Source: Bradyrhizobium quebecense (GTDB lineage Bacteria > Pseudomonadota > Alphaproteobacteria > Rhizobiales > Xanthobacteraceae). From it: a stretch of DNA of 64,000 nucleotides. Every line of letters begins with the position of its first letter. Position 1 is the first letter of the stretch. Position numbers and translations under genes: made by a program. The notes below the pieces were generated by a model, which had not been told where the DNA came from, did no database searches, and saw only the letters and a program-made list of their open reading frames with translations. The stretch is taken from contig NZ_CP088022.1 in NCBI RefSeq assembly GCF_013373795.3, positions 6,510,001-6,574,000 of the forward strand. Direction: 5' to 3'. This document shows, in pieces, positions 1 to 64,000 of this stretch.

Positions 1-1
1 C

Positions 2-1066
2 GAATATGACGCGGTGGTCGCCTCCGGCGAACAGGTCACTTCGGGCCTGCTCGCGATCGTGCTGCAGGGCATCGGCATCCAGGCGCGCTCCTGGCAGGGC
101 TGGCAGATCCCGATCAAGACCTCGGAGGCGCATGCTTCGGCGCGCATCCTCGATATCGACGGCAGCGAGATCATCGGCCGTTTCAAGGAGCGCAAGGAAG
201 TCGCCGTGATCGCCGGCTTCCAGGGCATCAACCCGCAGACCGGCCGCATCACCACGCTCGGCCGCGGCGGTTCGGACACTTCGGCGGTGGCGATCGCGGC
301 CGCTTTGCGCGCCGACCGCTGCGACATCTACACCGATGTCGACGGCGTCTACACCACCGATCCGCGCGTGGTGCCGAAGGCGCGCCGGCTCGACAAGATC
401 GCATTCGAGGACATGCTGGAGCTGGCCTCGCAGGGCGCCAAGGTGCTGCAGGTTCGCTCGGTGGAACTCGGCATGGTGCACAACATGCCGATCTTCGTAC
501 GCTCCAGCTTCGACAAGCCAGAGGATATCGACCCGCACGCCAACCAGCCGCCGGGCACGCTGATCTGCAGCGAGGAGGAAATCATGGAAATGCACGTCGT
601 CACCGGCATCGCCTTCTCCAAGGACGAAGCCCAGATTTCCGTGCGCCAGATCGAGGACAAGCCCGGCGTCGCCGCGGCGATCTTCGGGCCGCTTGCGGAT
701 GCCAACATCAACGTCGACATGATCGTGCAGAACGTGTCGGAGGACGGCAAGACCACCGACCTCACCTTCACCGTGCCGGCCACCGACTACAACCGCGCCA
801 GGGACACCATTACCTCCGCCAAGGCCAAGATCGGCTACGCCAGGCTCGACACCGCGACCGATGTCGCCAAGGTCTCGGTGATCGGCAGCGGCATGCGCAG
901 CCATGCCGGCGTCGCGGCGAAGGCGTTCAAGGCGCTGGCCGATCGCAACATCAACATCCGCGCCATCACCACCTCCGAGATCAAGTTCTCGGTCCTGATC
1001 GACGCCGCCTACACCGAACTCGCGGTCCGCACGCTGCACACGCTGTACGGGCTGGACCAGGCGTAG
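2..1066 (+). CDS. lysC: Aspartate kinase (5' end outside window)
   Basis: Phosphorylates aspartate in the first step of lysine, threonine and methionine synthesis. The frame is already open at base 2, so the N-terminal kinase motif lies upstream of the window. Visible are the end of the amino-acid kinase fold (GRGGSDTSAVAIAAAL, then DVDGVYTTDPR, both typical of aspartokinases) and a C-terminal pair of ACT domains starting near VVTGIAFSKDEAQISV and VSVIGSGMRSHAGVAAKAF, which in this family mediate feedback inhibition by lysine and/or threonine. The gene ends with TAG. It is followed by a repeat-rich spacer before ptsP. The lysC then ptsP order is common in rhizobia. Very confident. Confidence 0.96.
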   Translation, partial: EYDAVVASGEQVTSGLLAIVLQGIGIQARSWQGWQIPIKTSEAHASARILDIDGSEIIGRFKERKEVAVIAGFQGINPQTGRITTLGRGGSDTSAVAIAAALRADRCDIYTDVDGVYTTDPRVVPKARRLDKIAFEDMLELASQGAKVLQVRSVELGMVHNMPIFVRSSFDKPEDIDPHANQPPGTLICSEEEIMEMHVVTGIAFSKDEAQISVRQIEDKPGVAAAIFGPLADANINVDMIVQNVSEDGKTTDLTFTVPATDYNRARDTITSAKAKIGYARLDTATDVAKVSVIGSGMRSHAGVAAKAFKALADRNINIRAITTSEIKFSVLIDAAYTELAVRTLHTLYGLDQA

Positions 1067-1078
1067 GGCTTTGGGAAA

Positions 1079-1265
1079 CCCTCTCCCCTTGTGGGAGAGG
1101 GTGGTTTCAATGCGTTTAGCATCGAAACCGGGTGAGGGGTCTGCCTCCGCGGATAGAGATCCCTCATCCGTCGCGGACTGCGCGTAGCCGATGCGCAGCA
1201 TCGGCGTTTCCAAGAACGGCGGCCGCAGGCCGCCTGTGGCCACCTTCTCCCACAAGGGGAGAAGG
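1079..1265. repeat. Paired GGGAGAGG-type hairpin repeat
   Basis: The spacer downstream of lysC carries a hairpin CCCTCTCCCC-TTGT-GGGAGAGGG at its left end and a similar one (CCTTCTCCCACAAGGGGAGAAGG, imperfect) at its right end, about 140 bp apart, with more self-complementary stretches between. Related elements occur at 40988-41108 and 44330-44535. The left hairpin may double as a lysC terminator although no T-run follows. No gene is visible in the rest of 1067-1564. Confidence 0.7.
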
Positions 1266-1413
1266 AAGAGGGCCTCCGGTACCCACATCCCGGAGTTAGA
1301 ATTTCTCTTAGCGGGCGCAGCATCGGGCTGACGCAGACGTTATTTGCTACTGGCAGGCGTTTTGCTTGGCAAAGCGAGCCTCGATTGGCTATACGGCCAG
1401 TCAGGTGGGCTGT

Positions 1414-1438
1414 CGCAAACTGTGGCACAGTTTGTGCG
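1414..1438. promoter_or_regulatory. Inverted repeat upstream of ptsP
   Basis: AAACTGT-GGC-ACAGTTT is a perfect 7-bp inverted repeat (1417-1433), extended imperfectly on both sides (CGC/GCG). It lies about 130 bp upstream of the ptsP start in a locally less GC-rich spacer. It could be a regulator-binding site for ptsP or a small hairpin. No regulator can be named. Confidence 0.35.
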
Positions 1439-1564
1439 ATCCCGAATCGGCGGGAACTGGCGCGAGCGGCGACGCCGAATGACTAAAATTGTTGTGTTTG
1501 ACGAGTTTTGCGCCAACGGCCGGCCGGCCCCGTGCGCCGGCCTGGTGGGGAGGGACTGAAGCAC

Positions 1565-3832
1565 ATGCGGAGCGCGTCGGGAGGCCCCCGCGTCCTGTTG
1601 AGGCGGCTCCGCGAAACCATGGCGGAGCAAGTCTCCGCCCAGGAACGCCTCGACAAGATCGTGGTGCTGATCGCGGCCAACATGGTGGCCGAGGTCTGCT
1701 CCTGCTACGTGCTGCGCATCGACAACACGCTCGAGCTCTACGCCACCGAGGGTCTGAACCGCGACGCCGTGCACCGCACCGTGCTGAGCGCGCATGAGGG
1801 CCTGGTCGGCCTCGTCGCCAGCGAGGCGACGCCGCTCAATCTCTCCGACGCGCAAAGCCATCCCGCCTTCGCCTACCGCCCGGAAACCGGCGAAGAGATC
1901 TACCACTCGTTCCTCGGCGTGCCGATCCTGCGCGCCGGCAACACGCTCGGCGTGCTTGTGGTGCAGAACCGCGCCAAGCGCACCTATGTCGAGGAAGAGG
2001 TCGAGGCGCTGCAGACCACCGCCATGGTGCTGGCGGAGATGATCGCCTCAGGCGAGCTTGCCGCGCTGGCCCAGCCCGGCGCCGAGCCCGCCGCGCGGCA
2101 CTCGCTGCACAAGACCGGCGCGGTGCTCTCCGACGGCATCGCGCTCGGCCATGTCGTGCTGCACGAGCCGCGCGTCGTCATCACCAACTATATCGCCGAA
2201 GACCTGCCGAAGGAGATCAAGCGGCTCGACACTGCGCTCGCCAATCTGCGCGCCGATCTCGACCGCATGCTGGAGCGCGGCGACGTCGCCGAAGGCGGCG
2301 AGCATCGCGATGTGCTGGAAGCCTACCGCATGTTCGCCAACGACCAGGGCTGGTCGCACAAGCTGCATGAGGCGGTCGCCACCGGCCTCACCGCGGAAGC
2401 CGCCGTCGAACGCGTGCAGTCCGACACCCGCGCGCGCATGCTGCGCTCGACCGATCCCTATTTGCGCGACCGCCTGCACGATCTCGAGGATCTCGGCCAT
2501 CGCCTGATGCGGCAACTGGTCGGCCAGGACCATGCGCCGACGCGCGAGCAGCTGCCCGACAACGCCATCCTGATCGCCCGCGCGATGGGCCCCGCAGCGC
2601 TGCTCGACTATGACCGCAAGCGGCTGCGCGGCCTGGTGCTGGAGGAAGGCACCGCGAATTCCCACGTCTCGATCGTGGCACGCGCGCTCGGCATTCCCGC
2701 GGTCGGCGAGGTGCCGAACGCGCCCGGCATTGCCGATCCGGGCGATGCCATTATCGTCGACGGCATTTCCGGCGAGATCTATGTCCGCCCCTCCGCCGAG
2801 ATCGAATCCGCCTACGCCGAGCGCGTCCGGTTCCGGGCGCGGCGGCAGGCGCAATATTCGGCGCTGCGCGACAAGCCCTGCGTGACCAAGGACGGCCAGC
2901 CGATCGAGCTCCTGATCAATGCCGGCCTGACCATCGACCTGCCGCATATCGAGGACACCGGCAGCGCCGGCATCGGCCTGTTCCGCACCGAATTGCAGTT
3001 CATGGTGAGCCCGAGCCTGCCGCGTTCGAGCGACCAGCTCGCGTTGTACCGCACCGTGCTCGATGCCGCGGGCACCAAGCCCGTCACCTTCCGCACGCTC
3101 GACATCGGCGGCGACAAGGCGCTGCCCTACATGGAGACCGTGGTCGAGGAAAATCCCGCGCTCGGCTGGCGCGCGATCCGGCTCGGCCTCGACCGCCCCG
3201 GCCTGCTGCGCGGCCAGATCCGCGCACTGCTGCGCGCCGGCGGCGGACGTGCGCTGAAGATCATGTTCCCGATGATCTCCGAGATCGCCGAGTTCGACCA
3301 GGCCAAGGCGATCGTCGAGCGCGAGCTGACCTATCTGCGACAGCACGGCCATTCGCTGCCCGAACGGATCGATATCGGCACCATGGTCGAGGTGCCGGCC
3401 CTGCTCTACCAGCTCGACGAGCTGCTGAAGAAGGTCGACTTCGTCTCGGTCGGCTCCAACGACTTGTTCCAGTTCCTGTTCGCGGTCGACCGCGGCAATG
3501 CCAAGGTCTCGGAACGCTTCGACATCCTGTCGGCGCCGATCCTGCGCGCGCTGCGCGACATCGTGCGCAAGGCCAAGATCGCGAAGAAGGCCGCTTCGCT
3601 GTGCGGTGAGATGGCGTCGAAGCCGATCGGCGCGCTGGCGCTGATTGCGCTCGGCTATCGCTCGCTGTCGCTGTCGGCGACCGCGCACGGCCCGGTCAAG
3701 GCGTTGATCCTCGACCTCGACGCCAAGAAGGCCGAGGCGATGATCAATCCGCTGCTGGACGCGCCGGTCGGCAGCGTCTCGATCCGCGGGGCGCTGACGA
3801 AGTTTGCGGAAACCGAGGGGCTGGCCTTGTAG
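1565..3832 (+). CDS. ptsP: PTS-Ntr enzyme I, phosphoenolpyruvate-protein phosphotransferase
   Basis: First phosphotransfer protein of the nitrogen-related PTS: it takes phosphate from PEP and passes it to NPr, then EIIA-Ntr, a regulatory cascade rather than sugar transport. The product is 755 aa. An N-terminal GAF domain occupies about residues 25-170. It is followed by the EI N-terminal region with the phosphohistidine motif GTANSHVSIVARALGIP and a PEP-binding TIM barrel with GTMVEVPALLYQ, SVGSNDLFQF and the catalytic-Cys motif LCGEMAS near the C-terminus. The ATG at 1565 was chosen because GGGAGGG lies 10-15 bp upstream; a TTG 19 codons further up lacks this support. GAF domains of PtsP are thought to sense nitrogen status (glutamine and 2-oxoglutarate), which links it functionally to glnD at 55 kb. 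Confidence 0.96.
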   Translation: MRSASGGPRVLLRRLRETMAEQVSAQERLDKIVVLIAANMVAEVCSCYVLRIDNTLELYATEGLNRDAVHRTVLSAHEGLVGLVASEATPLNLSDAQSHPAFAYRPETGEEIYHSFLGVPILRAGNTLGVLVVQNRAKRTYVEEEVEALQTTAMVLAEMIASGELAALAQPGAEPAARHSLHKTGAVLSDGIALGHVVLHEPRVVITNYIAEDLPKEIKRLDTALANLRADLDRMLERGDVAEGGEHRDVLEAYRMFANDQGWSHKLHEAVATGLTAEAAVERVQSDTRARMLRSTDPYLRDRLHDLEDLGHRLMRQLVGQDHAPTREQLPDNAILIARAMGPAALLDYDRKRLRGLVLEEGTANSHVSIVARALGIPAVGEVPNAPGIADPGDAIIVDGISGEIYVRPSAEIESAYAERVRFRARRQAQYSALRDKPCVTKDGQPIELLINAGLTIDLPHIEDTGSAGIGLFRTELQFMVSPSLPRSSDQLALYRTVLDAAGTKPVTFRTLDIGGDKALPYMETVVEENPALGWRAIRLGLDRPGLLRGQIRALLRAGGGRALKIMFPMISEIAEFDQAKAIVERELTYLRQHGHSLPERIDIGTMVEVPALLYQLDELLKKVDFVSVGSNDLFQFLFAVDRGNAKVSERFDILSAPILRALRDIVRKAKIAKKAASLCGEMASKPIGALALIALGYRSLSLSATAHGPVKALILDLDAKKAEAMINPLLDAPVGSVSIRGALTKFAETEGLAL

Positions 3833-3889
3833 CGACGCTGCCGTCGCCTCTGCCACCCCTTCGCGCTTTCAGCAATTCGAGACTCCGCC

Positions 3890-4969
3890 ATGCTACCCGA
3901 AGCCAAACTCGACGTCCTGCTCGCCCATCACGCCTCGCTGGAGGCCGAGCTGCTCGGCCAGGTCAACTCCGAGCGCTATGTTGCGATCACGCGCGAGCTC
4001 GCCGAGCTCAATCCGCTGATCGATGCGGTGAAGACCTATCGCTCTGCCCGATCGGAACTCGCCGACACCGAGGCGTTGCTGGCCGATGCGGGGACCGATC
4101 CCGAGATGCGCAGCATGGCGGAAGCCGAGCTGGAGACGCTGCAGGCGCGCATCGGCGATCTCGAGCAGAAGATCCGGGTCGCGCTGTTGCCGAAGGACGC
4201 GATGGACGACCGCAACGTGGTGCTGGAAATCCGCGCCGGCACCGGCGGCGACGAGGCCTCGCTGTTCGCCGGCGACCTGTTCCGGATGTATGAGCGCTTC
4301 GCGGCCTTGCAGGGCTGGAAGGTCGAGGTGATCTCGGCGAGCGAAGGCACCGTCGGCGGCTACAAGGAAATCATCGCCGAGGTGCAGGGCCGCGGCGCCT
4401 TCGCCAAGCTGAAATTCGAGTCCGGCGTGCACCGCGTGCAGCGCGTGCCCGACACCGAGACGCAGGGCCGCATCCACACCTCGGCCGCTACCGTCGCCGT
4501 GCTGCCCGAGGTCGAGGACGTCGACGTCGACATCAAGGACACCGACTTGCGGATCGAGACCATGCGCGCCGGCGGCGCCGGCGGCCAGCACGTCAACAAG
4601 ACCGAATCCGCGATCCGCATCACCCATCTGCCGACCGGCATCGTGGTGATGATGCAGGACAGCCGCTCGCAGCACAAAAACCGGGCGTCGGCGATGAACA
4701 TCCTGCGCTCGCGCATCTATGACGCCGAGCGCCAGCGTGTCGATGCCGCGCGCTCCGCCGACCGCAAGGAGAAGGTCGGCTCCGGCGACCGCTCGGAGCG
4801 CATCCGCACCTATAATTTCCCGCAAGGGAGAGTCACCGACCACCGTATCAACCTGACGCTCTACAAGCTGCCGCAGGTGATCGCGGGCGAGGCGCTCGGC
4901 GAACTGATCGATGCGCTGACCACCGAGCATCAGGCCGCGCAGCTCGCGGCACAGGGCGCGGCGGCGTGA
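3890..4969 (+). CDS. prfA: Peptide chain release factor 1
   Basis: Recognises UAA and UAG stop codons and triggers peptide release. The product is 359 aa, normal for RF1. The codon-recognition tripeptide appears as PDT within [15 protein letters not shown]. The catalytic GGQ is in [19 protein letters not shown]. The coiled N-terminal domain covers about residues 1-90. The start ATG at 3890 follows ptsP by 57 bp, so the two may be cotranscribed. The gene for its methylase, prmC, follows after a repeat-containing spacer of 180 bp. Confidence 0.98.
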
Positions 4970-4998
4970 ACCGATCCGGCTGCTGGCTCCATTGATCG

Positions 4999-5121
4999 TC
5001 GTCGTCCCTGCGAAAGCAGGGACCCACAACCACAGGGCGTCATTGTTGATCCCGATATCGACCCCGACCGCCCAGATCGAAGGGCCGCGGCGTATGGGTC
5101 CCCGCTTTCGCGGGGACGACG
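4999..5121. repeat. REP-like hairpin pair between prfA and prmC
   Basis: Two oppositely oriented hairpins, GTCCCTGC-GAAA-GCAGGGAC (5004-5023) and GTCCCCGC-TTTC-GCGGGGAC (5099-5118), are flanked by the recurring words CCCACAACCAC and GGCGTATGGG. This is the repeat family targeted by the two IS elements at 26.4 and 33.5 kb. The stems of the two units differ in a compensated way (CTGC/GCAG against CCGC/GCGG), so pairing rather than sequence is conserved. Confidence 0.85.
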
Positions 5122-5149
5122 GACGGTTGGTGTTGCGCGAGGACACCGC

Positions 5150-6034
5150 GTGATGGCGCCTGTGGTCAACGCAACAGTCGAGAGCGCCCGCCGCGCACTG
5201 GCTGCGCAGCTGCAATCGGCCGGCAACAATTCCGCCGAACTCGATGCACGGCTGCTGGTCGGCGCGGCGCTTGGCCTCGATCTGACCGGCATGGTCACGA
5301 GAGCGAAACGTACGCTGACCCAGGACGAAGCGGATCGCCTCGAGGGCCTGGCGCGGCGCCGCCTCGCCGGCGAACCGGTCGCGCGCATTCTCGGCATCAA
5401 GGAGTTTTGGGGGCTGCCGCTGCATCTGACCGCCGCAACGCTGGTGCCGCGCCCCGACACCGAGACCGTGGTCGAGCGCGCGCTCGAGTTGCTGCGCACC
5501 GACGGCGCGGCGGATCGCGCGTTGCGGATCGCCGATCTCGGCACCGGTTCGGGCGCGATCCTGCTGGCGCTGCTCTCGGAACTGCCCCACGCGCATGGCT
5601 TCGGCACCGACATCTCCACAGAGGCGCTGCAGACGGCGAGCCGGAACGCCGCCGAACTCGGATTCGCCGATCGCGCGACATGGATCGCGTGCGGCTATGG
5701 CAGCGCCCTGACCGGCGCGTTCGACCTGATCGTGTCCAATCCGCCCTACATCCCCTCGGCCGACATCGCCGGCCTCGCCATCGAGGTGCGCGCGCACGAC
5801 CCGCGCGCGGCGCTCGACGGCGGGGCCGACGGGCTCGACGCCTACCGCGCGCTGATTTCGCAATCTGCGGGTCTTCTGACCTCGGGTGGATTTCTGGTTG
5901 TGGAAGTCGGACAGGGCCAGAGCGGCGACGTTGAAGCGCTGATGACGGCTTCCGGGTTATCCCCAACGGGGCCGCCCAAGGCCGATCTCGCGGGCGTTCC
6001 AAGGGCCGTTTCAGCCCGCCGGCTGCCCCGATAA
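5150..6034 (+). CDS. prmC: RF-specific protein-(glutamine-N5) methyltransferase
   Basis: SAM-dependent methylase that modifies the Gln of the GGQ motif of release factors, here encoded just upstream. The product is 294 aa. The N-terminal helical domain (about 1-90) is followed by a Rossmann methyltransferase domain with the SAM-binding loop IADLGTGSGAILLALL and the substrate-Gln motif NPPYIP near residue 200. The frame opens with GTG-ATG (5150/5153) and either could be the start; no strong Shine-Dalgarno separates them. The 510-bp spacer downstream contains no convincing gene. Confidence 0.95.
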   Translation: MMAPVVNATVESARRALAAQLQSAGNNSAELDARLLVGAALGLDLTGMVTRAKRTLTQDEADRLEGLARRRLAGEPVARILGIKEFWGLPLHLTAATLVPRPDTETVVERALELLRTDGAADRALRIADLGTGSGAILLALLSELPHAHGFGTDISTEALQTASRNAAELGFADRATWIACGYGSALTGAFDLIVSNPPYIPSADIAGLAIEVRAHDPRAALDGGADGLDAYRALISQSAGLLTSGGFLVVEVGQGQSGDVEALMTASGLSPTGPPKADLAGVPRAVSARRLPR

Positions 6035-6435
6035 AGTCCTATTGGAACGCAAAAAAACCTCTTGGAATATCCCCCGGGAACGACTACGTTCCGCCCACGA
6101 CATCGGTGCTGGCCCCGTAACCGTTACGGGTGATGACCAGGGTTCAGCAGAGCCCGCCGATCGAAAGGTTCCAGGAACGCAGGTCTCATTGAGCGCAATA
6201 GCCGAAGCTGTGCTGCTCTCGACCGCCAAGCGAACGAAAGCCTGTTATTGCGCTTGAACACTTACGCACGAGAACTGGGCCTGTCTCAACGGGCGGAATG
6301 ATTTTGTCGCTGGCGTGTTTGGCCGGCGGCGGTTGGGGAACGCGTCTTTGCTGAACGCGACTTTGCTGAACGAGATGGTCGGCGACATCGATGCCACTTC
6401 GAACGGTATTGCGATTCCGTGTGCCTGGGCGCACG

Positions 6436-6510
6436 CCGAATCGGACTCTGGGAATTGGAATCTGGGAATCGGACTTCTGAGAATTCGGACTTCTGAGAAA
6501 TCGGACTGTG
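6436..6510. repeat. Short tandem repeat upstream of DUF4167 gene
   Basis: In the gene-free stretch 6035-6548, the word TCGGACTTCTGAGAA occurs twice with a 16-bp period (6469-6483 and 6485-6499), preceded by the degenerate TCGGACTCTGGGAA and followed by TCGGACT. The array ends about 40 bp before the downstream start codon, so it probably lies in the promoter or leader. Apart from this, 6035-6435 shows only unlikely short frames. Confidence 0.6.
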
Positions 6511-6548
6511 GACTGCAATAACTTCAGGGCTGGAATAAAAGGCGACAG

Positions 6549-7310
6549 ATGAGAAACGGTCAGAACAACAAGCGGATGCGCAACCGGAATAACAACAACA
6601 ATAACAACAACAATAACCGGCGCGGCCAGAATCCCCTGACACGGGTGTACGAATCGAACGGACCCGACATCAAGATCCGCGGCACGGCCTCCCACGTGGC
6701 CGAGAAATACGTCCAGCTTGCGCGCGATGCACGCTCCTCCGGCGATCCGGTGGCAGCTGAGAACTACTACCAGCACGCTGAGCACTATTACCGGATCATC
6801 GCGGCCGCGCAGGAGCAGTTCCGGCAGAGTCAGCAGCCGCCGCGCCCCGACGCCGAGGTGACGCAGACCGAGGACGGCGACGACGACAGCGACGGCTATT
6901 CGAGCTTCGGCCAGGAGCCGGGCTTCGTGCCGCAGCAGCAACAGCCGTTCATGCGCGACAACGGCCAGCAGCCCTACCAGCAGCCGCGGGAGCATCGCGA
7001 GCGTGAACAGCAGCCGCGTGAGCACCGCGAACGCGAACATCGTCCGCAGCCGCAGTATCAACCGCTACCGCAGAACCAGCCGCAGCCGGTGGTGGCCGAT
7101 GCCGGCGGCGTCGATCGCCTGCCCTCGTTCATCACCGGCGGCGCGCAGCCGCAGGTCAACGGTGGCGCCTATGAAGCCAGCAATGGCGGCGCAGAACGCG
7201 GCGAACGGAGCGAGCGTTTTCCGCGCCGTCGCCGCCGTCCGCACGGCCCGCGCCCCGATATGGCGGCGCAGCCGGCGCCGAGCGACGACTTCAATCCGGG
7301 CAACGAGTAA
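6549..7310 (+). CDS. DUF4167 family protein, poly-Asn and Gln/Arg rich
   Basis: A 253-aa protein of the DUF4167 family, conserved in Rhizobiales and of unknown function. The conserved block is about residues 24-100 (TRVYESNGPDIKIRG, HVAEKYVQLARDA, YYQHAEHYYRII). Before it is a run of ten asparagines encoded by alternating AAC/AAT codons, preceded by basic residues. After it comes a low-complexity tail rich in Gln, Pro, Arg and His, including two near-copies of PREHRERE, ending in a strongly basic RRRRRPHGPR stretch. Composition suggests a nucleic-acid-associated, partly disordered protein (inference). The gene converges on the methyltransferase gene, with a shared hairpin between them. Confidence 0.85.
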   Translation: MRNGQNNKRMRNRNNNNNNNNNNRRGQNPLTRVYESNGPDIKIRGTASHVAEKYVQLARDARSSGDPVAAENYYQHAEHYYRIIAAAQEQFRQSQQPPRPDAEVTQTEDGDDDSDGYSSFGQEPGFVPQQQQPFMRDNGQQPYQQPREHREREQQPREHREREHRPQPQYQPLPQNQPQPVVADAGGVDRLPSFITGGAQPQVNGGAYEASNGGAERGERSERFPRRRRRPHGPRPDMAAQPAPSDDFNPGNE

Positions 7311-7324
7311 CGCAACTGTGCGGC

Positions 7325-7349
7325 CACCCTCCCCCTCCAGGGGAGGGTG
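7325..7349. terminator. Hairpin between convergent genes
   Basis: CACCCTCCCC-CTCCA-GGGGAGGGTG forms a 10-bp perfect stem between two converging reading frames (the DUF4167 gene ending at 7310 and the methyltransferase ending at 7371). There is no long T-run on either strand, so termination by this hairpin is likely but not proven. Confidence 0.55.
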
Positions 7350-7370
7350 AATCATTCGTGTCACGTCGTC

Positions 7371-8123
7371 TTACGACTCCGCGTGACTGGATTTGCGCGT
7401 CGCCGTCGAGGACGGCACCAGCACCGGACGCAATGACGGGATCAGTTGCGTGCGCTCGCGGCGCGCCGGGATCGCGCGATAGACCTGCTTGCTCGCTTCC
7501 ACGATATGCACACCGGCGAACGGCATCGACAGCGCCGCACCGACCCGCTCCCACGCCATCGCCGAGCGCAAGAACCAGCTGCCCTGCACCGGCGGCATGA
7601 ACAGCGCCTCGCCCCATGACGCCGGCGTGAACCAGGTCTGCCGCAACAGCTGGGTGATCTGCGCCCGCGAATAGGGCCGGCCATGGCCGAACGGCGTGGC
7701 ATCGGTGCGCGTCCAGACGCCGCGCCTGTTCGGGATAATCGCGATCAGCCGCCCCGACGGTGACAGCACCCGCCACACCTCGCGCAGCAGCCGCTCGGGA
7801 TCGTCGGACATCTCCAGCGCATGCACCAGCAGCACGCGGTCGACCGCGGCATCCGGCAGCGGCATCGAGAATTCGTCGATCAGGGTCGCCAGCGCCGGCC
7901 GGCCGGTCGGCCATTTCAGCACGCCCTGGGCCGCCGGCATGAAGGCGATGCAGCGCTCGCAGGTATCACGGAACAGGCCGAGGTAAGGTGTCGGATAGCC
8001 GAGCCCGAGCACGCGCTGGCCTTCCGCGTTCGGCCACCGCGCACGGATGCCACGGTTGATCAGCTGCCGCGCGACGATGCCGAGGCGCTGCGAATAGAAG
8101 TCGCGGAGGTCGATGACGTCCAT
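7371..8123 (-). CDS. Class I SAM-dependent methyltransferase
   Basis: A 250-aa methyltransferase-type protein of unknown substrate. The post-I region has VLGLGYPTPYLGLF in place of the classic glycine loop, followed by the methyltransf-11 signature MPLPDAAVDRVLLVHALE, then LREVWRVLSPSGRLIAIIPNR, which is the usual strand-4/5 motif. It is divergent from gloB with 183 bp between the two starts, an arrangement often seen in alphaproteobacteria. The C-terminal 50 residues are Ser/Arg rich and probably disordered. Confidence 0.85.
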   Translation of the reverse strand: MDVIDLRDFYSQRLGIVARQLINRGIRARWPNAEGQRVLGLGYPTPYLGLFRDTCERCIAFMPAAQGVLKWPTGRPALATLIDEFSMPLPDAAVDRVLLVHALEMSDDPERLLREVWRVLSPSGRLIAIIPNRRGVWTRTDATPFGHGRPYSRAQITQLLRQTWFTPASWGEALFMPPVQGSWFLRSAMAWERVGAALSMPFAGVHIVEASKQVYRAIPARRERTQLIPSLRPVLVPSSTATRKSSHAES

Positions 8124-8224
8124 GATCCTAGCCTAACATGCCCGTTACAGCCGGGGAGCGCCGAAATTTGCGTTGCCGCCGGAGCGTTAACGCCATATTT
8201 CACCCCTATATTGGGCGAGGTAAG

Positions 8225-8273
8225 AGCATGATCCGGAAACGGCGACGCCGGCTTTTCGAAAAAAACATGCTCT
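8225..8273. repeat. GAGCATGATCCGGAAA-type hairpin repeat
   Basis: GAGCATGATCCGGAAA ... TTTTCGAAAAAAACATGCTC is an imperfect inverted repeat of about 50 bp in the divergent methyltransferase/gloB spacer. It belongs to the family also found at 12265-12313, 18177-18209 (half), 36431-36480 and 47558-47605. Confidence 0.8.
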
Positions 8274-8306
8274 GAAATGTCCGTCCCGTTTGTTCGTGGA
8301 GATATC

Positions 8307-9074
8307 ATGACCGCCGAAATTCGCACCTTCAGCTGCCTCACCGACAATTTCGGGTACCTGATCCACGATCCCGCCACCAAGGCGACGGCATCGATCGACG
8401 CGCCGGAGGCCGGCCCGATCATCGAGGCGCTGGAGCACGAAGGCTGGACGCTGACCGACATCCTGATCACCCATCACCATGGCGACCATGTCGGCGGCGT
8501 CGCCGAGCTGAAGCAGAAGTACGGCTGCCGCGTCGTCGCGCCGCACGACAAGTCTGCCAAGATCGCCAATGTCGATCTGCGCGCCGCCAATGCCGACGTC
8601 ATCAAGGTCGGCAGCCTGCTCGCGCGCGTGGTCGAGACCCCCGGCCATACGCTCGACCATATCTCCTATGTATTCGACGGCGAGAAGGCGGTGTTCGCCG
8701 CCGATACGCTGTTCTCGATCGGATGCGGCCGGGTGTTCGAGGGCACCTATCCCATGATGTGGGATTCGCTGCTGAAGCTGCGTTCGCTGCCGGACGATTT
8801 CCGTCTGTATTGCGGCCATGAATACACCGCCTCCAACGTGAAGTTCGCGCTCACCATCGAGGGCGACAATCCGCATTTGCAGGCCCGCGCCGAGGAAGTG
8901 ACGAAGCTGCGCGCCGAGAACAAGCCGACGATTCCCGTGCTGCTGGGTGACGAGAAGAAGGCCAACGTGTTCCTGCGCGCCGACGAGCCTGTTGTCGCCG
9001 CCAAGCTGCACATGAAGGGCGCCGACCCGGCGCTGGTGTTCGGCGAGCTCCGCGAGCGCAAGAACAAGTCCTGA
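8307..9074 (+). CDS. gloB: Hydroxyacylglutathione hydrolase (glyoxalase II)
   Basis: Hydrolyses S-D-lactoylglutathione to glutathione and D-lactate, the second step of methylglyoxal detoxification. The product is 255 aa. The metallo-beta-lactamase metal motif THHHGDHVGG is near residue 58. Further ligands are in ETPGHTLDHISY, FAADTLFSIGCGR and YCGHEYT. The C-terminal HAGH region carries NPHLQARAEEVTKLR. The start at 8307 is preceded by GGAGA at 8 bp; an in-frame ATG 30 bp earlier lies against the dispersed repeat and lacks a ribosome site. The stop overlaps the next start (TGATG), so it is cotranscribed with the cupin gene. Confidence 0.96.
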   Translation: MTAEIRTFSCLTDNFGYLIHDPATKATASIDAPEAGPIIEALEHEGWTLTDILITHHHGDHVGGVAELKQKYGCRVVAPHDKSAKIANVDLRAANADVIKVGSLLARVVETPGHTLDHISYVFDGEKAVFAADTLFSIGCGRVFEGTYPMMWDSLLKLRSLPDDFRLYCGHEYTASNVKFALTIEGDNPHLQARAEEVTKLRAENKPTIPVLLGDEKKANVFLRADEPVVAAKLHMKGADPALVFGELRERKNKS

Positions 9075-9508
9075 TGTCACAGCTCGCTGCTGCCGACATC
9101 ATCGCGCGGCTCGCGCTGCAGCCGCATCCCGAAGGCGGGCATTATCGCGAGACGTTTCGCGACCAACGCTGCGACGCCAGTGGACGCGCGCATTCGACCG
9201 CGATCTATTTCCTGCTCGCGCGCGGCGAGCGCTCGCACTGGCACCGCATCGACGCGGTCGAGATGTGGCACTACTACGCCGGCGCGCCGCTGACGCTGAA
9301 GATCGCGCAGGACGGCGAGCCGCCGCGTTCGATCACCCTGGGGCCGGATGTCGCGAACGGCGAACAGCCCCAGGCGATCGTGCCGGCGGGCGCTTGGCAG
9401 GCCGCGGAAAGCAGCGGCGACTGGACGCTGGTCGGCTGCACCGTCGCGCCGGGCTTCGAGTTCGCGAAGTTCGAACTCGCGCCGAAGGGCTGGGAGCCGG
9501 CTTCGTAA
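9074..9508 (+). CDS. Cupin family protein (DUF985)
   Basis: A 144-aa single-domain cupin of the DUF985 type. The start overlaps the gloB stop by one base, indicating translational coupling. Visible family motifs are LQPHPEGGHYRETFR at the N-terminus, STAIYFLL, SHWHRIDAVEMWHYYAG (the metal-pocket His residues) and WTLVGCTVAPGFEFAKFEL at the C-terminus. Members resemble sugar epimerase-like cupins but have no agreed enzymatic function. Coupling to gloB hints at a role in detoxification of small metabolites (inference only). Confidence 0.88.
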   Translation: MSQLAAADIIARLALQPHPEGGHYRETFRDQRCDASGRAHSTAIYFLLARGERSHWHRIDAVEMWHYYAGAPLTLKIAQDGEPPRSITLGPDVANGEQPQAIVPAGAWQAAESSGDWTLVGCTVAPGFEFAKFELAPKGWEPAS

Positions 9509-9520
9509 GGTTTTTACCCC

Positions 9521-9626
9521 GTCATCCCGAGGTGCTCGCGCAGCGAGCCGCGAAGGATGAACCGGCCACAGGCGGGCCGTCGACCCTTCGAGACGGCCGG
9601 GTTGCGGCCTCCTCAGGGTGACGGTG
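9521..9626. repeat. GTCATCCCGAGG...CCTCAGGGTGACGG hairpin repeat
   Basis: A long imperfect palindrome whose outer arms are GTCATCCCGAGG and CCTCAGGGTGAC and whose inner words include CCCTTCGAGACGG. The same family recurs at 58029-58167 downstream of glnD. It lies just after the cupin stop codon. Confidence 0.75.
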
Positions 9627-9635
9627 AAACAGGCT

Positions 9636-9660
9636 CGCTCTACCCATCCTACGTTCTTTT
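9636..9660. repeat. 25-bp direct repeat, left copy
   Basis: The 25 bases starting CGCTCTACCCATCC and ending ACGTTCTTTT recur exactly at 10402-10426. The two copies bracket the orphan gene at 9665-10264. The word GGATGGGTAGAGCG (reverse strand) is also part of the dispersed repeat at 10310-10426, so the match may reflect two members of one repeat family. Confidence 0.75.
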
Positions 9661-9664
9661 GCCC

Positions 9665-10264
9665 CTAATCACGGAGCGAACGAGCCAACAGCTCAGCGAT
9701 TTTCGCCGATAGTACCTGAGCATCGCCTGAAGCCAGCCCTGCCGCCTCCGGATTGAAGTAGGGAGTCATGGAGACGTACAAGCCATCAGGAAGGGCGTGT
9801 CGATACGCCCGGTCGCCCACAATCTCATGAAGCTTGGACCAAGCACGCACATCCAATGCCCGCTTTGCTAAATAGAAATCTCGAAACGCGAGACTGCGTT
9901 GATCTTTGCGGAGCTCATCCGGATTCTCCAGGGAGTACTCGACGAGTATCGCGCCATACGTAGGGTTCAGAAGACGCGCCCAGTGGACGAACCTCCGGTA
10001 CGCAATGTTGCCCAGCCTCCGGGCTCTCGGGTCGAGACGCGCCGACGGTCCGCAAAAGGCTTCGCCTTCGGTGCGCAATTCTATTACACCACCACGAACC
10101 GCCAATTGCTCAGCCGGCCCAGCGATTCCGATCACGTTCGAGGCCGTGAACTTTCTTGCCGCTCCCTCGAGCGGCGTCTCAGCTCTTACCTTGTCAAGCG
10201 CCTGCTCCAGGTTTGCTTCACCTACGAAATAGGCCAGCTCCAAAAACGGTGCGTCCAACATCAT
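9665..10264 (-). CDS. Hypothetical protein (orphan)
   Basis: A 199-aa frame that I do not recognise. It starts MMLDAPFLELAYFVGE; AAGGA precedes the double ATG and the spacing favours the second one at 10261. The protein looks globular and soluble, with no signal peptide or membrane segment. Notable stretches are NPTYGAILVEYSLENP and LPDGLYVSMTPYFNPEA. The coding sequence looks visibly less GC-rich than its neighbours and is bounded by 25-bp direct repeats, suggesting later acquisition. No partner gene lies next to it. The overlapping plus-strand frames are much less protein-like. Confidence 0.65.
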   Translation of the reverse strand: MMLDAPFLELAYFVGEANLEQALDKVRAETPLEGAARKFTASNVIGIAGPAEQLAVRGGVIELRTEGEAFCGPSARLDPRARRLGNIAYRRFVHWARLLNPTYGAILVEYSLENPDELRKDQRSLAFRDFYLAKRALDVRAWSKLHEIVGDRAYRHALPDGLYVSMTPYFNPEAAGLASGDAQVLSAKIAELLARSLRD

Positions 10265-10309
10265 TTCCTTCTGGCGCTAGATATTGCGCTGATCTGCCTT
10301 TCTTTTGGA

Positions 10310-10426
10310 TCGAAACTCGTCGCGAGCCATCCTCGTGGGATGGGTGGAGCGGAAGCGATACCCATCGATCGTCACGCGACGAAGCATGATGGGTTTCGCT
10401 GCGCTCTACCCATCCTACGTTCTTTT
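10310..10426. repeat. GGATGGGTAGAGCG-type palindromic repeat
   Basis: An imperfect inverted repeat. The left arm holds CCATCCTCGTGGGATGGGTGGAGCGGAAGCGATACCCATC-like sequence (two nested words) and the right arm GATGGGTTTCGCTGCGCTCTACCCATCC. The final 25 bases are the right copy of the direct repeat at 9636-9660. Its right edge overlaps the 3' end of the DMT transporter gene by about 12 bp. Confidence 0.65.
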
Positions 10427-11287
10427 TCCTAGTACCATATCTTTCGCTGCGATCAGGCCGCCGCCGGCGATCAGGATCGCTGCGATGGCGATGTTGGCGC
10501 TGGGCTTGGCAAAACCCGCCAGAATCAAAAACGCGGTCGAGAGCAGCGGCGTGGCGTAGGACGCGGCGCCGAGCACGCGGATGTCGCCGCGCTTCATGCC
10601 GATGTCCCAGGCGAAGAATGCCGCGCCCACCGGACCGATGCCGAGTGCTGCAACCGCGAGCCATTGCAGCGGCGTCGCCGGCCACACCGTGGTTTCCACC
10701 AACATGTGCACCAGCGCGGCAAGCACGGCCGTGGCAAGGCAGAAGCCCGCCACCGCATCGGTCGGCACCGCCTTGAGCCGGCGCGACATCACCGAATAGG
10801 CGGCCCAGACAAAGGCCGCGACGAAGGCGGCCGCGAAGCCTGGAATCTGCTCCCTCGAGAAGCTGCCGGTGTTGCCGGCGAACAGCAGCACGGTGCCCAC
10901 AAGGCCCAGCAGCGCGCCGACGACGTGATGGATCGCAAGCCGCTCGCCCGGCAGCAGAGACGAGAACAGCACGATCAGCAACGGCCAGAGATAGTTGAGC
11001 AGGCCGGCCTCGGCCGGCGGCGCGAAGCGCAGCGCCAGGAAATACAGCGCGTGATAGCCGAACAGCCCGCCGACACCGACGACCCAGGCGACCAGCGGCT
11101 GCTTCAATGCGCCGAACGCTGCGGGACGGAAGAGGAAGCTTGCGAACGCGACCACGGCGCCGATCGCAAACGTCATGGCGGCGAGCTGGAACGCCGGGAT
11201 CGCCCCGGTCGCGACCGTCATGACCGACAGCAGCGACCACATCAGGATGGCGGTCAGTCCGACAAGGGTGGCAGTTCGGGTCGTCAT
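10415..11287 (-). CDS. DMT-family exporter, YddG-like (EamA)
   Basis: A 290-aa membrane protein with about ten hydrophobic segments and two EamA repeats. The sequence resembles aromatic amino-acid exporters of the YddG type: the N-terminal LVGLTAILMWSLLSV, then FGYHALYFLALRFAPPAEAGLLNYLWPLLIVL and the second-half DIGMKRGDIRVLGAASYATPLLSTAF. The substrate cannot be fixed from sequence. The last codons overlap a dispersed repeat, so the C-terminus (DMVLGKRT) may be repeat-derived. It lies downstream of phbB on the same strand but behind a terminator. Confidence 0.85.
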   Translation of the reverse strand: MTTRTATLVGLTAILMWSLLSVMTVATGAIPAFQLAAMTFAIGAVVAFASFLFRPAAFGALKQPLVAWVVGVGGLFGYHALYFLALRFAPPAEAGLLNYLWPLLIVLFSSLLPGERLAIHHVVGALLGLVGTVLLFAGNTGSFSREQIPGFAAAFVAAFVWAAYSVMSRRLKAVPTDAVAGFCLATAVLAALVHMLVETTVWPATPLQWLAVAALGIGPVGAAFFAWDIGMKRGDIRVLGAASYATPLLSTAFLILAGFAKPSANIAIAAILIAGGGLIAAKDMVLGKRT

Positions 11288-11352
11288 CTGAACTCAATCC
11301 GTCGTGGCCGCCCCGGCCACGTCTCTGCTTCGCGCCTTGCGGTTGTAACGAC

Positions 11353-11380
11353 GAAAATGCCCGGCACAAGGCCGGGCATT
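11353..11380 (-). terminator. Intrinsic terminator after phbB
   Basis: On the minus strand AATGCCCGGC-CTTGT-GCCGGGCATT is followed by TTCG, with the T-run partly inside the stem. It lies 45-70 bp past the phbB stop. The stem is nearly identical to the terminator after phbA at 12322-12352. Confidence 0.75.
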
Positions 11381-11424
11381 ACGACGTGATTGATGGCACC
11401 TGCGACGCGACGACGCTTCTCGCG

Positions 11425-12150
11425 TCAGGCGTGATATTGGCCGCCGTTGATGGTCAGCGTCGAGCCGGTAATGAAGCCCGCCTCGTCAGCCGCGAGGAAG
11501 ACCACGGCACGCGCGATCTCCTCGGGTTCGCCGAGCCGGTTGACTGGAATCTGCGGGATCACGTTCTTCTCGAGCACGTCCTTCGGCACCGCCTGCACCA
11601 TCTCGGTGTTGATATAGCCCGGGCAGATCACGTTGACGGTGATGCCGCCCTTGGCGTTCTCCAGCGCGAGCGCCTTGGTGAAGCCGATATCGCCGGCCTT
11701 CGCCGCGGAGTAGTTGACCTGGCCGAACTGGCCCTTCTGGCCGTTGATCGAGGAGATCGAGATGACGCGGCCGAACTTGCGGGCGCGCATGCCCTCGATC
11801 ACCTGGCGCGTCATATTGAACAGCGAGCCGAGGTTGGTGTTGATCACGGCATTCCACTGCTCCAGCGTCATCTTGTGGAATGCAGTGTCCTTGGTGATAC
11901 CGGCATTGTTGACGAGCACGTCGACCGGACCGAGATCGGCCTCGACCTGCTTCACGCCGGCCGCGCAGGCGTCGAACGATGCGACGTCCCACTTGTAGAC
12001 CGGGATGCCGCTCTCCGCCTTGAACTTCTCCGCCGCGGCGTCGTTGCCGGCGTAGCTCGCCGCCACCTTGTAGCCCGCCGCCTTCATCGCCTTGCTGATT
12101 GCAGCTCCAATGCCCCGCGTTCCGCCCGTCACCAATGCAACACGTGCCAT
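11425..12150 (-). CDS. phbB: Acetoacetyl-CoA reductase
   Basis: NADPH-dependent reduction of acetoacetyl-CoA to (R)-3-hydroxybutyryl-CoA, the second step of polyhydroxybutyrate synthesis. The product is 241 aa, the usual length. It is a short-chain dehydrogenase with the nucleotide loop VTGGTRGIGAAISKAM at the N-terminus, NNAGITKD, and the catalytic Ser/Tyr/Lys in SISSINGQKGQFGQVNYSAAK. The C-terminal GYINTEMVQAVPKDV is typical of PhbB. It is transcribed in the same direction as phbA but separated from it by a terminator and a composite repeat, so each may have its own promoter. Confidence 0.97.
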   Translation of the reverse strand: MARVALVTGGTRGIGAAISKAMKAAGYKVAASYAGNDAAAEKFKAESGIPVYKWDVASFDACAAGVKQVEADLGPVDVLVNNAGITKDTAFHKMTLEQWNAVINTNLGSLFNMTRQVIEGMRARKFGRVISISSINGQKGQFGQVNYSAAKAGDIGFTKALALENAKGGITVNVICPGYINTEMVQAVPKDVLEKNVIPQIPVNRLGEPEEIARAVVFLAADEAGFITGSTLTINGGQYHA

Positions 12151-12212
12151 GTCCGTTTCCTCCTTGGCCGTCTTTTATAACCGGATCACTCCGGTCCTCG
12201 CACTCACTCGAC

Positions 12213-12313
12213 AAAGCGCGATGAGATTAGGCTCAACCGTCATCGCGCTTTAGCTCGCTCTTTTGAGCATGATCCTTTCGGAAAGCCGCTTCATACTTTT
12301 CCGGATCATGCTC
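12213..12313. repeat. Composite two-hairpin repeat, copy A
   Basis: About 100 bp made of a first hairpin (AAAGCGCGATGA ... TCATCGCGCTTT, 12213-12251) and a second of the GAGCATGATC type (12265-12313). The same two-hairpin unit, in opposite orientation, is at 47558-47657 after pcaG. It lies in the spacer between the phbB start and the phbA terminator. Confidence 0.8.
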
Positions 12314-12321
12314 TCGAAACA

Positions 12322-12352
12322 AAAATGCCCGGCACAAAGCCGGGCATCTTTT
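12322..12352 (-). terminator. Intrinsic terminator after phbA
   Basis: On the minus strand GATGCCCGGC-TTTGT-GCCGGGCATTTTTG: a 10-bp GC-rich stem followed by T5. On the plus strand the same hairpin ends in CTTTTCT, so it may work both ways. It lies about 70 bp after the phbA stop. Confidence 0.8.
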
Positions 12353-12418
12353 CTATCAGCTCGCGCCGTGGTTGACAGATGATCTTTTCATCACCTAACC
12401 GACCTCGCTGCCTCTTGT

Positions 12419-13663
<1,245 letters not shown>

Positions 13664-13835
13664 TTAATGACTATCCTGTAAACCTCATTGAGCCATGTCA
13701 ATCGCGCTGACGCGCAAATCGCGCGCCGCGACGCATTCAAAATGACGTCCTTGGCACTTTCCTGAGCAATACCTTTGCTTTGGGATTAACCGTGCAGCAC
13801 AAAACGGTAGCCGAACGGCTTTGAAAATGCTTACC

Positions 13836-13854
13836 TTTGCTGCGATGCGTTGCA
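13836..13854. promoter_or_regulatory. Possible PhaR-type site between phbA and phaR
   Basis: The 310-bp divergent spacer contains TTTGCTGCGATGCGTTGCA, with TGC and GCA half-words arranged as a loose inverted repeat, and another TTTGC near 13773. PhaR proteins of related bacteria bind TGC/GCA-rich DNA and repress their own and phasin genes. The assignment rests only on that resemblance. Confidence 0.25.
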
Positions 13855-13912
13855 TTTAGCCCAGCGGCGATGCTGCCGGGTTCCAGGTCCTTCGGTGTTG
13901 AAGTGTGAGCCC

Positions 13913-14503
13913 ATGGCAAAATCTGAACAACCGACCACGATCAAGAAATACGCGAACCGGCGGCTCTATAATACCGGTACGAGCACCTATGTGACGCTCG
14001 AGGATCTCGCGGCGATGGTGAAGGAAGGCGAGGATTTCCTCGTTTATGACGCCAAGACCGGCGATGACATCACCCGCTCCGTGCTCGCGCAGATCATCTT
14101 CGAACAGGAGAACAAGGCCGGGCAGAACCTGCTGCCGACCACCTTCCTGCGCCAGCTGATCCGGTTCTACGGCGACAGCATGCAGATGGTGGTGCCGAAA
14201 TATCTCGAGCAGTCGATCGATACGCTGACCCGGGAACAGGAGAGATTCCGCAAGCAGATCGCAGGCGCCCTGAGCGGGACGCCGTTTGCTCCCCTGGAAG
14301 AACAGGTCCGCCGCAACATGGAGCTGTTCCAGCAGACCTTCTCGATGTTCAAGCCGTTCGTGCCGCAGCGCGGCGGCACTGAAGCCGAGAAGGCGCCGGA
14401 GCCCGCGGCCGACGACGGCAACATCGACGACCTTCGCCGCCAGATGAAGGACATGCAGGAACGCCTCGAGCGCATGTCACAGCCGACGAAGAAGGACGAA
14501 TAG
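13913..14503 (+). CDS. phaR: Polyhydroxyalkanoate synthesis repressor
   Basis: A 196-aa DNA-binding regulator that senses PHB granules and controls phasin and PHB genes. The N-terminal PHB/PHA accumulation domain is unmistakable: IKKYANRRLYNTGTSTYVTLEDLA, then LAQIIFEQE. The mid-region FYGDSMQMVVPKYLEQSID and the C-terminal QMKDMQERLERM suggest a coiled coil. The ATG at 13913 starts exactly at the conserved MAKSEQPTTIKKY; the frame is open 21 codons further upstream without a plausible start. It is divergent from phbA. Confidence 0.95.
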   Translation: MAKSEQPTTIKKYANRRLYNTGTSTYVTLEDLAAMVKEGEDFLVYDAKTGDDITRSVLAQIIFEQENKAGQNLLPTTFLRQLIRFYGDSMQMVVPKYLEQSIDTLTREQERFRKQIAGALSGTPFAPLEEQVRRNMELFQQTFSMFKPFVPQRGGTEAEKAPEPAADDGNIDDLRRQMKDMQERLERMSQPTKKDE

Positions 14504-14533
14504 GTCTCGTTCTTGCGCGCTACTCACCCCATC

Positions 14534-14651
14534 GTCGTCCCGGCGAATGCCGGGACTCAACCACAAATGCTTGTTGATTGAACGAGGCGTCTGCCAGGTC
14601 GCCTCATTGAGAAGCCGCGGCGTATGGGTCCCGGCTTTCGCCGGGACGACA
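14534..14651. repeat. REP-like hairpin pair after phaR
   Basis: GTCCCGGC-GAAT-GCCGGGAC (14537-14556, followed by TCAACCAC) and GGCGTATGG plus GTCCCGGC-TTTC-GCCGGGAC (14629-14648) face each other across about 70 bp. Same family as at 4999-5121 and 54121-54260. They lie between convergent genes (phaR and the GGDEF/EAL gene) and may act as terminators. Confidence 0.85.
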
Positions 14652-14671
14652 CCGTTAATTTGGCGAACAGA

Positions 14672-16363
14672 TCAGCCCGCGGCTGGCACGGCCTTCTCCG
14701 CCGGAGCGTTCCACGGCCGGTCCGGTGAAGCGAGGCCGATCAGGCGGCCCTGGATGAAATCGCAGCCCCATTCGCGCAGCATCACGGCGGCTTCTTCGTC
14801 CTGCACCCATTCGGCGACGGTCTTGATTTCAAGGCGGCGCGCGAGATCGATCAGCGTCTGCACGAAGGCGCGGTCGTCGGCCGAACGCACGATGTTCTGC
14901 ACGAAGGCGCCGTCGATTTTGACAATATCGACGCCAAGCTTGCGCAAATTGCGGAACGAGGTGTAGCCGGCGCCGAAATCGTCGATCGCGATTCGGCTGC
15001 CGAAATTCTTCAGCCGCGTGACGAAGCCGCGGACGTCGTCGATGTCCTGGATCGCGACCGTCTCGGTGATCTCGACGATCAGCCGCTCGCCGACGCCGGG
15101 ATGCGCGCGCATCAGCGATTCGATGGTGGCCCACCAGTCCGGATCCATCGTGGTGTCCGGCGAGATGTTGAGGCTGAGCTGAACACCAGGGGCGGCGGCG
15201 AGCTCGGCGATCGCAAGCTCCAGCACGCGATGATCGACCATCCGGATCAGGCCGAGCCGCTCGGCGACCGGCACGATATCGGGCGCGAGCAGCGCCCTGC
15301 CGTCCTCCTGCTCCATGCGGACCAGGCACTCGTAGAACGAAGGCTGCCGCGAACGCGCATCGACCACCGGCTCGAAGCCGATCAGGATGCGGCGCTCGTT
15401 CAGCGCGGTGACGATCTCGTCGGTGACGCGGATGTTGACGCGGCGCTGGGCATCGCGCTCGACGTTCGGCTTCCACAGCGCGAACGATCCGGCGCGGCGG
15501 CTCTTGGCGGCGTCCAGCGTCTCCTGGGCACGATTGACCGCCTCCTCCGCAGACTTCGCGTGGCGCGGGATGGTGACGGCGCCGATCGAGACCGTTACCG
15601 ACACCGGGCCGGATCTGGTCGGCACCACCTCGTCGCGCACCGCGGCGAGGAAACGCTCGGCGGCCACGTTGGTGTCGTCGACTGTACAGTTGCGCAGGAT
15701 CAGCCCGAACTTGTTGCCGGAGAAGCGGCCGAGCATGTCGCCGCTGCGCAGCCGCGCACGAATCCGTTTCGCCACCTCGGCGATGACGGCGTCCGCGACA
15801 TCGAAGCCGAACGCATCATTGACCCGCGCCAGATGATCGATGCCGATCAGCATGAACGCGCAGGAGGTGCGGAAGCGCGCGCACTCCTCGATGGTCTCGG
15901 CGAGCGAGGCGATCAGATGGGTGCGGTTGAGCTCGTTGGTCAGCGGATCGTGCCGCGACAGCTTCACGAGCTGCTCGTCGCGGGCATGCCGTTCATTGTT
16001 GATGCGAACGACGCCTTGCACGCGCGCCGGCTTGCCGTCGGCGCCGGCAAACCAGCAGCCGGTCTCCTCGATCCAGATTAACGGCGCTGAGGTGACGGCC
16101 CGCACGCCGTATTCGATCCGGTAGGGAACCCCCTCGCCGCCCCGCACCGTTCCAGTCTGGCCGAGCGCATCTGATCGAACCGAGCGCATTGGCTCGATCA
16201 GCTTTGCGAGCTCGCCGCCGCTCGCAAGCGCAGCGACCGGAATGTCCGGGAAGACCGTCGCCACATTGTCGCTCCAGGCAATCGCGTCGGTCGCCAGGTC
16301 CCAGGCGAATGTCGCTTGGCCGAGCGAGGCGAGGATGCTGGCAGCTGGCGGGACAGGGGGCAT
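14672..16363 (-). CDS. GGDEF/EAL domain protein with degenerate GGDEF
   Basis: A 563-aa cytosolic c-di-GMP-related protein. The N-terminal 120 residues look PAS-like (FAWDLATDAIAWSDNV). A GGDEF domain (about 130-290) has the signature loop GRFSGNKFGLIL: the glycine pair and the catalytic acidic residue are replaced (SGNKF for GGDEF), so cyclase activity is unlikely. The EAL domain (about 305-550) begins ECLVR instead of EALVR but keeps the metal- and substrate-binding residues recognisable in SLNIS, EITET, DDFGAGYTSF, VKIDG, AEWV and QG. It is therefore probably a phosphodiesterase or a c-di-GMP/GTP receptor. A PilZ-containing synthase lies at 58 kb. Confidence 0.88.
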   Translation of the reverse strand: MPPVPPAASILASLGQATFAWDLATDAIAWSDNVATVFPDIPVAALASGGELAKLIEPMRSVRSDALGQTGTVRGGEGVPYRIEYGVRAVTSAPLIWIEETGCWFAGADGKPARVQGVVRINNERHARDEQLVKLSRHDPLTNELNRTHLIASLAETIEECARFRTSCAFMLIGIDHLARVNDAFGFDVADAVIAEVAKRIRARLRSGDMLGRFSGNKFGLILRNCTVDDTNVAAERFLAAVRDEVVPTRSGPVSVTVSIGAVTIPRHAKSAEEAVNRAQETLDAAKSRRAGSFALWKPNVERDAQRRVNIRVTDEIVTALNERRILIGFEPVVDARSRQPSFYECLVRMEQEDGRALLAPDIVPVAERLGLIRMVDHRVLELAIAELAAAPGVQLSLNISPDTTMDPDWWATIESLMRAHPGVGERLIVEITETVAIQDIDDVRGFVTRLKNFGSRIAIDDFGAGYTSFRNLRKLGVDIVKIDGAFVQNIVRSADDRAFVQTLIDLARRLEIKTVAEWVQDEEAAVMLREWGCDFIQGRLIGLASPDRPWNAPAEKAVPAAG

Positions 16364-16582
16364 CGACTATGTCTCGATTTGGGACGGCACCCGGTGATTC
16401 TACACATCCTCAAGATAGTGGTTCCGGTGAATCCAACGCTAGGAGAACTTGATAAATAATCTGGAAACCACGTTTTCGACTGCCGTGGAACGAACTGGGG
16501 ATGACGGGCATGACCCTTGCCATGAGGGTGTTGCAGAGGGACGCAACGTCCCAAATGATGACGCTCCAACGGGTCGCAGGCG

Positions 16583-16867
16583 ATGCGCGATATCGATCAA
16601 TCAGAGGTCCTGGACGGCGAGTTCACAGATACTGCCGGGGCGACCGGCACGGCTCTGGTGCCGCTGGCCGCGACCACCCATTGGGCGCCCAAGATCCCGC
16701 TGGCGCATGCCGATCCGTCGTTTGTGGCCCATCTGATCGCCACCGCCGCCCACGAGCCGCAGACCTGCTGGCTGCGGCGTGGGTCATTGGCTGACGCGCA
16801 GAGCGCCTACGGCCCGCATCTCGACGAACGCCGCAGCGTCGCGCGGCGCACCAGGCAAATCATCTAG
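16583..16867 (+). CDS. Conserved small hypothetical protein
   Basis: A 94-aa frame starting ATG at 16583 with GGTCGCAGG 3-11 bp upstream. The middle, ADPSFVAHLIATAAHEPQT, is followed by LRRGSLADAQSAY. I recall this pattern from short uncharacterised proteins in Bradyrhizobium, often near stress genes, but cannot name a function. There is no signal peptide or membrane segment. It is divergent from the GGDEF/EAL gene across about 220 bp and convergent with the NTF2-like gene, which ends 22 bp away. Confidence 0.6.
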   Translation: MRDIDQSEVLDGEFTDTAGATGTALVPLAATTHWAPKIPLAHADPSFVAHLIATAAHEPQTCWLRRGSLADAQSAYGPHLDERRSVARRTRQII

Positions 16868-16889
16868 AAGGTCAAACGCCGCACTGCGA

Positions 16890-17360
16890 TCAATGCGCCT
16901 TGACGGGCCGGTTGCCGTGGCTGTCCTGCGGCACGCCGCGGCGCAGCGACATGTGGGAATGGATTCCGAGCCAGCGCCCGTCGGCCTGACGCGCGAGAAT
17001 GATCGTCGCCCGTCCCGGCCGGTCGAAGCGGCTGCCGTCCGCATGGAAGCCGGTGCTCGTCCACGGCGTGATCACCGTCGCCATGCCGCCGTCGGCGCTG
17101 ATCAGCACCTGCGTATGCGCGAGATCGAAGGCGAAATCCGCGGTGCGGGGCCAGACATTGTCCCATTGCATCTCGGTCCAGCGCGCACGGCCGTGGATGA
17201 GCTCCTGATAGGTGCCGAACGAGATGATGTCCGAATGCCAGAACGGACGGGCGGCAGCATAGTCGACCGCCCTGACGCAGGCGGCGAACCGTTCGAGCCA
17301 GTCGAAGATCGATTGAGTGGTCGTTGAATCGGCGATCGGAAGGGCCGTTTCTCCGCTCAT
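16890..17360 (-). CDS. NTF2/SnoaL-like domain protein
   Basis: A 156-aa protein with the fold of the nuclear transport factor 2/SnoaL superfamily: FDWLERFAACVRAVDYAAARPFWHSDIISFGT at the start (helices packing a cone-shaped pocket), W-rich middle strands (ARWTEMQWDNVWP) and GRWLGIHSHMSL at the end. The ATG at 17360 begins at MSGETALPIADSTT; the much longer open frame upstream is antisense-type low-complexity sequence and is rejected. It starts 20 bp after the stop of the membrane-protein gene, so the two are probably one operon. No substrate can be assigned. Confidence 0.8.
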   Translation of the reverse strand: MSGETALPIADSTTTQSIFDWLERFAACVRAVDYAAARPFWHSDIISFGTYQELIHGRARWTEMQWDNVWPRTADFAFDLAHTQVLISADGGMATVITPWTSTGFHADGSRFDRPGRATIILARQADGRWLGIHSHMSLRRGVPQDSHGNRPVKAH

Positions 17361-17379
17361 GATCGTCCTCGAAAAGGGT

Positions 17380-18012
17380 CTAGCGCTGCGGCGTGTCCGA
17401 CGGTGGCTGGCCGCCGGGCTGCAAATCCGGCAAATTGACCGTGGGCTTTGGCGCGGACTGATCGAGCAGCACAGATTCCGCAACTGACGTCGCTGGCGGG
17501 ACCGGCGCGGCGGGCGCCGGTGTGACGACGGGTGCAGGCTCCGGCCGCGGCAGCACAGGCGCCACCGCGGGCGAGGGTCGTGGCGTCTCGACCGTGGCGG
17601 GCTGCGACTTGCTGACCGGCGCCGGTGCTGCGGGCGCGACCACCGCGCGGCGGCGGGTGCGCAGCGCAATTCCGGAAATGAAATCGACCAGCGCCAGCAG
17701 CGTCAGCAGGCAATAGGTCGAGTTGCCGAATTTCGGCCAGAGCACGAATTCGGCGGCCGCCGCGCCGAACACGATCAGCGACAGGAGATGGTCGGTGAGA
17801 TATTTCGCGCCGGGGCGCGCGCCCTTGATGACCTCGAGCAGCAACAACAGCACACCGGCGGCAAGCAGCATGTCACTGAGCGTGATCTGCCACTGCTCGC
17901 CCGACAGCAATGTCAGCCTGATCAGCGGGTCCGTGAACGACACGCCGGGCATCAGGAAGGCGATGATGTTGTAGACCGCGAGCGGAACGAGCAGCAGCGG
18001 AAAACCGACCAT
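17380..18012 (-). CDS. Conserved membrane protein with Pro/Ala-rich tail
   Basis: A 210-aa inner-membrane protein. Four hydrophobic segments occupy about residues 1-20, 44-62, 75-92 and 98-114. After RTRRRA, a cytoplasmic or periplasmic tail of about 90 residues is rich in Pro, Ala and Val and likely disordered. The function is not recognised. It is upstream of the NTF2-like gene in the same direction. The spacer to rpmF (18013-18239) contains half of a dispersed repeat. Confidence 0.75.
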   Translation of the reverse strand: MVGFPLLLVPLAVYNIIAFLMPGVSFTDPLIRLTLLSGEQWQITLSDMLLAAGVLLLLLEVIKGARPGAKYLTDHLLSLIVFGAAAAEFVLWPKFGNSTYCLLTLLALVDFISGIALRTRRRAVVAPAAPAPVSKSQPATVETPRPSPAVAPVLPRPEPAPVVTPAPAAPVPPATSVAESVLLDQSAPKPTVNLPDLQPGGQPPSDTPQR

Positions 18013-18176
18013 CGGGGCTTGCGCCTTATTCAGGGAGAACCAGCAATGCGGCGATGCTCATTGGCCTCGCCGCCGACGCGCCCGTCTTGGCCGCACTCGT
18101 TGGCCGAATTCAGGCGCAGCGCCGTCTTGATTGGAGGATGATTTCCGCGCAAACGCCTTTGGCGTTTGTCGCGAGG

Positions 18177-18209
18177 GAAAACCGCTACGCACTTTTCCGG
18201 ATCATGCTC
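18177..18209. repeat. GAGCATGATC-type repeat, single arm
   Basis: AAAACCGCTACGCACTTTTC followed by CGGATCATGCTC matches the right arm of the repeat at 36431-36480 and 12265-12313. A clear left arm is missing, so this is a truncated member. It lies about 30 bp past the rpmF stop. Confidence 0.6.
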
Positions 18210-18239
18210 CCGCCTGCGGCGCGAAAGCCGAAGGTCCGA

Positions 18240-18425
18240 TCAGGACTCTTTCTTGGCCTTCAGGACCTGGCGGCCCTTGTACATGCCGGTCTTCAGGTCG
18301 AGGTGGTGCGGACGGCGCAGTTCGCCGGAGTCCTTGTCCTCGACATAGGTCGGGGTCTTGATCGCATCGGCCGAACGGCGCATGCCACGGCGCGACGGCG
18401 AGGTTTTTCTTCTGGGAACGGCCAT
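18240..18425 (-). CDS. rpmF: 50S ribosomal protein L32
   Basis: A 61-aa basic ribosomal protein of the large subunit. It starts [18 protein letters not shown], the family signature, with [18 protein letters not shown] in place of a zinc-ribbon, so this is the Cys-free L32 type usual in alphaproteobacteria. Start and stop are unambiguous. The upstream spacer 18426-18582 separates it from mtgA and holds the self-complementary word GCGCTTCGAAGCGC near 18480. Confidence 0.97.
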
Positions 18426-18582
18426 GACGGTGTCCTCTAGGGTGTTGCGGAGGCATCGTCCGAAATGCGGACGGGCTCAGCGCTTCGAAGCGCAAGCTGC
18501 GATGCCGGTAAGGCCGCGCTTATAGAGGAAGGGACCGCGTAAATCTAGGCCCGGAGACAGCAAAATCCGCCCGAAATCGCGC

Positions 18583-19254
<672 letters not shown>

Positions 19255-19453
19255 AGCTGGGGTTTCCGGGGAGGACCTTTCCAGGGAGGATTTGGGACCC
19301 GCCAGCCAGAACACGGCCGGCGCCGTCAGACGTCTGCGGGATAATTCACGGTTTTCCAGCACTTTTAAGGCGCAATCCGTCGCAGGCCGGGAATTGACGA
19401 AGCCGATCCCATCAACGATTGTCCGGCCGAAAATCGATCTGGAGCAATTCTTA

Positions 19454-20374
19454 ATGACGACCGGTACTGCAGAGTTTTCCAAGCGGCTGGACCAGACCGC
19501 GGAGGATACCGAAGCCCTGCTCGCCAAACTGCTGTCCGATGCGACCGAGAGCGACGAGATCGTGCGCCCGAAGCGGCTGATCGAGGCCATGCGCTATTCG
19601 AGCCTCGGCGGCGGCAAGCGGCTGCGGCCGTTCCTCGCGGTCGAGAGCGCCGCGGTGTTCGGCATCCCGCGCGAACCCGCCCTGCTGGTGGGCGCAGCGC
19701 TCGAATGCATCCACTGCTACTCGCTGATCCACGACGATCTGCCCGCGATGGACAATTCCGATCTGCGCCGCGGCCGCCCGACCCTGCACAAGGCCTATGA
19801 CGACGCCACCGCGATCCTCGCCGGCGACGCGCTGCTGACGATCGCCTTCGACATCATCACCCGCGATGCGATCCACAAGGACGCCCAGGTGCGCCTGCTC
19901 TTGACCCGCGCGCTGGCGCGCGCCTCCGGCGTCGGCGGCATGGCCGGCGGCCAGATCCTCGACCTCGCCGGCGAAGGCCGCTTCGGCGACCGCGAACCGG
20001 TCGACGTCGCGCGCCTGCAGCAGATGAAGACCGGCGCGCTGCTCCGCTTCGGCTGCATCGCCGGCGCGATCCTCGGCCAGTCCTCGCAGAAGGAATACCA
20101 GGCGCTCGACGATTACGGCAAAGCGCTCGGCGAAGCCTTCCAGATCGCCGACGATCTGCTCGACGTCGAGGGCGACGCCGCCGCGCTCGGCAAGCCGGCA
20201 GGCGCGGACGCGGCGCTCGGCAAGACCACATTCGTCACCCAGCTCGGCATCGACGGCGCCAAGCAGCGCGTGAGCGACCTGCTGGCCCGCGCCGACGCCG
20301 CGCTGTCGGTGTTCGGCAACCGGGGCGACGTGCTGCGCGCGGCCGCCCGCTTCGTTGCCGAGCGCAAGAACTAG
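19454..20374 (+). CDS. ispA: Polyprenyl diphosphate synthase (farnesyl/geranylgeranyl type)
   Basis: Chain-elongating trans-isoprenyl diphosphate synthase making FPP or GGPP from IPP. The product is 306 aa, within family size. The first Asp-rich motif is in [21 protein letters not shown] and the second in [19 protein letters not shown]; substrate residues GGGKRLRP are near residue 57. The start ATG at 19454 has GGAGC 9 bp upstream; the open frame before it is antisense to mtgA. Product chain length cannot be read reliably from the sequence, so ispA is the best but not certain symbol. ispG at 35 kb supplies the upstream MEP pathway. Confidence 0.9.
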
Positions 20375-20392
20375 CCGAAAGCAAAGCGCGAA

Positions 20393-21073
20393 ATGAGCGA
20401 GGAGTTCGACGATCGCCTTGTTCGTTTCCGCAAGCTGCCGCTGCCGGTCCGCGTGGTGGTGGGCCGGCCGCGCACCTTCGTCTCGGTCGCGGTCGGAATC
20501 GCCGTCGCGCTGCTGATCCCCGGATCGACGCGCCTCGTCACCCGCATGCTCGCCGGCTGGGACGCCTTCGCCGCGCTCTATCTCGTGCTCGCCTATGTGA
20601 TGATGCTGCGCTGTGGCGTCGCCCACATCAAGCGCAGCGCCATATTGCAGGACGATGGCCGTTTCCTGATCCTGCTGCTGACCGCGTTCGGCGCGCTGGC
20701 GAGCCTGCTGGCCATCGTATTCGAACTCGGCGCATCCAAGGGCAACCCGGCCGGACTGGCGGTGGCAATCGTCACCATCACGCTGTCATGGACGGCGGTC
20801 CACACCGCGTTCGCGCTGCACTACGCCCACGAGTTCTACCGCGGCAAGACGCCCGGCGGATTGCAGTTTCCGAGCGGCGATGCGCATACCGACGCCGATT
20901 ACTGGGATTTCGTCTATTTCTCGTTCGTGATCGGCATGACCGCGCAGGTCTCCGACGTCGGCATCACCGACAAGATCATCCGCCGCACCGCGACCGTGCA
21001 CGGCATCATTTCGTTCATGTTCAATACCGCGCTGCTGGCCCTGATGGTGAATATCGCAGCGAGCGCGATCTAG
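20393..21073 (+). CDS. DUF1345 family membrane protein
   Basis: A 226-aa integral membrane protein with about five hydrophobic segments. Family motifs are FYRGKTPGGLQFPSGDAH followed by DADYWDFVYFSFVIGMTAQVSD and RRTATVHGIISFMFNTALLAL, characteristic of DUF1345. Function unknown. It starts 18 bp after the prenyl synthase stop and is probably cotranscribed. It converges on the caspase-like gene with only 10 bp between stops and no clear terminator. Confidence 0.88.
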   Translation: MSEEFDDRLVRFRKLPLPVRVVVGRPRTFVSVAVGIAVALLIPGSTRLVTRMLAGWDAFAALYLVLAYVMMLRCGVAHIKRSAILQDDGRFLILLLTAFGALASLLAIVFELGASKGNPAGLAVAIVTITLSWTAVHTAFALHYAHEFYRGKTPGGLQFPSGDAHTDADYWDFVYFSFVIGMTAQVSDVGITDKIIRRTATVHGIISFMFNTALLALMVNIAASAI

Positions 21074-21083
21074 CCGCTGAGAG

Positions 21084-22973
21084 CTAGTTGCAGACCTCGA
21101 CATTGCCGACGTTGCCGCCGGGACCGCCGCCGCCGCGATACTCGAGATGACAGCCATGCCTGACCGGACGGCACAGATAGGCATCGCACATGATCTGACC
21201 GCTGCCGCCGCCTTCCGCCCTGGCGCGGCCCTGCGGGCGCGGAATGTCTGCGGACGGGATCTGTGGCTCGCGCTGGGGACGGAAGGCGCGTTCGCGGTCA
21301 CGGCGCGACGGTCGCTCGTCGCTGTCGCGCTTGGCGACAGGCTTCCGCTCACGCCGCTTCTCGCATTCATTGTCGTCGTTGAGGAACGAGCCCTCGGCGC
21401 ACACGATCCTGCTGCAGCGATCGCCGTCAGCCTTGTAGCCGCGCTCGCAGACCAGCGGACAGACCCGGGACTGCCTCAGCTTGACGGCATCGAGGGTGTC
21501 GACGCTCGCGGTCTTGATGTCGAGCTTGGTGCCGGCATAGCGGTTGAACAACGTCAGCGAGCGCTGCGAGGCTGCGTTCCAGTCGCCATCGACGGTACCG
21601 GTCAGGCAGCCGACGCGGCGCAATTCGGTCTGCACCGATTTGACCACGTCCACCTCGGGTGACCCGGTGGCCAATGCGGCCACGGTCGTAGTCTTCTCGG
21701 GAGCAGCCGGCGGTGCGACCGCGGCCTGCGTTGCCGCTTGATCGGGAACCGCCTTGTCCGTCGCGGCACGATCGGCCAGCGCAACATCCGCCTGCCGCTT
21801 CTGCTCGGCGGCCGCGGCCTGTTCCTGAGCGACCTGCTTGGCCCGTTCCGCGGCAACACGCGCCGCTTCGGCAGCCTTTGCGTCGGCCTCGGCCTTGGCC
21901 TGCTGCGCCTTCTGTGCGCCCTCGGCGGCGAGCCGGGCGCGCTCCTGCGCGGCCAGACGCGCCTTCTCGGTGGCGGCCACGCGCGCATCCTCGGCGGTAA
22001 ACTTCTCCAGCTGCAGCCTGGCGAGACTGGCGTAATAGCCGCTCGGATATTGGGCGAGGAAGGCGTTCATCGCGCTCTTATTGCCGATCTGCAGCGCCAG
22101 CTCGTAATCGCGACGGGCCTCCGACTGCGGTGTCGGTGCCGGCGCTGTGGGCGCGGCAGCAGCAGCGGCGGGTGCCGGCTTGGCCGGTGCCGGCACCAGC
22201 GGCACGTCCTCGCCGCCGAGCGAGCCATAGACGAACGGCTCCTGGCGGTTGTTCGTGGTCTTCAGCACCTCGTCGCGGACATAGCCGAAGGCGCGGCGGA
22301 CATCGAGACCGGGGGTCGGCAGGAACTTCGACAGCGCGATCGTGAACGGGCTGTTCTTGCCGTCGCCGTCGGCCGCGGTCGAGCCGGCCTTCGCAGAATA
22401 GGCGATCAGCACGTTCGGGCTGGTCGGCTCGACCTTGGCGAGCCCCTGCCCGATCGCCCGGGTCGCCAGCGTCCGCTTCATGGTCTTGGCAAACGGATTG
22501 TCGCGGCAGGCATCGAGGATCACCAGCCGCAGTCGCCTAGCCGGTTCGATCGCGACCAGGATGCGGTCGAGCGAGAACGCCTCGTCATAGACGTCGGTAT
22601 CGCGCTCCAGCCGCGCGTCGACCGGGATCAGATAATTGGCGCCGTCCACCTCGATGCCGTGGCCGGCGTAATAGACCAGCGCGATATCGGCATCGCGGGC
22701 GAGGTCGGCGAATTCGCGCAGCGCGCGGCGGGTTTCGACGGCCGGGAGGTCCTTGCGGAAGTCGACCACGTCGAAGCCGGCATTCTTCAACGTCGCGGCC
22801 ATCACCGAGGCGTCGTTGACCGGGTTGGCCAGCGGCGCCGTGTTCCGATAGGCCGAATTGCCAAGCACCAGCGCCACGCGCTTCTCGGCGAAGGCGGGCT
22901 GGCAGGCGATCAGCAGCAAGGCCGCCACAGCGAGCAGCAACCGATTCAAGCTCAAGAACCCAGACCCGTTCAT
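21084..22973 (-). CDS. Secreted caspase-like (peptidase C14) protein
   Basis: A 629-aa exported protein. A signal peptide (FLSLNRLLLAVAALLLIACQPAFA) is followed by a caspase p20-like domain (about 30-265) with the catalytic His in YYAGHGIEVDG and Cys in VILDACRDNPF, and the SAYRNTAPLANPVNDA entry motif. The middle 290-410 contains short TPR-like and very Ala/Glu/Gln/Lys-rich helical sequence (probably coiled coil). Next comes a peptidoglycan-binding-like stretch (VQTELRRVGCLTGTVDGDWNAAS), then a Cys-rich tail with repeated CERG/CSRIVCAEG words. I chose the ATG at 22973, which begins the signal peptide; another in frame is 9 codons upstream. Target unknown. Confidence 0.85.
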   Translation of the reverse strand: MNGSGFLSLNRLLLAVAALLLIACQPAFAEKRVALVLGNSAYRNTAPLANPVNDASVMAATLKNAGFDVVDFRKDLPAVETRRALREFADLARDADIALVYYAGHGIEVDGANYLIPVDARLERDTDVYDEAFSLDRILVAIEPARRLRLVILDACRDNPFAKTMKRTLATRAIGQGLAKVEPTSPNVLIAYSAKAGSTAADGDGKNSPFTIALSKFLPTPGLDVRRAFGYVRDEVLKTTNNRQEPFVYGSLGGEDVPLVPAPAKPAPAAAAAAPTAPAPTPQSEARRDYELALQIGNKSAMNAFLAQYPSGYYASLARLQLEKFTAEDARVAATEKARLAAQERARLAAEGAQKAQQAKAEADAKAAEAARVAAERAKQVAQEQAAAAEQKRQADVALADRAATDKAVPDQAATQAAVAPPAAPEKTTTVAALATGSPEVDVVKSVQTELRRVGCLTGTVDGDWNAASQRSLTLFNRYAGTKLDIKTASVDTLDAVKLRQSRVCPLVCERGYKADGDRCSRIVCAEGSFLNDDNECEKRRERKPVAKRDSDERPSRRDRERAFRPQREPQIPSADIPRPQGRARAEGGGSGQIMCDAYLCRPVRHGCHLEYRGGGGPGGNVGNVEVCN

Positions 22974-23177
22974 GGCGACACTCTGGCCGTTTTCTAGCAT
23001 GCAGGTCCGTTTACCAGAAGCAGCCGGGGTGCTTTGTGAGGCGCCTCACGATCCGCGACGGCGTGGACCATGCCATCCTGACTGTTAGTCGGCGAAACAG
23101 ACCGGCGGTTCGGATTTGGCCGGTCGCGCGATTTCGTGCACGATCGCGGCAACAAGAACAGAAGCACGGAGGACATG

Positions 23178-23588
23178 ATGCAGGGCACAAGCGTGGCGGT
23201 TCCAGCCGCCAGAGCCGGCAAGGTCCGCAGCACGGCACGAGCCCTCCTCGCCCTCGCGCTGTTGGCCGGCTGCGCCGCGGGCTGCGGCCTGGTCGATGCC
23301 GTATTCGACGGCTTCAAGCACGCCAGGGCCGTGGAGCAGGATCTCCTTGCAACGATCGGGGTCAAACCGGCGGTTGGCTTCAACTGGCACAATGGCCGGC
23401 TCACGTCTGTGACCGTCACCTTCCCTGGCCTGCTGCAGGACAAGCCGTTGCAGGAACTTGCCGACGCCGCGCGCAGCGCGGTTGGGAAGGAATTCAAGCA
23501 ACGCGCCGACAACGTCGTGCTCGCCTTCGCGTTGGGACCATCCGCGACCGTTGCCGCGCAAGCGGACCAAGCCCAAGACAAGAATTGA
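23178..23588 (+). CDS. Putative lipoprotein
   Basis: A 136-aa exported protein. Positively charged N-terminus (AARAGKVRSTARA), hydrophobic ALLALALLAGC and a lipobox-like LAGC, then GCAAGC, so lipidation is likely. The mature part (GVKPAVGFNWHNGRLTSVTVTFPGL ... LADAARSAVGKEFKQRADNVVLAFAL) is small and unrecognised. The second of two adjacent ATGs (23178) is chosen because GGAGG lies 5 bp upstream of it but only 2 bp upstream of the first. It is divergent from the caspase-like gene. Confidence 0.7.
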   Translation: MQGTSVAVPAARAGKVRSTARALLALALLAGCAAGCGLVDAVFDGFKHARAVEQDLLATIGVKPAVGFNWHNGRLTSVTVTFPGLLQDKPLQELADAARSAVGKEFKQRADNVVLAFALGPSATVAAQADQAQDKN

Positions 23589-23600
23589 CGTCACGCGGAT

Positions 23601-24047
23601 TTATTCCCCGCCTTGCGTGACGTGCTCCTGATATTGCGGCAGGTCGTCCAGTATCTCGTACCAGGGCGCCTTGGAGCCGACGAAGATATGCGCGGTCGGC
23701 CGGATCGTCGGCGCATCGCGCAGCGTACCCATCGTGACATGGACATAGCCGCCGTTACGGACGCGCGAATAGAGCAGCGACCCGCAACGGCCGCAATGCG
23801 CGTCGTGGGTGAGCTCGTCGCCGTAGATCAAAAGACCCTCGGCGCCGCCGGTGACGGTAAATTTTTCGCGCACGATTCCCGCGAACGGCTTGAACGCCGA
23901 GCCCGTGGTGCGCCGGCAGTTCGAGCAGTGACAATTCAGCGCATAGGTGAACGCGTCGGCGACTTCGTAGCGCACGTCGCGGCAGAAGCATTCGCCGGTC
24001 AGAATAGTTTCGCTCGAACTTGCGTTCGAATTTGCAGATGCGGTCAC
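23601..24047 (-). CDS. GFA/CENP-V domain protein
   Basis: A 148-aa zinc-binding protein of the glutathione-dependent formaldehyde-activating (GFA) family. The Cys ligands are visible as GECFCRDVRYE, NCHCSNCRRTTGSAF and HCGRCGSLLYSR, giving the usual two zinc sites. The family is named after a formaldehyde-glutathione adduct enzyme, but many members have unknown substrates. It converges with the lipoprotein gene, 12 bp apart. Confidence 0.9.
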   Translation of the reverse strand: MTASANSNASSSETILTGECFCRDVRYEVADAFTYALNCHCSNCRRTTGSAFKPFAGIVREKFTVTGGAEGLLIYGDELTHDAHCGRCGSLLYSRVRNGGYVHVTMGTLRDAPTIRPTAHIFVGSKAPWYEILDDLPQYQEHVTQGGE

Positions 24048-24248
24048 AACTCACTCCTCACGCGGAATTTTATCACCGACCATGGCGCAATCCGGCGGTT
24101 CATGGCTAAATCCTAAGCCCTTTCTGTTCCGATTGAATCGGAACGGGGGCTCTTGATTCTTGTTTGACGCGTTTTCTTCACGCGAACCGGTACCCGCTTC
24201 GCTCGAAAGCGCTCTAGTCAACCAAAACCCTGCCGGGAGGACCACCCA

Positions 24249-24623
24249 ATGAACCAAGAACGATCCAGCGTCGAGAGCGTCGTGCAAACCTATTTCGACG
24301 GCCTCTACGAGAGCAATGCCGACAAGCTCGCGACGGCCTTTCATCCCAGTGCCGACCTGCGCTGGGTGGACAAGGGCGAGCTGAAGGTCCTCAGCGTGCC
24401 GGACTGGCTCGCTTTGGTGCGCAAGCGGCCATCGGCGAAGGCCGAAGGCAAGCCGCGCGAGGACTTCATCGTCACCATCGACCGCTCCGACGACAACACC
24501 GCCTTCATCAAGGTGCGCTGCCAGCTGCCGCCGCGCTATTTCACCGACTATCTGGTGGCCATGAAGCTCACCGATGGCTGGCAGATCGTCTCGAAGTCCT
24601 ACCGCTACGATCAGCGGGACTGA
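24249..24623 (+). CDS. NTF2-like (lumazine-binding type) protein
   Basis: A 124-aa single-domain protein. It starts MNQERSSVESVVQTYFDGLYESNADKLATAFHPSADLRWV-like, the classic opening of small SnoaL/lumazine-binding-like proteins, and ends VAMKLTDGWQIVSKSYRY, their last strand. It is likely a cytosolic ligand-binding or enzyme-associated domain of unknown substrate. It starts after a spacer of 200 bp with GGGAGG 9-14 bp upstream of the ATG. It is followed by the antiporter gene 108 bp downstream. Confidence 0.8.
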   Translation: MNQERSSVESVVQTYFDGLYESNADKLATAFHPSADLRWVDKGELKVLSVPDWLALVRKRPSAKAEGKPREDFIVTIDRSDDNTAFIKVRCQLPPRYFTDYLVAMKLTDGWQIVSKSYRYDQRD

Positions 24624-24731
24624 CCGGCGGCCCCACCGCATCCCTGCGACGGCTTTGTGACACGCCCCAACGGTCCGGCTCCGGCCGGACCGCATTGACT
24701 GGCGCGGGTTTCCGGGCGAATTGAGCCCATT

Positions 24732-26339
24732 ATGGAAGCCAAGTTTCAGATCTTTCTCACTTTGCTCGGCGTGCTGGCGGGAACCGCCCTGGCGGCGCGG
24801 CGGACCGACATCGCGCCGGCGATCCTGCTCCTGCTGGTCGGCATCGTGCTCGCCTTCGTGCCGGGCATGCCGTCGCTGGAACTGCCGCCCGAGCTCGTGC
24901 TTCTGGTGGTGCTGCCGCCACTGATCTATTCGGCAAGCGTCGCGATGAGCTGGCGCGAGTTCAAGGCCAATCTGCGGCCGATCATCCTGCTCTCGGTCGG
25001 CTGCGTGATCTTCACCGCCTTCATGGTGGCGGCCGCGACCCACTATCTGATCGGGCTGCCCTGGAGCATCGGCTTCCTGCTCGGGGCGATCGTCGCGCCG
25101 CCGGACGTGGTCGCACCGCTCGCAATCGCGCGCAAGCTCGGCATGCCCCGCCGCATCCTGGTCGTGCTCGAGGGCGAAGGCCTCGCCAATGACGCGACCG
25201 CGCTGATCCTCTACCGCTTCGCGCTGGCCGCCATCACCACCGGGCTGTTCTCGCTGCCGAAGGCGACCGGCACGTTCCTCGTCATCGTTGCCGGCGAGAT
25301 CGCGTTCGGCACCGCGGTCGGCTGGCTCAGCCTGCGCGCCCGCCGCCGCGCCAGGGATCCCCAGGTCGAGATCACGCTGTCGCTGATCACGCCCTATCTC
25401 GCCTACTGGATCCCCGAGCATTTCGGCGGCAGCGGCGTGATCTCAACCGTCGCCTGCGGCCTCTATATGAGCTGGAACGGACCGCTGCTGATCTCGGCCG
25501 CGACGCGCCTGCAGGGCATCTTCTTCTGGGACTTGATCATCTATCTGATCGAGGGCCTGCTGTTCCTCTTGACCGGCTTCCAGATGCGCTCGCTGTACGA
25601 GAAGTCGAAGGCGTTCCCGCTGCACGACATCCTGACCGCGACCGCGCTGGTCGCCGTCATTGTGATCGTCGCGCGCTTCCTCTGGGTGTTCCCCGGCACC
25701 TATCTGCCGCGCTGGATCAGCGCCCGCGTGCGCGAGCGCGATCCGCTGCCGTCGTGGCGGGCGGTGTTCGTGGTCGCCTTCACCGGCGTGCGCGGCGCGG
25801 TCTCGCTCGCCGCGGCACTTGCGCTGCCGCTGACATTGCCCGGTGGCGAGGCCTTCCCGTATCGCGACCTGATCCTGTTCGTCGCCTTCGGCGTGATCTT
25901 CGTAACCCTGGTCGGCCTCGGCCTCGGATTGCCGCCGGTGGTGCGCGTGCTCGGCCTCGCCAAGGACGGGCGCAGCGAGCATATCGCCGAGCACGAGCAG
26001 GAAATCGAGGCGCGGCGCGAGGCGCTGAACGCCGCGCTGAAATCGCTCGACGCCATCACCGACGACCGCGAGCTCTCCGACGAGGTGATCAAACTGCTGC
26101 GCTCGCGCCACGAAATCCGCATCAACCAGCTGCCTGATACGCTCGATCCCGACAAGCACGACGTCTCCGCCGCCGGCACCGCGCTGACGCGGGAGCTGAT
26201 CGCCTCCGAGCGCAAGTTCATCCACATGCTGCTGCGCGACGGCAAGATCACCGACGAGACAAGGCGGCGCATCGAACGCGACCTCGACCTGGAGGAGGCG
26301 AGCCTCTCCAACCGCGAGTACCGCAGGATTCCGCTGTAG
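24732..26339 (+). CDS. Na+/H+ antiporter, CPA1 family
   Basis: A 535-aa inner-membrane cation/proton antiporter. Eleven to twelve hydrophobic segments occupy about residues 1-405, with the CPA1 ion-binding region GAIVAPPDVVAPLAIARKLGMPRRI and VLEGEGLANDATALILYRFA, and FTGVRGAVSLAAALALPL further on. The C-terminal 120 residues are cytosolic and charged, and probably regulatory. It resembles the YjcE/NhaP group. The gene is immediately followed by a REP-like repeat that has been split by IS copy 1. Confidence 0.93.
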   Translation: MEAKFQIFLTLLGVLAGTALAARRTDIAPAILLLLVGIVLAFVPGMPSLELPPELVLLVVLPPLIYSASVAMSWREFKANLRPIILLSVGCVIFTAFMVAAATHYLIGLPWSIGFLLGAIVAPPDVVAPLAIARKLGMPRRILVVLEGEGLANDATALILYRFALAAITTGLFSLPKATGTFLVIVAGEIAFGTAVGWLSLRARRRARDPQVEITLSLITPYLAYWIPEHFGGSGVISTVACGLYMSWNGPLLISAATRLQGIFFWDLIIYLIEGLLFLLTGFQMRSLYEKSKAFPLHDILTATALVAVIVIVARFLWVFPGTYLPRWISARVRERDPLPSWRAVFVVAFTGVRGAVSLAAALALPLTLPGGEAFPYRDLILFVAFGVIFVTLVGLGLGLPPVVRVLGLAKDGRSEHIAEHEQEIEARREALNAALKSLDAITDDRELSDEVIKLLRSRHEIRINQLPDTLDPDKHDVSAAGTALTRELIASERKFIHMLLRDGKITDETRRRIERDLDLEEASLSNREYRRIPL

Positions 26340-26355
26340 CGAACTCGACCCCACG

Positions 26356-26385
26356 TCGTCCCGGCGAAGGCCGGACCCCCATAAC
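26356..26385. repeat. REP-like hairpin left of IS copy 1
   Basis: GTCCCGGC-GAAG-GCCGGAC (26358-26376), followed by CCCCATAACCAC, is the left-facing unit of a REP pair. Its partner is the unit at 27812-27838, now 1.4 kb away because the IS inserted between them. Confidence 0.75.
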
Positions 26386-26524
26386 CACCGTTGCAGGTTT
26401 GGCGAAGGTTGGGCCCACAGCGCGCTTCGACAATTCGCGCTGGTGGTTGATGGTGTGGACGGCCCCCTACGGCATCAGTGTGCCAGAATGAGGTTGTTGT
26501 AAATCTCAGACAAGGAGACCGTCC

Positions 26525-27553
26525 GTGAGAGAGATTATCCGTATTGGGATGGATACGTCGAAGCATATTTTTGTGCTGCATGGAGTTGACGCGGCGGAAC
26601 AGCCGGTGTTGCGCAAGAAGCTGTCGCGCAAGCAGGTGCTTGAGTTTTTTGCCAAGCTTCCGCCGACCGTGATCGGGATGGAGGCCTGCGGGGCGGCTCA
26701 TTACTGGGGGCGCGAGCTTGGCAAGCTTGGCCATGAGGTGAAGCTGATAGCGCCGCAGTTGGTGAAGCCTTATGTGCTGCGGAACAAGAACGACGGGCGA
26801 GATGCGGATGGGGTGTGCGAAGCGATGGGCCGACCGCGGATGCGGTTTGTGCCGGTGAAGAGCGCCGAACAGCAGGCCGCGCTGATGCTTGCAGGTGTCC
26901 GCGATGGGCTGATCGGCCGCCGTACCCAGCTCAGCAATGCGATCCGCGGCTACGCGGCGGAGTTTGGCCTGATCGCGCCGAAGGGGTTGGACAAGATCGA
27001 GCCGCTGTTGGCCCGGATCACGCAGGACGAGAGCGTTCCCGCTATGGCGCGCGAGCTGTTCGCCATGCAGGGCCGTGACTATGCGCAGTTGCAGGGTGAG
27101 CTGAAGGCGGTCGAGGCCAGGCTGCTGGCCTGGCACCAGGCCAACGCCACAAGCCGTCGTCTGGCCCAGATCCCCTCGGTCGGTCCGATCATCGCGACCT
27201 CGCTTGTGATGAAGACGCCGGACCCGCACGCCTTCCGCTCCGGCCGCTTGTTCGCGGCCTGGCTCGGCCTGACGCCCAAGGACCATTCCACCGCCGGCAA
27301 AACCAGGCTCGGCAAGATCACCCGCGCTGGCGACGAGACCCTGCGTCGCCTGCTCGTGGCCGGGGCGACCGCGGTGATCCGGCAGGCAAGGCTCGGGCGC
27401 GGCCACCCCTCGCGCTGGCTCGTGGCGTTGCTCAGGCGCAAGCCGCCGAAGCTTGCGGCCGTGGCGCTCGCCAACAAGGTGGCCCGCATCGCCTGGAAGC
27501 TGATGGCGACCGGCGAGAGCTATGATGCCGCACGCATGAACGCTGTCACCTAA
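26525..27553 (+). CDS. IS110-family DEDD transposase, copy 1
   Basis: A 342-aa recombinase. The N-terminal RuvC-like DEDD domain has Asp in IRIGMDTSKH, Glu in VIGMEACGAAHYW and the Asp pair in RNKNDGRDADGVCEA. The C-terminal transposase-20 domain has the helix-hairpin-like IPSVGPIIATSLV, then FAAWLGLTPKDHSTAGKTRLG with the presumed nucleophilic Ser, and GDETLRRLLV. The start is GTG at 26525, 9 bp after AAGGAG. The protein is identical to copy 2. IS110 recombinases act with an element-encoded bridge RNA (seekRNA) that specifies target and donor DNA. Confidence 0.95.
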   Translation: MREIIRIGMDTSKHIFVLHGVDAAEQPVLRKKLSRKQVLEFFAKLPPTVIGMEACGAAHYWGRELGKLGHEVKLIAPQLVKPYVLRNKNDGRDADGVCEAMGRPRMRFVPVKSAEQQAALMLAGVRDGLIGRRTQLSNAIRGYAAEFGLIAPKGLDKIEPLLARITQDESVPAMARELFAMQGRDYAQLQGELKAVEARLLAWHQANATSRRLAQIPSVGPIIATSLVMKTPDPHAFRSGRLFAAWLGLTPKDHSTAGKTRLGKITRAGDETLRRLLVAGATAVIRQARLGRGHPSRWLVALLRRKPPKLAAVALANKVARIAWKLMATGESYDAARMNAVT

Positions 27554-27798
27554 CAGGTCGGCCGGCCGGACGTAGCGCTCGCCGGACGAACCGGAGCTGC
27601 AAGAGCAGATGGAATGATCGATCGATCCAGAACGCGAGACAAGCCGCGGGACCCATTGGCCTTCACAAGGTCGCCAGGTTGTTTGGCACTCGCGTCGCGG
27701 AAACCATCTTGGCCCAGCGATCAACACGATCGCATCAAACAGGCCGGACATATGGATGACAGCGATCCGACCAATCCCAGAAAGCTCTTGTGCCACGA
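27554..27798 (+). ncRNA. Candidate bridge RNA/seekRNA region of IS copy 1
   Basis: The 245 bp between the transposase stop and the right subterminal repeat contain no convincing gene; in IS1111-type elements this position encodes the guide RNA. GGGACCCAT (27648-27656) is the exact reverse complement of the right target flank ATGGGTCCC. It is followed by a small imperfect hairpin (GGCC-TTCAC-AAGGTCGCC) and then GGTTGTT (27677-27683), which matches the left target flank GGTGGTT at 6 of 7 positions. Two guides on either side of a hairpin, one for each target strand, is the expected target-binding loop. RNA ends and the donor loop are not defined. Confidence 0.6.
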
Positions 27799-27811
27799 GG
27801 GCCGTCCACAT

Positions 27812-27838
27812 ATGGGTCCCTGCTTTCGCAGGGACGAC
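27812..27838. repeat. REP-like hairpin right of IS copy 1
   Basis: ATGG followed by GTCCCTGC-TTTC-GCAGGGAC (27816-27835) is an intact REP unit directly abutting the IS. The insertion lies just outside the hairpin stem, in the GTGGTTATGG shoulder. Confidence 0.8.
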
Positions 27839-27845
27839 AGTGTCC

Positions 27846-29186
27846 CTACTCCGCCGCCGCGTTCTGCCCGGGACCGCCGACGAAGCCCGCCGGATCGCCG
27901 AACCGCTCGATCATCACGGCCGTGAGATCCTTGGTCTTGCTGGTGACACAGGCGCCGGAGCGCACCGTGTAGCGATCCTGGTGCGTCGCGTGCGGCGGCG
28001 CCTCGCCCTTTTGCAGCGCGCGGGCCGCCTCCATCACCAGCTTGCGGAAGTGCATGATGCCGAGATCGGTCGGGCCGAGATGCTCGCGGGTGCGGTCGGC
28101 GATCGGGCCCTGGCTGTCCTGCACCGCGGCGTCCTGCTCGGAGACGCCCTTGATCCCGGTGTAGCTCTTGGTCCGCTGCAGTTGGCGATCGATCAGATAG
28201 TCGTTTGCCTTGTTGCGCAGCGGCACATAGTTCTCGTCGACGACAGCCATCACGCCGTTGCCATTGGCATAGCCGTCGCGTTCGGCATCGGTCAGCGGCC
28301 GGTGCGGATTCCAGGCGTAGGTGTAGATCCAGCAATTGGTGTCGCTGACCGGCACGAAGGTCTGGCCGAACATGTTCTCGCCCGGCATCGAGCTCGGCGC
28401 ATAGCTGTGGAACGGCATCAGGAACTGGGCGATGCGCCAGTAGATGTTGTCGCTGCCGGTCAGCCGTCCGCCCGCGACCGTCAGGCCGGCCTCATGCGGA
28501 TTGATCTTGATCACCGGCCGCGGATCCTCGGCGATCCAGCGCATGTGGTCGGTCGCGACCCGCGTCAGCGGGTTGACGAAATGCTTCTTGATGTCGAGGA
28601 TCTCGTTCTCCTCCTTCTCGAAGGAGAGATGCGCGAAGGTGAAATGTGCGGTGTCGATCGAGCCTTCCACCGCCTGCACCCAGTTGCAGTCCTGCCACTT
28701 CTTGGTGACGAAGCGATGCGAGGCCGGCAGCAGCGCCATCTCCAGAGCCGGCAATTCGGGCATCACCTCGGCGGGGCCCATATAGGCCCAGATCATCTCG
28801 CCCCATTCGCGCACGGGATAGGACTTGATGCGGATCAGGTCCTTGGCGTTGAGGTCCGGATAGGAGGTCGGCATGTCGACGCAGCGGCCGTCGGTGTCGA
28901 ACTTCCAGCCGTGATAGACGCAGCGGATGCCGCATTCCTCGTTGCGGCCGAGCCAGAGATTGGCGCCGCGGTGCGGGCAATACTGATCGATGACGCCGAC
29001 CACGCCCCTCGAGTCGCGGAAGGCGAGCAGCTCCTCGCCCATGACCACGATCTTCTTCGGGTCGCCGTCCGGCTCCGGCAGCTCTTCCGACAGCAGCACC
29101 GGAATCCAGAACCGGCGCAGCAATTCGCCCATTCCCGTTCCAGCACCGGATTCGGTGAGGAATTTGTTGTCTTCGGCGCGGAGCAT
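27846..29186 (-). CDS. Rieske aromatic ring-hydroxylating oxygenase, alpha subunit
   Basis: A 446-aa oxygenase component. The Rieske [2Fe-2S] ligands are in YCPHRGANL and CVYHGWKFD (C-x-H ... C-x2-H, about residues 70-92). The mononuclear iron site is in EGSIDTAHFTFAH (E-x3-D-x2-H-x4-H), near residue 200. It resembles the phthalate 4,5-dioxygenase/vanillate demethylase group; the substrate is not assignable. No reductase, ferredoxin or beta-subunit gene is adjacent, so electron donors must be encoded elsewhere. It is the first gene inside the segment bracketed by the two IS copies and ends 8 bp after the REP unit. Confidence 0.92.
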   Translation of the reverse strand: MLRAEDNKFLTESGAGTGMGELLRRFWIPVLLSEELPEPDGDPKKIVVMGEELLAFRDSRGVVGVIDQYCPHRGANLWLGRNEECGIRCVYHGWKFDTDGRCVDMPTSYPDLNAKDLIRIKSYPVREWGEMIWAYMGPAEVMPELPALEMALLPASHRFVTKKWQDCNWVQAVEGSIDTAHFTFAHLSFEKEENEILDIKKHFVNPLTRVATDHMRWIAEDPRPVIKINPHEAGLTVAGGRLTGSDNIYWRIAQFLMPFHSYAPSSMPGENMFGQTFVPVSDTNCWIYTYAWNPHRPLTDAERDGYANGNGVMAVVDENYVPLRNKANDYLIDRQLQRTKSYTGIKGVSEQDAAVQDSQGPIADRTREHLGPTDLGIMHFRKLVMEAARALQKGEAPPHATHQDRYTVRSGACVTSKTKDLTAVMIERFGDPAGFVGGPGQNAAAE

Positions 29187-29367
29187 GGCGTTTCCCCGGG
29201 AGTTGTTCTTGATTTTCCCGGAGCTTGGCGTAGCCGATGCGCGGCGTCAATGCGATTGGCTGCGCGGCCGGCAGCCCTGTCCCGCGCGCTGATGGATTTA
29301 CACCCATTCTCTACGCCGGCCGGTCCGCGCCCGCGCAAAGGGGTTCAAGGCAAGCTGGCCCTCGAGC

Positions 29368-29967
29368 TCACGGCTTCACGTAGGCCCATCCCTTCTCCTG
29401 CAGTTCCATCACGCGCACGACGCCGGACTTCACGACTTCCGCCTGCTTGATGATCGGGATCGACTTGTTCTCGGCCTTCTGCATCTTCTCCTGGGTGTTG
29501 CCGCAGGCCTTGAACGACACCTCGGGTGAACTGAGGGCCATTTCCTCGATGCGAGCCTTCACCGGCGACGTATCCTCGCGGAGCATGTGCAGGCCCGGGC
29601 CGAACGTGACCACCTCGATCTTCACCTTTTCGCCAAGGCCCTTGTAATACTCGGCCACGTTCGTTGCGTTGTTGAGCGTGAGATTCATGGCGGCAGGATC
29701 ATTGCTGTTCACCTGCAGCACCAGATGATGCTCCTTCCCTTTCGGCGCCGCCGGATCGTGCATGCGCGCAAGTGCCGCGCGCTTGCGCATTTCGGCGGCG
29801 GATCGCGGCGTTTCAGATTTCCGGGCGTTGCTCGCCGGGGCAGTCGTGGACTGCGCAGTCGGCACCCAGTACTTCCCACTTTGCTCGGCCACCGCCAAGG
29901 ACGTGGAAGCCAGCATAGCGATGGCAGCCATCGCAACAAATTTCGCAACAGACTCAAGATTGCACAT
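29368..29967 (-). CDS. Exported DsrE-family protein
   Basis: A 199-aa protein with a signal peptide (SVAKFVAMAAIAMLASTSLAVAEQ). A linker rich in Ser, Thr and Ala is followed by a DsrE/DsrF-like fold: HHLVLQVNSNDPAAMNLTLNNATNVAEYY, IEVVTFGPGLHMLREDT and VSFKACGNTQEKMQKAE, where the Cys matches the position of the conserved Cys in many DsrE proteins. The ATG at 29967 has GGAG 8 bp upstream; an in-frame start 11 codons earlier would precede a less typical N-terminus. It is last in a four-gene operon of exported proteins. Periplasmic DsrE relatives are implicated in sulfur or thiol handling (family knowledge); the role here is unknown. Confidence 0.8.
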   Translation of the reverse strand: MCNLESVAKFVAMAAIAMLASTSLAVAEQSGKYWVPTAQSTTAPASNARKSETPRSAAEMRKRAALARMHDPAAPKGKEHHLVLQVNSNDPAAMNLTLNNATNVAEYYKGLGEKVKIEVVTFGPGLHMLREDTSPVKARIEEMALSSPEVSFKACGNTQEKMQKAENKSIPIIKQAEVVKSGVVRVMELQEKGWAYVKP

Positions 29968-30006
29968 TAGGGATCTCCATCTCGAAAAAACGGCGAACAC
30001 ACTTTT

Positions 30007-30630
30007 TCAATTGCCGGGCCTTGCGACAGCGAGCGGCCATTTGCAGGTCGCAGCCATCCTCGCTCGTATCGCGTCCAGCCCCGCGAGCGAGAATGTTGCA
30101 TCATGGGCAGCCCCGGCACCGGGTGAGAGGTGGACAGCAAGGACCGCGTTGTCGGGAAGCGATTGCAACAAGCGAACGGCATCGCCCGCGACGGCGACGC
30201 CGGAACCAGCCGCCGGCACGGTGGCAGCGACCTGCACAGGCCGACCGTCGTTGATGCGGTAGGAGATCACATAGCCGTCGCCCCGGCCGGAGATCGCAGG
30301 CCCCACAAAGGACAATTCGGTCCGCCCGCCGCGACACCGGATCGACAGCTTCATGGACGAATCGACCGAATCGGACGTCGTTGCAGTGGCGATCGGTGAA
30401 TAATCGACCGGAGACGTCGTCTCGCTGACCGTCCAGTTGTCCGCTCTCGACGCTTCGCGGCGGGCCGGCGCAGTGGCGCGCGACAGCTTGTCGAGGCACT
30501 CCAGACGCGCTTCACGTTGCAGCTGAGAACAGGCCCGAAGCTGTGCCATGGGATCTTCCACCCCTTGCGCCAGGGCAACGCCGTTGACGACGGCGATTGC
30601 CGCAAGAAGCGGGGCGGTGATCCTGGTCAT
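30007..30630 (-). CDS. Exported VasI-like protein
   Basis: A 207-aa protein with signal peptide ITAPLLAAIAVVNGVALAQG. The mature N-terminus QLRACSQLQREARLECLDKL is the Cys-containing opening shared with T6SS-associated VasI/TagO proteins, followed by WTVSETTSPVDYS, also typical of VasI. The second half has YVISYRINDGRPVQ, AVRLLQSLPDNAVLAVHL and FSLAGLDAIRARMAATCKW, matching the VasI C-terminus including its final Cys-Lys-Trp. No type VI secretion genes lie in the window, so a T6SS role is doubtful. The start ATG overlaps the stop of the TAXI gene (ATGA), implying coupling. Confidence 0.75.
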   Translation of the reverse strand: MTRITAPLLAAIAVVNGVALAQGVEDPMAQLRACSQLQREARLECLDKLSRATAPARREASRADNWTVSETTSPVDYSPIATATTSDSVDSSMKLSIRCRGGRTELSFVGPAISGRGDGYVISYRINDGRPVQVAATVPAAGSGVAVAGDAVRLLQSLPDNAVLAVHLSPGAGAAHDATFSLAGLDAIRARMAATCKWPLAVARPGN

Positions 30631-31673
30631 CGCGATGCCCGTGCCGTCGCCGACTGACGGTCGAGCCACGCCTGCGCGGCAGGGAAGCGCGCGAGACCGG
30701 GCACGGTCGCTCCGAGATTGATCGATTTCCACTTCGGGTCGAAGCCGGGTCCCTGCAGCTTGTCGATACGCGAGAACAGATGATCGACGAAACGCGCAAC
30801 ACGCTCAAACCGGTTGGTGTTGGCCGGCCAATTGAAGGCGACGAGAGCGGTCGGCACGGCGATCGTGGCCACACGATCACCCGGCTTGATCAGATTTGGG
30901 TAATCGGCGGCATCGAGCGCTGCCGGCAGATAATAGTCCTCGAACTTGCTGTCATACGGGACCGGCAGGAACTTGAACCCCGTTTCGAATCGGCCTTTCA
31001 CAAAGGCATCGACCGGCTTCGAGGTAATGAAGACGACGGCCGCCATTTCGCCCTTCCGCATCTGCTCGAGCGCGATCTGGTGCGGAATGAACGTTTTCTC
31101 GATCTCGATGCCGAGGCGACTGAAAATCAGCGGACCCGAATAGGCCGCGGCGGTACCCTGGCTGTTGAAGTTCACCTTCTTGCCGGCGAGGTCGGCCAGA
31201 CTCTGAATCTCCGGCCGCACGAAGATATGCAGCTCGGACGGAAACAGATTCAGGACGTAGGTAATCCGTCGCTGGATGTCCGGCACCTGGCTCTTGTATT
31301 CCTCCAGTGCGTCGGAATTGATGATCGCCGCGTCGATGCCGCGCAGATACAGCAGCGAGTTCAGATTCTCCACGGGCCCTCGCGTCACGACGGGCAGAAC
31401 GTGCAGATTGTCGCCGTCATCGACCACGCGGGCCATCTCCGCGGCCAGGCGTATCGGCGCGCCCTCGAGCAGGCCGCCGGCGAGGCCCACGGTCCAGGCA
31501 TTCACGGCCAGTACCTCGGGCCTGGGTTGGGGCGGTTCGGCTCGGATCAGGCGAGCCTTGTGGGGCTGACCATGTTGCGGCCGCGCATCCGCCGCGGGCG
31601 GCTGCGGCACCACGAGCAACGACACCAGGGTCGCAAGCAGGAACAGCGGACGCAATCCGGTAGATCTATTCAT
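30627..31673 (-). CDS. TAXI-type TRAP solute-binding protein
   Basis: A 348-aa periplasmic binding protein. A signal peptide (LRPLFLLATLVSLLVVPQPPAADA) precedes a TAXI domain: WTVGLAGGLLEGAPIRLAAEMARV, LPVVTRGPVENLNSLLYLRGIDAAIINSDAL, LADLAGKKVNFNSQGTAAAYSG. The ATG at 31673 has AAGGAG 7 bp upstream. TAXI proteins normally deliver small acids to a fused DctQM permease, but no TRAP permease gene is adjacent. Here the binding protein is instead coupled to the VasI-like gene. It may be a sensor or chaperone for the operon rather than a transporter subunit (inference). Confidence 0.85.
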   Translation of the reverse strand: MNRSTGLRPLFLLATLVSLLVVPQPPAADARPQHGQPHKARLIRAEPPQPRPEVLAVNAWTVGLAGGLLEGAPIRLAAEMARVVDDGDNLHVLPVVTRGPVENLNSLLYLRGIDAAIINSDALEEYKSQVPDIQRRITYVLNLFPSELHIFVRPEIQSLADLAGKKVNFNSQGTAAAYSGPLIFSRLGIEIEKTFIPHQIALEQMRKGEMAAVVFITSKPVDAFVKGRFETGFKFLPVPYDSKFEDYYLPAALDAADYPNLIKPGDRVATIAVPTALVAFNWPANTNRFERVARFVDHLFSRIDKLQGPGFDPKWKSINLGATVPGLARFPAAQAWLDRQSATARASR

Positions 31674-31700
31674 CGAGCAACTCCTTTGCACGACATCCCG

Positions 31701-32096
31701 TCAGCACGATCGTCCTTGCTGCAAGGATCGTTCGATCAATGCAGCGCCTCGAATCGCGCCCTTGCCTCCTTGATTCCACTCGGCCTCAGCCTTCGCGTAG
31801 GGATCGCAGGCCTTGGTCGCATGGCCGCGCGTTCCATACGTTCCCCGGGTCGAGAGCTGCAGCAATTCAATATCTCGCCGCGCCGTCGCGAGTTCGCGGA
31901 CGAGCGCGTCCGCGCTTGGCGCTTGTTTGGCTGGAGCAGCGTTAACCGCAGCGCTCGTCTTGCCTTGTGCCGGTTGCAGGCAATTGCCGGCGCTGCCATG
32001 GGACTGCGCGTGCGCGACGCCGCCGGAACCCGGCACATCCGAAAGACATGTCAGCGCGAGGGTTGCAGCGAACCATAGCGGCGCCACCCGGCGCAT
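31701..32096 (-). CDS. Small exported hypothetical protein
   Basis: A 131-aa protein with signal peptide MRRVAPLWFAATLALTCL and a probable cleavage site near VAHAQS. The mature part is a short Ala/Gln-rich stretch, then VRELATARRDIELLQLST (helical), GHATKACDPYAKAEAEW and a C-terminal Cys. It could carry one disulfide. The ATG at 32096 is chosen for the signal peptide and the GAGG 3-6 bp upstream; the open frame upstream is not convincing. It is first in the four-gene operon, 27 bp before the TAXI gene. Function not recognised. Confidence 0.65.
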   Translation of the reverse strand: MRRVAPLWFAATLALTCLSDVPGSGGVAHAQSHGSAGNCLQPAQGKTSAAVNAAPAKQAPSADALVRELATARRDIELLQLSTRGTYGTRGHATKACDPYAKAEAEWNQGGKGAIRGAALIERSLQQGRSC

Positions 32097-32379
32097 CGTC
32101 CTCGGAGCAAATGGCGCTCGATCCGATCTGACACGCGAGCCGGCACGTTCACAAGCTGAGTTCCCATCGGCGCGAATGACGATGCTCTCATGTCTGCGCG
32201 CATCCAGTATCACCTGCCGCATGGTGATATCGCCCATTCTGATGCGGCATCATAGGGCTCACCGGCTCACGGATACTATGACCCGCAAGGATTACCCCTG
32301 TTAACCTCACCGCCTTGGGCCAGGCTGAAGCATCGAGCTCAGCCGCGGCCGGCGCGACGGCGCAAGGCCGGCGCTGTCC

Positions 32380-33273
32380 TCACACCGGCCGCTCGCCCTT
32401 CACGGTCACGCGGGTGCCGGAGCGGGTGTGCGGCCAGTAGTCCCACATCGCGCGGTGCTGGGCGCAGCGATTGTCCCAGAACGCGATCGCGTTCTCGGTC
32501 CAGCGGAAACGGCACTGGAACAGCGGGTTCTCCGCATGCTGGTAGAGATAGGCCAGCATGGCATCGCTCTCGTCGCGTGGGATGCCGACAATGAAGCGGG
32601 TGAAGCCGCGATTGACGTAGAGCGACTTCTTTCCCGTTACCGGATGGGTGCGGACCACCGGATGCTCGGCGCGGGGATATTCCCGTTTGTCGGCGACGCC
32701 GTAATTGGCGTACAGGCCACGGTAAGTCTGCTCGCCGTCATGCAGCGCGGTCAGCCCGTCGAGATAGGCCTTCATGCGGTCCGACAGCGCCTCATAGGCC
32801 GCGTACATGTTGGCGAACAGCGTGTCGCCGCCGCGCGGCGGGCATTGCTTGATGTAGAGGATCGAGCCCATCGGCGGCTCGAGGTCGCAGGACACGTCGG
32901 TGTGCCAGCCTTCGCCATTGGCGCGCGGGGAATCCTTGTCGGCATAGATCTTCATCAGCGCCGGATCGCCCTCGTTCGGCGCCGCCGGATGCACATGCAG
33001 CTCGCCGAACTTGCGGCCGAAGGCGAGGTGCTGGTCGGGACTGATGTGCTGATCGCGGAAGAAGATGACGAGATTTTCGGCGAGCGCGCGATGGATCTCG
33101 TCCATCTGCCGGTTGGAGCGCGCATCGTCGCCAACCAGTCTGCCAATATCGACGCCGGAGATTTCCGCGCCGATGATCGGCGTCAGCTTCTCGACGCCGA
33201 TGGTCTCATAGGGCTCGGATTGGTCGGCGAGGTGGCGGTAGCGCGGACCCTGCTTGCCGGACAGCGAGCTCAT
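32380..33273 (-). CDS. TauD/TfdA-type Fe(II)/2-oxoglutarate dioxygenase
   Basis: A 297-aa oxygenase of the taurine dioxygenase family. The facial triad is His and Asp in GEGWHTDVSCD (about residue 110) and the distal His in CAQHRAMWDYWPH (about 275), with the 2-oxoglutarate Arg in the following SGTRV. The start at 33273 begins MSSLSGKQGPRYRHLAD with GGAGA 7 bp upstream; the longer frame runs into a REP-like repeat. Substrate unknown: the family includes sulfonate, alkylsulfate and chlorophenoxy-acid oxygenases. It is the outermost gene of the segment between the two IS copies. Confidence 0.9.
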   Translation of the reverse strand: MSSLSGKQGPRYRHLADQSEPYETIGVEKLTPIIGAEISGVDIGRLVGDDARSNRQMDEIHRALAENLVIFFRDQHISPDQHLAFGRKFGELHVHPAAPNEGDPALMKIYADKDSPRANGEGWHTDVSCDLEPPMGSILYIKQCPPRGGDTLFANMYAAYEALSDRMKAYLDGLTALHDGEQTYRGLYANYGVADKREYPRAEHPVVRTHPVTGKKSLYVNRGFTRFIVGIPRDESDAMLAYLYQHAENPLFQCRFRWTENAIAFWDNRCAQHRAMWDYWPHTRSGTRVTVKGERPV

Positions 33274-33352
33274 GGGCGTTCTCCCGATGTTCTTGATTGG
33301 GAGCATCGTAGCCCGGATGGAGCGAAGCGCAATCCGCGCCGCAAGCATATCC

Positions 33353-33416
33353 GTCGTCCCGGACAAGCGCAGCGAAGCGGAGCGCAGATCCGGGACCCGT
33401 AACCACAGGATCGGGT
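33353..33416. repeat. REP-like variant hairpin left of IS copy 2
   Basis: GTCGTCCCGGA ... TCCGGGACCCGTAACCAC encloses a second inverted repeat (AGCGCAGCGAAGCGGAGCGC). It is a longer-armed member of the REP family and the left-facing partner of the unit at 34834-34875. Confidence 0.7.
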
Positions 33417-33542
33417 TTTGCGAAAACTGCAACCCGCATCTCGCGCCATAACCACCGCCTGTGGTTGATGGTGTGGACGGCCCCCTACGGCATCAGTGTG
33501 CCAGAATGAGGTTGTTGTAAATCTCAGACAAGGAGACCGTCC

Positions 33543-34571
33543 GTGAGAGAGATTATCCGTATTGGGATGGATACGTCGAAGCATATTTTTGTGCTGCATG
33601 GAGTTGACGCGGCGGAACAGCCGGTGTTGCGCAAGAAGCTGTCGCGCAAGCAGGTGCTTGAGTTTTTTGCCAAGCTTCCGCCGACCGTGATCGGGATGGA
33701 GGCCTGCGGGGCGGCTCATTACTGGGGGCGCGAGCTTGGCAAGCTTGGCCATGAGGTGAAGCTGATAGCGCCGCAGTTGGTGAAGCCTTATGTGCTGCGG
33801 AACAAGAACGACGGGCGAGATGCGGATGGGGTGTGCGAAGCGATGGGCCGACCGCGGATGCGGTTTGTGCCGGTGAAGAGCGCCGAACAGCAGGCCGCGC
33901 TGATGCTTGCAGGTGTCCGCGATGGGCTGATCGGCCGCCGTACCCAGCTCAGCAATGCGATCCGCGGCTACGCGGCGGAGTTTGGCCTGATCGCGCCGAA
34001 GGGGTTGGACAAGATCGAGCCGCTGTTGGCCCGGATCACGCAGGACGAGAGCGTTCCCGCTATGGCGCGCGAGCTGTTCGCCATGCAGGGCCGTGACTAT
34101 GCGCAGTTGCAGGGTGAGCTGAAGGCGGTCGAGGCCAGGCTGCTGGCCTGGCACCAGGCCAACGCCACAAGCCGTCGTCTGGCCCAGATCCCCTCGGTCG
34201 GTCCGATCATCGCGACCTCGCTTGTGATGAAGACGCCGGACCCGCACGCCTTCCGCTCCGGCCGCTTGTTCGCGGCCTGGCTCGGCCTGACGCCCAAGGA
34301 CCATTCCACCGCCGGCAAAACCAGGCTCGGCAAGATCACCCGCGCTGGCGACGAGACCCTGCGTCGCCTGCTCGTGGCCGGGGCGACCGCGGTGATCCGG
34401 CAGGCAAGGCTCGGGCGCGGCCACCCCTCGCGCTGGCTCGTGGCGTTGCTCAGGCGCAAGCCGCCGAAGCTTGCGGCCGTGGCGCTCGCCAACAAGGTGG
34501 CCCGCATCGCCTGGAAGCTGATGGCGACCGGCGAGAGCTATGATGCCGCACGCATGAACGCTGTCACCTAA
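33543..34571 (+). CDS. IS110-family DEDD transposase, copy 2
   Basis: A 342-aa protein identical in every residue to copy 1 at 26525-27553, with the same GTG start and ribosome site. The DEDD residues (GMDTSK, GMEACG, NDGRDAD) and the C-terminal DHSTAGK Ser motif are intact, so the enzyme should be active. Identity of both copies implies recent transposition or gene conversion. Confidence 0.95.
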   Translation: MREIIRIGMDTSKHIFVLHGVDAAEQPVLRKKLSRKQVLEFFAKLPPTVIGMEACGAAHYWGRELGKLGHEVKLIAPQLVKPYVLRNKNDGRDADGVCEAMGRPRMRFVPVKSAEQQAALMLAGVRDGLIGRRTQLSNAIRGYAAEFGLIAPKGLDKIEPLLARITQDESVPAMARELFAMQGRDYAQLQGELKAVEARLLAWHQANATSRRLAQIPSVGPIIATSLVMKTPDPHAFRSGRLFAAWLGLTPKDHSTAGKTRLGKITRAGDETLRRLLVAGATAVIRQARLGRGHPSRWLVALLRRKPPKLAAVALANKVARIAWKLMATGESYDAARMNAVT

Positions 34572-34816
34572 CAGGTCGGCCGGCCGGACGTAGCGCTCGC
34601 CGGACGAACCGGAGCTGCAAGAGCAGATGGAATGATCGATCGATCCAGAACGCGAGACAAGCCGCGGGACCCATTGGCCTTCACAAGGTCGCCAGGTTGT
34701 TTGGCACTCGCGTCGCGGAAACCATCTTGGCCCAGCGATCAACACGATCGCATCAAACAGGCCGGACATATGGATGACAGCGATCCGACCAATCCCAGAA
34801 AGCTCTTGTGCCACGA
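34572..34816 (+). ncRNA. Candidate bridge RNA/seekRNA region of IS copy 2
   Basis: Same 3' non-coding segment as in copy 1. The right-flank guide candidate GGGACCCAT is at 34666-34674 and the left-flank candidate GGTTGTT at 34695-34701. Against this copy's left flank (TGTGGTT) the latter matches at 5 of 7 positions; against the right flank the 9-nt match is again exact. Confidence 0.6.
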
Positions 34817-34833
34817 GGGCCGTCCACATATGG

Positions 34834-34875
34834 GTCCCTGCTCCCGTGCGCAATTGCGCACTAGGCAGGGACGAC
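34834..34875. repeat. REP-like hairpin with nested palindrome
   Basis: GTCCCTGCT and GCAGGGAC enclose a 22-nt loop (34843-34864) that is itself built on the palindrome TGCGCAATTGCGCA. The same loop, base for base, occurs in the unit at 54218-54257, where the outer stem is CGGC/GCCG instead of CTGC/GCAG. Ordinary units have only TTTC as loop. Confidence 0.85.
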
Positions 34876-34907
34876 AATTGCGCGTGGGTCACGCGCGCGG
34901 AGTGAAA

Positions 34908-36197
<1,290 letters not shown>

Positions 36198-36430
36198 GGC
36201 GTCTCGAATATCAGGTTTCGGTGACATTCACCAAGGGGGCGATGGGCCGCGCGCAGGGCGGGCCAAACGGTCATGTTTCGGAGTGAATTCAACAGCTTAT
36301 GGCGCCGATTGAGGCCAAAGGCAAGCCATGCAGCGGCGTCCTGCATGGACAGCTATATTGGGCCGAATTGGGGTGAATCAAAGGGCAAAGTGACGGCTTT
36401 TCATATGACCTGGCGGACTCCTTCCGGTTT

Positions 36431-36480
36431 GAGCATGATCTTTCCGAAAAACCGGTACCCACTTTTTCGGATCATGCTCT
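36431..36480. repeat. GAGCATGATC-type hairpin repeat
   Basis: GAGCATGATCTTTCCGAAAA and TTTTTCGGATCATGCTC form a nearly perfect inverted repeat around ACCGGTACCCAC. It is the most complete member of this family in the window and sits 35 bp upstream of the sulfurtransferase start. The rest of the spacer 36228-36430 shows no gene. Confidence 0.85.
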
Positions 36481-36515
36481 AGCATCCCCTTAAGATCATT
36501 CTGGGAGAGCGCGAC

Positions 36516-37391
36516 ATGGCCGGCCATAGCGAGCTGATCACCACGGCGGAACTCGCCGACATCCTGACCCGCCCCGAACTGCGCCTGTTCGACTGCACGA
36601 CCTATCTGGAGCCGGCCCCGGCCGGCAGCAGCGTTCCCTATATTGTCGTCTCGGGCCGCCAGACGTTCGAAGCCGGCCACATCCCGGGCGCGAATTTCCT
36701 CGATTTGCAGGCCGAGTTCTCCGACCCCCGCGCCGAGCTGCGCTTCATGATGCCGCCGACGGCCCAGCTCGAGGCCGCCTTCGGCCGGCATGGGATCTCG
36801 GCCGGCAGCCGCGTGGTGCTCTATTCGATCGGCACGGCGATGTGGGCGACGCGGTTCTGGTGGATGCTGCATTCGCTCGGCTTTGACGGCGCCGCGGTGC
36901 TCGACGGCGGCATCGACAAATGGACCGCCGAGGGACGCGACATCGAGACCGGGCTTGCCGGCGGCTATCCGCAGGCCACATTCTCGGCGCGGCCGAAGGA
37001 CGGAATGTTCGTCGGCAAGCATGACGTGCTCGCCGCGACCACGGAGCGCGATACCGTGATCGTCAATGCGCTCGGCCCGCAATTCTACAAGGGGCTCGAG
37101 CCAAGCCGTTACGGCAGGCCGGGCCGCATCCCCGGCAGCGTCAGCGTGCCGGCGGCAACCTTGATCGATCCCAAGGGCAAGACGTTCGTGCCGCTTGCGG
37201 AGGCGGAGGCAACCTTCGCCGCGCAGGGTATCAGCAAGGATAAGCGCGTGATCGCCTATTGCGGCGGCGGCATCTCCGCGACCATCGACCTGTTCCAGCT
37301 GCATCGGCTCGGCTACGACAATCTCACGCTCTATGACGGCTCGATGGGCGAATGGGCGAAGGATCCGGCGCTGCCGATCGAGACGGGGTAG
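36516..37391 (+). CDS. Thiosulfate/3-mercaptopyruvate sulfurtransferase
   Basis: A 291-aa two-domain rhodanese. The N-terminal inactive repeat has GHIPGANFLDLQ and VVLYSIGTAMWATRFWW. The C-terminal catalytic repeat has GRIPGSVSVP and the active-site loop VIAYCGGGISATI with Cys near residue 250. The loop CGGGIS differs from the classical CRKGVT of rhodanese and CG-S/T-GVT of mercaptopyruvate enzymes, so substrate preference is open. GGGAGAG precedes the ATG. It is followed by a REP hairpin. Confidence 0.9.
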   Translation: MAGHSELITTAELADILTRPELRLFDCTTYLEPAPAGSSVPYIVVSGRQTFEAGHIPGANFLDLQAEFSDPRAELRFMMPPTAQLEAAFGRHGISAGSRVVLYSIGTAMWATRFWWMLHSLGFDGAAVLDGGIDKWTAEGRDIETGLAGGYPQATFSARPKDGMFVGKHDVLAATTERDTVIVNALGPQFYKGLEPSRYGRPGRIPGSVSVPAATLIDPKGKTFVPLAEAEATFAAQGISKDKRVIAYCGGGISATIDLFQLHRLGYDNLTLYDGSMGEWAKDPALPIETG

Positions 37392-37422
37392 CGAACGAGG
37401 CGCAGTGCCTCCCTCCTTCGTC

Positions 37423-37442
37423 GTCCTGGCTTTCGCCAGGAC
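37423..37442. repeat. Single REP-like hairpin
   Basis: GTCCTGGC-TTTC-GCCAGGAC, an 8-bp perfect stem, lies 32 bp after the sulfurtransferase stop and before the convergent DMT gene. It is a solitary unit of the REP family with a third stem variant, and may terminate transcription from either side. Confidence 0.8.
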
Positions 37443-37518
37443 GACACTGAATGTCGGGCGCGCTGACGAGGCACACATCCCCGAGCAAACCCTCACGCCG
37501 GAACGTTCGGATCCGGCG

Positions 37519-38451
37519 TCACACCTTGGGGTCGGGCTTGTTGACGAGATAGAGGCCGGCGATCACCAGCAGCGCGGCGACGCCGAACACCGGCGTCAAC
37601 GTGTCGTGCATGATGAAATAGGCCGCGACCACGCCGAACAGCGGCGTGACGAAAGTGAAGGCGGAGAGCTTGCTGGCCGAATAAGTCTTCACCATCGCAA
37701 ACCAAATGACAAAAGTGCAGCCCACCACCCAGACCGCCTGATAGGCGAGCAGCGAGATCGAGAGCGCGCTCGGCACGTGCTCGATCCGCTCGCCGGCGAT
37801 CCAGGCGGCGAACGCGAGAATCGGGATCGAGATCGCGACCTGGTAGCCGAGCGCCTTTTCCGGCGCGGCCTTGCGCAGCTGCGTGCCCTTGGCGACCAGC
37901 GTGGTCGCCGCCCAGAGCGCGCCGCCGCCGACCACCATGAGGTCGCCGAGCAGCACCTTGGCATCGACATTCGGCTGCGGCACGCCGATCGCGAGCGCGA
38001 CGCCGGCAAAGCTCAGCGCCAGCCCGCTCCACTGCACGGTCGAGAGACGCTCGCCGAGAAACTGATGCGAGCCGAGCGCGACGAAGAACGGCGCGGTGTA
38101 GAGGAAGACCGAGGCGCGCGAGGCCGAGGTGAAGACCAGCCCGGTGAAGATCAGCACGAACTCGCAGCCGAACATCAGCCCGGCGATCACGCCCGGCAGC
38201 AGCGTGCCGTCGCGCTCGAAGAATTTGACGCCGCGCAGCCGGCCGACGATCAGCATGACCGGCAGCGCGCCGGAGGAACGGATCAGCGCCTGCAGCATCG
38301 GCGGCACATCGGGCAGCGCGAGCTTCACCGCGAGCTGGTTGAAGCCCCAGCTCACGCACAGCATCAGCATCAATGCGATGGCGCCGGGCGGCAGCCCGTG
38401 GCCGACGCTGACGGGCCTCGTGACGCTGGCGGAGATCGCTTGGGTCGACAT
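37519..38451 (-). CDS. DMT-family transporter (EamA)
   Basis: A 310-aa inner-membrane protein with ten predicted hydrophobic segments in two EamA repeats: LMLMLCVSWGFNQLAVKLALPDVPPMLQALIR in the first, GDLMVVGGGALWAATTLVAKG and AFTFVTPLFGVVAAYFIMHDTLTPVF in the second. Probably a metabolite exporter or importer; the substrate is unknown. It is only distantly similar to the YddG-like protein at 10.4 kb. It converges with the sulfurtransferase gene. Confidence 0.88.
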   Translation of the reverse strand: MSTQAISASVTRPVSVGHGLPPGAIALMLMLCVSWGFNQLAVKLALPDVPPMLQALIRSSGALPVMLIVGRLRGVKFFERDGTLLPGVIAGLMFGCEFVLIFTGLVFTSASRASVFLYTAPFFVALGSHQFLGERLSTVQWSGLALSFAGVALAIGVPQPNVDAKVLLGDLMVVGGGALWAATTLVAKGTQLRKAAPEKALGYQVAISIPILAFAAWIAGERIEHVPSALSISLLAYQAVWVVGCTFVIWFAMVKTYSASKLSAFTFVTPLFGVVAAYFIMHDTLTPVFGVAALLVIAGLYLVNKPDPKV

Positions 38452-38510
38452 GTTTCCTCGCGGGCCGGCCTATCGGCCTGTTGTTGTTAGTATTCGCGTG
38501 TCGCTTGGAT

Positions 38511-38594
38511 CGTCATTGCGAGCGGAGCGAAGCAATCCATTTCGCCACTTGCCGAGGCATGGATTGCTTCGTCGCTTCGCTCCTCGCAATGACG
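38511..38594. repeat. CGTCATTGCGAGCG-type hairpin repeat
   Basis: CGTCATTGCGAGCGGAGCGA AGCAATCCAT at the left and ATGGATTGCT then TCGCTCCTCGCAATGACG at the right form a long inverted repeat with an 18-bp centre. A second member is at 53226-53312. It lies between the DMT gene start and the Zur stop. Confidence 0.85.
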
Positions 38595-38619
38595 GGAGAA
38601 GGGTCTCGGACAAGAACAA

Positions 38620-39105
38620 TCATTTCTGGCAATGCGCGCAGGTGCCGGCGATCTCGACCACGGAGAGCTTTGGGATGAAGCCCGAGGCCCGCGCCGCGGC
38701 GGTCAGGCTTTGCGCGACCGGGGCGGCCGGGATTTCGCCGACCGAGCCGCAATGGTCGCAGATCAGGAACGCCACCATCGAGGTCTCGTCATGATCGTGC
38801 GCACAGGCGAGGAAGGCGTTGCGGCTTTCGATGCGGTGAACGAGGCCGTTCTCCATCAGGAAATCGAGCGCGCGATAGACGGTAATCGGTGCCGGCCGCG
38901 GCATCGTCTTGGCCAGTTCGTCGATCACCTCATAGGCGCCGAGCGGCCGATGGCTCGACAGCAGCGCCTGCAGCACCTGACGCCGGATCGGGGTGAATTT
39001 CTGGCCGCGGCGCGCGCAGACCTGCTCGGCATGCGCCATCGCGTCCGCGGCGCAGCGGCCGTGATCGTGGTCGGGGGCAGGAAACGTCGGCTTGGCGAGG
39101 CTCAT
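38620..39105 (-). CDS. zur: Fur-family regulator, Zur type
   Basis: A 161-aa metal-responsive repressor, most like the zinc regulator Zur. The winged helix covers about residues 15-85 (RRGQKFTPIRRQVLQALL, ITVYRALDFLMENGLVHRIES). The metal and dimer region has ACAHDHDETSMVAFLICDHCGSVGEI and the last CxxC in TCAHCQK. A His/Asp-rich N-terminus (PAPDHDHGRCA) is common in Zur. The start was set at 39105 (MSLAKPTF); an ATG 6 codons upstream at 39123 has a slightly better purine-rich leader and remains possible. No zinc transporter gene is adjacent. Confidence 0.88.
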   Translation of the reverse strand: MSLAKPTFPAPDHDHGRCAADAMAHAEQVCARRGQKFTPIRRQVLQALLSSHRPLGAYEVIDELAKTMPRPAPITVYRALDFLMENGLVHRIESRNAFLACAHDHDETSMVAFLICDHCGSVGEIPAAPVAQSLTAAARASGFIPKLSVVEIAGTCAHCQK

Positions 39106-39270
39106 TGCCCAGATATGTAGCATTTCCGCTCTCGTTCCCATAGCCCGGCCCAGGCCCAATCATCGAAGCCCAATACCCAAGCCCGGTACCGAAGCCAGTC
39201 TCTCACGGCCTTGCAGCCATGTGCGCCATGCGGGGCAGCCTCCCGTTAACCTCGCATGCAGAATTCATAA

Positions 39271-39296
39271 GCAAGCTTATTATATTGCAAGCTTAT
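39271..39296. promoter_or_regulatory. MarR operator and promoter
   Basis: GCAAGCTTAT occurs twice (39271-39280 and 39287-39296) with a 16-bp period, each containing the palindrome AAGCTT. TATTATAT lies between them and looks like a -10 region. Binding of the MarR protein here would block its own promoter and so the emrAB genes behind it. The position also argues that translation starts at 39310 rather than at the ATG inside the second repeat. Confidence 0.65.
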
Positions 39297-39309
39297 GGAG
39301 ATAGCATTG

Positions 39310-39789
39310 ATGCGCAGTTCCGTGGACGCGAACTTCATGTTTACGCTGGGCGAATTGTTCCGGCTGATCCGCGTCTACGCCGACAAGGAGGCGGCGCGCT
39401 ACGGCATCACCCGTGCACAATGGGCCGTGCTGTCGAAGGTGGAGCGCCAGGAAGGGCTGAAGCAGACCGAGCTCGCCGAGTTGCTCGAGATGCAGCCGAT
39501 CACCCTGACGCGGCTGATCGACAAGCTCTGCGACAATGACTGGATCGAGCGCCGCAGTGACGAGAACGATCGCCGCGTCAACCGCCTCTATTTGAAGAAG
39601 GCCGCGCGCCCGCTGCTCGGGAAGCTGGCCGGTCTGCGCTCCGAACTCACCGCGACCGCGCTCGAGGGCATCAGCCCCGCTGACGCGCACCGCCTGCTCA
39701 CTCAATTGGAATCGATCAAGGAAAACGTTCGCAATGCCATCCAAAACCCAGCCGGCGAGCCCCCCCGAAAGGAACAACGCTATGGCTGA
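39310..39789 (+). CDS. MarR-family transcriptional regulator
   Basis: A 159-aa winged-helix repressor. The DNA-binding core is ITRAQWAVLSKVERQEGLKQTELAELLEMQPITLTRLIDKLCDNDWIERR-like, with the wing motif SDENDRRVNRLYL (the DxRxx(R/L) signature). The ATG at 39310 has GGAG 9 bp upstream; the in-frame ATG at 39295 lies inside the operator repeat. Its stop overlaps the start of the emrA-like gene by 8 bp, so it is the first gene of a regulated efflux operon. Ligands are probably hydrophobic or phenolic compounds (family knowledge). Confidence 0.9.
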   Translation: MRSSVDANFMFTLGELFRLIRVYADKEAARYGITRAQWAVLSKVERQEGLKQTELAELLEMQPITLTRLIDKLCDNDWIERRSDENDRRVNRLYLKKAARPLLGKLAGLRSELTATALEGISPADAHRLLTQLESIKENVRNAIQNPAGEPPRKEQRYG

Positions 39790-40954
39790 ACCCGTCCTCA
39801 AGCTGGCCCCTGAACAGAAGAGCAATCCGGGCGTATCAGCGCCGTCGGGCAAGGCGAGCCGTGCGCCGCGCCGCCGCCTGATGGCGGGCCTGCGGCGCTA
39901 TCGCCGGGTGCTGCTGCTCGTCGTGCTGCCGATCGTGGCGGTGATCGGCGGCGGCGTGTTCTATCTCAATGGCGGCCGCTATGTCGGCACCGACGACGCC
40001 TATGTCGGCGCGCAGAAGGTGCTGATCACGCCGGAAATCTCCGGCAAGATCGACAAGATCGTCGTGAAGGAAGGCCAGCACGTCAGGAAGGGCGACGAGC
40101 TGTTCGAGATCGACCCGGTGCCGTTCCGCCTCGCGGTCGACCAGGCCAAGGCGGCGCTCGACCAGACCAGGACCACCTATGACAATCTGGTCGAGAACAT
40201 CAAGATCAACACCAGGATGCTGGAATTCGCCCAGCAGAGCATCGAATTGAAGAGGAAGGACGTCGATCGCAAATCGACGCTCGCCAAGCAGAATTTCGGC
40301 TCACAGCTCGACCTCGACAACGCGGCGAATGCGCAGGTCACGGCCGAGAGCCTGGCGCAATACATCAGGCAGCAGATCTCCAACGCCAAGACGCAGCTGC
40401 TCGGCGATGTCGATTTGCCGATCGAGCGATTCCCGCCCTACGCCCAGGCCAAGGCCAAGCTCGACGACGCCCAGCGCAATCTCGATCACACCGTGCTGCG
40501 CGCGCCGATGGACGGCGTGGCGACCCAAGTCGACCAGATCCAGCTCGGCCGCTTCGTCGCCGCAGGCGCGCCGGTGTTCTCGGTGATCGATGTCGACCAT
40601 CCCTGGGTCGACGCCAATCCGAAGGAAAGCGACTTCACCTATGTCGCGGTCGGCCAGCCGGTGACGCTCGACGTCGACGCGTTCCCGAACCACGAATTCA
40701 AGGGCAAGATCGGCTCGCTGTCGCCCGGCACCGGCGCGCAATTCGCGATCCTGCCGCCGCAGAACGCCACCGGCAACTTCGTCAAGGTGGTGCAGCGGGT
40801 GCCGGTGCGGATCTACTTCGACGAGAATGATCCGTTCGTGAAGAAGCTGAAGGCCGGCATGAGCGTCTACGCGACGATCGACACCAACCACCGCCGCACG
40901 CTGGCCGGCCTGCTCGGGCTGCGCTCAGCCTCCGCGCACCCGGACCACGAGTAG
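39782..40954 (+). CDS. emrA: HlyD/EmrA-type membrane fusion protein
   Basis: A 390-aa periplasmic adaptor of a multidrug efflux pump. One N-terminal membrane segment (VLLLVVLPIVAVIGGGVFYL) is followed by the biotinyl-lipoyl motif DDAYVGAQKVLITPEISGKIDKIVVKEGQHVRKGDELFEID-type sequence, a helical hairpin and the second lipoyl half DHTVLRAPMDGVATQV. The beta-barrel part has VDANPKESDF. The ATG at 39782 has AAGGAA 9-14 bp upstream. It overlaps the marR stop and precedes the emrB permease. Confidence 0.93.
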   Translation: MAEPVLKLAPEQKSNPGVSAPSGKASRAPRRRLMAGLRRYRRVLLLVVLPIVAVIGGGVFYLNGGRYVGTDDAYVGAQKVLITPEISGKIDKIVVKEGQHVRKGDELFEIDPVPFRLAVDQAKAALDQTRTTYDNLVENIKINTRMLEFAQQSIELKRKDVDRKSTLAKQNFGSQLDLDNAANAQVTAESLAQYIRQQISNAKTQLLGDVDLPIERFPPYAQAKAKLDDAQRNLDHTVLRAPMDGVATQVDQIQLGRFVAAGAPVFSVIDVDHPWVDANPKESDFTYVAVGQPVTLDVDAFPNHEFKGKIGSLSPGTGAQFAILPPQNATGNFVKVVQRVPVRIYFDENDPFVKKLKAGMSVYATIDTNHRRTLAGLLGLRSASAHPDHE

Positions 40955-40987
40955 CATGAAATGCGGTCGATAATCGACCGCAGAGAC

Positions 40988-41108
40988 AGTGCGCCCCCTC
41001 TCCCGCTTGCGGGGGAGGGCTGGGGTGGGGGCTCTCTCCACGAGTCACATTGCGGAGAGAGCCCCCACCCGGCGCTACGCGCCGACCTCCCCCGCAAGCG
41101 GGAGAGGT
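40988..41108. repeat. Paired GGGAGAGG-type hairpins inside efflux operon
   Basis: A large inverted repeat fills the spacer between emrA and emrB. Outer arms CCCCCTCTCCCGCTTGCGGG and CCCGCAAGCGGGAGAGG are nearly complementary, and the middle words GGGGGCTCTCTCC and GGAGAGAGCCCCC pair perfectly. In RNA this would be a very stable structure between two genes whose products must assemble together. Confidence 0.85.
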
Positions 41109-41145
41109 GACCCCCGACACATTCGACAAAGCGAGACCGACCTGA

Positions 41146-42702
41146 ATGAATGCACCGTCACCATCCGCCGTGCCCGGCATGCGCCGGAACATGGTGACGA
41201 TCTGCGCGATGACCGCGACGATCATGCAGGCGCTCGACACCACGATCGCCAACGTCGCGCTGCCCTATATGCAGGGCTCGCTGTCGGCCTCGCAGGACCA
41301 GATCAACTGGGTGCTGACCTCCTACATCGTCGCGGCCGCGATCATGACCGCGCCGGTGGGCTGGATCGCCAACCGCTTCGGCCGCAAGCGCATCTTCATC
41401 ATCTGCTCGGCCGGCTTCACCGTCGCCTCGGTGTTCTGCGGCCTGGCGCAGGACATCAACCAGATGGTGCTGTTCCGCCTGTTGCAGGGCGTGTTCGGCG
41501 CGGCGCTGGTGCCGCTGTCGCAGGCGGTGATGCTCGATTCCTACGCGCTGCATGAGCGTGCCAAGGCGATGTCGATCTGGGGCATGGGCGTGATGATGGG
41601 TCCGATCATGGGCCCCTCGCTCGGTGCCTGGCTGACCGAGACCTATTCCTGGCACTGGGTGTTCTTCGTCAATCTGCCGTTCGGCGCCTTCACCGTGCTC
41701 GGCCTCGCGGTGTTCATGGACGAGACCAGGCAGGACCGCGCGCTGCGCTTCGACTGGTTCGGCTTCGGCGCGCTCGCAGTCGCGATCGGCGCGCTGCAGC
41801 TCGCGCTCGACCGCGGCGAGCAGCTCGGCTGGCTGGAATCCAACGAGATCGTGATCGAGTTCATTGTGGCGGCGGTCGGCGCCTACTTCTTCTTCGCCCA
41901 TTCGCTGACCACCGACAGGCCGTTCATCCAGTTCGCGATCTTCAAGGACCGCAATTTCCTCGGCGGCGTCGTGTTCATGACGGTGATGGGCCTCGTGCTG
42001 TATTCGACCATGGCGCTGTCCTCGCCGTATCTGCAGAACGTGGTCGGCTATCCGATCATCACCGCCGGCCTGTTGCTGGCGACCCGCGGCGCCGGCACCT
42101 TCGTCGCGATGATGCTGGTCGGCCGCCTGATGCGCTACATCGAGGCGCGCACGCTGATCATCTCCGGCCTGGCACTGACCGCGGCGTCGCTATTCCAGAT
42201 GACCGGCTGGACCGACATGACGCAGGCGAGCGAGATCATCGTCGTCAGCGTGATCCAGGGCTTTGGCTTCGGCCTCGTGTTCGTGCCGCTGTCGACGGTG
42301 GCGTTCCTGACGCTGCCCAACCAGCTGCGTACCGACGGCACCTCGATGCTGACGCTGTTCCGCAACGTCGCAAGCTCGATCGGCATCTCGATCGTGATCG
42401 CACAGCTCACCGAAGGCGGGCGGCGGATCTACGCAAAGCTGTCGGAGCAGATCAATCCGTTCAACCACGCGCTGCAGATGCCCGATGTCGCCGGCATGAT
42501 CAACCTCAACACCGATGCCGGCCGCGCGATGGCCGACAGGATGGTGGCGGCGCAGTCGCAGATCATCGCATTCTCGCACGACTACCAGCTGGTGATGCTG
42601 TTCATCCTGGTCTCGATCCCGCTCGCGCTGATGATTGGCTCGACCAAGGCCACGCTGCGCGCGCAGTCGGCGCCGCCGGATCATGCCGCGGTGATGGAGT
42701 AG
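41146..42702 (+). CDS. emrB: DHA2-family multidrug efflux permease
   Basis: A 518-aa major facilitator with fourteen predicted membrane segments, the inner-membrane pump partner of the preceding EmrA-like adaptor. Motifs: ALDTTIANVALPYMQGSL (DHA2 opening), WVLTSYIVAAAIMTAPVGWIANRFGRKR (motif A), FRLLQGVFGAALVPLSQAV, and motif C-like GMGVMMGPIMGPSLGAWLT. With a TolC-like outer-membrane protein encoded elsewhere it should form a tripartite exporter driven by the proton gradient. Confidence 0.94.
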   Translation: MNAPSPSAVPGMRRNMVTICAMTATIMQALDTTIANVALPYMQGSLSASQDQINWVLTSYIVAAAIMTAPVGWIANRFGRKRIFIICSAGFTVASVFCGLAQDINQMVLFRLLQGVFGAALVPLSQAVMLDSYALHERAKAMSIWGMGVMMGPIMGPSLGAWLTETYSWHWVFFVNLPFGAFTVLGLAVFMDETRQDRALRFDWFGFGALAVAIGALQLALDRGEQLGWLESNEIVIEFIVAAVGAYFFFAHSLTTDRPFIQFAIFKDRNFLGGVVFMTVMGLVLYSTMALSSPYLQNVVGYPIITAGLLLATRGAGTFVAMMLVGRLMRYIEARTLIISGLALTAASLFQMTGWTDMTQASEIIVVSVIQGFGFGLVFVPLSTVAFLTLPNQLRTDGTSMLTLFRNVASSIGISIVIAQLTEGGRRIYAKLSEQINPFNHALQMPDVAGMINLNTDAGRAMADRMVAAQSQIIAFSHDYQLVMLFILVSIPLALMIGSTKATLRAQSAPPDHAAVME

Positions 42703-42754
42703 GTCCTCGCGTCCCTGCGCTTCGATCGCACTCGCTAACCGCGCGATTGAGGTC

Positions 42755-42854
42755 ATCGCCCGGCTTGACCGGGCGATCCAGTACGCCGCGGCTTATCGGC
42801 TCAAGCACTGCAGCCTCTGGAATACTGGGTCGCCCGGTCAAGCCGGGCGACGAC
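42755..42854. repeat. CGCCCGGCTTGACCGGGCG palindromic repeat
   Basis: TCGCCCGGCTTGACCGGGCG at the left and CGCCCGGTCAAGCCGGGCG at the right are each self-complementary and also complementary to each other, about 60 bp apart. It lies downstream of emrB. A similar unit was not seen elsewhere in the window. The rest of 42703-42993 shows no gene. Confidence 0.75.
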
Positions 42855-42993
42855 AGTTTTCAATGCGGCGGCCCCCTCCGAAAGCGCAAGACACCGCAGC
42901 CGCAAGCGCGTTGACTTTCCGACCTCGCCTCCCAATACTCGCTAGAAAACAAGCAATACCGTCACAGCAATGACGGTTTCAGGGGAGGACGCG

Positions 42994-44304
42994 ATGCCGA
43001 CTTCACGCAGGACGCTGCTGAAGACTTCAGCGGCTGCCGCCGCTGCTTTCAGCTTCGATTGGACACGCGCCCAGGCGCAGGCCGAAACGGTCCGGATCGG
43101 CGTGATCTACGACCTGACCGGTCCGTTTGCCGCCGGCGGCTCGGTCGCCTCCTCGATCGGCACGCAGATCGCGATCGATCTCGTCAATGAGAAGGGTGGC
43201 GTCGGCGGCAAGTACAAGATCGCGCCGGTCAACGTCGATTCTCAAAGCAAGCCTGATGTCGCGATCAACGAGGCCAATCGCCTGATCGACCAGGAGAAGG
43301 TCGATATCCTCAACGGCGTGTTCGCGAGCTCGCACGCGGTGCCGCTCGCCGCCAAGGTCGAGCAGCAGAAGCGGATCCTCTGGATCACGACCGCGGTCTC
43401 GACCGCCGTGTTCAAGGACAAGAACCTGCACTACGTGTTTCGCGCCCAGATCCATTCCGACCAGTACGGCCAGGCCTTCGGCGGCTTCCTCGCCGAACAC
43501 GCCAAGGCCAGGCTCGGCATGGAGCCGAAAGACGTCAAGGTCGCGCTGATCCATGAGGACGGTCCCTACGGCGTCGGCGTCGCCGCCGCCGACGAAACCT
43601 TCGCGAAGGAAGCCGGGCTGCAGGTCGTGCTCAAGGAAGGCTATTCGGCCTCCGCCCCCGATCTCTCCGTGCTGGTGACCAAATTGAAGCGCGCCAAGGC
43701 CGACATCATCTCGCATGCCGGCTACAACCCCGACATCACGCTGTTCCTGCGCCAGGCGCGCGAGAGCGGACTGAAATTCAAGATGCTGTTCGGCGCCGGC
43801 GCCGGCTATAGCCAGCTCGACAAGCTGCGCACGACGTTCGGCGCCGACATCGACAATTTCTGCAACATCGATCCCGTTCCGGCGCAGCTGCTCGATCCCG
43901 CCAAGCTGGCGCCGGGGGTCGGCGACCTCACCAAGGTGATGGTTGCGCGCTATCGCGAGAAGACCAGCGCCACCGAAGTGCCGCCGCACTGCTCGATGGG
44001 CTTCAACCAGACTTGGGTGCTGCTCAACAATGTGCTGCCGGTCGCCAAGGAAAAATATGGCGGCTTCGATCCCGAGGCGATCCGCAAGGCCGCGCTCGAT
44101 GTCGACATCCCGCCGGGCGGCACCATCCAGGGCTATGGCGTAAAATTCTATCCGCCGGGCACGCCGATGTCGGGCCAGAACGAGCGCTCGACGCCAGTCG
44201 TGATGCAGAACGCCGGTGAGCGCATCACCGTGGTGTGGCCGACCAACATCAGGACGCAGGATCCGGTGTTTCCGCTGCCGAAGGGATCCGTGTACGGGGC
44301 GTAG
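42994..44304 (+). CDS. ABC transporter substrate-binding protein (branched-chain amino-acid type)
   Basis: A 436-aa periplasmic binding protein of the LivJ-like group. The N-terminus SRRTLLKTSAAAAAAFSFDW has a twin-arginine-like motif, so Tat export is likely. The mature part starts ETVRIGVIYDLTGPFAAGGS, the family signature, with EANRLIDQEKVDILNGVFASSHAVPLA and RAQIHSDQYGQAFGGFL. The ATG at 42994 has GGGGAGG upstream at 6 bp; the frame opens 8 codons earlier. No permease or ATPase genes are next to it, so it is an orphan binding protein. In rhizobia such proteins often bind aromatic acids, which would fit the nearby pca genes (inference). Confidence 0.9.
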   Translation: MPTSRRTLLKTSAAAAAAFSFDWTRAQAQAETVRIGVIYDLTGPFAAGGSVASSIGTQIAIDLVNEKGGVGGKYKIAPVNVDSQSKPDVAINEANRLIDQEKVDILNGVFASSHAVPLAAKVEQQKRILWITTAVSTAVFKDKNLHYVFRAQIHSDQYGQAFGGFLAEHAKARLGMEPKDVKVALIHEDGPYGVGVAAADETFAKEAGLQVVLKEGYSASAPDLSVLVTKLKRAKADIISHAGYNPDITLFLRQARESGLKFKMLFGAGAGYSQLDKLRTTFGADIDNFCNIDPVPAQLLDPAKLAPGVGDLTKVMVARYREKTSATEVPPHCSMGFNQTWVLLNNVLPVAKEKYGGFDPEAIRKAALDVDIPPGGTIQGYGVKFYPPGTPMSGQNERSTPVVMQNAGERITVVWPTNIRTQDPVFPLPKGSVYGA

Positions 44305-44329
44305 GGCCGCGGCGCAGCCCGGCCTTCTT

Positions 44330-44535
44330 ACCTCGCCCCGGTTGCGGGGAGAGGTCGGATTGCATCGTCAGATGCAATCCGGGTGAGGGGGTACAGGTCC
44401 ATCGGCCATCAATACTCGCGGAGAGAGCCCCTCACCCCACCCCTCTCCCCGCAAGAGCGGGGCGAGGGAGCAGAGTCCCGATGCGGTGACGTCCGGCGCG
44501 CTTACGCTCGCCACCTTCTCCCACAAGGGAAGGGA
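44330..44535. repeat. Cluster of GGGAGAGG-type hairpin repeats
   Basis: Several inverted words: CTCGCCCCGGTTGCGGGGAGAGG, GGATTGCATC-GTCA-GATGCAATCC (a perfect 10-bp stem), GAGAGAGCCCCTCACCCC and CCTCTCCCCGCAAGAGCGGGGCGAGG. It fills the spacer between the binding-protein gene and the convergent Gfo/Idh gene. Related to 1079-1265 and 40988-41108. Confidence 0.8.
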
Positions 44536-44551
44536 AACGCACCGCGCGCAC

Positions 44552-45721
44552 CTACAGCACCACCCGCTTGCCCTCATCCGCGGCCCAATAGCCGGCGTAG
44601 TTCACCTTCGTCGTCTCATACGCCAACGCGAGGTCGGCGAGCGGCGCGCGGCCGGTTGCGACGCACTCCATGAAATCCTGGATCTCCTGCAGGTAGCCGC
44701 GGGTCCATTCCTCCTCGAGGCAGACATATTGCCAGCCGGTTTTGCGATCGACCTTCTCGGTGATGTAGACGGAGGCAAGCTTCTCCTCCGAGGTCTGGTA
44801 GCTCACGAGATGCGTGTTCGGCGTGATGTTGGCGAACAGCGAGCCGCCCGAGGTGTAGGTCTCGATCAGATTGCGCACGCCGCCCATGATCATGTCGCCG
44901 GAGAACACCGTGGCCTTGGTGCCGTCGGAGAAGGTCGCGGTCAGCGTGCCCCAATCCTCGACGTCGACCGGATTGGCCTTGATGTAGGTGCGCTCCCCCG
45001 GCTTGAGACCGGCGGTGACATTGCCGACATCGCAGGTGACGCTGGCAACGTGTATCGCCTCGCCGCGCGCTTTCGCCTCGACCTGCTTGAGATAGAGCAC
45101 GGCCGACAACGGATGGCAGCCCATCCGGATCAGCGAGCCGCCGCCGGTCATCGCCCACTCTGCGGCGTGCGCGGCATGCGAGCCGGAATGGCTCTCCTCG
45201 CCCTTCATGAACAGGATCTTGTCGCCTGTCGCGCGGATGATCTCGGCGGTCTTGGTCACCGCCGGTGCGTAGACCCAGTCCTCGGCATACATGAACAGTT
45301 TTCCGCTGCGCTCGATCGCGGCGCGGGTCTGTTCCATCTCCTCCATCACGCGCTGGTACATCAGCGCCTTCGGGACATGCTTGCCGATCGGCGCCTTGTC
45401 GCCGTCGCGGCCGAAATAGCCGCTGAACGGCTTCTCACAGATCACGTGCTTGCCGGCCTGTATGGCATCGACGATCATCGCGGCATGAAGGTTCGGCGGC
45501 GTGCAGATGTCGATGACGTCGATATCAGCGTCGGCGACCAACTCGGCGAAGCTGCGATAGGCGTTCGGAATCTGATGCTTGCGCGCGAAATCGACCACGT
45601 GAGCGCCGCGCGCCGCCACTGCCCTCACCTCGACATCGACGCCATAGACCCGCCGGTAGGCATACATATGCAGCTCCGACACGAAGCCGCAGCCGGCCAG
45701 ACCGATCTTGATTTTTTTCAT
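44552..45721 (-). CDS. Gfo/Idh/MocA-family oxidoreductase
   Basis: A 389-aa NAD(P)-dependent dehydrogenase. The Rossmann domain begins IKIGLAGCGFVSELHMYAY, followed by DIDVIDICTPPNLHAAMIVDAIQAGKHVICEKPF, where the Lys of the EKP motif is the usual catalytic residue. The C-terminal alpha/beta domain has SHSGSHAAHAAEWAMTGGGSLIRMGCHPL with the His residues typical of the family. The substrate may be a sugar, inositol or a cyclic diol. It starts 16 bp after the aroE stop and probably belongs to the same transcript. Confidence 0.88.
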   Translation of the reverse strand: MKKIKIGLAGCGFVSELHMYAYRRVYGVDVEVRAVAARGAHVVDFARKHQIPNAYRSFAELVADADIDVIDICTPPNLHAAMIVDAIQAGKHVICEKPFSGYFGRDGDKAPIGKHVPKALMYQRVMEEMEQTRAAIERSGKLFMYAEDWVYAPAVTKTAEIIRATGDKILFMKGEESHSGSHAAHAAEWAMTGGGSLIRMGCHPLSAVLYLKQVEAKARGEAIHVASVTCDVGNVTAGLKPGERTYIKANPVDVEDWGTLTATFSDGTKATVFSGDMIMGGVRNLIETYTSGGSLFANITPNTHLVSYQTSEEKLASVYITEKVDRKTGWQYVCLEEEWTRGYLQEIQDFMECVATGRAPLADLALAYETTKVNYAGYWAADEGKRVVL

Positions 45722-45737
45722 TTCATGCCTCCGCCCT

Positions 45738-46589
45738 TCAGGCGGGCGGAGAGTAGCGTGCAGCCATCACGGCGTCGAACGCATTTCCCATCGCCGCATG
45801 CGACGGCGCCAGTCCCGTGAACAGTTTGAATGCATCGGCCGAGGCGTTGATCGCGAGGTCCCGTCCGGTCAGGACGCTTGCGCCCCTGGCTTTGGCCGCT
45901 GTCAGCAGCGGCGTCCAGAGCGGCGTGTAGACCGCATCGGCGACCCACATCGACGGATGCAGCAGCGCATCCGGCACCGGCGCCTCGCGGCTCGGCAGCA
46001 TGCCGACCGGCGTTGCATTGACGAGACCGGCGGCGCCGTCCACCGCGGTCGCGACGCTGGTGGCGTGGACGGCATGGCGATCCCGCAACTGGCCCGCAAG
46101 CTGCGCGGCCTTGGCGGCATCGGCGTCGAAGATCCTGATCCCGGCGACGCCGAGGCCGGCGAGCGCGAAGGCGATCGCCTTGCCGACGCCGCCGGCACCG
46201 ATCAGCGCGATCGGACCGCGCGGCGCTGACCCAAGCAGCGGCTCGATCGCACGCACAAAGCCGGTCGCATCGGTGTTGTGCCCAACCAGACGCACGCCAT
46301 CGACGACGATGGTGTTGACTGCGCCGATCGCGCGCGCGTCCGGCGCGAGGTCATCGAGCAGATCGACGACCGCCTCCTTGTAGGGAAAGGTGACGTTGAC
46401 GCCGGCAAAGCCGAGCCGCCTGACGCCCTCCAACATCGCACGCAAATCGTCGCGCCCGGCGCCCTTCACTTCGATGAGCTGATAGTGACAGTGAATGCCG
46501 AGCACTGCTGCGGCCTGCTCGTGCATCGCAGGCGCCGCCGAATGCGCGATCGGATACCCGATCAGACCGGTCAGGAAGCGATCGCGCAT
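45738..46589 (-). CDS. aroE: Shikimate (or quinate/shikimate) dehydrogenase
   Basis: A 283-aa NAD(P)-dependent dehydrogenase interconverting 3-dehydroshikimate and shikimate, or acting on quinate. The substrate-binding motif GYPIAHSAAPAMHEQAA replaces the common G-x-P-I-x-H-S-x-S-P with Ala-Ala at the end. The catalytic Lys is in NVTFPYKEAV, the Asp in GHNTDATGF, and the nucleotide loop in LIGAGGVGKAIAFAL. Lying between protocatechuate genes and a sugar-type oxidoreductase, it is more likely a catabolic paralogue (quinate or shikimate to protocatechuate) than the housekeeping AroE (inference). Confidence 0.85.
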   Translation of the reverse strand: MRDRFLTGLIGYPIAHSAAPAMHEQAAAVLGIHCHYQLIEVKGAGRDDLRAMLEGVRRLGFAGVNVTFPYKEAVVDLLDDLAPDARAIGAVNTIVVDGVRLVGHNTDATGFVRAIEPLLGSAPRGPIALIGAGGVGKAIAFALAGLGVAGIRIFDADAAKAAQLAGQLRDRHAVHATSVATAVDGAAGLVNATPVGMLPSREAPVPDALLHPSMWVADAVYTPLWTPLLTAAKARGASVLTGRDLAINASADAFKLFTGLAPSHAAMGNAFDAVMAARYSPPA

Positions 46590-46610
46590 TGTCCCTCACG
46601 TTGGCAGTGC

Positions 46611-47075
46611 TCAGCTCATGCGGTCGAGCCGAGCATAGCTGTCTTCCATGCCGTGCTCCATGCCGGTCGCGAGCATCGCCGCGCGCGTCTCGGCATCCGG
46701 CAAGGTCATCCGCATGGTCATCACGGTGCCGCTGCCGTCAGGCGCAAACCGCGTCTCGACATGATTGTCCGGCGTCGGGTCCGGCAGATGCATGCGCTCG
46801 ACATGCACGATGCGGCTGAACGGTTCGAGCGCGACATACTCGCCGGTGAGGTGAAAGCCGCCGCCCCTGCCGTCGGTCCATTCGTAGCGGATCTTGCCGC
46901 CGGGCCTGAGCTCGCTGACGCAGACCGGCATGGTCCAGCCTTCCGGGCCGAGCAGCCCCTTCTGCAGCAGCTCCGGCTCGGTGTGCGCGCGATACACCGC
47001 CTCGGGCGGGGCGACGAAGCGCCTGGTGACAACGATGTAGCGGTCGCCTTCGGTCTTCAGCGTCAACTTGCTCAT
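46611..47075 (-). CDS. SRPBCC/AHSA1-domain protein
   Basis: A 154-aa START-like fold protein of the Aha1 C-terminal (AHSA1) group: IVVTRRFVAPPEAVYRAHTEPELLQKGLLGPEGW at the start, ELRPGGKIRYEW in the middle, TMRMTLPDAETRAAMLATGMEHGMEDSYARLD at the end. Such proteins bind a hydrophobic ligand in a deep cavity and are very often paired with an ArsR-type repressor, as here; the repressor ends 10 bp upstream. Physiological ligand unknown. Confidence 0.92.
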   Translation of the reverse strand: MSKLTLKTEGDRYIVVTRRFVAPPEAVYRAHTEPELLQKGLLGPEGWTMPVCVSELRPGGKIRYEWTDGRGGGFHLTGEYVALEPFSRIVHVERMHLPDPTPDNHVETRFAPDGSGTVMTMRMTLPDAETRAAMLATGMEHGMEDSYARLDRMS

Positions 47076-47085
47076 GGGATACCCA

Positions 47086-47409
47086 TCACTTCTCAGGCTT
47101 CATGGCGGCCAGCACTCCGTCCAGCCGGTCATAATTGGTTTCCAGCGCCCGCCTGAGCATGCCGAGCCATTGATCGATCTCGGCGACCGCCGTCGGCGCC
47201 AGCCGGCACGGCCGCTTGGTGCCTTCAACGCGCCGCACGATCAGGCCCGCGCCTTCGAGCACCTTGAGATGGCGGGAGATCGCGGGCTGGGTCATCTCGA
47301 ACGGCTCGACCAGCTCCATCACCGTCGCCTCGCCCAGCGCGAGACGTGCCAGGATCGCCCGGCGGGTCGGGTCGGCGAGCGCAGAGAAAGCGGCGTCGAG
47401 GTTGGGCAT
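47086..47409 (-). CDS. ArsR-family transcriptional regulator
   Basis: A 107-aa winged-helix repressor: LDAAFSALADPTRRAILARLALGEATVMELVEPFEMTQPAISRHLKVLEGAGLI-type core, then RRVEGTKRPCRLA. It lacks the CxC metal motif of arsenic/cadmium sensors; a single Cys lies in the wing. It is transcribed with the downstream SRPBCC gene, the normal pairing for this subfamily, and has a double palindromic operator directly upstream. Confidence 0.93.
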   Translation of the reverse strand: MPNLDAAFSALADPTRRAILARLALGEATVMELVEPFEMTQPAISRHLKVLEGAGLIVRRVEGTKRPCRLAPTAVAEIDQWLGMLRRALETNYDRLDGVLAAMKPEK

Positions 47410-47425
47410 GCTTGATCTCGCCTCA

Positions 47426-47451
47426 GTTATATAACTAACTTGCTATATAAC
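47426..47451. promoter_or_regulatory. Operator of the ArsR/SRPBCC operon
   Basis: GTTATATAAC (47426-47435) is a perfect 10-bp palindrome and GCTATATAAC (47442-47451) a near-copy 16 bp away. They lie 17-42 bp upstream of the ArsR start in an AT-rich patch that also offers -10-like sequence. A two-site ArsR operator is the likely reading. Confidence 0.65.
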
Positions 47452-47557
47452 TTATTGCGTATATTCAAGCGAAATCCGCTGCGGCGAGGGCGCGCAGCGG
47501 ATTGGGGTCGTCCCTTCAATGCTGGAGTTGCGCGCCGCCGGCGCGGTCAGCGGCTAA

Positions 47558-47657
47558 AGCATGATCCGGAAAAGCGCGAAGCGGTTTTCCGAAAAGATCA
47601 TGCTCAAACAAAGAGCTAATGCGCGATGACGATTCAACCTAATCTCATCGCGCATTA
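47558..47657. repeat. Composite two-hairpin repeat, copy B
   Basis: The GAGCATGATC-type hairpin (47558-47605) is followed by the 13-bp stem TAATGCGCGATGA ... TCATCGCGCATTA (47618-47657). This is copy A (12213-12313) in opposite orientation. The last arm contains the pcaG stop codon, so the hairpin forms directly at the 3' end of the pcaHG message and may terminate it. Confidence 0.8.
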
Positions 47658-48257
47658 GACGTCGAAAAACACTGTCTCGTTGTCGCCCTGCAGATGGACG
47701 TCGAAGGTGTAGGTGTTGCCCGCACCGGCCTTGCGCTTCGCAATCAGCGTAGCGCGGCGATCGGCCGGCACCAATGCGAGCACAGGATCGCCGGCGTTGC
47801 CGGCTTCGTCGTCGAAATAGATCCGGGTGTAGAGATGCAGCAGCATGCCGCGCGCGAACACCGCGAGCACGATGTGCGGCGCCTGCGGCTTGCCGTCAGC
47901 GTCAGGCACCACGCCTGGCTTGATGGTGTCGAACGCGTAGCCACCGCTCTTGTCGGTGCCACAGCGGCCAAAACCCTTGAAGGAGGAGTTCGGCAGCGCG
48001 CGCGCATCCTGCGGATCGGAGAAGCGGCCCTGGCTGTCGGCCTGCCAGATCTCCAGCATGCAGTCCGGGATCACGGCGCCGTCGCCATCATAGACGGTGC
48101 CTTCGACGCGGATGCGCTCGCCCGAGACGTCAGGCGTCAGCAGATTGTTGCTGAAGGCGTCGTTCCACGCATATTCGCCGTTCGGCGTCAGGCCGTACTT
48201 GAAGTAGGGACCGACGGTCTGCGAGGGCGTGATTCCATCAGGACGCTGGTTCGACAC
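47655..48257 (-). CDS. pcaG: Protocatechuate 3,4-dioxygenase, alpha subunit
   Basis: A 200-aa subunit of the intradiol ring-cleavage enzyme that opens protocatechuate to beta-carboxy-cis,cis-muconate. Features: GITPSQTVGPYFKYGLTP at the start, GERIRVEGTVYDGDGAVIPDCMLEIWQADSQGRF, and HIVLAVFARGMLLHLYTRIYF. The iron ligands reside in the beta subunit. The start is GTG at 48257, one base after the pcaH stop codon, so translation is coupled. The 3' end runs into composite repeat copy B. Confidence 0.96.
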   Translation of the reverse strand: MSNQRPDGITPSQTVGPYFKYGLTPNGEYAWNDAFSNNLLTPDVSGERIRVEGTVYDGDGAVIPDCMLEIWQADSQGRFSDPQDARALPNSSFKGFGRCGTDKSGGYAFDTIKPGVVPDADGKPQAPHIVLAVFARGMLLHLYTRIYFDDEAGNAGDPVLALVPADRRATLIAKRKAGAGNTYTFDVHLQGDNETVFFDV

Positions 48258-48258
48258 G

Positions 48259-48960
48259 TTACTTGGTCTCCATCGGTGTGGCGTTGCGCCCGCGCAGCAC
48301 GATATCGAAGCGGTAGCACAGCGCCCATTCCGGCTTGGTGTTCTCGAGATCGAACGACGAGATCATCCGCGCTCGCGCCTTCTCATCCGTCACCGAGTTG
48401 AAGATCGGGTCGAACGGAAACAGCGGATCGCCGGGGAAATACATCTGCGTCACCAGACGCGAGATAAAGGAGTGGCCGAACACCGAGAAGTGGATATGCG
48501 CGGGCCGCCAGGCATTGTGGTGATTGCCCCAGGGATAGGCGCCGGGCTTGATGGTGATGAACTTGTAATAACCCTTGTCATCGCTCTGGGTGCGGCCGGC
48601 GCCGGTGAAATTGGGATCGAGCGGCGCCGGATGCTGGTCGACGACATGGATGTAGCGGCCGCAGGCATTGGCCTGCCACAGTTCGACCAGCGTGTTGGGC
48701 ACGCCGCGGCCGTCCTCGTCGCGCACATGACCGTGCACGATGATGCGCTCGCCGAGCGGCTCACCCTTGGCCTGGATGGTGAGATCGTTGTCGTGCGCGC
48801 GCACCGTCTCATGGCCATAGACCGGCCCGGTCAGCTCCGAGAGCGTGTGCCGCATCGGGATCAACGGCTTTTGCGGCGAGCGCTTCACGGTGGAGCGGTA
48901 GTCCGGCGACAGCCGCGCCGGATGGGCCGCAAGCGATTGCAGCGGATACAACAGGGTCAT
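48259..48960 (-). CDS. pcaH: Protocatechuate 3,4-dioxygenase, beta subunit
   Basis: A 233-aa iron-binding subunit. Iron-ligand regions are visible in KPGAYPWGNHHNAWRPAHIHFSVFG (Tyr and His residues), with RVIVHGHV-type strands (GERIIVHGHVRDEDGRGVPNTLVELWQANACGRY). The ATG at 48960 has GGAGG upstream at 9 bp; the open frame extends 13 codons further without support. It forms an operon with pcaG and lies downstream of pcaF, separated by a promoter-like spacer. No pcaQ- or pcaR-type regulator gene is adjacent. Confidence 0.96.
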   Translation of the reverse strand: MTLLYPLQSLAAHPARLSPDYRSTVKRSPQKPLIPMRHTLSELTGPVYGHETVRAHDNDLTIQAKGEPLGERIIVHGHVRDEDGRGVPNTLVELWQANACGRYIHVVDQHPAPLDPNFTGAGRTQSDDKGYYKFITIKPGAYPWGNHHNAWRPAHIHFSVFGHSFISRLVTQMYFPGDPLFPFDPIFNSVTDEKARARMISSFDLENTKPEWALCYRFDIVLRGRNATPMETK

Positions 48961-49007
48961 GGCGAATTCCTCCGCGGCCCACGCGCCCGGTGAGCTCACA
49001 TCAGATC

Positions 49008-49013
49008 ATTATA
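49008..49013 (-). promoter_or_regulatory. Likely -10 element of pcaHG
   Basis: On the minus strand GCATTATAATGATC contains a perfect TATAAT about 50 bp upstream of the pcaH ATG, embedded in the palindrome-like TTATGCATTATAA. No clear -35 is visible, suggesting an activator-dependent promoter as is usual for PcaQ-controlled pca genes (inference). Confidence 0.4.
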
Positions 49014-49030
49014 ATGCATAACCAAATTGG

Positions 49031-49054
49031 GGAAGGGCTGTTTTCAGCCCTTCC
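49031..49054 (-). terminator. Hairpin after pcaF
   Basis: GGAAGGGCTG-TTTT-CAGCCCTTCC is a perfect 10-bp stem with a 4-nt loop, 12 bp past the pcaF stop. On the minus strand it is followed by CCCAATTTGGTT, with only a short T-stretch. It separates pcaF from pcaHG. Confidence 0.65.
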
Positions 49055-49065
49055 AAGCTATTGGA

Positions 49066-50274
<1,209 letters not shown>

Positions 50275-50488
50275 TGAATCTCTCCCTGAATGCCGCGACT
50301 TAGGCGCTGGATCGGCTGGAACTTGAGGTGAGTTTTAGGAGTGTGCCCGCGGCAGGTCAATTGACGTGGCTGGGTGGCATCAGCGCGTTCCCGTGAGGCC
50401 TCGTCATATTTCGAGCCGTGGAGAGGGTGGAAAACCCCATCCTCTTGGATAGGACCGCGCGACGAAATTTTGTAGTTTCCGCTCCCTC

Positions 50489-53215
50489 ATGACCATTCAG
50501 CAGCCCATCCCCGTTCCGCCCGAAGCCACAGCCGCCGAGGCGCCGTCGCGCGTCACGCCGATGATGGAACAGTATCTGGAGATCAAGGCGGCCCATCCCG
50601 GCCTGTTGCTGTTCTACCGGATGGGCGATTTCTACGAGCTGTTCTTCGAGGACGCCGAGATCGCCTCGAAGACGCTCGGCATCGTGCTGACCAAGCGCGG
50701 CAAGCATCAGGGCGTGGACATCCCGATGTGCGGCGTTCCGGTCGAGCGCTCCGAGGACTACCTGCATCGCCTGATCGGCGCCGGGCACCGCGTCGCGGTG
50801 TGCGAGCAGACCGAAAATCCCGCGGAGGCAAAGGCCCGCGGCAACAAGAGCGTGGTCCGCCGCGGCGTGGTGCGGCTGGTGACGCCGGGCACGCTGACCG
50901 AAGACACGCTGCTCGACGCCCGCACCAACAATTACCTGATCGCGATCGCGCGCGCCCGTGGCTCGGCCGGCGCGGATCGTCTCGGCCTCGCCTGGATCGA
51001 CATCTCGACCTCCGAATTCATGGTAACGGAGTGCGCGACATCAGAGCTTGCGGCAACACTGGCGCGGATCAATCCGAACGAGGCCATCGTCACCGACGCG
51101 CTCTATAGCGACAACGAACTCGCGCCGACCCTGCGCGAGCTGCCCTCGGTGACGCCGCTGACCCGCGACGTGTTCGACAGCGCCACCGCGGAGCGGCGGC
51201 TGTGCGACTATTTCGCGGTCGCGACCATGGACGGCCTCTCCGCGATGTCGCGGCTGGAGGCGACTGCCGCGGCCGCGGCCGTCACCTATATCGACCGCAC
51301 CCAGGTCGGCAAACGTCCGCCGCTGTCGCCGCCGGCGCGCGAGGCTGCCGGCACCACGATGGCGATCGACCCGGCGACCCGGGCCAATCTCGAACTGACG
51401 CGCACGCTGGCCGGCGAGCGCCGCGGCTCGCTGCTCGATGCGATCGACTGCACCGTCACTGCGGCGGGCTCGCGCCTCCTCGCGCAGCGCCTTGCCGCGC
51501 CGCTCACCGATGTTGCCGTGATCGCGCGGCGGCTCGATGCCGTCTCCGCCTTCGTCGCGGATTCCGCGGCGCGCGAGGACATCAGAACCGTGCTGCGCGC
51601 GGCACCCGATATATCGCGCGCGTTGGCGCGGCTCTCGGTCGGCCGCGGCGGGCCGCGCGACCTTGCCAGCCTGCGTGACGGCATCCTCGCCGCCGACCAG
51701 GCGCTGGAGCTGCTGGCGCAGCTCGCTAGTCCCCCGGCCGAAATCTCGACCGTGATGGCGGCGCTACAGCGTCCGTCACGCGATCTGGCGCAGGAATTCT
51801 CCCGCGCACTCTCCGAGCAATTGCCGCTGATCAAGCGCGACGGCGGCTTCGTCCGCGAAGGTTATGAGGCCGCGCTCGACGAGAGCCGGAATTTGCGCGA
51901 TGCCTCGCGCCTCGTCGTCGCCGCGATGCAGGCGCGCTATGCCGAGGACACCGGCATCAAGACGCTGAAGATTCGGCACAACAATGTGCTGGGCTATTTC
52001 GTCGAGGTCACCGCACAGCACGGCGACAAGCTGTTCGCACCACCGCTCAATGCGACCTTCATCCATCGCCAGACGCTGGCCGGACAGGTTCGCTTCACCA
52101 CTTCGGAACTCGGCGAGACCGAGGCCAAGATCGCCAATGCCGGCGAGCGCGCGCTCAATCTCGAGCTCGAGATCTTCGAGCGGCTGAGCGCGCTGGCGCT
52201 CGCCGCCAGCGACGATCTGCGCAACGCCGCGCATGCCTTTGCGATGCTCGACGTCGCGACCTCGCTGGCGAAGCTTGCGATCGACGACAATTACGTGCGG
52301 CCCGACGTCGACGGCTCGCTCGGCTTTGCGATCGAGGGCGGCCGCCATCCGGTGGTCGAGCAGGCGCTGAAGCGCGACGGCCAGCCGTTCATTGCCAATG
52401 CCTGCGATCTGTCGCCCGCGCCCGGACAGAAATCCGGCCAGCTCTGGCTGATCACCGGTCCGAACATGGCCGGCAAATCGACCTTCCTGCGCCAGAATGC
52501 GCTGATCGCGCTGCTGGCGCAGATCGGCTCTTATGTGCCGGCGTCGCGGGCGCGGCTCGGCATCGTCGACCGGCTGTTCTCGCGCGTCGGCGCCGCCGAC
52601 GATCTGGCGCGGGGACGCTCCACCTTCATGGTCGAGATGGTCGAGACCGCCGTGATCCTGAACCAGGCGAGCGAGCGGTCGCTGGTGATCCTCGACGAGA
52701 TCGGCCGTGGAACGGCGACCTTCGACGGCCTGTCGATCGCCTGGGCCGCGATCGAGCATCTGCATGAGAGCAACCGCTGCCGCACGCTCTTTGCCACCCA
52801 CTATCATGAGCTGACGGCGCTCTCGGCCAAGCTGCCGCGGATGTTCAACGCCACGGTGCGGGTCAAGGAGTGGCAGGGCGACGTCGTGTTCCTGCACGAG
52901 GTGCTGCCGGGCTCCGCCGACCGCTCCTACGGCATCCAGGTCGCAAAACTCGCCGGCCTGCCGCCCGCGGTGATCACGCGCGCCAAATCAGTGCTGGCGA
53001 AACTCGAGGCCCAGGATCGCGGCCAGACCGCCCGCGCGCTGGCCGATGACCTGCCGCTGTTCGCCGTGCCCTCCCGCGCCGCAAGTGAGGACAAGCCGCC
53101 GAGCGAGGCGGATTTGCTGGTCGAGGCGGTGAAGGCGCTGCATCCCGACGAGATGTCACCGCGCGAAGCGCTGGATGCGCTGTATGCATTGCGGGCGAAA
53201 CTGCCGAAGGGGTAG
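50489..53215 (+). CDS. mutS: DNA mismatch repair protein MutS
   Basis: A 908-aa mismatch-recognition ATPase. N-terminal mismatch-binding domain with [32 protein letters not shown] (the Phe-x-Glu mismatch probe is in FYELF). The ATPase has Walker [14 protein letters not shown], then [14 protein letters not shown], Walker [17 protein letters not shown] and the [11 protein letters not shown]is motif. Length is normal. It is divergent from pcaF and followed by a dispersed repeat. Start at ATG 50489. Confidence 0.98.
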
Positions 53216-53225
53216 CGCTCTCCAT

Positions 53226-53312
53226 CGTCATTGCGAGCGAAGCGAAGCAATCCATCGTTCCACATACGCGGAGAGATGGATTGCTTCGTCGCTGCGCTCC
53301 TCGCAATGACGT
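53226..53312. repeat. CGTCATTGCGAGCG-type hairpin repeat
   Basis: CGTCATTGCGAGCGAAGCGA AGCAATCCATCG and GATGGATTGCTTCG then CTCCTCGCAATGACG form a long inverted repeat immediately after the mutS stop, ending at the 3' end of the convergent membrane-protein gene. Second member of the family at 38511-38594. Confidence 0.85.
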
Positions 53313-53314
53313 GG

Positions 53315-54115
53315 CTACGCTTTCCCGCTCTTCCTTCGCCCGATCTGCCACAGCGCCAGGTTCCACGCGACACAGGTGGCGAGCGCGCAGCAGAGGCCGA
53401 TGGGCGAGCCGAATTGCAGCACCGCGACGTGCAGCACGGCGATGCCGAGACCGAAGCCGAGCAGACCCCAAGCGCTGTTGGCGAGCACGGCGGCGGTCGC
53501 GGGGCCGCCGATCCGCGGATGCAGGATCAGCATCATCGAGGAGAATACGATCGGAAATAGCGCGATCACGCCGGTAACGCGCGGACCGACCCAGGTCGAC
53601 GCAGTGACGACCGTGCCGACCAGGCTTGCGACCAGCGCAGCGCGCAGCGGGATGTCGTACCAGCGCCGCGCGATGAGCGGCATCTTTGCGACGTGCCGAT
53701 AAGGCCTCAGCAGCGGAATGCAGATCGCAAACGCTATGGCATTAAGGATCAGCCCGCCGGCGAGTGTCCACGCGAACTGGCGGATGATGGTGCCGAGCAC
53801 GAGCCACAATGCGATCGCGCTTCCCGCGCTGATCCACATGCTGAAGCGCTGCGCCAGCACGACATAAGTGAGGCCCATGAAGATCGTCGCCGCATTGACC
53901 GGCAGGCTCGACAGCGCGCCCTCGGCGATGAAGGCGGCGTCATGGTCGAGCGCAAGGAAGGTGTAGGACGGCCCGGCCGAGATCGGCAGGGTTGCGATCA
54001 GCGCGCCGATCACCGGCCCCGAACGTTCCGTGATGATGGACGCGCTGACCACGAAGGCGGCGGCAACCGCCATGCGCAGCACGAGGAGCAGGACGAAATG
54101 GAGTTCGGAGGACAT
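53315..54115 (-). CDS. Integral membrane protein of unknown function
   Basis: A 266-aa membrane protein with eight or nine hydrophobic segments. The N-terminal LLVLRMAVAAAFVVSASIITERSGPVIGALIATLPISAGPSYTFLAL and the later GPRVTGVIALFPIVFSSMMLILHPRIGGPATAAVLAN suggest two similar halves (both have a G-P-x-x-G-x-I/A-L-x-P-I pattern), resembling a small transporter repeat. I do not recognise the family with certainty. It is preceded by a REP pair and converges on mutS. Confidence 0.75.
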   Translation of the reverse strand: MSSELHFVLLLVLRMAVAAAFVVSASIITERSGPVIGALIATLPISAGPSYTFLALDHDAAFIAEGALSSLPVNAATIFMGLTYVVLAQRFSMWISAGSAIALWLVLGTIIRQFAWTLAGGLILNAIAFAICIPLLRPYRHVAKMPLIARRWYDIPLRAALVASLVGTVVTASTWVGPRVTGVIALFPIVFSSMMLILHPRIGGPATAAVLANSAWGLLGFGLGIAVLHVAVLQFGSPIGLCCALATCVAWNLALWQIGRRKSGKA

Positions 54116-54120
54116 CGAGC

Positions 54121-54260
54121 GTCGTCCCGGCGAAGGCCGGGACCCATAACCACGACAGCTAGTGGGGAACGAAAGCCGTCGAACAGCAGGATTTCAACGA
54201 TGGGACACGGCGTATGGGTCCCGGCTCCCGTGCGCAATTGCGCACTAGGCCGGGACGACG
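54121..54260. repeat. REP-like pair with nested-loop right unit
   Basis: The left unit GTCCCGGC-GAAG-GCCGGGAC (54124-54143) is followed by CCATAACCAC, the intact reverse complement of the IS target GTGGTTATGG. The right unit (54218-54257) has stem GTCCCGGCT/GCCGGGAC and the 22-nt nested palindromic loop (54227-54248) identical to that at 34843-34864. The pair lies between the OsmC stop and the membrane-protein start. Confidence 0.85.
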
Positions 54261-54262
54261 CG

Positions 54263-54772
54263 CTAAACCCGCTGCATCGTCACCGACACTTTCGGGCCGT
54301 TCTTGATGGTCTGGTAGACCACGCAATAACGCTCGGTGAGCTTCAGCAGCAGATCGAGCTTGTCCTGCGGCGCGTCGGTGCCGACGTCGAAGCGCAAGCG
54401 GATCTCGCGGAAGCCGACCGGGGCCTCCTTGTCGACGCCGAGCGTGCCGCGGAAATCGAGATCGCCTTCGGCGAAGACGTTGCCGACCTTCAGCGGCACC
54501 TCGACGGCAGTCGCGACCGATTTCAGCGTGACGCCGGCGCAGGCGACCAGCGCCTCCAGCAGCATGTCGCCGGAGCAGAGCTCGAGCCCGGAGCCGCCGG
54601 TGGCGGGATGCAGGCCGGCGACCGCGAGCGCGCGGCCGGTTTCGACCTTGCAGGAAAGACTTTCGCTGTCGATCGTGGCCTTGGCCTTCAGCGTGATCAC
54701 GGCGGCCGAGGGGTCGGCCTTGTAGCGCTCCTTGATCGGAGCCTGCATTGCGCGGAGTTCGGCGGAGTCCAT
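54263..54772 (-). CDS. OsmC-family protein
   Basis: A 169-aa OsmC/Ohr superfamily protein. The redox Cys residues are visible in GLELCSGDMLLEALVACAGVTLKSVA (two Cys, 14 residues apart), which usually form the peroxide-reducing pair; the N-terminal strand segment TLKAKATIDSESLSCKVETGRALAVAGLHPATGG is typical. The C-terminal part KLDLLLKLTERYCVVYQTIKNGPKVSVTMQRV also fits. Likely organic-hydroperoxide detoxification or a related thiol function. It ends 3 bp from the REP pair. Confidence 0.9.
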   Translation of the reverse strand: MDSAELRAMQAPIKERYKADPSAAVITLKAKATIDSESLSCKVETGRALAVAGLHPATGGSGLELCSGDMLLEALVACAGVTLKSVATAVEVPLKVGNVFAEGDLDFRGTLGVDKEAPVGFREIRLRFDVGTDAPQDKLDLLLKLTERYCVVYQTIKNGPKVSVTMQRV

Positions 54773-54839
54773 GGACTTGTCTCCCGGCTATTCTTCTTGG
54801 TCTTCGGATGTAAGACCTTCAAGAGCGGATGTCACCACC

Positions 54840-55030
54840 ACATCGCCTCGCCGGCGCTGGATTTAGCGGTGAGATCGCGCAAGCGGTCCGGTCGAGCCGA
54901 GATCGATCACACCGGCGTCGAGGAATTCGAGCGCCTTTGTTGGAGCTGGCCGGCTGCACCGAGATGATGCCGTCGTTGAGCTTCAGGCGCGCCGGGAAAT
55001 TTCTGCATCAGCAGATCGGCTCGCCACCAA
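54840..55030 (-). pseudogene. Possible remnant of a sulfonate-type ABC binding protein
   Basis: The spacer 54773-55207 has no intact gene. On the minus strand one frame reads LKLNDGIISVQPASSNKG and, after a frameshift, ALEFLDAGVIDLGSTGPLA, which resembles the A-L-x-A-G-x-I-D-x-G-S-T-G core of SsuA/TauA-type binding proteins. Stops and frameshifts surround it. The match is short, so this is only a suggestion. A short plus-strand frame over the same place is not protein-like. Confidence 0.3.
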
Positions 55031-55207
55031 TCAAGAAACAATCATTTAATTCAATGAGTTAGACTTGCGATCATCGGGAAAATCTCTACCCTTCACCAGA
55101 TGGCGCGGAAGTGGTCTTGCGCGAAGCGCCGCCACGAGAGCATGGAGCGGCTGTCCATATACTTTGGTCAGTGACAGCAACAGCTCCGTCCGATATCGGA
55201 TGAACGT

Positions 55208-58000
55208 ATGGACAGCGTCGTAGCCGAAGTCCGCCCTGAAGCGGATGGTCGTTTCGAGACCGAGCGGATCACCGCGGCGGTCAATGCACTCGCCGAACAG
55301 CATGCCGGCCGCGAGGACCAGTTCCGCGCCGCGATGGCGCAGCTGCTCAAGACCGAGCTGATCGCGGCGCGCGCCACGGCGCAGGAGCTGCTGCTGAAGG
55401 ACCGCCACGGCCGCCGCTGCGCCGAACGGCTGTGCTTCGTGCAGGACGAGATCATCCGCATCCTCTACGCCGCGGCGACCCGGCATCTCTATCACTCGCC
55501 GATCCCCTCGGGCGCCGAACGCATGGCGGTGGTCGCGACCGGCGGCTATGGCCGCGGGTTGATGGCGCCGGAATCCGACATCGATCTCTTGTTCATCCTG
55601 CCCTACAAGCAGACCGCCTGGGGCGAGCAGGTCGCCGAAGCCATCCTCTATTGCCTCTGGGACATGGGGCTGAAGGTCGGCCACGCCACGCGCTCGGTCG
55701 ATGAATCGATCCGCCAGGCGCGCGGCGACATGACGATCCGCACCGCGATCCTGGAGACCCGCTTCCTGACCGGCGACCAGCCGCTCTATGACGAGCTGGT
55801 CGAACGCTTCGACAAGGAAGTGGTGCAGGGCACCGCTGCGGAATTCGTCACCGCCAAGCTCGCCGAGCGCGAGGAGCGGCATCGCCGCGCCGGCCAGTCG
55901 CGCTATCTGGTCGAGCCCAACGTCAAGGACGGCAAGGGCGGCCTGCGCGACCTGCATACGCTGTTCTGGATCGCGAAATACGTCTACCGCGTGCGCGAGA
56001 CCGACGAGCTCTTGGAACGCGGCGTGTTCGACGCGCAGGAGTACCGCACCTTCCGCCGCTGCGCCGACTTCCTGTGGTCGGTGCGCTGCAATCTGCACTT
56101 CTTCGCCGGACGCGCCGAGGAGCGGCTGTCGTTCGACATGCAGCGCGAGATCGCGGTGCGCCTCGGCTACACCTCGCATCCCGGCATGCAGGACGTCGAG
56201 CGCTTCATGAAGCACTACTTCCTGATCGCAAAAGACGTCGGCGATCTCACCGCGATCCTGTGCGCCAAGCTCGAGGAGGAGCACAACAAGCCGGCGCCGG
56301 TGCTGAGCCGGATGGTGGCGCGGCTGCGGCCCGGCACCAAGCGGCGGCGGGTGGCCGGCAGCGACGACTTCATCGTCGACAACAACCGCATCAACCTCGC
56401 CGCCCCTGATGTGTTCAAGCACGATCCGGTCAACCTGATCCGGATCTTCCGCCTCGCGCAGCAGAACAACCTCGCCTTCCATCCCGATGCGATGCGTACG
56501 GTGACGCGCTCGCTGAAGCTGATCAACACCCAGCTCCGCGACAACGAGGAAGCCAACCGCCTGTTCATGGAGATCCTGACCTCGAACGACGCGGAGACCG
56601 TGCTGCGGCGGATGAACGAGACCGGCGTGCTCGGCCATTTCATCCGCGCCTTCGGCAAGATCGTGTCGATGATGCAGTTCAACATGTATCACCACTATAC
56701 GGTGGACGAGCATCTGCTCCGCTGCATCGGCTTCCTGCAGGACATCGAGCGCGGCGGCAACGAGGAGTTCACGGTCGCCAGCGACCTGTTCCGCAAGATC
56801 AGGCCTGAGCACCGCCCGGTGATCTATATCGCGACCCTGCTGCACGACATCGCCAAGGGCAGGCCGGAAGATCACTCGATCGCCGGCGCCAAGGTGGCGC
56901 GGCGGCTATGCCCGCGGCTCGGCTTCTCTGCCGCCGATACCGAGCTGGTGGCGTGGCTGATCGAGGAACATCTGACGATGTCGACGGTGGCGCAATCGCG
57001 CGATCTGTCGGACCGCAAGACCATCGAGAATTTCGCCGCCGTGGTGCAGTCGGTCGAGCAGATGAAGCTGCTCACGATCCTGACCACCGCCGACATCCGC
57101 GGCGTCGGCCCCGGCGTCTGGAACGGTTGGAAGGCGCAGCTCCTGCGCACGCTGTACTATGAAACAGAGCCGGTGCTGACCGGTGGCTTCTCCGAGGTCA
57201 ACCGCGCCCAGCGCATCGCGGTGGCGCAGGCCGAGTTCCGCCGCGCCTTCACCGAATGGCCGGAGGTCGAGCTCAACGCCTATATCGGCCGGCACTACCC
57301 GGCGTACTGGCTCAAGGTCGAGCTGCAACGCAAGATCCGCCAGGCGCGCTTCATCCGCGCCAGCGAGCAGGCCGGCCACAAGCTCGCGATCAATGTCGGC
57401 TTCGACGAGGTCCGTGCCGTCACCGAGCTCACGATTCTGGCGACCGACCATCCCTGGCTGCTGTCGATCATCGCCGGCGCCTGCGCGTCCGCCGGTGCCA
57501 ACATCGTCGACGCGCAGATCTACACCACGACCGACGGCCGCGCGCTCGACACCATCTCGATCTCGCGCGAATACGATCGCGACGATGACGAAGGCCGCCG
57601 CGCGACGCGGATCGGCGAGATGATCGAGCAGGTGCTGGAAGGCAAGCTCAGGCTGCCCGAGGCGGTGGCGAAGCGCGCGGTGCGCAGCAAGGCGCGGCCA
57701 TTCGTCGTCGAGCCCGAAGTGACCATCAACAACCAGTGGTCCGACCGCTACACCGTGATCGAGGTCTCCGGCCTCGACCGCCCCGGCCTGCTCTACCAGC
57801 TGACCACCGCGATCTCGAAGCTCAACCTCAACATCGCCTCGGCGCATGTCGCGACCTTCGGCGAGCGCGCCCGCGACGTGTTCTATGTCACCGACCTGCT
57901 CGGCGCCCAGATCACCGCGCCGACCCGGCAGGCCGCGATCAAGAGCGCGCTGCTGCATCTGTTGTCGACCGAGGACCAGGCGGCGAAGCCGGCAGCGTAG
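55208..58000 (+). CDS. glnD: Bifunctional PII uridylyltransferase/uridylyl-removing enzyme
   Basis: Primary nitrogen sensor: uridylylates PII (GlnB/GlnK) under nitrogen limitation and removes UMP when glutamine is high. The product is 930 aa. The nucleotidyltransferase domain has ATGGYGRGLMAPESDIDLLFIL, then the GlnD linker NVKDGKGGLRDLHTLFWIAKY. The HD domain has ATLLHDIAKGRPEDHS and a following HLTMSTVAQSRDLSD. Two C-terminal ACT domains begin at about DHPWLLSIIAGACASAGANIVDAQI and SGLDRPGLLYQLTTAISKLNLNI. Full length with all active-site motifs. It links to ptsP at 1.5 kb in nitrogen control. Confidence 0.98.
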   Translation: MDSVVAEVRPEADGRFETERITAAVNALAEQHAGREDQFRAAMAQLLKTELIAARATAQELLLKDRHGRRCAERLCFVQDEIIRILYAAATRHLYHSPIPSGAERMAVVATGGYGRGLMAPESDIDLLFILPYKQTAWGEQVAEAILYCLWDMGLKVGHATRSVDESIRQARGDMTIRTAILETRFLTGDQPLYDELVERFDKEVVQGTAAEFVTAKLAEREERHRRAGQSRYLVEPNVKDGKGGLRDLHTLFWIAKYVYRVRETDELLERGVFDAQEYRTFRRCADFLWSVRCNLHFFAGRAEERLSFDMQREIAVRLGYTSHPGMQDVERFMKHYFLIAKDVGDLTAILCAKLEEEHNKPAPVLSRMVARLRPGTKRRRVAGSDDFIVDNNRINLAAPDVFKHDPVNLIRIFRLAQQNNLAFHPDAMRTVTRSLKLINTQLRDNEEANRLFMEILTSNDAETVLRRMNETGVLGHFIRAFGKIVSMMQFNMYHHYTVDEHLLRCIGFLQDIERGGNEEFTVASDLFRKIRPEHRPVIYIATLLHDIAKGRPEDHSIAGAKVARRLCPRLGFSAADTELVAWLIEEHLTMSTVAQSRDLSDRKTIENFAAVVQSVEQMKLLTILTTADIRGVGPGVWNGWKAQLLRTLYYETEPVLTGGFSEVNRAQRIAVAQAEFRRAFTEWPEVELNAYIGRHYPAYWLKVELQRKIRQARFIRASEQAGHKLAINVGFDEVRAVTELTILATDHPWLLSIIAGACASAGANIVDAQIYTTTDGRALDTISISREYDRDDDEGRRATRIGEMIEQVLEGKLRLPEAVAKRAVRSKARPFVVEPEVTINNQWSDRYTVIEVSGLDRPGLLYQLTTAISKLNLNIASAHVATFGERARDVFYVTDLLGAQITAPTRQAAIKSALLHLLSTEDQAAKPAA

Positions 58001-58028
58001 GCCGAATCGTAGAGGCGCATAGGCCTGT

Positions 58029-58167
58029 CCCGTCATCCTGAGGAGGCCGCGGAGCGGCCGTCTCGAAGGATCGACGGCCCGGCTATTCGAACGAGTCGGA
58101 GTACGCGGAAGCGTCCGGGCCGTTCACCCTTCGAGACGCGCGTTCCGCGCTCCTCAGGATGACGGAA
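58029..58167. repeat. CGTCATCCTGAGG hairpin repeat
   Basis: CGTCATCCTGAGGAGGCCGC with GTCTCGAAGG at the left and CCCTTCGAGAC with CTCCTCAGGATGACGG at the right form an inverted repeat of about 140 bp. It fills the space between glnD and the convergent polysaccharide synthase gene. Related to 9521-9626. Confidence 0.85.
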
Positions 58168-58217
58168 TGGAAAGCGCTCGCGGAAGGAGCAACACCGCGA
58201 AGCCCGATCGCAGCACT

Positions 58218-60164
58218 TCAACCGAACAGCCGCATCAGCAGGGCCTTGCCGACCGGCGCTGCGCGGACACTGCGGAAGGCGCGGACATATTCGCCGGCAT
58301 AGAATGCGCGCACGACATTGATCCGCGTCGCAACCGCGTCCTCGAAACGGACGCCGAAGCCATCGCGGGTGCGGCGGACCACGAGCGCGGCCACGTTCTG
58401 TCCGTAGACATTGCACTTGATCGAGGCGCCGATTGCGGGAGGGGCGCGATCGATGAAGCGCGCGCCCGAGATCGAAATGTCGACCATCCGGACCAGCCGC
58501 GGCTCCGTACCTTCGTGAATCAGGATCGGCTCGTCACGTTCGAAGCGCTCGGCCTTGCGACGCCGCGGCTGCTCGATGCAAATGAAGCACACGATCGCGA
58601 GCACGACGCAATTATAGAGGCTCCAGGCCAGCGCCAGCCCGCCATAGGCGATGCTGTCGCCGCGCAGATGCAGGATGAATGCGTAGGCGATCGCCAGCAG
58701 CGTGATGAGCAAGGCGCTGCCATAGAGCCGCAGCAGCGGCCACTCGATGAAGCGGCGATTGCGGTCGCCGCCCTTGGCCGTCACCTTGAACTTGTGGCCT
58801 TGCGGCTTGGCGAGGCCGGTCACGACCGCCTTCAGGACCGCGGGGGCTGCGATGTATTGCGACACGTCGGTCATGATCGCGAGCGAGCGACCGCGCGAGA
58901 TCCAGGCCATGGTGAAGGCGTGCCAGACATAGAACGGCATGAAGTACTTCAGAAGCTCGAACAGATCGGCGTGAACCGCCTTGATGCCGAACAGCAGATA
59001 GAGCCACGGCACGACGAGGCCGAAAACCTTGGTGCCATAGACCGCCGCCCAGCTCATGAAAGCGTCGACCAGCGACAGCCGGTCCATGAAGGCGAGCTTC
59101 GATTGCCGCGAGAACGGCCCGCTGCGGCCCCTGAAGATCTGCATGAAGCCGAGACACCAGCGCCCGCGCTGCGTGATGTATTCCTTCAATCCCTCCGGCG
59201 CGAGGCCGATGGTCAGGCGCTCGTTGAGATAGACCGTGCGCAATCCCCCTTCCTTCAGGCGCAGCGTGACGAGATAATCCTCCGTCACCGAATCGGTCGG
59301 AAAGCCGCCGATCTGCATCAGTCCGGAGTAACGGATCAGCGATGAGGTGCCGCAGCAGAACGCGGTGCCCCAGGCGTCCTTGGCCGGCATCAAGATGTCG
59401 AAGAAGAAACGCTGTTCGTCGGGCCAGACGTCGGTTGCGGCGAGATTGGTCTGGATCGGATCCGGATTGATGAAGTGCTGCGGCGTCTGCACGACGCCGA
59501 CGGTGCCGTCCTGCATCAGGCTCATCGCCCGCGTCAGGAAGTCCGGCATCGGGACAAAATCCGCATCGAGGATCGAGACGAACTCCGGCCGGTCCGGCAG
59601 CCCGGAAACGTGCTGGAGCGCATGATTGATGTTGCCGGCCTTGGCATGGCGGTTGTCCGGACGGGTCAGATAGTTGCAGCCGAGCTCCTGGGCGAGCCGG
59701 CGCAGCCAGAGCCGCCGTCCGTCGTCGAGCACCCAGACGCGGTAGTTGGGATAGTTCAGCCCGGTGGCGCCGATGATGGTGCGCTCGAGGATCGCCTTCT
59801 CTTCATTGTAGGTGCAGATGAAGACGTCGACGCGCGGCGCATTCGTCGACGTCCTGGATCGGCGCAGGATGGCATTGACCGCGGGCGAACGGTCGATGGT
59901 GCGGCTGAGGAACAGCAACGACAGGCACACCGCGATCATCGAGGCCGCCTCGGCCGCCACGAAGGGATAGCCGACCACCGCGTCGGCGGTGAGCCCCAAC
60001 GGCGGCAAGGTCTGGGTCACCCGCCAGACGAAGTAGTGCAACAGCAGCAGGAACGATATGCCGGTCATCATGACGCGCCCCAGCGTCTGCTCGTGCCGGA
60101 GCAGCGGCAGGATCGCAAGACAGGCGCCGAAGGCAACCAGCCCGGGCGCGAATGCCGCCATCAT
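58218..60164 (-). CDS. GT2 polysaccharide synthase with C-terminal PilZ domain
   Basis: A 648-aa membrane glycosyltransferase of the cellulose-synthase type. Two membrane segments lead to the GT2 domain: VDVFICTYNEEKAILERTI, VWVLDDGRRLWLRRLA, SILDADFVPMPDF (DxD), TEDYLVTLRLKEGG (TED) and the processive-synthase motif QRGRWCLGFMQI (Q-x2-R-W). Further membrane helices follow. The PilZ domain (about 560-640) has R-x3-R in RKAER and DISISGARF (D-x-S-x2-G), so c-di-GMP binding is expected. The start ATG (60164) overlaps the HlyD stop. The polymer is unknown; no bcsB-, bcsZ- or bcsC-like gene is visible here. Confidence 0.92.
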   Translation of the reverse strand: MMAAFAPGLVAFGACLAILPLLRHEQTLGRVMMTGISFLLLLHYFVWRVTQTLPPLGLTADAVVGYPFVAAEAASMIAVCLSLLFLSRTIDRSPAVNAILRRSRTSTNAPRVDVFICTYNEEKAILERTIIGATGLNYPNYRVWVLDDGRRLWLRRLAQELGCNYLTRPDNRHAKAGNINHALQHVSGLPDRPEFVSILDADFVPMPDFLTRAMSLMQDGTVGVVQTPQHFINPDPIQTNLAATDVWPDEQRFFFDILMPAKDAWGTAFCCGTSSLIRYSGLMQIGGFPTDSVTEDYLVTLRLKEGGLRTVYLNERLTIGLAPEGLKEYITQRGRWCLGFMQIFRGRSGPFSRQSKLAFMDRLSLVDAFMSWAAVYGTKVFGLVVPWLYLLFGIKAVHADLFELLKYFMPFYVWHAFTMAWISRGRSLAIMTDVSQYIAAPAVLKAVVTGLAKPQGHKFKVTAKGGDRNRRFIEWPLLRLYGSALLITLLAIAYAFILHLRGDSIAYGGLALAWSLYNCVVLAIVCFICIEQPRRRKAERFERDEPILIHEGTEPRLVRMVDISISGARFIDRAPPAIGASIKCNVYGQNVAALVVRRTRDGFGVRFEDAVATRINVVRAFYAGEYVRAFRSVRAAPVGKALLMRLFG

Positions 60165-61528
60165 GACTTTGCCGCGTCCGTGTTGAACACCACCCGCCCG
60201 GTGCGGCCGACTGCGCATTCCTTGCCCGTGGTATCGAGCTCCGGCATCGAGACCGTCACCCGGTACGGTTCCTTGTTCAGCGCATCCGGATTGATCGCAA
60301 GGTTCGCGGGCGCCCCCGATGCACCGGTGAGGTTGACGATCTCACCCTTGATCGAAGCGCTGCCGTCGTTCGGCTCAAAGCTCGCCTGCTCACCAAGCCT
60401 GAGGCGGTTATAGACGCCTTCGGTGACATTGGCGGTGACCACCGCACCGCTGCAATCAAGCAGCTTGAGCAGGGGCTGCCCGGCCCTGACGTCCTCGCCC
60501 GGCGACGTCATCATCTCCCAGATGCGTCCGCCGACCGGCGCCTTGATGTCGGCTTCCGCCCGGTTAACGTAGTGCAATTGCTCCGAGGCAATCTCGTGGG
60601 TGAGCCAGTCGATCTCCGCATCGGAATGCACCAGATCGGCGCGCAGATCGCTGACGCGCTGGCGCATCTCCTCTTCGCGTTGCACGGAACTCGGCCGGTC
60701 ATTGTAGCTGTCGCCAAGATAGGTGCCGTTCCTTGCCGCGGTGAGTTCGACCTTGGCGGCGTCGAGCCGGCGCTGCGCGCCTATCTCGGTCTGATGGGCG
60801 ATCGCCTGCTCGCGCGTCAGCCGGGCCATTTCGACCGTCGAGACGCTGCCCGACTTGATCAGCGACGAGGCGCGTTCAACCGCCGCCGTCGCTTCTTCCC
60901 GTCGCGCGGCCGCGGCCTCGATCGCGGTCTGAATTTCGGCGATGCGCGCCTCGAGCTGGAGGATGCGGCCGTCGCGGAACTGGGCCGCCTGGCGCGCGAG
61001 GTCCTGTTGCGACGTCTCGGCGGCCGCAAGCTTTGCGGCGAGACTCGGGCGCTCATTCTCCATCCGGGACATCTGCCGCCGGAGATCGTCGAGCCGCACC
61101 CGATCGCCGCGCGCGTTGACGACATGAAGGATCGTATCGCCTTCGTGGACCACACTGAGCTGCGTGGAGCTCTGCGGCTTCGCACTCACGGTGCCGTCGA
61201 TCGGCGAGCGCAGGGTCACGATCCTGGCATTGACCACAGCCTCGACGCTCGAGGTCTGCAGCACGGCCTTCAGCGGCAGCCATCCGAAGATCGCGACGAG
61301 GGCGAGGCCAATGCCGACCTTGAGCAGGCGTCGAACCCACCGGCCCGAGCCTGCAGGCGCTTCGGGATGGGGGGCGCTATCATTGACAGGCTCGCTGACC
61401 GGCTCGTCGTCCGCCGGCTGCAATCGGTCCTGCAAGTCGCGCTGCAATCCCCGCGCGCCCGCTTCCTCGTCCTTGATGACGGAAATATCGCCTTCGGGAA
61501 GCGGCTTCTGCGGCTGTGCCTGATTCAT
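60161..61528 (-). CDS. HlyD-like periplasmic adaptor for polysaccharide synthase
   Basis: A 455-aa inner-membrane protein. A charged cytosolic N-terminus of about 90 residues is followed by one membrane helix (LLKVGIGLALVAIFGWLPLKAVL) and a periplasmic HlyD/Alg44-like part: VNARIVTLRSPIDGTVSAKP (lipoyl motif), about 200 residues of coiled coil, then VNRAEADIKAPVGGRIWEM and a beta-barrel. The start ATG 61528 is chosen at MNQAQPQKP; the frame is open 26 codons further up without support. Its TGA overlaps the synthase ATG. It resembles the Alg8/Alg44 pairing of alginate synthesis, except that PilZ sits on the synthase. Confidence 0.88.
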   Translation of the reverse strand: MNQAQPQKPLPEGDISVIKDEEAGARGLQRDLQDRLQPADDEPVSEPVNDSAPHPEAPAGSGRWVRRLLKVGIGLALVAIFGWLPLKAVLQTSSVEAVVNARIVTLRSPIDGTVSAKPQSSTQLSVVHEGDTILHVVNARGDRVRLDDLRRQMSRMENERPSLAAKLAAAETSQQDLARQAAQFRDGRILQLEARIAEIQTAIEAAAARREEATAAVERASSLIKSGSVSTVEMARLTREQAIAHQTEIGAQRRLDAAKVELTAARNGTYLGDSYNDRPSSVQREEEMRQRVSDLRADLVHSDAEIDWLTHEIASEQLHYVNRAEADIKAPVGGRIWEMMTSPGEDVRAGQPLLKLLDCSGAVVTANVTEGVYNRLRLGEQASFEPNDGSASIKGEIVNLTGASGAPANLAINPDALNKEPYRVTVSMPELDTTGKECAVGRTGRVVFNTDAAKS

Positions 61529-61853
61529 GATGACCGGCCCCTGAACTGTCAGTGCGCAAACCAACGCACAACTCGGCGGAGCGATGTTGTGGCCCGACAG
61601 ATCCAATAATCAGGTGCTTCAGAGGCGGCTAAAGCGAACCGGCCATCTTTCGGAAAAACTGCTGCAATTTGTCACGTTCAGGAGCTCGGTGCACCTGCAG
61701 GGACTGAGCCCGGAATCCATCAGGGCCAGGGCTAGACGGGGAGTGGATTCCGGGCTCTCACGGAGGCTGTTGTCGGACCCGCTTTGCGCGACCCAGGCGT
61801 GAGCAGCCAGCGCGTCGGTCCCGGCAGCCTGCCGGACTTAGATCCAGAGCGGG

Positions 61854-62120
61854 CTACGACCCTGGATCCGGCACGTTCAATTGCGGCTGCAGCGCCGCGA
61901 GGCTTGCCCCCAGCAAGGCCAGGTAGCTCGCCTGACAGAGCACAACGCTCAAATCGAAGACGTCGAGCAGATCGATCCACGAATTGTCAGCCTGCACGGT
62001 CGCTGCTTGCTTGCCGCCGTCGATCACGGAGGGCTGAAAGCTGCGGTTACGTCTCTGAGGCGTCGTCTCGCGCGCGACGTCGTCGGAGCAAAGGATCAGA
62101 TGCAGGCGCGTGTTGGGCAT
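61854..62120 (-). CDS. Small hypothetical protein
   Basis: An 88-aa frame in the otherwise gene-poor interval 61529-62506. The ATG at 62120 has GGGAG 7-11 bp upstream and begins MPNTRLHLILCSDD. The C-terminal half LLDVFDLSVVLCQASYLALLGASLAAL is hydrophobic and could be a membrane segment or hairpin. Not recognised. Upstream of the polysaccharide synthase operon on the same strand. The remainder of the interval shows no other convincing gene; overlapping plus-strand frames are Arg/Ser-rich shadows. Confidence 0.4.
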   Translation of the reverse strand: MPNTRLHLILCSDDVARETTPQRRNRSFQPSVIDGGKQAATVQADNSWIDLLDVFDLSVVLCQASYLALLGASLAALQPQLNVPDPGS

Positions 62121-62506
62121 TTCAATCTCCCGTCTCTGATTGGCGATTGTTGAACCCCGAAAGGCATCTACTGTCATCGAGTTACCCAATAAGCGTAGCC
62201 ACCGGGAGGAAACGGGCCATTGAACGGAGGTTGATCCGGCCGTTACATTCGGATGGGGACGACATACCTTGGTTTAGCCGCAACCTGGGCCTGAGTTCGT
62301 CCGGCGATTGCGCTTTCCGCGCGATCTCACGCCACGCGAGTGGATCGCTAAAATCGCCCCCACGATCCCGTTCGGACGTCGAGAAAGCTGCTAGTATGCA
62401 GTTTGTTAGGAGGGCGACGTTGTCGCCGCTGATGGTAGCGGTCACCTAGCGACGCAGCGCGGCCCATGATGGCCAAGTGCTGAACGGCCAAGTGCTGGTG
62501 CTGCCA

Positions 62507-64000
62507 ATGATGCGCATCCCGACCACGAAGTCCTGGTCGGCCGAGCAATGGCTGCTCGGCGGCATGGTGCTGGCTTTGGCCGCAACCTGCATCGGGCTGC
62601 TGCTTGGTCCGCAGCCTGCAGCTTCCGCCCATCTGATTGCCCTGGCGCTGCTGATCGCGTCGCTTGCCGCCGCGTTGCTGATGATGGGCGTGGTGGCGCG
62701 CACCCACAGGCAGATGGAAGCCATGTTGCGTGGCCGGGCCAGCGGCGAAGAGCGCGCGGTAGAGGCCCTGCGGAACAGCGAAGCGCAATGGAAGGAGGTG
62801 TTCGAGCACAACCCGGTCATGTACTTCATGGTCGACGCCACGGGTCTCGTGCTGTCGGTCAACACGTTCGGCGCGGCACAACTCGGCTACACCGCCGACG
62901 AATTGCTTGGACAATCCGTGCTGCGGGTCTTCGCCGCCGAAGACCATCAGACGGTCCAGCGCAACGTCGCGGCGTGCCTCGACAACATCGGCCAAACCCA
63001 CAATTGGGAAATCCGGAAGGTCCGCAAGGACGGCTCAAGACTTTGGGTTCGTGAAAATGCCAAGGCCGTGCGGCGGCAGGACGATCGATTGATCGTCCTG
63101 ATCGCATGCGAGGATATCACCGAGCGCAAACAAGCCGAAAACGCGCTGCAGCAGAGCGAGATGTACCTGAGCGAAGCCCAGCGGTTGAGCCACACCGGCA
63201 GCTTTGGCTGGCACGTCGCCAGCGGTGAGGTGATCTGGTCGGAAGAGACGTTCAGGATCTTCGGATTCGACAGGGCTCCTTCCATCAAGCATGCCACGGT
63301 CCTTCAGCGCATCCATCCGGATGATCGCACCCGCGTGCAACGGACCGTCGACCGTGCCTCGCTCGACGGCAAGGACTTCGAGCACGGCTACCGATTGCTG
63401 ATGCCGGACGGCGCGATCAAATATGTTCACGCCAGGGCGCATGCGGTGACCGCCCCTTCGGGCGACACCGAATTCATCGGAGCGGTGACCGACGTGACCG
63501 CCCGCAAGCGAGCCGAGGCGGAGTTGCATGAAGCACAGACCAACCTCGCGCACGTCACGCGCGTGACGGCACTCGGCGAGCTCGCCGCATCGATCGCCCA
63601 TGAAGTGAACCAGCCGCTTGCCGCCGTGGTCGCCAACGCCGCGGCATGCCTGCGCTGGCTCGACCGGGCGGCTCCCGATCTGAATGAAGCGCGCGGGGCG
63701 GTCAGGTCGATTATCAGCGACGGCAACCGGGCCGGCGAGGTCATCCAGCGCGTCCGCGCCCTGATGAACAAGACAACCGGTCAGATGGCGCCGCTCGACA
63801 TCAATGAAGCCATCAACGAGGTGATCGGCCTGGTGCAGCATGAACTGCAGAGCCACCTTGTATCCCTGCAGCTGGACCTCGCTGCCGCGCTCCCGCCCGT
63901 CGTCGCCGACCGCATCCAGCTGCAGCAAGTCATCCTCAACCTCGTCGTCAATGGCATCGAGGCAATGCAGCCGGTCACGGACAGGCCACGGGAGCTCGTG
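62507..64000 (+). CDS. PAS-domain sensor histidine kinase (3' end outside window)
   Basis: Open to the last base; 498 codons are visible. Two membrane segments near the N-terminus (LLGGMVLALAATCIGLLLG and HLIALALLIASLAAALLMMGVV) are followed by PAS domain 1 (WKEVFEHNPVMYFMVDATGLVLSVN to DITERKQAE), PAS domain 2 of the PAS-3 type (TGSFGWHVASGEVIWSEETFRIFGF to DVTARKRAE), then the H-box ALGELAASIAHEVNQPLAAVVANAAACLRWL and the start of the ATPase domain LQQVILNLVVNGIEAM (N-box). The H-box is of the FixL-like group common in Bradyrhizobium. The start is ATG 62507 or 62510; the preceding GTGs are possible. A response regulator may follow outside the window. Confidence 0.9.
   Translation, partial: MMRIPTTKSWSAEQWLLGGMVLALAATCIGLLLGPQPAASAHLIALALLIASLAAALLMMGVVARTHRQMEAMLRGRASGEERAVEALRNSEAQWKEVFEHNPVMYFMVDATGLVLSVNTFGAAQLGYTADELLGQSVLRVFAAEDHQTVQRNVAACLDNIGQTHNWEIRKVRKDGSRLWVRENAKAVRRQDDRLIVLIACEDITERKQAENALQQSEMYLSEAQRLSHTGSFGWHVASGEVIWSEETFRIFGFDRAPSIKHATVLQRIHPDDRTRVQRTVDRASLDGKDFEHGYRLLMPDGAIKYVHARAHAVTAPSGDTEFIGAVTDVTARKRAEAELHEAQTNLAHVTRVTALGELAASIAHEVNQPLAAVVANAAACLRWLDRAAPDLNEARGAVRSIISDGNRAGEVIQRVRALMNKTTGQMAPLDINEAINEVIGLVQHELQSHLVSLQLDLAAALPPVVADRIQLQQVILNLVVNGIEAMQPVTDRPRELV

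Follow-up and report, generated by a model that had tools for sequence, protein, structure and literature searches.

A predicted REP-addressed guide RNA with target and donor loops in an IS1111-type element of Bradyrhizobium quebecense

How does a small mobile element of a soil bacterium come to stand, again and again, at the start of the same repetitive extragenic palindrome (REP), and is its address written in the non-coding segment behind its recombinase gene? The question is raised by two copies of an element in a 64,000-nucleotide stretch of the Bradyrhizobium quebecense genome (contig NZ_CP088022.1, positions 6,510,001 to 6,574,000), called the window here. The original prediction had read the segment at 27554-27798 as an RNA with two guide strands around a hairpin. 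Based on the element ends, the insertion sites, the target, the RNA fold and guide-target co-variation, we assign a probability of about 0.9 to the reading that this is an IS1111-type element whose 3' structured guide RNA directs the recombinase to a REP.

The first copy occupies 26449-27811 on the forward strand (1363 bp) and the second 33467-34829 on the same strand, at an offset of 7,018 and with 0 differences over 1363 bp. Each carries a forward-strand gene for a 342-residue recombinase of the IS110 family (26525-27553 and 33543-34571). The protein matched PF01548 (DEDD RuvC, E 3.1e-9) and PF02371 (Transposase_20, E 5e-21), and scored 306.7 bits against a cut-off of 140 with the IS110 family model NF033542. 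Residues 189-341 matched solved proteins, IS621 (8wt6, 2.1e-8) and ISCro4 (9t56, 2.4e-10), and D10, E53, D90 and D93 are candidate catalytic residues, as suggested by the analogous IS621 residues given in PMC11208158. Within the family, the IS1111 group has been defined by a transposase of 330-350 residues with a GL-P----S(t)G motif, occasionally in a TA form (PMC11187229), and by sub-terminal inverted repeats of 7-17 bp (PMC11208160). Here residues 248-258 read GLTPKDHSTAG, the TA form, and sub-terminal inverted repeats of 12 bp were found on the forward strand at 26454-26465 (TGTGGACGGCCC) and 27799-27810 (GGGCCGTCCACA). The non-coding region downstream of the gene is the longer one, as in IS1111 elements (258 bp vs 76 bp upstream). 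Judged by these sequence features, the element belongs to the IS110 family and is of IS1111 type. Within 26400-27900, a search of Rfam up to E 1 returned 0 family matches, and no description of the element was found among the titles and abstract openings searched, a partial coverage that leaves its absence from print unproven.

The same pair of ends was found in all 29 copies of the element in its own genome, 28 of them full. The remaining copy, L071 (G000:C1:6236000-6239200), is missing part of the recombinase gene around residues 280-296 and retains the RNA segment and the REP flanks; it may be a non-autonomous copy. Relatives (E up to 1e-80) occurred in 127 of the 242 genus genomes searched, own genome counted, and a plasmid search added one relative at 77.5% identity. 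Some Bradyrhizobium genomes share both element and flanks (L044 with L077, and likewise L047 with L079). Besides, the own genome holds a second element type, 83% identical, in three copies with REP right flanks and two left-guide versions (L029, L030 and L070), as well as remoter IS1111-type relatives (44-48%) at other targets, namely L073 (on a 187-kb contig), L075 and L076; an unrestricted scan gave a guide 1 match of 9/10 in each of these three.

The joined flanks of copy 1 were matched in 81 of 235 genomes, many of the matches being to one flank only. The best 11 matches outside the own genome all spanned the junction and represent uninterrupted orthologous sites: nine read GTGGTT|ATGGGTCC, L164 reads GTGGTT|GTGGGTCC and L165 reads GTGGCT|ATGGGTCC. 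These sites fix the ends of the element and, since they span the junction, insertion appears to occur without target duplication and without base loss. The target thus consists of a left half, GTGGTT (26443-26448), and a right half, ATGGGTCCC (27812-27820), which is the start of a REP, both on the forward strand. The right half together with left GGTT was present at 29/29 copies (GGTT|ATGGGTCCC) and the full GTGGTT at 27/29. Uninterrupted GTGGTTATGGGTCCC sites in the genome numbered 44 exact and 50 with one mismatch. Right-half identity was 29/29 at occupied vs 63/94 at unoccupied sites (Fisher p 5.6e-5), and GGTT was found at 29/29 vs 82/94 (p 0.033); the search pattern behind the unoccupied set allowed one mismatch at most and so selects for close matches, which renders this test conservative. 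TATGGGTCCC occurs 127 times in the genome, occupied junctions counted. REP half-sites of this sequence also lie in the window at 5093, 14623, 54139 (reverse strand) and 54213, with no element at them.

As read from the sequence, the repeat has CGTC at its outer end. Such an end is shared with a super-family of REPs known mainly from alpha-proteobacteria, Bradyrhizobium among them (PMC3733652). In that 2013 survey, CGTC-tagged REPs are reported to lack an association with transposase genes. Br-REP1 and Br-REP2 of B. japonicum, described in PMC5082802, are known here by description only. REP sequences as targets of insertion sequences are the subject of PMC1525189, and a term search of it gave no mention of Bradyrhizobium or IS1111.

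We found that the segment behind the gene encloses a putative target-binding loop at 27632-27695 on the forward strand, closed by an outer stem ACGCGAG/CTCGCGT and by GCC (27643-27645) pairing with GGC (27685-27687), with two guides and a hairpin inside. Guide 1, GGGACCCAT at 27648-27656, is the exact reverse complement of the right flank ATGGGTCCC, as had been claimed, and therefore complements the right target's top strand; the same guide lies at 34666-34674 in copy 2, which follows from the identity of the copies over 1,363 bases at offset 7,018. Such a 9-mer match in a 245-nt segment was found at a frequency of 0.17% in composition shuffles (0.27% on either strand), so by itself it is unlikely by chance and not decisive. 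The hairpin GGCCTTCACAAGGTC (27658-27672) separates guide 1 from guide 2. For the latter, the original prediction had proposed GGTTGTT at 27677-27683; this sequence does lie across the small hairpin, and the 6/7 match proposed for it is shifted by three bases and is weak evidence alone. The paired part is rather (A)GGTT (27676-27680), because the insertion point in relatives aligns after 27680. It matches the left target, i.e. is complementary to its bottom strand, with GGTT (27677-27680) corresponding to the four bases directly left of the junction, while the next bases, GTT, face the left end of the element itself. This element has only four contiguous matching bases in guide 2, which we counted against the guide model. 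The order of the guides, with the complement of the top strand (guide 1) 5' of the complement of the bottom strand (guide 2), is that of IS1111 seekRNAs, and the 3' location, also part of the original prediction, is the same as published for them (PMC11187229).

Comparison among relatives provided the main evidence for guiding. We collected 156 loci, ten of which (L031-L040) retrieved copies of this element a second time. Of the 156, 130 had both inverted repeats (26 dropped) and L063, L126 and L148 were removed, leaving 127 loci, among which 67 guide regions are distinct. The columns of guide 1 were defined on this element and transferred to the others through the alignment; guide 2 was located from a downstream motif, with targets unused. 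Formal guide tests were restricted to elements of at least 53% identity, below which guide 1 sits one or two columns off in several, and the left-guide tests of this first set also omitted L047, L079, L054, L138, L093 and L120. Guide 1 matched its own target at 5.10 of 6 variable positions compared with 2.01 ± 0.23 after permutation (30 distinct pairs; 0/20,000), and guide 2 at 3.98 of 5 compared with 1.47 ± 0.16 (48 pairs; 0/20,000). Counted separately, 26 non-REP pairs gave 5.04 vs 1.92 for guide 1, and guide 2 gave 4.22 vs 1.61 in 27 non-REP pairs and 3.67 vs 1.88 in 21 REP-targeting pairs (0/20,000 in each case). An enlarged set with 79 more loci (one of 80, L218, was dropped, and the rows omitted there also included L211, for both guides) gave 4.97 vs 2.03 for guide 1 (36 pairs) and 3.69 vs 1.45 for guide 2 (74 pairs). 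Copies share descent, and all these permutation counts overstate independence.

Position by position over 50 element types, guide 1 matched its target at 0.90-0.96 from +2 to +9, 0.18 at +10 and 0.50 at +1, target positions +2 and +3 being nearly invariant and hence little informative. The drop from +9 to +10 gives guide 1 a sharp end. Guide 2 matched at 0.82-1.0 from -1 to -4, 0.72 at -5 and 0.62 at -6. Individual non-REP guide 1 pairs varied: 15 of the 26 matched at 6/6, four at five and four at four positions (L067, L124, L144 and L151), L064 matched at three, and L094 and L115 at one; the right flank of L115 itself holds an element-end sequence. Among relatives below 53% identity, an unrestricted scan found 8 or 9 of 10 matches in L073, L130, L133, L137, L138 and L145, and only 7 of 10 in L134, L136 and L139. 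In relatives with other targets both guides change along with them, and a segment conserved while its targets change, the outcome named as refuting in the original prediction, was not seen.

A finer test was available within the REP itself, whose position +9 varies between C and T. For this test 83 copies with right flank ATGGGTCC were used, out of 142 distinct copies after the same element with near flanks had been merged. A guide base A (two element types, 5 and 6 copies) faced T in 11/11, and a guide base G faced C in 68/72 and T in 4/72. The four exceptions would be explained by wobble pairing of G with T.

An apparent case of natural re-addressing, as judged from the sequences, was found in the second element type of the own genome. 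L029 and L030 are identical, and both differ from L070 at 4/1,374 positions, two of which are adjacent and within guide 2. The guide GGAGTT of L029 and L030 is found at targets GGAGTT and GGAGCT, and the guide GTGGTT of L070 at GTGGTT. No uninterrupted GGAGYTATGGGTCC is left in the genome, and the pre-insertion site of L030, whose right flank is repetitive, was not found. Eleven loci could be aligned to the L029 site. A GTGGTT tail was present in its closest ortholog, L249, and in L250, L254, L255 and L256; a GAGT or AAGT tail, with one T fewer than L029, was present in L251, L252, L257, L258 and L259; the place lies outside the coverage of L260. As the tails among the aligned loci are mixed, the exact pre-insertion sequence of L029 is unproven. 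L251, L252, L257 and L258 show a second REP tail type, GCGGAGT|ATGGGTCC (one G fewer in L252), at aligned positions where other loci show GTGGTT|ATGGGTCC, as if REP pairs had been swapped at a fixed locus. Whether elements of this kind speciate by small guide mutations, one half-address staying fixed on the REP head and the other drifting after REP sub-types, is a proposal for and against which we see about equal weight.

The segment is also predicted to fold as a structured RNA. Its single-sequence fold had a z of -2.12, with 1/200 shuffles folding at least as well. That fold pairs GACC of guide 1 with GGUU of guide 2, which we counted against the model; the consensus of 39 sequences keeps both guides open. 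The consensus contains 33 pairs, 16 of which show a pair-keeping change on both sides. Counted over the two main domains (29 pairs), 15 pairs vary on both sides vs 7.8 in shuffles (0/500), and 96.1% of cells are paired vs at most 35.6% with partners slid, a control that leans toward the structure, which was derived from the same sequences. The shape is that of a stem leading into an internal loop, in which the two guides flank a hairpin, followed by a second domain of like shape. Covariation therefore supports the loop-hairpin-loop architecture that had been proposed, and the predicted RNA falls within 27554-27798.

The second domain is an addition to the original prediction: it is a second loop with the segment ACATATG (27748-27754, forward strand) on its 3' strand, identical to the junction of the right end of the element (ACAT) with the flank (ATG). 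Four of the 67 rows were left out of the donor test (L129, L047, L054 and L138); with the ends as set, L138 would have one mismatch and L129 would fail to match. In the other 63 rows, 61 matched at 7/7, in 8 sequence types and with ACATATG in 50, and L134 and L136 matched at 6/7. Relatives with other right ends or following bases usually also had a different RNA, with the variants ACAC, ACAG, ATAG, ATAC, AGAC, CTG, ATA and AAG, and the 10 distinct pairs averaged 6.80 matches compared with 5.27 ± 0.26 after permutation (0/20,000). The hairpin of this loop, GCGATC-AACAC-GATCGC (27717-27733), changed on both sides at 4/5 counted pairs. A possible donor guide for the left end is ACCATC (27703-27708), the complement of GATGGT there, whose co-variation is weak (0/20,000 permutations on all rows, 10/20,000 on distinct pairs); it is nearly constant while left ends switch between GATGG and GTTGG, which counts against it. 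Similarly, GTTT (27681-27684) is a possible handshake guide facing the left end. Its first three bases, directly after guide 2, show weak co-variation with the first three of the element (0/20,000 on all rows, 84/20,000 on distinct pairs) and resemble the handshake guides of IS621 (PMC11208158). Thus, of the bridge RNA trait of a donor loop complementing both halves, the right-end segment was seen in 61/63 rows, and co-variation with the left end was weak. A sub-lineage (L067, L217, L219-L228, L231, L232 and L247) has right flanks starting with CTG in place of ATG and, in step with this, GCTGG at the left end and GCTTGG behind guide 2; the donor segment ACATCTG was seen in L067 only. Since the target loop holds both guides and ACATATG co-varies with the right end, we predict the segment to be a bridge RNA/seekRNA with target and donor loops.

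By analogy with characterised relatives, transcription of the 3' non-coding segment would yield a structured RNA bound by the DEDD recombinase. In the right target half, guide 1 would pair with the top strand; in the left half, the bottom strand would be the partner of guide 2. A segment of the second loop would pair with the right end of the element itself. The RNA would bring a circular form, with the predicted junction CCGTCCACAT|GATGGTGTGG, to a REP site, where insertion would split GTGGTT|ATGGGTCCC between T and A and leave the target unduplicated.

Other explanations need to be weighed against this. The recombinase protein could recognize the REP by itself, the complementarity being due to chance or to a REP fragment; targeting of REPs by IS110-family elements was indeed known before guide RNAs (PMC11208160, citing earlier work), and a lone 9-mer match has a probability near 0.2%. 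However, relatives with unrelated targets carry different, matching guides at the same structural position, and nearly identical elements of one genome show guide and target changing jointly. We therefore rejected chance and protein-only recognition on the basis of guide-target co-variation and consider this explanation very improbable. The structured RNA could also serve to regulate transposase expression and not be an address. This idea has a precedent in ISPpu9, a REP resident with a sense sRNA (Ssr9) downstream of tnp that has a regulatory effect and whose deletion had little impact on transposition (PMC8450116). A regulator predicts no match between loop and flanks, yet such a match was seen, and ISPpu9 is likened by description only; we give this alternative very little credence.

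The remaining alternative concerns the extent of the RNA. Only a short seekRNA with the target loop might act, the second loop being unused for donor recognition; for instance, an 82-nt seekRNA supported movement of ISEc11 (PMC11187229). The second domain is, however, structurally conserved and its 3' side tracks changes of the right end, so that we regard a short form as unlikely, though less so than the two explanations above. Taken as a prediction, an RNA-guided, REP-addressed recombinase is supported by co-variation between guides and targets, fold, location and guide order.

Two types of known systems resemble this element. In IS1111 elements the downstream region supplies a seekRNA, in which the complement of the top strand comes first, and both natural and designed re-direction have been shown (PMC11187229). 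Like ISEc11, ISPa11, ISKpn4 and ISPst6 of that study, the present element combines a downstream non-coding region, sub-terminal inverted repeats, a transposase length within the family range, the guide order and apparent natural guide re-direction. It differs from them in its alpha-proteobacterial REP target and in a donor loop backed by co-variation, and its re-addressed pair is 4/1,374 bases apart, compared with 72% transposase identity for ISEc11 and ISXne4 (PMC11187229). For IS621, bridge RNAs with a target loop and a donor loop have been shown, and bridge RNAs are predicted for 93.0% of IS1111 elements (PMC11208160). The element shares with IS621 these two loops, a DEDD recombinase with a C-terminal Tnp domain, a REP target and possible handshake bases (PMC11208160, PMC11208158). 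In contrast, IS621, of the IS110 group, has its RNA in the left end and short inverted repeats (PMC11208160), and the guide order of that group, as reported for ISEc21 (PMC11187229), is reversed relative to IS1111. ISPpu10 of Pseudomonas putida, likened by description only, is among the six elements for which a bridge RNA was predicted (PMC11208160, legend of Extended Data Fig. 10) and, according to the title of its 2006 paper, a REP occupant.

With expression, binding and movement taken from characterised relatives, the element is well supported as a predicted system that would fit both the seekRNA and the bridge RNA accounts, to which it adds a donor loop backed by co-variation, an alpha-proteobacterial REP address and an almost identical re-addressed pair. 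Genome sequence lets one read the address of an IS1111 element that is still uncharacterised, and dozens of natural insertions serve to check it. A map of guides and donor loop is also provided for what is predicted to be a compact RNA-guided recombinase. The pair of nearly identical elements whose guides differ is a natural experiment on target change in RNA-guided mobile elements; if speciation does proceed by guide mutation, this near-isogenic pair with its four differences would expose the step between addresses for direct study. If our reading is correct, CGTC-tagged REPs, reported to lack an association with transposase genes (PMC3733652), would gain a dedicated family of RNA-addressed elements.
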